The position numbers and the translations under genes are program-made. From a virus: a stretch of DNA of 25,135 nucleotides. Each line of letters starts with the position of its first letter. The stretch's first letter is position 1. Shown piece by piece: positions 1-25,135 of the stretch. The notes beneath the pieces are model-generated. The model ran no database searches. It saw only the letters and a program-made list of their open reading frames with translations, and was not told the DNA's origin. Where the stretch lies: IMG/VR virus record IMGVR_UViG_3300050132_000069, positions 1 to 25,135 of that record; one strand, 5' to 3'.

Positions 1-164
1 GCGGCCTGATCCTGCGTCCAGCTCAGCCCTGGCACGACTTCTGGCCCGGTATGCCCCCAGCCAATTGTCCATGGCGCGCCGCCGCTGCCGGGATCTGGAT
101 ACGCCGTCAGCGAGCAACTTTCGAAATACTTCAGCACCGCGATGCCGTTTTGTGATGTGCGCAT
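1..164 (-). CDS. Endolysin, GH24 phage lysozyme family (N-terminal part, cut by window edge)
   Basis: The first 54 codons of a lysozyme-type endolysin are visible; the gene continues past the left edge. The start ATG (162-164) has GGAG six bases upstream. The protein opens with GIAVLKYFESCSLTAYPDPG and continues PWTIGWGHTGP, the hallmark of T4/P22-type phage lysozymes (glycoside hydrolase 24). These cut the glycan strands of peptidoglycan for host lysis. Glu15 in FES is the expected catalytic acid, Asp24 in YPDPG and Thr33 in WTIG complete an E-D-T triad, with a 3-residue insertion between D and T compared with P22. No signal peptide or SAR anchor is visible, so a holin would be needed for release; none lies in the window. 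It follows a terminator-like hairpin. Confidence 0.9.
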   Translation of the reverse strand, partial: MRTSQNGIAVLKYFESCSLTAYPDPGSGGAPWTIGWGHTGPEVVPGLSWTQDQA

Positions 165-176
165 ACTTTTCTCCAG

Positions 177-201
177 GCAATAAAAAACCGCTCAAGGCGG
201 C
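177..201 (-). terminator. Intrinsic terminator-like hairpin upstream of endolysin
   Basis: Read on the minus strand, CCGC-CTTGA-GCGG is followed by TTTTTTATT. The stem is only 4 bp, so it is weaker than the others in the window. It lies between the small conserved gene ending at 222 and the endolysin start at 164. Confidence 0.5.
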
Positions 202-221
202 TGGTGGTGGTCAGGGTATTG

Positions 222-470
222 CTACTTCGCGGCTTGATTGTCAGGAATCACGGCATCAGCACCGGCATAGGGCTCCAGTGCTTTCTGGCAGTGGTCTTTC
301 TGAAACCAACCGAGAAAGCGGCACATCACACAGCCCCAGCGCCGACCAGCAATCTGCGCCTTCGCCGAACGCGAGCTGATTGTCTCGCCCGGATCGCCCA
401 TAAGTAGCGTGTTGCCGCCCTCGTCCAGCCAAACCAGCAGGTTCAGCGCAAATCGTTTGATTTTAACCAT
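222..470 (-). CDS. Small conserved phage protein near lysis genes, function unknown (82 aa)
   Basis: Start ATG at 470 lies 3 bases after the stop of the tail fibre assembly gene, so the two are probably translationally coupled. A longer reading from 608 is unlikely because it would overlap the assembly gene. The protein contains LLMGDPGETISSR, then RRWGCVMCRFLGWFQKDHC. This matches a recurrent small phage protein with a 'G-P-ETISSR ... W ... F-Q-DHC' pattern that is usually found near lysis genes. I recall the family but know no established function. Four conserved-looking Cys/His residues could bind metal, but this is speculative. No signal peptide is visible. Confidence 0.75.
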   Translation of the reverse strand: MVKIKRFALNLLVWLDEGGNTLLMGDPGETISSRSAKAQIAGRRWGCVMCRFLGWFQKDHCQKALEPYAGADAVIPDNQAAK

Positions 471-472
471 GA

Positions 473-967
473 TCAAGCACCCGCCGCATGCGCAGACCAG
501 CCGTAAGCAGCGGGCTGAGGAAGAGCTGCAATCAATGCCGTAGCAGTCGGAATGACAGGACTTGTCGTACCCTGCGCTGCACTCATTTGCGTGAAGCACG
601 CCTGCCACACTGCGTCACGCCAGGCAATAGCCGCCTTAGCATCAGTTGCCCATTGCGCCACGCTGCTGCTGATGTACGAAGCGCAGGAGGCAAGCGAGTC
701 ATAGCCGCTGGCCTGCGCCGTTGTATCGAGCCATTGCTGGACAGAACCTTTCAGCGCTGCAATAAGCTCAGTCGGCGTCAGCAGAGTCAATGGATCTACG
801 GCAATGGGAGATCCGTTAGTATCTGCTGTGATCGCTTTTCCAGAAGATTGCGCCTCCAGCAGTGCGGCGTGTTGCTCATCAGTAATTTCAACCGCATCTG
901 CGGGAATATTATCGCCATGAATATCTGCGGAGTAAAATCCGCCCGTCGATTTTGCGTAATAGATCAT
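473..967 (-). CDS. Tail fibre assembly protein (Tfa / P2 gpG-like)
   Basis: A 164-residue protein directly downstream of the tail fibre gene, 12 bases after its stop, with GTGGGG upstream of the ATG. It opens MIYYAKSTGGFYSADIHGDNIPADAVEITDEQHAALL, the typical N-terminus of the caudoviral tail fibre assembly family: an aromatic-rich strand, 'IP-DAV-IT-EQH--LL', then a variable linker. The C-terminal half has the usual TPTELIAAL/AxxQQWLDTTAQ helices and AIAWRDAVWQ. Family members are chaperones that help fold or trimerise the distal fibre tip and may stay bound to it. Length fits the family (150-200 aa). Confidence 0.88.
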   Translation of the reverse strand: MIYYAKSTGGFYSADIHGDNIPADAVEITDEQHAALLEAQSSGKAITADTNGSPIAVDPLTLLTPTELIAALKGSVQQWLDTTAQASGYDSLASCASYISSSVAQWATDAKAAIAWRDAVWQACFTQMSAAQGTTSPVIPTATALIAALPQPAAYGWSAHAAGA

Positions 968-979
968 CTGCGCCCCACT

Positions 980-2854
980 TTAATATCCGATTGCGATATA
1001 TGAAGATGTAAGTGATGAAGAGGTAGAGCTAAACCCGGCGGTCGTGAAATTATAAACACCGGGAGCGTTGCTCGTGGTGTTTGCAGTGTTGGCTATAACT
1101 ACCGAGATTAACGCGACTGGACACGCAAGAGGGAGAGTCACAGACGTAACGCCGGCAGCATAAGTACCTGCCTGAATAAGAAACCCGCTCGGCAGTCTCT
1201 GCCAGCTGTTAGCAGCTAGAGATGAGCCAAAAAGGGCAGCGCTTTTCAACTGGGCAGTGCCGCCAACCGCATACCAACCGTTCGCACCGTTACTCTCAAG
1301 CGTCAACGTATCACCCGCGCCGAGCGCTATCGAGGTTACCGTTGAGGCATTGACCTGGATTGTATCTGTGCCAGCGCGAGCGATGGTCATAGATCCAGAG
1401 TTTATATTCATAAACTCTATCCGCACCCCGGCGCGGATTGTCGATGCGCCGATAAGTGTTTGCGTAGTTGCCGATGCCGAGTTTCCAAGTACGGTTCCGC
1501 CGCCAACCGTCGTTGCTAGCGTGCCTGTGGTGGCTACAGTGGTAATACTAGAGGCAACCAAACCAATAGATGGAAGCTGATCAAGGACAACAAAATCAGT
1601 CCCGTCATAAACGACATCAGATACTTGCCCGGAAGTAATAACTGCCGAAACCTTGTTGCCGCCCGAGTCGTACTGCTTGAGGTTTTTCGCCCCGATCCCG
1701 GACACATTGAGCGTCGGAGTAGCACCTCCAGCCGCGCTGAACGTCACTTGAAAGCATTGGGTAGCAGCGTATGCAGTGATCGCCGGTACCGGAGTCAGGA
1801 TGAATGCCGGGGCAGTCCCTGTTGATGTAAATGCAGTCAGGCTTTGGGTCTGGATTTGACCGGCGTTGGCTGCGTGCTGGCTTTTAGTGGCAGGCCCAAC
1901 CTGCATCGCTCCGCCCGTGCAGCCCAGCAACACCCACGAGTTAAGCGTCGAATGCCACATAACTTCAGCCTTTCCGCCTGCTACGAACTCGCCGCCCTGC
2001 AGTGCCGAGTGCGCACCGCCAATGACTGGCCATGGCGTAATTCCGTTTGGGCTGAATGTCGCCGATCCCGGATTCGCGGTCAGAACCTCAAACTCCAGAA
2101 TCATGTTGTTGGTGAGGCTGGTGATCGCTGGGTAGTAGTTGGCTTTGTAAGCGCCGGCGGTGCCGAAGTCTTGGGCGGCGGTCAGCGCATTGGACTGGAT
2201 GGCCGGGACGATGCCAGACGGCAGCAGCGGCGCCGATGCGTACTGGCTGATGCTGGTGGAAGTGATCGCGGTCTGGCCGAAGGCGACGGTCACCACATAC
2301 AGGCCGACGTAGCCCGCATCCGGGGCCGGAGTGGTCTGGCTGCCGGTGGCGGCCGAAGCGCCAGCCTTGACTTGTACGACTGCCGCGCCTTTGCGCGAGG
2401 TGTTCTGCGTCAGGCCGTTGTTGCCCATGCCGCTGAATGGGAGCGCGGGGTTGGCGCTGTTGTAATACGGCAGCAGGGCCGGGTTGGCGTCGAGGTCCTG
2501 ATACGTGGCTTCGATCAGGTAATTGATCGACTGGCCGGTAGTGCCGGGTGCGGGACAGTTCAGGGTCAGCCCGTCGAGCAGGATGCCCTGCTTCATGATG
2601 AAGTGCGTGGTATCGGCGGCGAGACTGGAATAGGCTGTGGCGTCGATGCCGGTCAAGCTGTAGATCTCGCCCGGCGCAATGAGCACCTGCAATGATGCTG
2701 GGCCGGTCGGCGTGACGGCGAAACCGTTAGCCATCGTGCTGGCGCCGAACATGGCCGACGACAACTTAGCGAGGCCAATCATGAAATCCTTCGCCATCTG
2801 CAACAACACGGTCTCTGGCAGAATTTGGGCCGGGTATACGGTTTGTCTGTCCAT
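980..2854 (-). CDS. Tail fibre protein (624 aa)
   Basis: The N-terminus MDRQTVYPAQILPETVLLQMAKDFMIGLAKLSSAMFG followed by PTGPASLQVLIAPGEIYSL is the baseplate-attachment part seen in many myophage tail fibres. The middle is low in complexity (Ala/Ser/Thr/Gly-rich, with TGTLATTVGGGTVLGN-type beta repeats), as expected for a trimeric shaft. The last ~85 residues (NSWQRLPSGFLIQAGTY, then SVTLPLACP and a Ser/Thr-rich end) resemble the gp53-like receptor-binding tip that contacts the host surface. It sits just upstream of its assembly chaperone, and a terminator lies between it and the previous baseplate gene. The ATG has TTGGGGAT just upstream. A role in host range is inferred from the family. 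Confidence 0.87.
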   Translation of the reverse strand: MDRQTVYPAQILPETVLLQMAKDFMIGLAKLSSAMFGASTMANGFAVTPTGPASLQVLIAPGEIYSLTGIDATAYSSLAADTTHFIMKQGILLDGLTLNCPAPGTTGQSINYLIEATYQDLDANPALLPYYNSANPALPFSGMGNNGLTQNTSRKGAAVVQVKAGASAATGSQTTPAPDAGYVGLYVVTVAFGQTAITSTSISQYASAPLLPSGIVPAIQSNALTAAQDFGTAGAYKANYYPAITSLTNNMILEFEVLTANPGSATFSPNGITPWPVIGGAHSALQGGEFVAGGKAEVMWHSTLNSWVLLGCTGGAMQVGPATKSQHAANAGQIQTQSLTAFTSTGTAPAFILTPVPAITAYAATQCFQVTFSAAGGATPTLNVSGIGAKNLKQYDSGGNKVSAVITSGQVSDVVYDGTDFVVLDQLPSIGLVASSITTVATTGTLATTVGGGTVLGNSASATTQTLIGASTIRAGVRIEFMNINSGSMTIARAGTDTIQVNASTVTSIALGAGDTLTLESNGANGWYAVGGTAQLKSAALFGSSLAANSWQRLPSGFLIQAGTYAAGVTSVTLPLACPVALISVVIANTANTTSNAPGVYNFTTAGFSSTSSSLTSSYIAIGY

Positions 2855-2861
2855 GAAATCC

Positions 2862-2890
2862 CCAATAAAAAGCCCGCTCAGGGCGGGCTG
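2862..2890 (-). terminator. Intrinsic terminator between gpI-like and tail fibre genes
   Basis: On the minus strand, GCCCGC-CCTGA-GCGGGC is followed by TTTTTATT: a 6-bp GC stem, 5-nt loop and U tract. It lies 8 bases upstream of the fibre start codon, so it interrupts the late operon rather than ending it. Confidence 0.85.
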
Positions 2891-2909
2891 AAATATGATT
2901 TGGTTTGAG

Positions 2910-3566
2910 TTAGCTGGTGATGCGGTACCAGACCGTTGTCGCTATGGGCTTGGTCGCCTCGATGGCGGCAACGATGTCGGCATCGGTCACTTGCGGAGAA
3001 AGCTGCGTGGACGGGATCAGGCCGCTGGTTTGCCCGAGGCCGAACCAGTTCGTTTTGATGCCTGGCCAATTACCCGCGCCAACACCCAGTGGGCGGTAGG
3101 CTGTGACGAAGGCCTGATAGGGCGACGCTACTGAGCCGAGCAGGCTAGGCCCGCCAAGATAGAAGTTAGCTCCGAGACCCCCTACGTCTTGCGGCCGGGC
3201 AGGCTCGACAATCACGGCGCGGCGTCCGGTCAGGTCAAACAGCACCTGATCCATGCCGTGGCGCGTCGTCCGCTCCCTGAAAATATTGATCAGAATGCGA
3301 TTCAGGTAGCTCGTATCGGTCTGCGCTGAATAGCGGATCAAGCTGCTGCCGAAGAAGTCCAGCGCGATCAGATCGAGCCAGCTATCCGAGGCAGTCTTGA
3401 TCCGCGTCTGGGCCTTCGCATATAGATAGAGGGAGTAGCCCCAGGCAATTGACTGCGCGTACCCCCATAGAAGCGCGTCGAGTAATGGGTTGCTGTCGCC
3501 AAACCAGCCGACGGGAAGCAGGCTTTTCAGCCGGCCGAACATATCTGTTTGATCACCGACGCTCAT
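2910..3566 (-). CDS. Baseplate wedge/tail protein, P2 gpI / Mu gp48-like
   Basis: A 218-residue protein whose ATG directly abuts the TAA of the gpJ-like gene. By position (after gpW, gpJ, before the fibre) it corresponds to P2 gpI or Mu gp48. These complete the baseplate wedge and connect fibres. Features that fit are an N-terminal helical part rich in aromatic residues (LLDALLWGYAQSIAWGYSLYLYAKAQTRI), the segment DSWLDLIALDFFG, and RERTTRHGMDQVLFDLTGRRAVIVEPARP. A 'TRxGMxxxLxxLTG' signature like the last one is common in this family. The C-terminus is less conserved. Assignment rests on synteny plus this motif. Confidence 0.78.
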   Translation of the reverse strand: MSVGDQTDMFGRLKSLLPVGWFGDSNPLLDALLWGYAQSIAWGYSLYLYAKAQTRIKTASDSWLDLIALDFFGSSLIRYSAQTDTSYLNRILINIFRERTTRHGMDQVLFDLTGRRAVIVEPARPQDVGGLGANFYLGGPSLLGSVASPYQAFVTAYRPLGVGAGNWPGIKTNWFGLGQTSGLIPSTQLSPQVTDADIVAAIEATKPIATTVWYRITS

Positions 3567-4694
3567 TTATGCCACCGCGATTGTGCCGGGTCGAATGACC
3601 TGCTTTTGGGTTGCAGGAATGTCTGCCGTAGAGCCGTTGAGCAAGACCGCCGACGCGTTGGTGATCGCCGGGCTGACTGCGTAGGCAATGGCTGCTAGCT
3701 GCGTGTAGGGCAGGATTTGCCCGAGCTTGAGGCTGGCGATATACGACTGGATCGCAGTAACTACCAGCGCTACCACGACGCTATGCGTCACTGATGAGTC
3801 GGTAGTGATGACCATTCCGACGCTCGCAGATACCAGCGAAGGGCCGAACACCCCGTAGCGGCTGGTGAATGGTCGCGCCGTCTCGATAGCGGATGCTGCT
3901 GACGCCAGAAATGCGCTTGAGGGTGCCCCGCTTCCGTCGTCCACTACCGCGTAGAAGTAGCCATACAGCGTGTTGCCGCTGTAGTCCTGATTCTCGGTAA
4001 GCGTGTAGGTGACGCCCTGTTGCATGGATGCCAGCGCATAACCGACGGCTGCTTTTGTGCCCTTCGACAGCGACTGCACCCAAAGAATGAAGCGCGCGTG
4101 GAATGCCGGGTCAAGCTCGGGATCGATGCCATTGGCGAAGACCGCAGCGTTCGTGACCGTGTCGATACCGCTGATGCTGCCGACAATCGTAGTAACCGTG
4201 CCCGGCAGCGCATTACCTGCCGAGCCCGCCGTGAGCGCAATGACCGGAACCGTTACCGAGGCGGTGCCAGCCGGGACCAGATATCCGCCGAGCGTGGCGT
4301 TATAGAGGGCGTTCGTAGTGTCGATCGTTACCGTGAATTGCTGCGAGCCATCAGCCGAAGCAACCAGAGCGCCGACAGGGATTAGAGCGGCAGTGGTCGC
4401 CGTGAACCGTGAGTAGGTGACGCTGCCAGTGGCAAAGTTGGCCGACAGTCGAGGAAAGCCAAAATCTGCCATCCAGCTGTCAAGGTCATCCCCTGCACAG
4501 GTCGAGGCGCGCGTATTGATCAGCAGTGTGACAATCAGCTGCTGGAGCCACTGCAAGGCGCTGGCGTTACTTTCGGCGCAGGCCCGCAACAATGAGCCAA
4601 TGGTGAAGTCGACAAGGCCTGCCGCCCTCCCCTGTATGGCTGATACCTGATCGCGCACCAGGTCAGTGAAGCTCTTGATATTGAGCGATGCCAT
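3567..4694 (-). CDS. Baseplate J-like protein (gpJ / Mu gp47 family)
   Basis: A 375-residue wedge protein. The N-terminus (FTDLVRDQVSAIQGRAAGLVDFTIGSLLRACAESNASALQWLQ) and the segment DDLDSWMADFGFPRLSANFATGSVTYSRFT, followed by a beta-rich IPVGALVASADGSQQF, are characteristic of the Baseplate_J family. The family forms the outer ring of the baseplate in contractile tails and transmits the contraction signal. The end (SPAITNASAVLLNGSTADIPATQKQVIRPG) is also typical. The start ATG comes 1 base after the stop of the gp25-like gene. Length is close to Mu gp47. Confidence 0.9.
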   Translation of the reverse strand: MASLNIKSFTDLVRDQVSAIQGRAAGLVDFTIGSLLRACAESNASALQWLQQLIVTLLINTRASTCAGDDLDSWMADFGFPRLSANFATGSVTYSRFTATTAALIPVGALVASADGSQQFTVTIDTTNALYNATLGGYLVPAGTASVTVPVIALTAGSAGNALPGTVTTIVGSISGIDTVTNAAVFANGIDPELDPAFHARFILWVQSLSKGTKAAVGYALASMQQGVTYTLTENQDYSGNTLYGYFYAVVDDGSGAPSSAFLASAASAIETARPFTSRYGVFGPSLVSASVGMVITTDSSVTHSVVVALVVTAIQSYIASLKLGQILPYTQLAAIAYAVSPAITNASAVLLNGSTADIPATQKQVIRPGTIAVA

Positions 4695-4695
4695 A

Positions 4696-5061
4696 TCAGC
4701 GATTTACCTCAAATGAGAGCGTTACCGGCTCGCCAGATGGCGTATCGGTGTAGCCGATGGACACGGCCAGGGTTTCGTTTTGCGCCGATACCCGAATTAC
4801 CGGCGCCGGGGTTCTCGCCACGCAGTCTTCAAGTAGGATCTGCCCGCGAATCAGCGAGATAACCTCGGGGATATTGATCAGCGCGCCGACGTACCGGCCC
4901 AGCCCCGCGCCATACTCGGGATGGAACAGGTAATCGCCAGGGTTAGTTATCAGCCTGCGCAGAAGCCGCTGCTTACCGCGATCCATGCCGGAGACAGTCG
5001 ATAGGTCGCCGGTCGGCGAGCGCGATAGATCGCCGCCGACGTAGTGGTTCAGGTCATTCAT
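4696..5061 (-). CDS. Baseplate wedge protein, gpW/gp25 family
   Basis: A 121-residue protein with the core GMDRGKQRLLRRLITNPGDYLFHPEYGAGLGRYVGA, which matches the gpW/gp25 family ('L-RRL-T--G---FHPEYG-GL--Y'). Its members are inner baseplate wedge proteins and join the sheath's first ring to the baseplate. The C-terminal half is a beta domain (VIRVSAQNETLAVSIGYTDTPSGEPVTLSFEV). The ATG overlaps the TGA of the spike gene by 4 bases (ATGA), indicating translational coupling. Confidence 0.9.
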   Translation of the reverse strand: MNDLNHYVGGDLSRSPTGDLSTVSGMDRGKQRLLRRLITNPGDYLFHPEYGAGLGRYVGALINIPEVISLIRGQILLEDCVARTPAPVIRVSAQNETLAVSIGYTDTPSGEPVTLSFEVNR

Positions 5062-5606
5062 GGGATAGGCGCCGAGGTCTTGCCGCTGATGGTGCCGCCG
5101 TTATGGAGGTGGCTTTCCAGGCTCACGGTGCCCGCCACAACATCGCCAGCAGCGGTGATGCTGTTATCGGTGGTTATTGGTCCGTGGAACTGGTGCGCGG
5201 TCGCCGTATAGGACATTCCGCCTGCCGCCTTGATCTCCACGGTGCCGTCGTTGTGGAATTTGAGCAGTGATCCGGACTTGTGAACGACCCATGTTTCACC
5301 GGACGGTACGGCTGGAGGCGGCGCAACGTCGCTAAAATAGCGCCCCGTGACGTGCCCCAGGTTCAGATCGCCGCCATCAAACGAGACGGCCACCTCGTCA
5401 CCAAGCTGTGGACCGGTCAACACGCCCCAGCCATTGCCAACGCCCAGCGCCGAAAGCTGAATCCATCCGGTGTCGAACCCTTCCGGCTGAACCGTCACCT
5501 TCACGCTATGGCTTGACGGGTCGTAGCCGGAGATCGTGCCCTTGCGCGGCGCCGAGCTGCCATCGCCCTGGTGTAGTCGGAGCGCATTGGTCAATTGTCC
5601 AATCAC
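5058..5606 (-). CDS. Baseplate spike protein, gpV / Mu gp45-like, with HxH iron-binding tip
   Basis: A 182-residue protein. Residues ~18-92 form the OB-fold domain (APRKGTISGYDPSSHSVKVTVQ ... GPQLGDEVAVSFDGGDLNLGHVTGRYF) typical of gpV/gp45 spikes. The C-terminal half is a repetitive beta-helix. It ends in SLESHLHNGG, with His166 and His168 forming the HxH motif that holds an iron ion at the tip of P2/phi92-type membrane-piercing spikes. The start codon is GTG, overlapping the upstream TGA by 4 bases (GTGA). The protein would trimerise below the hub and pierce the outer membrane on sheath contraction. Confidence 0.9.
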   Translation of the reverse strand: MIGQLTNALRLHQGDGSSAPRKGTISGYDPSSHSVKVTVQPEGFDTGWIQLSALGVGNGWGVLTGPQLGDEVAVSFDGGDLNLGHVTGRYFSDVAPPPAVPSGETWVVHKSGSLLKFHNDGTVEIKAAGGMSYTATAHQFHGPITTDNSITAAGDVVAGTVSLESHLHNGGTISGKTSAPIP

Positions 5607-6706
5607 GGCAGCACCATCGAGTTAGGGTTATGGTTCTTCGCCGTTAGGCTCATCGTGTAGCCGCTGTCGAAGCCCATCGAGCGCCGAACCGAATCGGCGT
5701 AATACAGCTGGTCGAAAGCCGAGTCGGTGCCTTCGATGCGTACGATTGTTTTGGGCGTCAGCAGGTTGTCGCCCGGCATCGACGCGCTCATGCGCATTTC
5801 GTGGACGGTTATCTGCTTGTGCAGAGCTTGGGCCAGCGCCTGCGCGCCCTGCCGATCAAGGCCGTTACGCACCACGCTGTACACCTGACGTTTGGCGACG
5901 GCCTGTCCTGGGGCGATACCCTTAGCGCTGCTGTTCGGGTAGGTCTCGGTGTAGGCGTTGCCGTTCTTCCATGAGCGAACCTCGACCGTCACACCCTTAG
6001 CCAGGGTCAGGTCGCGCTCGAACTGCAGAGTCTCTACGTTTGATTGCGGGTACGCGGTCAGGTTGGCCGCGTGCCAGTGGATGACGTACTGATCAGTTTC
6101 TGCCGGATCAAGCGCCGGCTCGTAATGCAGTTCGTTGCCGGTCACGTAGACCTGAAAGCCATCAATTCCGGCGAAGTAGGACAGCAAATCCCACTCGGTA
6201 CGCTCGTCCGTGACGTGCGTGTGATCATATTTAGTGATCGCGCCGACGTTGTTCGTGGTCGCCGTGACGACAGGTATCAGGCCGTGCCGCTGAGCCAGCA
6301 GCGTAGCCACCTGGCTGGTGGTGTAATTGGAAAACTTCTCGCTGGTCTTTGTGTCGATAAACTTACTGGTGTAGTCGCGACCCTCAGCGGTGACTTCGAA
6401 CTTGGCCGGATCGAAATGCCACTTATCCACGCCGCCAATGATCAGGTTCTTTGTGTTGCAGGAGTTCTTGCCCATGATCGAGGCCGAGATAGATATCTCG
6501 ATCTCGGTCTGCGAGCTCCACCAGTTCAGGGTACCGGTATCGACCGGCATGGCCGACAGCGCGAACACGATAGAGAACGTGTCAGCCGAGTAGAACGAGT
6601 TCTCATCGACGTCCCACGACACGCACGGCACCTCGATTCCGGCAAGTAACACGTAGCCGGAGACCTGCCTGGCCTCGGAAGGCGCAAAGGCATCGTTTAC
6701 GTCCAT
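5603..6706 (-). CDS. Baseplate hub protein, gpD / gp27-like (late control D family)
   Basis: A 367-residue protein directly upstream of the spike gene. The N-terminal part (VSGYVLLAGIEVPCVSWDVDENSFYSADTFSIVFAL) has the tail-tube-like fold signature of gpD/gp27 hubs. Next comes a central domain with SNYTTSQVATLLAQRHGL, then DERTEWDLLSYFAGIDGFQVYVTGNELHYEPA, the usual 'S--D-L--LA---G' pattern. In P2 and Mu the equivalent trimer links the tube to the spike. The ATG has AAGGA seven bases upstream. The name 'late control' is historical and no regulatory role is implied here. Confidence 0.85.
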   Translation of the reverse strand: MDVNDAFAPSEARQVSGYVLLAGIEVPCVSWDVDENSFYSADTFSIVFALSAMPVDTGTLNWWSSQTEIEISISASIMGKNSCNTKNLIIGGVDKWHFDPAKFEVTAEGRDYTSKFIDTKTSEKFSNYTTSQVATLLAQRHGLIPVVTATTNNVGAITKYDHTHVTDERTEWDLLSYFAGIDGFQVYVTGNELHYEPALDPAETDQYVIHWHAANLTAYPQSNVETLQFERDLTLAKGVTVEVRSWKNGNAYTETYPNSSAKGIAPGQAVAKRQVYSVVRNGLDRQGAQALAQALHKQITVHEMRMSASMPGDNLLTPKTIVRIEGTDSAFDQLYYADSVRRSMGFDSGYTMSLTAKNHNPNSMVLP

Positions 6707-6710
6707 GCGC

Positions 6711-7694
6711 TTATCCTTGGGGGAATTTAATGGTTTGGATGCCGGTTACTTGCGGGTCGGTGATGCTGTTCGCCGCAGCTACCTTGGTCCATTGCGATTG
6801 GTCGCCGTACTGGTCGGCTGACAGGCGCTGAAGACTGGTGTTGCTGGTGGTGACGCTCACCGTGCCATTGGCTAGCGGGCCAGCCAGGACGTTTTTCTGG
6901 AGTCGCCCGAGGACGCTTTGCATCTGATACAGCGGGGCTAGTTGCGTCATGGCATTCGCCTGGCGCAGCAGGTTGTTGGCTGCGTTCGATATTGGGTTGC
7001 CAGGGACCAGGCCGCCGAGCGTGGTTATGTCCGCTACGGCCGCGCCTACCTGAGCAATCACCGACTGGACCATCTGCTGCGCCGCCACGATTGGCCGAAT
7101 AACCGACTGAATCGTGTCGACCGTCTGATTCGCGAAGTCCTGCACCTGCGCGACGGCAGCCTTTACCGTGTTGATGGTGTCGGTAATGGCCGAGACGTTG
7201 ATGATCTTGGCCAACCCCAGAGACTGGCCGATGTCGCTATTGATCAGTCCGTCAAGCGAGCCGGACATGGCATTTTTCTTTACCGGCGCATCAAGACGAT
7301 CTACTACTACCAGTTCGATGCTGTAGGCGCGGCGGTATTGATGCTCGAAGCGCGGAACGAACTTGGTAACGACAACGCTGAAGTAGTACTCGCCGAGATT
7401 GAAGTCCACTGCATTGCCGGTGTCGCGCATGGTCTCCAGCTCTTTGACTCTGGCCTCCGCCGCCGCGCCGAGAATCCAGCCAGACCATGACAGGTCGTCA
7501 TAGTCGACGCCTAGCACGTCGATAGTCCGCTTCCCGCCGACCAGCCTGTGAATCACCGTCTGCTGCTTACCTGCGCCCGGCGTTGCCGACTCTGGAACCT
7601 CAAGCCCGACAAGCTCTATATTGCCGAGCACAACCCGCGTTGCGTACGGATCACCACCTGGCGCGAAATTGTCCAGAAAGCTCATGATGCCCAT
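6711..7694 (-). CDS. Tail/baseplate protein with C-terminal LysM-like segment (327 aa)
   Basis: Lies between the tape measure and the hub gene, with AAGGGG seven bases before the ATG. Residues ~20-135 form a compact beta domain with a 'RYAY/RRAYSIELVVVD' strand. Residues ~150-265 are helical and rich in Ala, Val and Gln. The last 40 residues (SLQRLSADQYGDQSQWTKVAAANSITDP ... GIQTIKFP) look like a LysM domain, as in gp53/gpX-type baseplate proteins that anchor the tube to the hub. The placement matches Mu gpN-like or LysM tail proteins. The fold of the N-terminal part is inferred only from hydrophobic pattern. Confidence 0.72.
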   Translation of the reverse strand: MGIMSFLDNFAPGGDPYATRVVLGNIELVGLEVPESATPGAGKQQTVIHRLVGGKRTIDVLGVDYDDLSWSGWILGAAAEARVKELETMRDTGNAVDFNLGEYYFSVVVTKFVPRFEHQYRRAYSIELVVVDRLDAPVKKNAMSGSLDGLINSDIGQSLGLAKIINVSAITDTINTVKAAVAQVQDFANQTVDTIQSVIRPIVAAQQMVQSVIAQVGAAVADITTLGGLVPGNPISNAANNLLRQANAMTQLAPLYQMQSVLGRLQKNVLAGPLANGTVSVTTSNTSLQRLSADQYGDQSQWTKVAAANSITDPQVTGIQTIKFPQG

Positions 7695-7697
7695 CGG

Positions 7698-9716
7698 TTA
7701 ACCCCTTGGATAAACGGCGCTCGGCGTTCCGGGCATCAGCATGCTGCGGCTCGGGTCGAAGCTGTTGGTGCCTGTGTTGGGGCGGGCCGCCTGCTTGGCC
7801 ATGCGATCAACGACGACCTCGGCCATTTTCTTGCCGTCCACGTGCATATGCACGATGAATGGGTCTCGACTCCAGTCCTTTTTCGGGACCGGAGCCACAA
7901 GCGGATTGCTGGCTGGAGCATCAGCAAAATGCATCTTCTCCATCTTCAGGGACGCGGGCATGATCGTATTGAACCCGGCGATCAGCGTATTGAAGATGGT
8001 CTGCCAGCCCAGCAGGAACAGATGCTTGAACGAAGTGAACGCACCAGCAAAATCCCCATGGAATAGCTTGGTGAATCCCTCCTTCATATCATTCCACATG
8101 ACCTTTAGGGCTCCACTGATCTCTTTCCAGTTGTTCCATAGAAGCAAGCCAATAACGATGATTCCAGTGATCACAAGGCCGATCGGGTTCATCAGCATTG
8201 CGCGCCCAATCAAGCCAATGACTTTTACGATGTTGGCGCCAAATATCACGATATAGGTAGCGAACCTGGCGACCATCGGAAGAAGCGGCCCTAGCGCGGT
8301 GCCAGAAAGGAATACCAGCGCGCCACCAAGCAAGTAGAGCCCTCTCCCGGCAGCAATGACCGCATTGACTAGGCCGCCAGTAATCAGAACTGCAGATAGC
8401 CCGATTAACGCGTCAGTTAATCTATTCACCTTGTCGGGGTTTTCACCGATCCAGATACCTAGCTCTTTAAGCTTTGGATTAAGTTTATCCAGCCCGTCGC
8501 ACACCATAGGAAGGATCGCGATGCCGAGATTCAGCATCAAATCCTTCCATTTGGCGCCAAACTCCACCTCTTTACCGCCAAGCGTCTGATGAGTTTTTTC
8601 TACGGAGGCGTCTATACCTAGAGCGCTGTTCTGAGCCTGCAAAGACATATGGAGTTTTTCCATATTCTTGTCGATGAGGGTGAACATCGCGCCACCGGTG
8701 GAGCCGAACAGCATGGCGTTCGACTGGCCAATTGCCGAGTCTGACGTGATCCCCATTTTTTTATGCATAGGCATAATCACCTTTTCATAAAACTCAATGG
8801 AGTTAGAGCTGAACAGATCCGCCTGCTTGAGCGGGTTACCCTTGAAAGCCTTGATCCCGCCCTGCGCATTCCAAATTACCTTGCTGCCATCCCATACGTT
8901 GTTTTTTACAAGCTCATGGGCGACCTGATTCGGTATTTTGATGATGCCGTTTAGGCGATTGTAAGCAGTACGGAGAGAGAAGCCGGCGGTTTGCCCTTTT
9001 AGCATGGTGATAATCGGCTCATACATGGCCATTGCATTATCACTCATGCCCATTGCTGCGACACCGCCGCGCGCCTTGAATTGGCGAAGCTGCTCCCAAT
9101 CAACCGATCCGCCAGAAGTTTGCGTCATGCGCCATCCGGCGTCTGCCAACTCACCGAAGCGCTTAGGAGATTTAAGTCCGCCGGAGTCTTCGATATACCT
9201 CAGCATCGCCATGCTGCCAGTTTTCATTTTTGCCTGCGATTCTTCGCTCAGGCCGGAAGTCGCATAGGCAATTTTCGCAAGAATTGGAGCGGCAATTTTC
9301 GCGCCATCCAGGGCTTGCATTCCGCCGATTCCGCTTTCCCGGAAAACGCCCTGTGCCTCCGTAAAAAGCTTCAGGTTTGTGGTGATGCTCGCACCCATGG
9401 AGTTCATGCTTTTGACGAATCTGTCAGACTCAGCATTAACCTGATCGGACATCCCGAACAGAGAGAACTTCGCCATTTCCGTTTGATACTTCTTTGCCTC
9501 ATCTAGCGGAGCCTTGAAAACCCGAGCGATGGCTAGGCCGCCGGCAAACAGGCCTGCGCCGATAGCCGCTTGCTTGCCAATGGACATAAGCTTTGAATTA
9601 AGCTTGTCCGCATCCATGCCCGCATGATTCAGGCCCTTGCTTATCGACAGTAGGCCAGGCGTTACATGGTTGATCAGTGACACCTTCACCGCGACCGCAT
9701 ATGCTTCGATCGACAT
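7698..9716 (-). CDS. Tape measure protein
   Basis: The largest tail gene, 672 residues from the ATG at 9716; a TTG nine bases further upstream is in frame but lies too close to the only AGGA. Helix-rich throughout, with Met/Ala-rich segments. Residues ~437-527 hold several long hydrophobic stretches (for example IGLSAVLITGGLVNAVIAA and NPIGLVITGIIVIGLLLW) that probably insert in the host inner membrane during DNA ejection. LMLNLGIAILPMVCDGLDKL is the 'phage tail tape measure' signature found before that segment. At about 0.15 nm per residue, the tail would be about 100 nm (inference). It is the first gene left of the accessory block, so the late operon reaches it only after crossing 4.2 kb of foreign-oriented DNA. 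Confidence 0.9.
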   Translation of the reverse strand: MSIEAYAVAVKVSLINHVTPGLLSISKGLNHAGMDADKLNSKLMSIGKQAAIGAGLFAGGLAIARVFKAPLDEAKKYQTEMAKFSLFGMSDQVNAESDRFVKSMNSMGASITTNLKLFTEAQGVFRESGIGGMQALDGAKIAAPILAKIAYATSGLSEESQAKMKTGSMAMLRYIEDSGGLKSPKRFGELADAGWRMTQTSGGSVDWEQLRQFKARGGVAAMGMSDNAMAMYEPIITMLKGQTAGFSLRTAYNRLNGIIKIPNQVAHELVKNNVWDGSKVIWNAQGGIKAFKGNPLKQADLFSSNSIEFYEKVIMPMHKKMGITSDSAIGQSNAMLFGSTGGAMFTLIDKNMEKLHMSLQAQNSALGIDASVEKTHQTLGGKEVEFGAKWKDLMLNLGIAILPMVCDGLDKLNPKLKELGIWIGENPDKVNRLTDALIGLSAVLITGGLVNAVIAAGRGLYLLGGALVFLSGTALGPLLPMVARFATYIVIFGANIVKVIGLIGRAMLMNPIGLVITGIIVIGLLLWNNWKEISGALKVMWNDMKEGFTKLFHGDFAGAFTSFKHLFLLGWQTIFNTLIAGFNTIMPASLKMEKMHFADAPASNPLVAPVPKKDWSRDPFIVHMHVDGKKMAEVVVDRMAKQAARPNTGTNSFDPSRSMLMPGTPSAVYPRG

Positions 9717-9746
9717 GCTGGGCAAATCCTATAGTGGAGTTTTTGG

Positions 9747-9980
9747 ATGGCAAGGAAAGGGCGAACTTTCGAGTGGAATGGAAACAGGGTTGACGAGGTT
9801 GTTGTAGAGCTAAAAAAGCGACAGAGGCAATCCGCCAGAAGGCCAAGCCCAGCCAAAAAAGAAACTCTAGATTTTCAAAGTGCGCTTGCGCTCTTTACTT
9901 TCAGTAGCGTGCTTATGGTCTTTGCTGGGCTCGGACTTTTTGCGGCTATTTTTGTTCTTTATGCAGTAATTTTTGGGTGA
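9747..9980 (+). CDS. Small membrane protein, possible moron (77 aa)
   Basis: Runs against the late operon and starts only 30 bases from the tape measure start codon, back to back. The ATG has GTGGAG seven bases upstream. Residues 1-40 are very basic (RKGRTFEW, ELKKRQRQSARR). Residues ~46-76 form one long hydrophobic helix (ALALFTFSSVLMVFAG ... IFVLYAVIF), so the basic half should face the cytoplasm. AT content is visibly higher than in the flanking tail genes, which suggests separate acquisition. Followed by a second gene after 3 bases. The pair resembles lysogenic conversion or superinfection-exclusion cargo, but I do not recognise the family and assign no function. Confidence 0.72.
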   Translation: MARKGRTFEWNGNRVDEVVVELKKRQRQSARRPSPAKKETLDFQSALALFTFSSVLMVFAGLGLFAAIFVLYAVIFG

Positions 9981-9983
9981 CTC

Positions 9984-10451
9984 ATGAATAAATGGATCTT
10001 TCTAATAGCCGTAACGCTTTCTCCAGTTGCCGGCGCAATCGATACGAGCAAATCATGCTCGATTGTTGAATGCGGCGTCGGAGAACAGGCGACCACTTAT
10101 ATGGACAAGGGTGAGTTTTATTTTGCATGCCCTACTAAGGAGCTGTCGGAATACGTAACCACTCTATGGGGTCTTATTTTGGTCTCTTACCAGATGACTG
10201 GAAAGCTTCCCAATATCTCTCCAAGCACTGGCGAGCCGGAATACAAGGGGCAGACCAAGCAAATGATCGACTCTCTTCGTTTAGATGCAGGGGTTGATAC
10301 CTACGACGAAGCGCAGGCGCTATGCTCAAAGGGAAAGAGTAAGCTCTCGGTTTCGATCATGAACAATCCAGAGGACGCAATGTCGATCTGGGTTGTAGGA
10401 GCCAATAAGAAACCGTTCTGGATGCCTAAGGCCTTCCTGCTGAAACGATAA
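9984..10451 (+). CDS. Secreted Cys-containing protein, possible moron (155 aa)
   Basis: Starts 3 bases after the membrane protein gene and ends just before a strong terminator, so the two form a small plus-strand operon. The N-terminus MNKWIFLIAVTLSPVAGAIDT is a clear signal peptide with cleavage expected after AGA (residue ~18). The mature part has four cysteines (25, 30, 49, 114), which fits two disulphides in the periplasm. The segment SEYVTTLWGLILVSYQMTG (~55-73) is moderately hydrophobic. No known domain was recognised. Partnership with the upstream membrane protein is inferred from position. Possible roles include changing the envelope of the lysogen or blocking superinfection; neither is shown by the sequence. 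Confidence 0.75.
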   Translation: MNKWIFLIAVTLSPVAGAIDTSKSCSIVECGVGEQATTYMDKGEFYFACPTKELSEYVTTLWGLILVSYQMTGKLPNISPSTGEPEYKGQTKQMIDSLRLDAGVDTYDEAQALCSKGKSKLSVSIMNNPEDAMSIWVVGANKKPFWMPKAFLLKR

Positions 10452-10456
10452 GCCCC

Positions 10457-10491
10457 ATAAAAAACCCCGCCGAGGCGAGGTTTTGATTTTT
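10457..10491. terminator. Bidirectional intrinsic terminator after the moron pair
   Basis: Arms 461-470 and 475-484 pair around the loop CGAG, with one C/A mismatch. On the plus strand the stem is followed by TTTTGATTTTTG; on the minus strand it is followed by GGGGTTTTTTATGG. It should stop transcription of the morons and also any minus-strand transcription heading for the tape measure gene. Confidence 0.85.
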
Positions 10492-10500
10492 GTGAGTTCT

Positions 10501-10530
10501 CAAAAAAAGAAAGGCGCCCATAGGTGCCTA
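10501..10530 (-). terminator. Intrinsic terminator of the antirepressor operon
   Basis: On the minus strand, AGGCACC-TATG-GGCGCCT is followed by TTCTTTTTTTG. The 7-bp stem has one A/C mismatch. It lies 24 bases after the stop of the helix-turn-helix gene and ends the five-gene minus-strand operon. Confidence 0.75.
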
Positions 10531-10553
10531 TCTTTGCTGTTTGCATAGCGCTC

Positions 10554-10829
10554 CTAGCAGTACCCGTCAGTCCTGCGCGCATCTACGATCTGCTGAACTT
10601 GCGCCTGCGTGAACACTAGCGCCGTTTGGTAGCCACTGGTAGCCGTCCTCGCTCTCAAGGGGATAAATCCGAGCCTCAAGACATACCGTCTTGCTGCGCT
10701 GCGATCCATCTTGATCATTTCAGCTAGCTCCTTTAAAGGAGTCAGCTTGGCTATCGGCGCCTCAACTTCAGTATGTTCCGTAGCTGTCCATTTGGAGTCG
10801 CTGCCGATAGCAATGGTCAGACTTATCAT
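10554..10829 (-). CDS. Predicted helix-turn-helix DNA-binding protein (91 aa)
   Basis: Last gene of the antirepressor operon. Its ATG overlaps the TGA of the previous gene by 4 bases. Residues ~28-60 (LTPLKELAEMIKMDRSAARRYVLRLGFIPLRAR) read as a helix-turn-helix with the turn at MDRSA, followed by a beta wing and QTALVFTQAQVQQIVDARR, similar to short MerR/winged-helix type phage regulators. It may be a Cro-like or secondary regulator made together with the antirepressors. The family is not identified; the DNA-binding call rests on the helix pattern. Confidence 0.65.
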   Translation of the reverse strand: MISLTIAIGSDSKWTATEHTEVEAPIAKLTPLKELAEMIKMDRSAARRYVLRLGFIPLRARTATSGYQTALVFTQAQVQQIVDARRTDGYC

Positions 10830-11071
10830 AATCCACCCCTGCGCGGCTGCGGCTGCTCAGGAGCGTAGACACTGACGAGAAATGAAGATACTCCCGCAAG
10901 CCAGACCGCGACCATGGCATCAGTTGCCGGATGGCCAAGCCCTTCCTCCCAAAGGCTGTAATAAAACGTCAGTCCTTGGATAATCAGGCTGAGTGGCGGA
11001 GTGCAGATTGAATGACCTGCCAGCACCCCGTCGTAATGGTATTTTTCCACTTCTTCAACCGATAAAGTCAT
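10826..11071 (-). CDS. Hypothetical protein in the antirepressor operon (81 aa)
   Basis: Overlaps both neighbours by 4 bases (ATGA), which supports it being a real translated gene. The sequence MTLSVEEVEKYHYDGVLAGHSICTPPLSLIIQGLTFYYSLWEEG is followed by a hydrophobic stretch (AMVAVWLAGVSSFLVSVY, ~52-69) that might be a single membrane helix, and a Pro/Arg/Gly-rich tail. No domain recognised. Being between two predicted regulators suggests an accessory role in the lysogeny switch or host takeover, but nothing in the sequence fixes this. Confidence 0.65.
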   Translation of the reverse strand: MTLSVEEVEKYHYDGVLAGHSICTPPLSLIIQGLTFYYSLWEEGLGHPATDAMVAVWLAGVSSFLVSVYAPEQPQPRRGGL

Positions 11072-11736
11072 GCTGCTTTACTCCCCGCGATCAAGTTTCC
11101 TGCCACAAGCACAAAGTGAAGCGCTGCGCCCTTGGCCTTTGCCGCTGCCTCGCGATGCGTGTCGCCTGCTTCCAGGCTTGCGTGAAGGGCGCGAGTAAAG
11201 ATCAGCTGAATATTGGTCAGCAACAGGCGCTGCTCAATTGTTAGCGTGCTCCGCTCACCACTGGCAATGCCCATTGCAGTATTTATCGCTTTGTTGGCGT
11301 TGATGTGGAAGATCCGCTCCGGCGTCGTGCTGCCGCACTCTTCGGCGCGCTGAGATAAAAGCTTAACCTCGGCGTGCAGCTCTCGATACAGAGGAAGATA
11401 CTGCTGATCAGTAACGGCAGTTTTCTCCCGCGCATCCCGGAATGCGCTAACTAGGTTGGATTTGAGATCCACGACCTTTTCGGTGTTTCTGGATAGTGAC
11501 AACAGAAAATATGACTGATCCTCATTCAGAAGAGCGTAACGCTCTGGTCTTCCGCCCTCCGACCCAGCTGAGGGTTTCGACATTTGAAATGCCAAAACCC
11601 CAAACCGTTGAAATCTGCTTTCGTAGCGATCTATCAGCGCTATCGAGCTTTTGTGCTTGTTGCCGAGCTGTTTGGCCAAATCGCGACTGTCTGCCCGAGC
11701 TTCGCCTTTTGACTGAATCAGAATGATATTGCTCAT
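11068..11736 (-). CDS. Rha family phage regulatory protein, second copy (222 aa)
   Basis: The N-terminal ~100 residues match the Rha pattern: ADSRDLAKQLGNKHKSSIALIDRY, then FQRFGVLAFQM, and GRPERYALLNEDQSYFLLSLSRNTEKVVDLKSNLVSAFRDAR, the last being the diagnostic 'G+P---YLL-E-Q---LL---RNT--V--FK--LV-AF' block. The C-terminal part (INTAMGIASGERSTLTIEQRLLLTNIQLIFTRALHASLEAG) is helical and unlike the first Rha protein in the operon. Rha-type proteins are phage regulators that often act as antirepressors or interfere with host growth in some strains. The ATG overlaps the TGA of the upstream antirepressor by 4 bases. Two different Rha proteins in a row suggest distinct repressor targets. Confidence 0.8.
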   Translation of the reverse strand: MSNIILIQSKGEARADSRDLAKQLGNKHKSSIALIDRYESRFQRFGVLAFQMSKPSAGSEGGRPERYALLNEDQSYFLLSLSRNTEKVVDLKSNLVSAFRDAREKTAVTDQQYLPLYRELHAEVKLLSQRAEECGSTTPERIFHINANKAINTAMGIASGERSTLTIEQRLLLTNIQLIFTRALHASLEAGDTHREAAAKAKGAALHFVLVAGNLIAGSKAA

Positions 11737-12662
11737 GCCGCATCCTCCTGAACGCTAAAACGAATACCCTTGCCTTGCGTTCTATCAGCCCAGAGGCGCA
11801 GCCCAGAAAATGCGTACTCGGCGCCTTCAAGGTGATGCCTCATCGCCAACACTTCGAGGCGGCAGGCCTCAAGGTTGTGACCTTGTTTTTCAAGCTCGGC
11901 GATGGCGCGTAGCGTCGGGGAAACGAATTCGCTCTCACCGAACAGCATGTCTGGCGTCAGCATCATGTTCCCGTCGCCCTGAAAGGCAGTCATACGCTTG
12001 CGTACGTCAGGCATGGACTCCGCGAGCCAGCGCGATGCAGGCCAGTTAACCTTTGAATCTGCCTGGACTTCCTTGTCGAGCCACTCACCTTCAAGTACGT
12101 AGGCGGCGATGAAGTTGCATGCCGCTTCCATCTGGTCCGCTGGAATGAGCGAGGTCTTTTGTACGTTGAAGCGAGAGCGCAACCTGCTTTTCATGGTGTG
12201 CGTGAAGCTGCGCTGCATGGCCGGAGCAATCCGATAACCCTTCTGCTCGATCACGCGATTAAGAACGACCTCGCCAGTGCTGCCGATTACAGATCCGACC
12301 AAGTCGCTGACGAGAACTTCCGGGGCGAGATTCAGGCGTGCGGCCATTTCGTTAAAGGCTGCGATGTAGCCTTCCTTGATTGCAGCGGCACTTTTCCCAG
12401 TGAAGCCCATGACCAGGAACATGAAGCCGTCTTTGGTCATACCCCATTGAGGCAAGCGACGGCCAGATCCGTCGATATATTCACTGAGCGTAAAATTGCG
12501 CTCAGTGAAATTAGCAGAACATTCCAACCCTTCGATCTTTCGCAGCACGTCCTTGTGAAGCTTCCCGAATGCCTCGGCGACATTCTGGGATGTAGTGAAT
12601 GCCTGTCCATCGCGCGCTTCCACAAATTTGCGCATGTCAACTACTGTGGTATTATTCGTCAT
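11733..12662 (-). CDS. Antirepressor with Rha N-terminal domain, in the P22 ant position (309 aa)
   Basis: Start chosen at ATG 12662 (MTNNTTVVDM), with AGGAA seven bases upstream; a longer reading from 12749 would run through a terminator and the Arc-like gene. Residues ~8-107 are a Rha domain: AFTTSQNVAEAFGKLHKDVLRKIEGLECS, then NFTLSEYIDGSGRRLPQWGMTKDGFMFLVMGFTGKSAA. Residues ~110-200 (RIAPAMQRSFTHTMKSRLRSRF, IPADQMEAACNFIAAYVL) resemble the C-terminal DNA- or protein-binding parts of phage antirepressors; the exact family was not checked. Its size and place after an Arc-like gene match P22 ant, which inactivates the main phage repressor. Translation start is covered by a predicted antisense RNA. 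Confidence 0.85.
   Translation of the reverse strand: MTNNTTVVDMRKFVEARDGQAFTTSQNVAEAFGKLHKDVLRKIEGLECSANFTERNFTLSEYIDGSGRRLPQWGMTKDGFMFLVMGFTGKSAAAIKEGYIAAFNEMAARLNLAPEVLVSDLVGSVIGSTGEVVLNRVIEQKGYRIAPAMQRSFTHTMKSRLRSRFNVQKTSLIPADQMEAACNFIAAYVLEGEWLDKEVQADSKVNWPASRWLAESMPDVRKRMTAFQGDGNMMLTPDMLFGESEFVSPTLRAIAELEKQGHNLEACRLEVLAMRHHLEGAEYAFSGLRLWADRTQGKGIRFSVQEDAA
12627..12655 (+). promoter_or_regulatory. Predicted promoter of a sar-like antisense RNA
   Basis: Plus strand: TATTAT at 12650-12655 (5/6 match to the -10 consensus) is preceded directly by TGG, giving an extended -10. A weak -35 (TTGCGC, 12628-12633) stands 16 bases upstream. Initiation would fall near 12662, at the antirepressor start codon, but in the opposite direction. 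Confidence 0.5.
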
Positions 12663-12728
12663 GACGTTTTTCCTGATAGATGACGTTGATTTCGAAGCCT
12701 CAAGCGTTGGTGCGCTTGGGGCTTTTTT
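12662..12728 (+). ncRNA. Candidate sar-like antisense RNA over the antirepressor start
   Basis: Predicted transcript of about 67 nt from the extended -10 promoter to a plus-strand terminator. It is complementary to the antirepressor ribosome binding site and start codon and to the spacer after the Arc-like gene. P22 sar RNA, about 68-69 nt, occupies the same position between arc and ant and blocks ant translation. Here position, orientation, length and terminator all agree, while primary sequence conservation was not tested. No other reason for a plus-strand terminator in this place is apparent, as no plus-strand gene ends there. Confidence 0.6.
12695..12728 (+). terminator. Plus-strand intrinsic terminator in the Arc-antirepressor spacer
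   Basis: Arms GCCTCAAGCG (12697-12706) and CGCTTGGGGC (12713-12722) form a 10-bp stem with one T-G wobble around a 6-nt loop, extendable by two A-T pairs. TTTTTT follows at 12723-12728. On the minus strand there is no U tract after the stem, so the terminator is directed to the plus strand, against the antirepressor operon. Confidence 0.85.
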
Positions 12729-12888
12729 ATGCCCGTTGATTTTGTGCATCTTTCAGCATTGCCTCCTCTAAAGCCTTCCCGATCAGCCAGTTTTGGCTGC
12801 GCTCTTCTTGCTGAGCCTTCCTCTCAAGCCATTCCTTAACGTCAGGCTTGGCGCGGAAAAGGATCTGAGCCATATCGCGTACTTTCAT
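12727..12888 (-). CDS. Arc-like ribbon-helix-helix repressor (53 aa)
   Basis: A short gene with an excellent ribosome binding site (AAGGAGG five bases before the ATG). The protein, MKVRDMAQILFRAKPDVKEWL followed by ERKAQQEERSQNWLIGKALEEAMLKD, has the Arc layout. A strand (~6-14) is followed by helix A (~16-29), a turn at ERS, and helix B (~31-47). It is exactly the length of P22 Arc (53 aa). P22 Arc is co-transcribed with ant and represses both ant and mnt promoters, and the same arrangement is found here: divergent from the Mnt-like gene, upstream of the antirepressor, with operator repeats in the shared promoter region. The stop codon lies at the end of the plus-strand terminator's U tract. 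Confidence 0.85.
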   Translation of the reverse strand: MKVRDMAQILFRAKPDVKEWLERKAQQEERSQNWLIGKALEEAMLKDAQNQRA

Positions 12889-12899
12889 ACTGCCTCCTT

Positions 12900-12969
12900 A
12901 TGCATCACCGTTGTTTACATCATCAAGATATAACGGTGATGCATTGCCGTCAATACCACCGTGATGCAT
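12900..12969. promoter_or_regulatory. Three operator half-sites in the divergent immunity promoter region
   Basis: ATGCATCACCGTT (12900-12912) and its exact inverse AACGGTGATGCAT (12932-12944) form a 13-bp perfect inverted repeat with 19 bases between. A third copy, ACCGTGATGCAT (12958-12969), differs from the second by one base and is in direct orientation to it, 25 bases away. These are the likely binding sites of the flanking Arc-like and/or Mnt-like ribbon-helix-helix proteins. The second site fills the spacer of the leftward promoter, the third overlaps the rightward one. Confidence 0.82.
12925..12953 (-). promoter_or_regulatory. Predicted leftward promoter for the Arc-antirepressor operon (P-ant like)
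   Basis: Minus strand TTGACG (12953-12948, 5/6 to consensus), 17-base spacer, TATCTT (12930-12925, 4/6). The middle operator lies inside the spacer, so a bound repressor would exclude RNA polymerase. Initiation is expected near 12918, about 30 bases before the Arc-like ATG. Confidence 0.65.
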
Positions 12970-12972
12970 TAT
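12944..12972 (+). promoter_or_regulatory. Predicted rightward promoter for the Mnt-like repressor (P-mnt like)
   Basis: Plus strand TTGCCG (12944-12949), 17-base spacer, CATTAT (12967-12972, 4/6). It overlaps the leftward promoter's -35 element, and the third operator covers the spacer and the start of the -10, suggesting mutual or autogenous control. The elements are weak individually. Confidence 0.45.
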
Positions 12973-13003
12973 TTTGTTCTGTTAAACATAACCGGAATCC
13001 GAG

Positions 13004-13453
13004 ATGAGCCGCACCGACCCCCAATTCAACCTCCGCATACCGGAGACCCTTCGAGATAAGGTCGTTGCTGCTGCAAAGGAAAACGGCAGATCCTCCACGG
13101 CAGAAATACTCGCCAGGCTAGAGCTTAGTTTTCTGGGTGACGCCCCGTCTGACGACCTAATCCCAGCCAACAAGGCCAGGCAGATGTCGCAAATTGCCAG
13201 GCAAAGCATCCCGTCAACTGTAAAGAAGCGCATCAGTCAGTCGATCAGCGAGGCGATATCGCTCGGTCACGATAGCCTTGGCGTGAAATTTGAAGACCTT
13301 GGCTTAGAGTCGATGCCTGAGCAGGACATAAACGACCTGATCGAAGCTTTCAGCGAGATGCTGGAGGACGCGGGATACACGTTCGAGTGGGATGGAGTCG
13401 AGCAGTTGTGGATACACTTCTCGCCGTTTCCAGGACTCCCAGACCTGAACTGA
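13004..13453 (+). CDS. Mnt/Arc-like ribbon-helix-helix repressor with long C-terminal extension (149 aa)
   Basis: Divergent from the Arc-like gene. Residues 4-45, starting TDPQFNLRIPETLRDKVVAAA and then KENGRSSTAEILARLELSFL, closely follow P22 Mnt/Arc: the DPxFNxRxP strand that reads the operator, helix A, ENGRS turn, helix B. P22 Mnt represses ant and is needed to keep the prophage quiet. Mnt is about 83 residues, whereas this protein has an added acidic region (~70-149; ISQSISEAISLGHDSLGVKFEDL, DINDLIEAFSEMLEDAGYTFEWDGVEQLWIHF) of unknown role, maybe oligomerisation or ligand sensing. GGAA lies upstream of the ATG. The gene runs toward the late operon and should be expressed in the lysogen. 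Confidence 0.85.
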   Translation: MSRTDPQFNLRIPETLRDKVVAAAKENGRSSTAEILARLELSFLGDAPSDDLIPANKARQMSQIARQSIPSTVKKRISQSISEAISLGHDSLGVKFEDLGLESMPEQDINDLIEAFSEMLEDAGYTFEWDGVEQLWIHFSPFPGLPDLN

Positions 13454-13464
13454 CCGGGCCCGTC

Positions 13465-13512
13465 ACTGCATATCTAAAAGACATGCTGTTAACTGCACGA
13501 CTCAAAGACGTG
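13465..13512. repeat. Pair of imperfect 21-bp direct repeats, 27-bp period
   Basis: Copies at 13465-13485 and 13492-13512 both begin ACTGCA, contain CT-AAAGAC and end TG. They agree at 16 of 21 positions. They lie in the untranslated stretch after the Mnt-like gene. A protein binding site is possible; function unknown. Confidence 0.5.
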
Positions 13513-13517
13513 TAGTG

Positions 13518-13542
13518 ACTGACCATCTTTGAGATGGTCAGT
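13518..13542. other. Strong hairpin without U tract after the Mnt-like gene
   Basis: ACTGACCATC and GATGGTCAGT form a perfect 10-bp stem around a 5-nt loop (TTTGA). Neither strand has a run of T after the stem, so it is not a typical intrinsic terminator. It could be a palindromic operator or an RNA stability element for the repressor or DUF3761-like transcript. Confidence 0.55.
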
Positions 13543-13612
13543 GGTTCTCGTCACGCCCCGTCATACCTCCGCAATAAATAACCCTACTCCCACACCAAGG
13601 ACCGGACACCAA

Positions 13613-13894
13613 ATGAAACCAGCCTACCTGGCGCTTGCCGCCTGCCTGCTTTTCCAGCCCGCCTTCGCAAGATCGTACATCGACCCTTCGGCTGTCTCGC
13701 CTGACGAATCGCAACTGATCGAGCATGGATCGTACATAAACAGCGATGGCAGGGCGGTACATAGCCCGGCGCATACGAAGTCAGATCGAGCGCCATCCGG
13801 GGCGACCGCAAAGTGTCGCGACAAGTCATTCAGCTTCAGCCAGCATCGGCGCGGCACATGCTCTGGACATCATGGCGTAATGACCTGGCTTTAG
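13613..13894 (+). CDS. Secreted DUF3761-like protein, possible moron (93 aa)
   Basis: Start chosen at ATG 13613 because it gives a signal peptide, MKPAYLALAACLLFQPAFA, and has AAGGA upstream; an earlier in-frame start would bury it. The mature part contains YINSDGRAVHSPAH and then ATAKCRDKSFSFSQHRRGTCSGHHGVMTWL, the DUF3761 signature with Cys68 and Cys83 likely paired and a His-rich end. DUF3761 proteins are small exported proteins of unknown function, common in proteobacteria. LAAC could serve as a lipobox but falls early in the hydrophobic core. The TAG overlaps the TAA of the convergent gp10-like gene. Probably expressed with or after the Mnt-like repressor as lysogenic conversion cargo. 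Confidence 0.78.
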   Translation: MKPAYLALAACLLFQPAFARSYIDPSAVSPDESQLIEHGSYINSDGRAVHSPAHTKSDRAPSGATAKCRDKSFSFSQHRRGTCSGHHGVMTWL

Positions 13895-14376
13895 ATCTCC
13901 CCGTCATACCCCAGCGAAGCATGAATAGGCTGCCCGCCGATCAGCCCTGATACGGCGGCATGGCCAATGGTCTTTTTGATGAACTCTTTGTTGGCGTACA
14001 GCGCTGGGCCAACTACTGGCCGCGCTGGCATTTTTGGCGTGCCGAATTCGTGATAGACCATCTTCGGATCTTTCGAGCCGATAATCGCCTCAAGCCCGCG
14101 CATCTCATGGGAAATGCTGTCACGCATCTCTCCGGTAGCCAGGAGCGGCGCATCAGCAGGGTAGCCCTTGCGCGCCTTTTCTGACTCGGTAGATTCGGCC
14201 AGATCAGTCCACGCGGCGAAGGGCCCAATGCCTGACTGGTAATGGCCGATCTCTTCCTTTGCTGTCTTCTCGATGCGTACGGCGCACTTCTCAAGGCCGT
14301 CGTGAAGGCTTTTCAGTTCAGCGACTTCCAGCGCAAGAAAATGGAGTGCCAGGCTGCCAAGGCTGTTGAATTCCAT
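13891..14376 (-). CDS. HK97 gp10-like tail completion/neck protein (161 aa)
   Basis: Start at ATG 14376, 4 bases after the stop of the frameshifted chaperone product, with GGAG upstream; a longer reading to 14424 would lie in the chaperone frame. The motif PLLATGEMRDSISHEM, a central strand and MVYHEFGTPKMPARPVVGPALYANKEFI is the classic 'L--TG-LR-SI ... Y-EFGT--MPARP---PA' pattern of the HK97 gp10/virion morphogenesis family. Its members act at the head-tail junction or tail end. In most phages the gene lies near the portal and coat genes; here it is after the tail chaperones, next to the accessory block. The convergent DUF3761-like gene overlaps its stop codon. Confidence 0.8.
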   Translation of the reverse strand: MEFNSLGSLALHFLALEVAELKSLHDGLEKCAVRIEKTAKEEIGHYQSGIGPFAAWTDLAESTESEKARKGYPADAPLLATGEMRDSISHEMRGLEAIIGSKDPKMVYHEFGTPKMPARPVVGPALYANKEFIKKTIGHAAVSGLIGGQPIHASLGYDGEI

Positions 14377-14380
14377 GTGA

Positions 14381-14958
14381 TCACTCCTTTTTCTTGAACT
14401 GCATAGCCTGCCAATCGAACTCATTGCCTTCGAATTCGCTGAAAACCACAGACATCGCCATCAGCTCGTGGGGATATAAGCTGTAGCACTCATCAAAAAC
14501 CACGCTGAAAGGAACCCCGTTTTTCAACGCCCAACAACGCTGTCGAAAGTCGGGGTTCGTTCCTAGTTTTTTGCTGCGGCCTGCTCTGCGCTGAGCGCAG
14601 CCTTTTCGTGCTCGGCTTTGAGGGCTTCGTACTTGGCCATCAGGTGTTCATTGATTGCAGCCATGCCTTCATTGCCAAGCTGAGCCAGCATCACCTCAAC
14701 CTGCTTGATGCTCGACGGGAATCCGAAGAAGTCGTCATCGATGTGCGCGACCATAGCGGCGGGCAGCGCGAAACCATTCATCCAGGTGCCGTTCTGCGAA
14801 ACGTCGCCGCCTACGCCCATCACCAGGCGCGATTGCTGCATTGGGTCGAGCTGGCGCAGTTGAATCGTACGACCCAGGCTGTCAGTGACGGTTTCAAATT
14901 TCGGTTTTTTCGGTGCGTCGATCTGTTCTACGTTTTCTTTCACGGTTACGCGGGACAT
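14381..14958 (-). CDS. Tail assembly chaperone, long frameshifted form (G-T fusion)
   Basis: The short chaperone (14563-14958) ends at AAA AAC TAG. A -1 slip at A AAA AAC leads into an open frame that runs 61 codons, from CTA GGA ACG to the TGA at 14383-14381. The product would be about 192 residues. The extension reads LGTNPDFRQRCWALKNGVPF, then SVVFDECYSLYPHELMAMSVVFSEFEGNEFDWQAMQFKKKE, a compact acidic/aromatic domain like lambda T and its counterparts in contractile tails, which binds the tube subunits while the G part coats the tape measure. The extension has no good start codon or ribosome binding site of its own. Confidence 0.87.
14512..14572 (-). promoter_or_regulatory. Programmed -1 ribosomal frameshift site with downstream stem-loop
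   Basis: On the minus strand the slippery heptamer A AAA AAC (14572-14566) is in the correct phase and is followed immediately by the TAG stop. After a 7-base spacer, GAACCCCG (14558-14551) pairs perfectly with CGGGGTTC (14519-14512), an 8-bp stem. The loop can form a further 5-bp stem (CAGCG with CGTTG, one G-U). Heptamer, spacing, stem and a 61-codon -1 frame all meet the known requirements for -1 frameshifting. Confidence 0.9.
14563..14958 (-). CDS. Tail assembly chaperone, short form (G-like, 131 aa)
   Basis: Follows the tail tube gene and precedes the tape measure, after the gp10-like gene and the accessory block. GAGGAATT is 8 bases before the ATG. The sequence has a beta-rich N-terminal part (ETVTDSLGRTIQLRQLDPMQQSRLVMGVGG), FALPAAMVAHIDDDFFGFPSSIKQVEVMLAQLG, and a C-terminal Ala/Glu/Lys helix (YEALKAEHEKAALSAEQAAAKN). 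This is the pattern of gpE/gpG type chaperones that coat the tape measure protein before tube polymerisation. The stop TAG directly follows a slippery heptamer. Confidence 0.88.
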   Translation of the reverse strand: MSRVTVKENVEQIDAPKKPKFETVTDSLGRTIQLRQLDPMQQSRLVMGVGGDVSQNGTWMNGFALPAAMVAHIDDDFFGFPSSIKQVEVMLAQLGNEGMAAINEHLMAKYEALKAEHEKAALSAEQAAAKN

Positions 14959-15047
14959 GGGTAATTCCTCTGGTCATTGAGTCGTCAAAGAGCATGGCGT
15001 GTGGGGTGACGAATCCCGCGCCCTGCCGGGCTGCCATGCGAATGGGG

Positions 15048-15479
15048 TTAGGAGACTTTCAGGCGGCGCTGGGCCGTCCAGTGGAAATCCTGCTCTACAG
15101 TCTTGTCGCCAGCCTTGTCGCCAGCCTTTGCAAGCTGAAGCTGAACGGCGGTATAGCGAAAAGTTGAAGCGCCTCCGTTGGATTCCTGAATGGTTTCAGT
15201 GATCGTCGACGGAGGGCGGATAACCCCGCTGAAGTAATCTGCTTCCCACTGGGCCTGGTAATCATCGGCGGTTGAATCTTGGCGCTCGATACTGACGGTG
15301 CCTTTCCAGCTCTTAGGGAAAGGAGCCTCCTCGGTAATGCCATTCAGCTTTGTAACGCTGATATTCCCGAGAACGGGCTCGGAGGTGAACTTTGTAACTG
15401 CCGGAAGTCGAAGCGGGCCATTGGACGTGTTGATGTCTACCGACACGTCCCTGCCCATCGTAAAGCCGTTAATTGGCAT
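15048..15479 (-). CDS. Tail tube protein (143 aa)
   Basis: Directly downstream of the sheath gene. Its N-terminus (MPINGFTMGRDVSVDINTSNGP) and FSGVIRPPSTITETIQESNGG, with a beta-rich body (GNISVTKLNGITEE, WKGTVSIERQDSTADDYQAQWEADYF), fit the tube proteins of contractile tails, which stack as hexamers inside the sheath. Length is close to Mu/P2-type tubes (120-170 aa). The C-terminal part contains a short duplicated AGDK segment. GGAG lies 9 bases before the ATG, and a terminator lies between it and the sheath gene. Confidence 0.85.
   Translation of the reverse strand: MPINGFTMGRDVSVDINTSNGPLRLPAVTKFTSEPVLGNISVTKLNGITEEAPFPKSWKGTVSIERQDSTADDYQAQWEADYFSGVIRPPSTITETIQESNGGASTFRYTAVQLQLAKAGDKAGDKTVEQDFHWTAQRRLKVS
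15102..15125. repeat. Exact tandem duplication of a 12-mer within the tail tube gene
   Basis: CTTGTCGCCAGC occurs twice in direct succession (15102-15113, 15114-15125). In the tube protein it encodes AGDK twice in an exposed-looking stretch near the C-terminus. It keeps the frame and looks like a recent slippage event. Confidence 0.85.
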
Positions 15480-15490
15480 AACTGGTGCTC

Positions 15491-15521
15491 CGTAAAAGAA
15501 AGCCCGTCAGCGAGACGGGCC
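15491..15521 (-). terminator. Intrinsic terminator between tail sheath and tail tube genes
   Basis: On the minus strand, GCCCGTC-TCGCT-GACGGGC is followed by TTTCTTTTA. The 7-bp stem is perfect. It lies 14 bases after the sheath stop and upstream of the tube gene, so it might lower or attenuate tube expression unless antiterminated. Confidence 0.85.
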
Positions 15522-15535
15522 TGTTGGTCTTGCTC

Positions 15536-17092
15536 TTACGAGCGCGGGGTGGCGGATACGATGACGGTGACGGACTGGCCCGCTTCCAAGTTCACGAGGA
15601 AGTAGCGGACCACGGACAGGTACTTGACCTGTACGTCGCACTGCATATAGCCCAGGGCAACGCGCGCGTCGGAGTTGTTGCTGGCGTCGAGCTGGACCGA
15701 GAAAGCTGGGCCGCCGTTAACGTCGCCGATCATCCCCTGGTCGACCAGCGTCTGCAGGAAGCTGGCGATGGTCGACTTCGTGCTACGGCGCAGATCCAGC
15801 GTCTGCAGCTGGCCGACCACGTAGCCGAACGAGGCCGCCAGCGTCAGAGACAGGAAGTTCGTCATCCGCGTGTAGTTGTCGCCGTTGACGGTCGGGTTGC
15901 TCGCGCAGTTCAGGCCCGCCCGATGCCCGAAGTAACTACCGCCCGGACATGGGTTCGTGATTACGTCCAGGCGCGCAGTGTTGATTGCGCCGATCTCTGG
16001 CGAGCTGTACGGCTGCTGAGCGAGGTTGCGCTGAGTCGACACAGCATTGGTCAGTGGCTTGTTCAGCGGCGACTGGTGCGGCGCCAGCGCGGCGATCTTG
16101 GCTGCCGAGAAGGTGGCCGGGGCGATCATGCGTTGCTGGCCGTTCACTTGGTCGTACCAGTAGACCCAATCGCCTACCATTACTTTCAGTGCGTAGCTGT
16201 CACAGCCAGCGGTTACCAGGCTGGCCGATACCGTGGCGTACGAAGCGCCAGCAGCGCCCTGAGTGACCGGATAGCAGCCCTCGGAAAGGCCGAAGGTCGT
16301 CATGGTCGGCCATTGCGTGGGGTCGGTCAGGTCGACCAGATTGAGGACTTGATGCCCGGTGCCGCGCAGGGCGTACATGCCTTTGCGAGTCGAGCCGGTA
16401 ACGCCGTCCACGCCAACCAGAACCGAGTCAGTGATCGTGGTGGCGCCGTCAGTGCCAGCCGTGAAAGCAATGGTCTGGCCGATAGCTACCGGGGCGAGAA
16501 TGGATATGCCGACCGTGGCAATCACCAACTGCGATGCGCCACGAATGCCGGACTGGCCGTTGTTCACTGCGTTGACGATGTTCTGCCAGAGCGCAAGGCC
16601 CGTGCCGGTGATGCTGTCGAACACTTCAGGCGACACGCCGGGCAGCGAGACAACCAGCTTCCAGCTTGCGTTCGCCGTACCTGCGGACAGGGTCGCGCTG
16701 AGCGAGTTGCCGAGGGTGCCGGTGTAGAAGGCGGTCAGGGTTGCGCCAACGGCTGCGGCCGTATCTTTCAGGGTCGACGTTGCGGCGATGTCGGTGCCGT
16801 CAGTCACCCGCACTGCGCGGATGTTCGGCGCGCCCAGACCGATCGATACGGCAATGGCCGTGGCCAGGTCGTACTTGCGGACCTGCTGCGCGCCGATCTT
16901 CTGCGAGGCATCGCCGGGCGAGCCGATCAGCATTGGGCTATTGACTGCGCCCCACGAACCAACACCGACGATGCCGAGAATGTCGGTAGCCACGCCGTTG
17001 ATGTACCGGGTCTTCGGTGGAACGACCTGGACGTACAGATCGGGAGCCGTAAGTGCTGCCGTGTTCAAGCCGCCTGCCGGATAAATGGGCAT
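15536..17092 (-). CDS. Tail sheath protein (518 aa)
   Basis: Start chosen at ATG 17092 (MPIYPAGGLNTAALTAPDLYVQVVPP), six bases after GGAGGA; an in-frame TTG upstream is less likely. The N-terminus PGVYVQ-like 'PDLYVQVVPPKTRYINGVATDILGIVGVGSWGAVNSP' is typical of contractile sheaths. The middle holds a variable beta domain (~110-200). The C-terminal half contains GHRAGLNCASNPTVNGDNYTRMTNFLSLTLAASFGYVVGQLQ and QVKYLSVVRYFLVNLEAGQSV, the conserved core that interlocks neighbouring subunits. This proves a myovirus-type tail. It is preceded by a strong terminator and followed by the tube gene. Confidence 0.92.
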   Translation of the reverse strand: MPIYPAGGLNTAALTAPDLYVQVVPPKTRYINGVATDILGIVGVGSWGAVNSPMLIGSPGDASQKIGAQQVRKYDLATAIAVSIGLGAPNIRAVRVTDGTDIAATSTLKDTAAAVGATLTAFYTGTLGNSLSATLSAGTANASWKLVVSLPGVSPEVFDSITGTGLALWQNIVNAVNNGQSGIRGASQLVIATVGISILAPVAIGQTIAFTAGTDGATTITDSVLVGVDGVTGSTRKGMYALRGTGHQVLNLVDLTDPTQWPTMTTFGLSEGCYPVTQGAAGASYATVSASLVTAGCDSYALKVMVGDWVYWYDQVNGQQRMIAPATFSAAKIAALAPHQSPLNKPLTNAVSTQRNLAQQPYSSPEIGAINTARLDVITNPCPGGSYFGHRAGLNCASNPTVNGDNYTRMTNFLSLTLAASFGYVVGQLQTLDLRRSTKSTIASFLQTLVDQGMIGDVNGGPAFSVQLDASNNSDARVALGYMQCDVQVKYLSVVRYFLVNLEAGQSVTVIVSATPRS

Positions 17093-17106
17093 GGCTTCCT
17101 CCAAAT

Positions 17107-17130
17107 GAAAAAACCGCCTCTAGGGCGGTC
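17107..17130 (-). terminator. Intrinsic terminator just upstream of the tail sheath gene
   Basis: On the minus strand, ACCGCC-CTAGA-GGCGGT is followed by TTTTTC. A 6-bp perfect stem, 15 bases before the sheath ATG and 23 bases after the stop of the preceding small gene; there is no room for a promoter after it. Confidence 0.85.
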
Positions 17131-17152
17131 TCTTTGTGTGTGATTTCGCGGT

Positions 17153-17377
17153 TTAGGCGGCGGTTTTGAGCACGTTTGCGGCGTTTTCGCCTTCCAGTAC
17201 GGCGGCAACTTCGGCGGCGTCCGTGATCTGCTGGCCGACTTGGTAGTCAGCAAAAGCGAACTTGACGGTCAGCTTGAAGGTAGGTGTTGCAGCGCTTGCA
17301 ATCGGTGCTTGGCTTTGCGCGGACGCAGGAGTGCTTGCCGCAGGTGCCGAAGCGGCAGCTTGGTCAGTAGAATCCAT
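17153..17377 (-). CDS. Hypothetical small structural-region protein (74 aa)
   Basis: Starts 8 bases after the stop of the tail terminator candidate, with GAGG seven bases before the ATG. The first ~30 residues are an Ala/Ser/Pro/Gln linker, followed by a short beta-alpha unit (TFKLTVKFAFADYQVGQQITDAAEVAAVLEGENAANVLKTAA). Not a recognised domain, but the position just before the sheath and the tight spacing support it as a virion or assembly component. Confidence 0.68.
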   Translation of the reverse strand: MDSTDQAAASAPAASTPASAQSQAPIASAATPTFKLTVKFAFADYQVGQQITDAAEVAAVLEGENAANVLKTAA

Positions 17378-17385
17378 GTCAGGCC

Positions 17386-18207
17386 TCAGGGGTTGCTGGT
17401 TGATTCAGGAAGCCCGGTCTGGGCATTGACGACATTCAGCGCCATGGCGATAGCCTCGGCGAATTGCTGTGTTTGGGTCGTGGCGTAATCGACGCTATAG
17501 ATCAGGTCGCGACGGTAAAGTCCGGCCTTTTCGAGCTGATCCGTTTGAAGCGTCTGCGCGTAGCGGATGATCCCGGCCGAGCCGTCAGGCAGTGTCATGT
17601 TGGTAGCGTCAGACAGGATTGAATCGATCTGCTTCGCCGTAGCGTCCCGAGTGGCTGGAGTCGGCGCCCAGACTGTGATCTGGAACTGCTGCTCCTGCCG
17701 CTTGGTTTCTTTGATCGAGGTGCCAATTCCGCCGACTCGCGCAAAAACGCTGTGCGCACCAGTGAGCGTGACGACAGGTCCAGAGCTGGAAGCGCCAGGG
17801 ATCAGCGAGGCAAGCCCGGTAGCGGCAGTCGTGAGCGTGTCCGTGAGCGGCATGGTGTAGACGTAGCTGATGCCGTTCAGATTGATCAGCAGATTCTGTG
17901 CGCTGACAGTGCCCGAGAGCGTCACGACCGCGCCGACGACTGTCAGCGTGATGGTGTGCACGGGCGCCGTAAGCTGAACCCACGACCGACCGATATAGCG
18001 CGTGGTTTTCCGGTCCGGGCCTCTTGGGTAAACGCTGACGTGCACCTTCCCTGCCCTCAGATCAGCTTCCAGCACGTTCGCCACGGGCCATCCGGGGTAA
18101 ATCTTGGTTGGGATGCCGCTGACGCTCGGATGGCCTGAGCCGTTCGGGTAAACAATCGCGGCAACCTGAGCGGAAAGCTGATTCAGTACATCTGATAGGT
18201 CGGCCAT
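17386..18207 (-). CDS. Candidate tail terminator / tail completion protein with inserted beta domain (273 aa)
   Basis: Start at ATG 18207, one base after the previous stop; an ORF reading to 18297 is a frame extension into that gene. The outer parts (MADLSDVLNQLSAQVAAIVYPNG ... KVHVSVYPRGPDRKTTRY and QQFQITVWAPTPATRDATAKQIDSILSD ... GLYRRDLIYSVDYATTQTQ) are like gpU/Mu gp37-type tail terminators. Between them (~88-170) a beta domain is inserted (TITLTVVGAVVTLSGTVSAQNLLINLNGISYVYTM ... GASSSGPVVTLTG), similar to the small Ig-like or 'TVTVSGT' modules of phage structural proteins. Position before the sheath supports the terminator call. The insertion is unusual and might face the outside of the particle. 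Confidence 0.65.
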   Translation of the reverse strand: MADLSDVLNQLSAQVAAIVYPNGSGHPSVSGIPTKIYPGWPVANVLEADLRAGKVHVSVYPRGPDRKTTRYIGRSWVQLTAPVHTITLTVVGAVVTLSGTVSAQNLLINLNGISYVYTMPLTDTLTTAATGLASLIPGASSSGPVVTLTGAHSVFARVGGIGTSIKETKRQEQQFQITVWAPTPATRDATAKQIDSILSDATNMTLPDGSAGIIRYAQTLQTDQLEKAGLYRRDLIYSVDYATTQTQQFAEAIAMALNVVNAQTGLPESTSNP

Positions 18208-18208
18208 A

Positions 18209-18847
18209 TCACACCTGTGCCTGCATAGCCGTGCACCGCCATCCCATATCCGTAAGCTCGGCGCTCGAAATAACGTACTTGCGACCAATTTCATCAAGAA
18301 TGATGTCGCTGGTGCGCAAAACGATGCCAGGCCAAGCAGGCATCAGGATCGCCCACCACGGGGTTCGCACATCGCCCGGCAGATTGGTCGGGCTCGCCTC
18401 GCCTTTCGTGCCCTGGAGCACGCTTGCAGGCCATCCCGTCATCAATGGAACCTCGGTGGCTGGCGTATCACCGCCGTAGCCGCCAAGGCCCACCCCGTCA
18501 TCCATGCTGACGCGCAGAACCGAGACAGTCCGATTCGTCTGCACGCAGTAGATCGGCAGCGTTGACTGCGTGGCGGCGATAAAGAACGTGCCGCCCTCGC
18601 CCACCATGATGTCGCCCGGCGTGCACAGCGTTGCGTCAAACAGGCCTAGCCATGTGGCTTGACCGTATTTGTTGGGCGCTGAGTAGTTGAAATTGGTGGT
18701 AAACGAAGCGGGCAGCGTCTGCAAAGCGGTTGTCAGCAGCGGGTTATTGGCGCTGATAGCGCGGAATTGCTGGTAGTCGAAACCGATACGCTTAGCTGCC
18801 TGCCCGTAACCTTTGTAAATCTTGGCCTGAAGGGTTGTGCCGTCCAT
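18209..18847 (-). CDS. Head-tail connector/neck candidate (212 aa)
   Basis: ATG at 18847, one base after the previous stop; an upstream extension to 18901 would overlap it needlessly. The sequence MDGTTLQAKIYKGYGQAAKRIGFDYQQFRA is followed by a mostly beta protein with GDIMVGEGGTFFIAATQSTLPIYCVQTNRTVSVLR and a C-terminal IGRKYVISSAELTDMGWRC. The fold pattern (short beta strands, glycine turns) and its place between capsid and tail genes are those of a head closure or neck protein. No confident family match; I treat it as hypothetical with a probable role at the head-tail joint. Confidence 0.7.
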   Translation of the reverse strand: MDGTTLQAKIYKGYGQAAKRIGFDYQQFRAISANNPLLTTALQTLPASFTTNFNYSAPNKYGQATWLGLFDATLCTPGDIMVGEGGTFFIAATQSTLPIYCVQTNRTVSVLRVSMDDGVGLGGYGGDTPATEVPLMTGWPASVLQGTKGEASPTNLPGDVRTPWWAILMPAWPGIVLRTSDIILDEIGRKYVISSAELTDMGWRCTAMQAQV

Positions 18848-18848
18848 G

Positions 18849-19241
18849 TCACCCCCTGCCGATACTGATGCCGCCAACGCCCAGGCTCGGGCCAGGTGCA
18901 ATTCCGATGAATGCGCAGAGCTCGCGGCGCCAGAGCCGGTAAAGCTTCATCCGGTCAGACACCTCGTTCTTGTTGTGCACCCACACCGCAGCTTGATCAG
19001 TGTCAAGGTTCAGGGTCGAGTCAGTTACGGCTGTTTCCAGGGTCGAGAGCGTGGTCAGAAATGAGATCACTCTCGCCTCTTCCTCAGGCCGCAGGCTGGT
19101 AAGTCGATGGCTGAGTGTTTGCCACGTGCCAGGGGATACCCAGCCATAAGCGAAATCTCGACTACTGTCAGCAATGGTGTCGCCCAGCATTGGGTAGCCC
19201 GTGAAGCGCCTAACGTCCGCCAGTTGCTGATCAGTTAGCAT
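18849..19241 (-). CDS. Head-tail adaptor candidate (130 aa)
   Basis: The ATG abuts the TAA of the 57-residue ORF. The protein is helical with regular heptad-like pattern (MLTDQQLADVRRFTGYPMLG ... GTWQTLSHRLTSLRPEEEARVISFLTTLSTLETAVTDSTLNLDTDQAAVWVHNKNEVSDRMKLYRLWRRELCAFIG) and a Gly-rich tail. Helical proteins of this length right after the coat gene usually are gp15/gp6-like adaptors that sit under the portal. The family is not recognised directly, so the role is inferred from context. Confidence 0.72.
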   Translation of the reverse strand: MLTDQQLADVRRFTGYPMLGDTIADSSRDFAYGWVSPGTWQTLSHRLTSLRPEEEARVISFLTTLSTLETAVTDSTLNLDTDQAAVWVHNKNEVSDRMKLYRLWRRELCAFIGIAPGPSLGVGGISIGRG

Positions 19242-19415
19242 TTATTCAGCCTCTTTCGCCGGAACCCAGCCGCCCGAGTAGTAATTCTTCGCCTCGTCCG
19301 GATGGACTTCTGCGGTATGCGGCGCCGGCCACTCTTCTGTGTCACGCATCATGCTGACGAACTGGATAACTTCTTCACCCAGACCGTCGTCGGTGCCATC
19401 TTGCTTTTTAGCCAT
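19242..19415 (-). CDS. Small ORF after the coat protein gene (57 aa)
   Basis: Has a good ribosome binding site (GGAGAAG four bases before the ATG) and its stop directly abuts the next start. The protein is acidic (MAKKQDGTDDGLGEEVIQFV ... DTEEWPAPHTAEVHPDEAKNYYSGGWVPAKEAE). The location between a major capsid gene and an adaptor is common for small decoration or head accessory proteins, but no family can be assigned. A hairpin lies upstream, between this gene and the coat gene. Confidence 0.7.
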   Translation of the reverse strand: MAKKQDGTDDGLGEEVIQFVSMMRDTEEWPAPHTAEVHPDEAKNYYSGGWVPAKEAE

Positions 19416-19433
19416 GATCTTCTCCTGAGAAGA

Positions 19434-19453
19434 GTTGCCAGCTATCTGGCAAC
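19434..19453 (-). terminator. Hairpin after the coat protein gene, weak terminator or stabiliser
   Basis: GTTGCCAG and CTGGCAAC form a perfect 8-bp stem around ATAG (minus strand), 16 bases after the coat protein stop. It is followed by TCTTCTC, too poor in T for an efficient terminator. It may attenuate readthrough or protect the coat mRNA 3' end. Confidence 0.5.
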
Positions 19454-19469
19454 CCTCTCGATTAGCTCG

Positions 19470-20594
19470 TTACCCGAGCAGAATTGCGGTATGGGCAGGC
19501 TTGATGTTTGCACAACCCCACGCTGCAGAAATTTCGTAGCGAACGCGGCGGTACTGTTTGTACATCGCGACCTCGAAGCTCATGCCGGTACGCGGGTCGG
19601 TGATCATCATGCGGTCATCGGCCATGTCGCCTTCTGCTGGCAGGGCTGGCGTGCGAGTTGCGAGCACGATGGCTGAGCGCGGGAATGCGAAGTTGGCAGT
19701 GAACGCGCTCAACACGGTGACAGTAGAGCCGCCTGCAACTGCTGCGCGGAGGCCTGGAGCGCCAATGGCCAGGGAGCCGCCGGACAGCGCAGAGGTGACC
19801 ACGTATTTGTTGGCCCCAATGATCAGGACGTCACCAGCGATGACGGTGCCAGTGCCGGTCTGAACCGGAATAATGGTGGCGCCGACGGCCAGTGCGCCGT
19901 TGGTGACGTAGCTGGCGCCGCTGCCAGGAGTGTGACTTGCAACGCCAGCCGACTCACGCAGAGTGAAGCCGTGCAGCTCAAGCAGCGTGCCCTGAGAGCG
20001 GAGCAGCGTGGTGCCAGCTTCGTTCGCCTTGGTCAGTTGAGCTAGGGTTCGCAGCGAGGCGCCTGAAGTGGTGTCGATCACGCACTGTAGGTCGCTCATC
20101 GGAGCGCCGTTGTCCGCCAGAATCTTGCGAACCTGCGCAGTGTCGCCGAGAGTGGAGGCGAACGGGGTGGTGCCTGCAGTGCCGGACGCACGGGAAGCGG
20201 CGTAAGCCAGTTGACCGAGGTCGACTTCGATCTCGTTCACCAGCGTGCGCATGGCCTGGGAGATCTGGTCTTGGCGGATATTGGCATAGCCGGGGCCGCT
20301 GTTGACACCCATCTGCTCTTCGCCGGTCCAGCGGAATGGAACCATGCGAGATTTAGTGATGCTGAACGGCGTGTTACCGACGGTTTGATCGCCGTCATCT
20401 GGCGGCAGCTGGCCAGGGGTGACGTTCTCAGCTGGAGCAGCCGGAGTGATCGGGATGCGAATCGCCTGGTTCAGCGCGGCGCGCTCGGCGGTGGCGTCCA
20501 GGGTCACGGACGGGATGAATCCTGCAAGCTCTCGCGATACAACATCGAGCGCTTCATACAGGTCCGGCACCAGGCTGGTAAGGGTGTTGGCCAT
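19470..20594 (-). CDS. Major capsid protein, P22 gp5 coat family
   Basis: 374 residues. The N-terminus (MANTLTSLVPDLYEALDVVSRELAGFIPSVTLDATAERAALNQAIRIPITP) and SKSRMVPFRWTGEE-like segment, plus the C-terminal block (FAFPRSAIVLATRTPALPAEGDMADDRMMITDPRTGMSFEVAMYKQYRRVRYEISAAWGCANIKP), follow the P22 coat family ('TDPRTG' with the preceding LA-R-L--P). A beta-rich middle (~225-290; AVGATIIPVQTGTGTVIAGDVLIIGANKYVVTS) corresponds to the inserted I domain of that family. It assembles the icosahedral shell on the scaffold encoded just upstream. Start ATG has AAGGAA 11 bases upstream. The sequence is rather divergent from P22 gp5, but the synteny is consistent. Confidence 0.85.
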   Translation of the reverse strand: MANTLTSLVPDLYEALDVVSRELAGFIPSVTLDATAERAALNQAIRIPITPAAPAENVTPGQLPPDDGDQTVGNTPFSITKSRMVPFRWTGEEQMGVNSGPGYANIRQDQISQAMRTLVNEIEVDLGQLAYAASRASGTAGTTPFASTLGDTAQVRKILADNGAPMSDLQCVIDTTSGASLRTLAQLTKANEAGTTLLRSQGTLLELHGFTLRESAGVASHTPGSGASYVTNGALAVGATIIPVQTGTGTVIAGDVLIIGANKYVVTSALSGGSLAIGAPGLRAAVAGGSTVTVLSAFTANFAFPRSAIVLATRTPALPAEGDMADDRMMITDPRTGMSFEVAMYKQYRRVRYEISAAWGCANIKPAHTAILLG

Positions 20595-20608
20595 TTGGAT
20601 GAATTCCT

Positions 20609-21370
20609 TTAATCAGTAATTGTTCCGCCAGCCTTGACGTGCTCCATCTGCTTCGCAGCGGGGAGCGTTTCAAACTGAGCGCGTTGAAGTGTTTTGCTGT
20701 TACCCGCGGGTGCGCTTCCTTGGGCTCCGCCGCCAGTGGCGCCGGTACCCTTCAGGATCTGATCGCGGTACGGGTAGTTTTCAACGAGGAGCTCCAGCGC
20801 TTCGTCAAACTTGGCGAACTCACCTGGATTGCTGCGGCTGAATAGCTTGTTCCCGGTCTTGTCGTAGGCGACGACCTCGCCACCCTCGACCTTGAATGAA
20901 TCACCGAAGCGTGCACGCACCATGTCGGAAGGAATCGCGAGCTTGTCCGTGATGAACTTCGAACGATCGAAGCTGCCCCCGACCTTTTCCGTCACAAGCG
21001 CAGCAGTAAGGGCATCACGCTCCGCAATGACTGGGGCGTACTTTTCCTCGACCGCTTTGATCGCTTCCGCCTTGACCTTGTCCACCTCGCCGGCATCCAC
21101 CAGCTTCTTCGCGTCGAAGTTCTTGATCGTCTCCATGGCCTTTCTGGCCTCAGATGGATCAGTGATACCCTCAAAAGCTTTCAGGCCCGTCTCGGCCGAT
21201 TCGGCGCGCTCACGGTTGGATTTGGCTTCAGCGTTCAGTCGGCTGATCGTCGCCACGGTGCCGGGAGCATCGAAAGCGATCTCTTTGCCTTCGTCGTTCA
21301 CGTAAACAGGCTTGCCGTCGGAAACAACTACGTTACCGTTCTCGTCGAGTTTCAATTTCATGCTGGTCAT
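20609..21370 (-). CDS. Scaffold-like capsid assembly protein (253 aa)
   Basis: Start at ATG 21370 (MTSMKLKLDENGN), AAGG being 5 bases upstream; the next ATG 9 bases on is also possible. Longer in-frame reading to 21445 would overlap a terminator. After MKLKLDENGNVVVSDGKPVYV, residues ~35-125 are predicted continuous charged helix (RLNAEAKSNRERAESAETGLKAFEGI ... EVDKVKAEAIKAVEEKYAPVIAERDALTAALV), then a small beta domain (DSFKVEGGEVVAYDKTGNKLFSRSNPGEF). This pattern matches scaffold-type proteins (DUF6651-like), placed between portal and coat as expected. It would fill and template the procapsid before DNA packaging. Confidence 0.8.
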   Translation of the reverse strand: MTSMKLKLDENGNVVVSDGKPVYVNDEGKEIAFDAPGTVATISRLNAEAKSNRERAESAETGLKAFEGITDPSEARKAMETIKNFDAKKLVDAGEVDKVKAEAIKAVEEKYAPVIAERDALTAALVTEKVGGSFDRSKFITDKLAIPSDMVRARFGDSFKVEGGEVVAYDKTGNKLFSRSNPGEFAKFDEALELLVENYPYRDQILKGTGATGGGAQGSAPAGNSKTLQRAQFETLPAAKQMEHVKAGGTITD

Positions 21371-21427
21371 CCAACCTTGAGAGGGCCATCCGGCCTGGGG
21401 CGCCGTCTGCATCCGCAGATTTAGGCA

Positions 21428-21456
21428 ATAAAAAAGCCCGCGCATGTGCGCAGGCC
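21428..21456 (-). terminator. Intrinsic terminator between portal and scaffold genes
   Basis: On the minus strand, GCCTGCGC-ACAT-GCGCGGGC is followed by TTTTTTATTG. The 8-bp stem has one G-T wobble. It lies 20 bases after the portal stop and separates terminase-portal from capsid genes. Confidence 0.85.
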
Positions 21457-21475
21457 GTTAAATGGGCGTTTCGAT

Positions 21476-22864
21476 CTACATGCCGGGCAACGTCACGCCT
21501 TGCTTGGCAGGCTGCGATTTGATGCGGATCTGCTCGGCAGTCCACGTCAAATCGTCCCGAAGCATGCCGCGCCGCTTGATTTCGTCGAACAGCGTCTCGT
21601 TGGACAGGGTTCCGGCGACGTTCATTTCAATCAGTAGCTCAGCCGACGCCTCAGCAAGCGATGCGGCGCCGAAGTCGCTGTAGATGGATAGGTGTCCGCC
21701 ATCTTTCTCGCCGATATACTCGGCCATCAGCTGCATTGCCTGATCGAGCGAGTCCTCAACGTCCTGCGTGATGCGCTGCAGAGCGCACATCCCTGGCTCG
21801 TTATCGGAGAGCGTCTGCGCGACCGTAATCTTCCCAGGCTTGATGACTAGCAGTTCGGCGCCGACCTGACGCATACGATCCTCGATGTCGAGAATCGAAA
21901 GTCGTCCAGCGTCGATTGCCTTACCTGAGTGCTCGACGTACTTGAGATCGGCGTCCGCCCTGTCGGAGGCAACCGCAGCGGCGGCACCAATGATTAGCTT
22001 GGCGTCCTCGCCGAATCCGCGAGCGAACAGTACAGGCACTCTAGCTACATGCAGAATTGTTTGCTGGTCCGACTTCGACTGCCAGTGCTCGATATTCATG
22101 AATGCCAGTTCGCGCATAGGCGGCATGGCCTGCATAAATCCGATGCGCTTACCGTAGACGGGGACGAATGGGATTTTCTGAAGACTGGTTACGCCCTGCT
22201 TGTGGACTACCCAGTCAATCTCTCCAGTCGTTTCGTTTTTCTTCTCGCGGTAAGTCGCCCAGCGGCCCGGATAAAGAACGCGGACCTGCTCGACGACCTC
22301 TTCCTCGAAATCGTCAATTTTCTCAGCAACCGACTCCATAAAGCGAAGCAGCGTGAACGTTTCAATGCCGCCGATCCGCTCGGAGTCGTAATCCAGCAGG
22401 CTTTCGGCGCTGATCTGGACGAAATAGGGCCTGACCCCTGCCGCCTTTTCCTCGGCAGCCGTTCTCAGTCCGCCTGTTTCCGGGCAGTCGACCAGAATGC
22501 CGCAAATGCCGTAGGCCATTGCCTCTTCGGTGACGCTGGCCGCAAACGAGTGCATATTCCGACCCTGCAGGTCGATATCTTCACAGTACTCGATGATCTT
22601 CGGCGGCGTGTCTTTGCCGTATGTCAGAGGGTGTGAGAATGGCTTCCCGCACAGTACGTCGATGGTGCGGGCGAATGCCGGGAACAGGGTTGCTGTTGCC
22701 AGGCGAGCGTCGTAAAAGCCACTATTTTCGTTCGGCCATTGCGGCAGGTAGGTTTTACCCGCCTTCCTCATCGATCCTGTACCACCCAGTAGCGCGGTGA
22801 TCATTGGCCAGCACTCCGCCATCGCTTCGATTTTGGCGGAGCGTTTGCGGACTGCGTTGCTCAT
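21476..22864 (-). CDS. Portal protein (DUF4055 family)
   Basis: 462 residues, starting 13 bases after the large terminase stop. The segments KTYLPQWPNENSGFYDARLATATLFPAFARTIDVLCGKPF, AASVTEEAMAYGICGILVDCP and DVEDSLDQAMQLMAEYIGEKDGG are characteristic of DUF4055 portal proteins found with P22-like coats. The portal ring takes the unique capsid vertex, docks the terminase and later the neck. The hydrophobic/helical C-terminal half includes ALQRITQDVEDSLDQAMQL. Length is in the family range (450-500). A good but weak ribosome binding site (GGAAA) precedes the ATG. Confidence 0.9.
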   Translation of the reverse strand: MSNAVRKRSAKIEAMAECWPMITALLGGTGSMRKAGKTYLPQWPNENSGFYDARLATATLFPAFARTIDVLCGKPFSHPLTYGKDTPPKIIEYCEDIDLQGRNMHSFAASVTEEAMAYGICGILVDCPETGGLRTAAEEKAAGVRPYFVQISAESLLDYDSERIGGIETFTLLRFMESVAEKIDDFEEEVVEQVRVLYPGRWATYREKKNETTGEIDWVVHKQGVTSLQKIPFVPVYGKRIGFMQAMPPMRELAFMNIEHWQSKSDQQTILHVARVPVLFARGFGEDAKLIIGAAAAVASDRADADLKYVEHSGKAIDAGRLSILDIEDRMRQVGAELLVIKPGKITVAQTLSDNEPGMCALQRITQDVEDSLDQAMQLMAEYIGEKDGGHLSIYSDFGAASLAEASAELLIEMNVAGTLSNETLFDEIKRRGMLRDDLTWTAEQIRIKSQPAKQGVTLPGM

Positions 22865-22876
22865 GGTGTTTTCCAG

Positions 22877-24361
22877 TTATGCGGAGAATTGGCTGATGGT
22901 TGTTTTGCGAACGCGCTTGGTCTTCGCCACTGCGAAATACCTAAACCCGTCAGCACCGTGGGAGGACTTGTCATGCAGCGGCTTGTCTTTCCAGCAGCCG
23001 CGCTTGTCGTCCCACTCCTTGCGGTAGGTCTCAAGGTGTCCAATACCTTCTTCGCATTTGGACTCATCGAATACGCAGAGCGCAAGGATCTCCCTTGCAG
23101 CCTCGATGCCGTCATCCACGCCAGTCTTGGGGACAACCTGGAATCGTATGCTGTACCTCTGTCCGTCGATCTCGTAGCCCTCTGCGGCGATATCCTTGCG
23201 GCTCTTGGCATCGCTACCAAACTCGCGATTCTCGATGTCATGCGGACCCCAGTGCTCTGAGTAGGTGTAACCCTTGTCCTTCAGCACCTTCATGTAATGC
23301 CGCAGTCCTTCGCCTGAGTTCTCGTAGTAGTCGATGACGTGATACTGGGTACCGATCAATCGCACGAACCAGATGGCCGTGGAGTCGCCGACACCGATGT
23401 CCCAGAAGGTCATAACCGGCTGGTGACTGTTATCAGGGATCACGCCGATGCGCTGATTAGCGTAGAGCTTGGTGAATTGCTGGGCGTAGTACGCGCCTTC
23501 AATCGACTGCTGGAATGCCTCGGCCGGTATCGACGGGTATTCCCGCTTCATGTCGGAGCCGAGCGTCTTTTCCTTGGCTGCGTACCAGGCGCGCTGACCG
23601 TCGTTCGTGACGATGCCGTGCTTGGCCTGCAACTCATTGAAGTAGTCGGTCAGGCGCTGCGGGATCGTTACGCCAGTCGGGTCAAGCCAGTAGTCTTTGT
23701 TTTTCCACCAACTGAAGAAGAAGAACTTCCAGTCCAGTAGGCCCAGGGGCGTACCGGCTAGTTGCTGCCGCTCAGCGCCCTGCGAGTAATCGAAGAAGTA
23801 ACCCGCCCGACCCTCTGCCGTCGACTCGATGGTGACGAAGCAGTCAGTGGCGACTGCCTCGAATGCCCCGGTGACGATCTCTCGGGCCTTATGGGGAAAT
23901 TTGGCGCAGATCTTCCCGAACTCGGATACGTGCAGATACCGTAAAGTCCCGCCCCGGAAGGACGCGGACACGTAGAGCGATCCGCCCTTGCTGAACACAA
24001 GCTCGCCAGCAGCATCGTTAGAAGCAGGGTTGGCAGCGCGAATCTCAGCAGGAAGGTTGTCATAGGCGTACTTCACTTTCTCCCGGAACAGGCGCTTGGC
24101 GTCGTTCAGGGTGTGAGCAATTAGGGCGCACTTGGCAGATTCAAACAGTGCGGCGTCGAGCTGGATGATGCAGCACTCAGTGGTGAAGCCGAGCTGCCGA
24201 GCCTTCAGGATGATGTTTCGCGTGTGCATCCCATCGAAGTACTCGATCTGCTCGTCCGTCATCCGGAAGCGGACTTTCTTGCCTGCTTTGTCAGTGATGA
24301 AGTAGAGATTGTTCAGGCGCCAACGCTTATCCCGAAGCAGCTTCAAGTGCTCGGGCTTCAT
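22877..24361 (-). CDS. terL: Terminase large subunit
   Basis: 494 residues. The ATPase half has a deviant Walker A (KARQLGFTT, 53-61), typical of terminases, and a Walker B ending in HVSEFG (144-149) with Glu147 as catalytic acid. The nuclease half has MTFWDIGVGDSTAIWFV (Asp321), GPHDIENREFGSDAKSRKD (Asp375, Glu378) and PLHDKSSHGADGFRYF (Asp471), the three acidic clusters of the RNaseH-like nuclease. The enzyme cuts concatemers and pumps DNA into the procapsid. The ATG is 1 base after the small subunit stop. The gene type suggests headful packaging of P22 kind, but this is not proven by the sequence. Confidence 0.95.
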   Translation of the reverse strand: MKPEHLKLLRDKRWRLNNLYFITDKAGKKVRFRMTDEQIEYFDGMHTRNIILKARQLGFTTECCIIQLDAALFESAKCALIAHTLNDAKRLFREKVKYAYDNLPAEIRAANPASNDAAGELVFSKGGSLYVSASFRGGTLRYLHVSEFGKICAKFPHKAREIVTGAFEAVATDCFVTIESTAEGRAGYFFDYSQGAERQQLAGTPLGLLDWKFFFFSWWKNKDYWLDPTGVTIPQRLTDYFNELQAKHGIVTNDGQRAWYAAKEKTLGSDMKREYPSIPAEAFQQSIEGAYYAQQFTKLYANQRIGVIPDNSHQPVMTFWDIGVGDSTAIWFVRLIGTQYHVIDYYENSGEGLRHYMKVLKDKGYTYSEHWGPHDIENREFGSDAKSRKDIAAEGYEIDGQRYSIRFQVVPKTGVDDGIEAAREILALCVFDESKCEEGIGHLETYRKEWDDKRGCWKDKPLHDKSSHGADGFRYFAVAKTKRVRKTTISQFSA

Positions 24362-24362
24362 G

Positions 24363-24887
24363 TCAGGCTTCCTTCGTTAGATCGTCCATCAGGCTTGCAA
24401 GGTCGGAAACTGTCTTGTCTCCGGTCTCGGTGTCGAGGTTGTAGGCCTGGCGCTCACCCTTGATTACCTTGAGCTGCGCGTCTACACCAGCGTTCAAGGA
24501 TCGAGCGAAGTCGCCGTGGTTATCGGCGTTCACATCCATATCCGACAGGACATCACTGAGCTTTCCAGCAATACCGCGCCACTGGGCCAGGCCTGACCGA
24601 TGAGCCAGAATGACAGCGGCAGCCTGATCAGATGCTTCCTCGATAATCTGCTCATCGGTTCGCGGCTCAGACTGCGAACCATTGGTGCGAACCTCAGTGC
24701 GAACCACCTTCGCTTTCGCTGCAGCGCGGACCTGATCTGTCAGGTCTCTGGCCCACCCAAGCTTCTTGGCCTGCTTGCGGATGGCGGTATCGCTAATGCT
24801 GTATTGCTCAGCTATGGCGCGAACAGAAAGCAGCCCAGCCCGGTACAGGCTATGAATTGCCTCCCAGTCGGGTTGCTTGGTTGTCAT
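24363..24887 (-). CDS. Terminase small subunit (174 aa)
   Basis: Immediately upstream of the large subunit. Residues ~10-45 (IHSLYRAGLLSVRAIAEQYSISDTAIRKQAKKLGW) form a helix-turn-helix that recognises phage DNA, as in many small terminase subunits. Residues ~50-150 are helical and charged (oligomerisation), and the C-terminus (NLDTETGDKTVSDLASLMDDLTKEA) would contact the large subunit. The start ATG follows a short leader ORF after 12 bases with GAGAG upstream. Confidence 0.87.
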   Translation of the reverse strand: MTTKQPDWEAIHSLYRAGLLSVRAIAEQYSISDTAIRKQAKKLGWARDLTDQVRAAAKAKVVRTEVRTNGSQSEPRTDEQIIEEASDQAAAVILAHRSGLAQWRGIAGKLSDVLSDMDVNADNHGDFARSLNAGVDAQLKVIKGERQAYNLDTETGDKTVSDLASLMDDLTKEA

Positions 24888-24899
24888 ATGCGCTCTCGG

Positions 24900-25034
24900 T
24901 TATTCAATCGTGCATTCCGGCCAGATCGACCGCGCAAACTCCAGCGCCCCAGCATGATCGAGCGCTTCTTCGAGCAGAATCATCGGGAATGGTTTGTAGC
25001 TTGGGGTAGTGATTGACCAGTTTTTCTTGGTCAA
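24900..25034 (-). CDS. Short ORF before the terminase genes, TTG start (44 aa)
   Basis: TTG overlaps the TGA of the preceding ORF (TTGA) and has GAGGG seven bases upstream. It reads MTKKNWSITTPSYKPFPMIL then LEEALDHAGALEFARSIWPE, a plausible short protein with a C-terminal helix, and stops 12 bases before the small terminase start. No family recognised. The overlap and spacing suggest a coupled late transcript; the rare start codon keeps confidence moderate. Confidence 0.5.
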   Translation of the reverse strand: MTKKNWSITTPSYKPFPMILLEEALDHAGALEFARSIWPECTIE

Positions 25035-25135
25035 GCGTCACCCTCTACCGCGATGCTGTCACCATCGACAATGAACACGACTGTCAGTGTTGGGCCGCTA
25101 TGGTCGCTACTGAGTACTGCAGACATTTGGCGCGG
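25031..25135 (-). CDS. 3' end of an ORF running off the right edge
   Basis: An open frame extends from the window edge to a TGA at 25033-25031. An internal ATG at 25126 would give MSAVLSSDHSGPTLTVVFIV and 11 more residues, but has no ribosome binding site, so the real start is probably outside the window. The C-terminus overlaps the start of the next short ORF. Function unknown. Confidence 0.4.
   Translation of the reverse strand, partial: PRQMSAVLSSDHSGPTLTVVFIVDGDSIAVEGDA

Follow-up and report, generated by a model that had tools for sequence, protein, structure and literature searches.

The antisense RNA sar is a textbook regulator described in P22-like phages. It base-pairs with the mRNA of the antirepressor gene ant and interferes with the initiation of its translation (PMC12197685). 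The P22 record places the end of arc at 15022, sar at 15021-15090 and the beginning of ant at 15091. The c4 RNA of phages P1 and P7 is cut out of the transcript that also carries its target, rather than being transcribed from an opposing promoter. It resembles the candidate RNA considered here in being an antisense RNA directed against an antirepressor message near the ribosome-binding site, around which it blocks translation (PMC12197685). The mnt/arc/ant cassette of P22-like phages lies among virion genes and has been termed the 'ant moron' (PMC2629481). In literature searches that covered few subscription papers, none on sar outside P22-like phages was found.

The window analysed here is the whole 25,135-nt stretch of viral record IMGVR_UViG_3300050132_000069, for which a sar-like RNA had been proposed from the sequence. 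The observation of a promoter-like element and a terminator bounding a predicted RNA opposite the start of ant was confirmed. The favoured reading, with a probability of about 0.88, is a cis-encoded sar-type antisense RNA that silences ant by pairing with its ribosome-binding site and whose terminator forms its second hairpin.

Organization of the cassette

The target gene, ant, lies on the minus strand (11733-12662) with a Shine-Dalgarno sequence AGGAA at 12674-12670, and encodes a 309-aa protein with matches to Pfam Phage_pRha (4e-26) and to PHROG anti-repressor families. As a refinement of the earlier proposal, the antirepressor is of the Rha type and similar to P22 Ant in the middle domain only, where residues 161-198 alone match (E 4e-5), and its N-terminal domain resembles P22 Rha rather than P22 Ant. 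Immediately downstream, and sharing 4 nt with ant, is the gene for a second Rha-domain protein (11068-11736).

Upstream of ant on the same strand is an arc-like ribbon-helix-helix gene of 53 aa (12727-12888; PHROG Arc-like 6e-5; Pfam RHH_5 6e-4 and Arc 0.009, both below the curated cut-off), whose stop overlaps the end of the predicted RNA. Divergent from it, on the plus strand, is the gene for a 149-aa Mnt-like repressor of the Arc family (13004-13453; Pfam Arc 4.7e-14), with 47% identity to P22 Mnt over 36 aa. Between the two genes lies a likely operator (12900-12969) made up of the 13-nt inverted repeat ATGCATCACCGTT/AACGGTGATGCAT, which is perfect and overlaps the likely arc-ant promoter, and of a third, imperfect copy. 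The candidate for this promoter, TTGACG-17-TATCTT (12925-12953, minus strand), came from a generic scan in which such sites are about equally frequent in shuffled sequence.

This gene order is that of the P22 immunity-I region, with divergent Mnt-like and Arc-like ribbon-helix-helix repressors beside an antirepressor; the difference lies in the antirepressor itself, in which P22_AR domains were not found and Phage_pRha was. As in P22, the mnt/arc/ant neighbourhood is inserted among virion genes, here flanked by Baseplate_J, a weak tail-sheath match, a P22-like coat protein and a tail completion protein, and the cassette of Pseudomonas phage Medea1 is likewise situated among virion genes. Within the minus-strand tail gene cluster of the window there is also a plus-strand ORF at 9984-10451, with a signal-peptide-like start and no Pfam match, which is possibly a moron gene.

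The predicted RNA and its putative promoter

The extended -10 element of the putative promoter, TGGTATTAT, is located at 12647-12655 on the plus strand inside ant codons 3-6, with its TATTAT at 12650-12655. It is preceded, with a 16-bp spacer, by a weak -35-like TTGCGC (12628-12633), read from the sequence and poor in agreement with the consensus (3/6); the -35 region of Pseudomonas-type relatives retains TTTGCGC/CTGGCGC. The RNA is predicted to start at 12662/12663, at the ant ATG (12662-12660, minus strand). The original prediction had placed the extended -10 at this ATG; the element itself was recovered on the plus strand as proposed, but it is the RNA that begins at the ATG, the promoter lying within the gene. 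A generic promoter and terminator scan of the window listed neither this promoter, because of its poor -35, nor the terminator, probably because the long stem absorbs half of the T-run.

The predicted sar-type RNA comprises approximately 66 nt (12663-12728, plus strand) with a P22 sar-like fold and an architecture shared by 37 unique relatives, and it is matched at 12662-12733 by R1, a covariance model built from Pseudomonas-type loci only, the window itself being in the R1 training set. Hairpin I (12663-12687) has a 6-bp stem (12663-12668/12682-12687) and carries the anti-Shine-Dalgarno TTCCT of ant (12670-12674) in its apical part. It is followed by an intrinsic terminator (12694-12728) with a 14-bp stem free of mismatches (12694-12725), a loop at 12708-12711 and a T-run at 12723-12728 that overlaps the arc-like stop codon (12727-12729); a plus-strand terminator at this stop, ending a predicted transcript of about 67 nt, was thus found where it had been proposed. 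The RNA at 12662-12728 folds with -28.1 kcal/mol (z = -4.75), with none of 200 shuffled sequences folding equally well.

The RNA is complementary to the whole arc-ant leader together with the ribosome-binding site of ant. An RNA from the plus strand could also work chiefly by interfering with transcription, or in trans on other messages, given that opposing promoters converge on arc from either side and that small, stable RNAs are capable of acting in trans. This is improbable, as the RNA is fully complementary to the ant leader and has the anti-Shine-Dalgarno in the loop region of its hairpin, which favours blocking of the ribosome-binding site after the manner of P22 (PMC12197685).

Comparison with P22 sar and family membership

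The predicted RNA occupies the same place as P22 sar, antisense between the arc stop and the ant ATG and covering the ribosome-binding site of ant, and is close to it in size, as had been claimed (66 nt in the window, 70 nt in P22). Both consist of a 6-bp hairpin and a 14-bp terminator stem with a 4-nt loop, and both have an extended -10 at the matching place inside ant (TGCTATACT in P22). They differ in their target, which is a Rha-type antirepressor in the window, and in primary sequence, which is mostly unlike.

Searching the whole window with Rfam at the gathering threshold returned nothing, and the sar model RF00262 scores the window at 18.2 bits, over the terminator half only and below its cut-off of 43 bits. 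However, the best match of R1 in the P22 genome is P22 sar itself, at 23.5 bits, and at L071 R1 also detects a sar-like RNA next to an antirepressor of the P22_AR type. In the reverse direction, the best RF00262 hit falls at the R1 locus in five of 12 Pseudomonas genomes (G019, G092, G003, G094 and G013), at 44.8 bits and over the cut-off in G019 and at 24-30 bits, full length and at the same sites, in the others. Since the window is far below the RF00262 cut-off, which is the threshold of one model, membership was assigned on anatomy and reciprocal model links and not on the Rfam score, and on this sequence evidence the RNA appears to be a divergent member of the sar family. The window has the position at the arc-ant junction, a predicted two-hairpin RNA with its terminator and an extended -10 inside ant; the arc stop offset is -65 to -75 in most relatives and -81 in a few.

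Conservation and covariation among relatives

Relatives of the window antirepressor were collected from 80 viral and 38 genomic loci, and 116 loci, including P22 and Medea1, were analysed. The motif TGNTANNNT occurs at most 9 nt from the start-codon complement in 43 of these 116 loci, P22 among them. A sar-type terminator is present at 43 loci, 42 of which also have the extended -10, and the other 72 loci have neither; the Fisher p for this co-occurrence is only nominal, the loci being related. Two loci depart from the pattern: L016 has TGNTANNNT with the terminator region cut off by the contig end, and in L086 the terminator is accompanied by an extended -10 that has decayed. At L079, one of the sar-less loci, the Rha gene is preceded by a terminator-like hairpin of an unrelated kind. 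Among P22-like loci sar is almost always retained, and loss of the terminator stem in close relatives, which would have spoken against the proposal, was not seen.

The covariation of the hairpin that had been suggested as a check was found. Across 26 distinct terminator stems, variable cells of the two arms are paired in 92% of cases compared with 79% when arms are exchanged between loci (z 6.1), and in a MAFFT alignment 21 cells are changed on both sides compared with 8.4 in shuffled alignments, the sequences being related and the shuffle statistics therefore overstating their independence. Double changes occur in 5 of 11 pairs, and pairing falls to 29-65% in controls with slid partners. The stem sequences of hairpin I differ between groups and still pair in most relatives; the hairpin I segment has a mean z of -1.13 at loci with sar and -0.10 at sar-less loci, a modest difference. 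Within ant, codon identity given the same amino acid is 0.72 for codons 2-8 and 0.69 for codons 9-14, compared with 0.36-0.52 later in the gene, and synonymous conservation in codons 2-14 is not raised in sar-less loci. Its recurrence, with covariation, across dozens of relatives places the sar pattern far outside what chance would give.

The same data bear on the strand from which the hairpin acts. A structure in the minus-strand arc-ant mRNA, serving as an intercistronic attenuator, a processing site or a translation-coupling element with no antisense RNA at all, would fit a hairpin between two co-oriented genes, and the minus strand of 12662-12728 does fold, if worse than the plus strand (z = -2.65). 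Such a role is nevertheless very improbable: read on the sar strand, the wobble pairs are 39 G-U to one A-C, the latter arising from a locus that was mis-anchored in the arm analysis (L005) and being counted against the sar hypothesis; the sar strand folds better than the opposite one in 35 of 37 unique relatives; the T-run is on the plus side only, with 5.5 T after the stem on the sar strand and 1.6 on the other; and the TGNTANNNT promoter co-occurs on the plus strand.

No plus-strand gene in the window ends at the terminator (12694-12728), which bears out a further point of the original prediction; the only substantial plus-strand candidate upstream, the ORF at 9984-10451, stops 2.2 kb away and has its own weak terminator-like site (10512-10529). 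That the hairpin is a plain plus-strand terminator stopping antisense read-through from upstream, with no dedicated small RNA ending there, is very improbable. This ORF does lie on the plus strand, and similar terminator hairpins are common in Pseudomonas, but directly upstream the extended -10 and codons 2-14 of ant are frozen, the first hairpin is conserved, and the same arrangement in P22 is annotated as a defined RNA.

Distribution in Pseudomonas and modularity of the cassette

Across 199 sampled Pseudomonas genomes, R1 gave strong matches in 12, only hits of at least 45.9 bits being counted as sar genes. An antirepressor start was present at 11 of these, and in the twelfth (L293) the hairpins are present and no long ORF was recovered. 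Weaker hits of 33-41 bits were rejected as further sar genes, those inspected (L294-L311) being without an extended -10 and the group representing mostly one recurrent gene terminator; hairpins of such shape are common in Pseudomonas. The recurrent gene end (...YPKNYPLKSVDDVFNG stop; L294, L296, L298-L301 and similar) has a symmetric terminator that mimics R1 at these scores.

In the loci L282-L292, of which representatives were checked, the antirepressor that follows the arc-sar module has an N-terminal domain of the Rha, Bro-N or P22_AR_N type. At all loci with sar for which upstream sequence was available, a small and nearly always Arc-like gene ends at the terminator, usually at a distance of 65-75 nt from the start of ant. 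Of ten upstream proteins sampled, eight exceed the cut-off of Pfam Arc, and that of L026 has no Arc match. In loci L034-L037 and L042 sar is kept and the arc position is taken by an unrelated 80-aa protein with a weak KilAC match that is not of the ribbon-helix-helix type. At sar-less loci only spurious or unrelated ORFs lie upstream of ant. The RNA therefore seems to be the invariant core of a lysis/lysogeny cassette of wide distribution, in which the arc gene and the antirepressor domain are exchangeable.

An open reading frame through the sar target

In the window the ant frame continues without a stop codon across the sar target (12663-12749) into the 3' end of arc, where there is an in-frame ATG at 12749, whereas in P22 it is not open through the leader. 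The frame is open at 34 of 37 unique loci with sar (expected 0.37), and most non-P22 loci have an in-frame ATG or GTG within the end of arc, often behind a GAGGAG-like Shine-Dalgarno sequence. The annotators of Medea1 used an upstream start within arc for ant. As proof of a longer Ant the open frame was rejected and kept as a lead only: substitutions across the open leader showed no codon-position signature, and after clustering of relatives the excess is marginal at best, with p of 0.02-0.13 at stricter cut-offs and no significance at looser ones.

The open frame could reflect a longer Ant, or nothing. A precedent is the P22 sas RNA of sieB/esc, by which a phage controls alternative translation through an antisense transcript (PMC5415839), and the P22 record annotates in-frame sieB and esc starts. 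Although sas concerns a different gene, the likeness bears on the open frame; by this analogy the RNA might cover the inner start only and select between putative long and short forms of Ant, as sas does for SieB and Esc, a reading that is unlikely.

Proposed mechanism and significance

The antisense interpretation of the locus is well supported at the level of sequence by its anatomy, covariation, strand specificity, promoter conservation, cassette context and the model links to P22 sar. By analogy with P22, the RNA would be made, would pair with the ant mRNA and would lower the level of Ant. In a lysogen, the promoter inside the 5' end of ant would yield an RNA of approximately 66 nt, of which hairpin I would present the anti-Shine-Dalgarno, the RNA then pairing with the ant mRNA and blocking translation initiation as in P22, while hairpin II would serve as its terminator. 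The Arc-like and Mnt-like repressors would limit arc-ant transcription and the RNA would silence the residual arc-ant message, such that the antirepressor would appear only in a pulse.

Judging from these sequences, a mechanism best known from P22-like phages appears to be present in dozens of Pseudomonas and other prophages. The cassette provides a sequence signature with which antirepressors under antisense control can be found, and it allows testing of why the RNA is retained while its protein partners are replaced. If the reading of a longer Ant were true, the RNA would be more than a mere off-switch.
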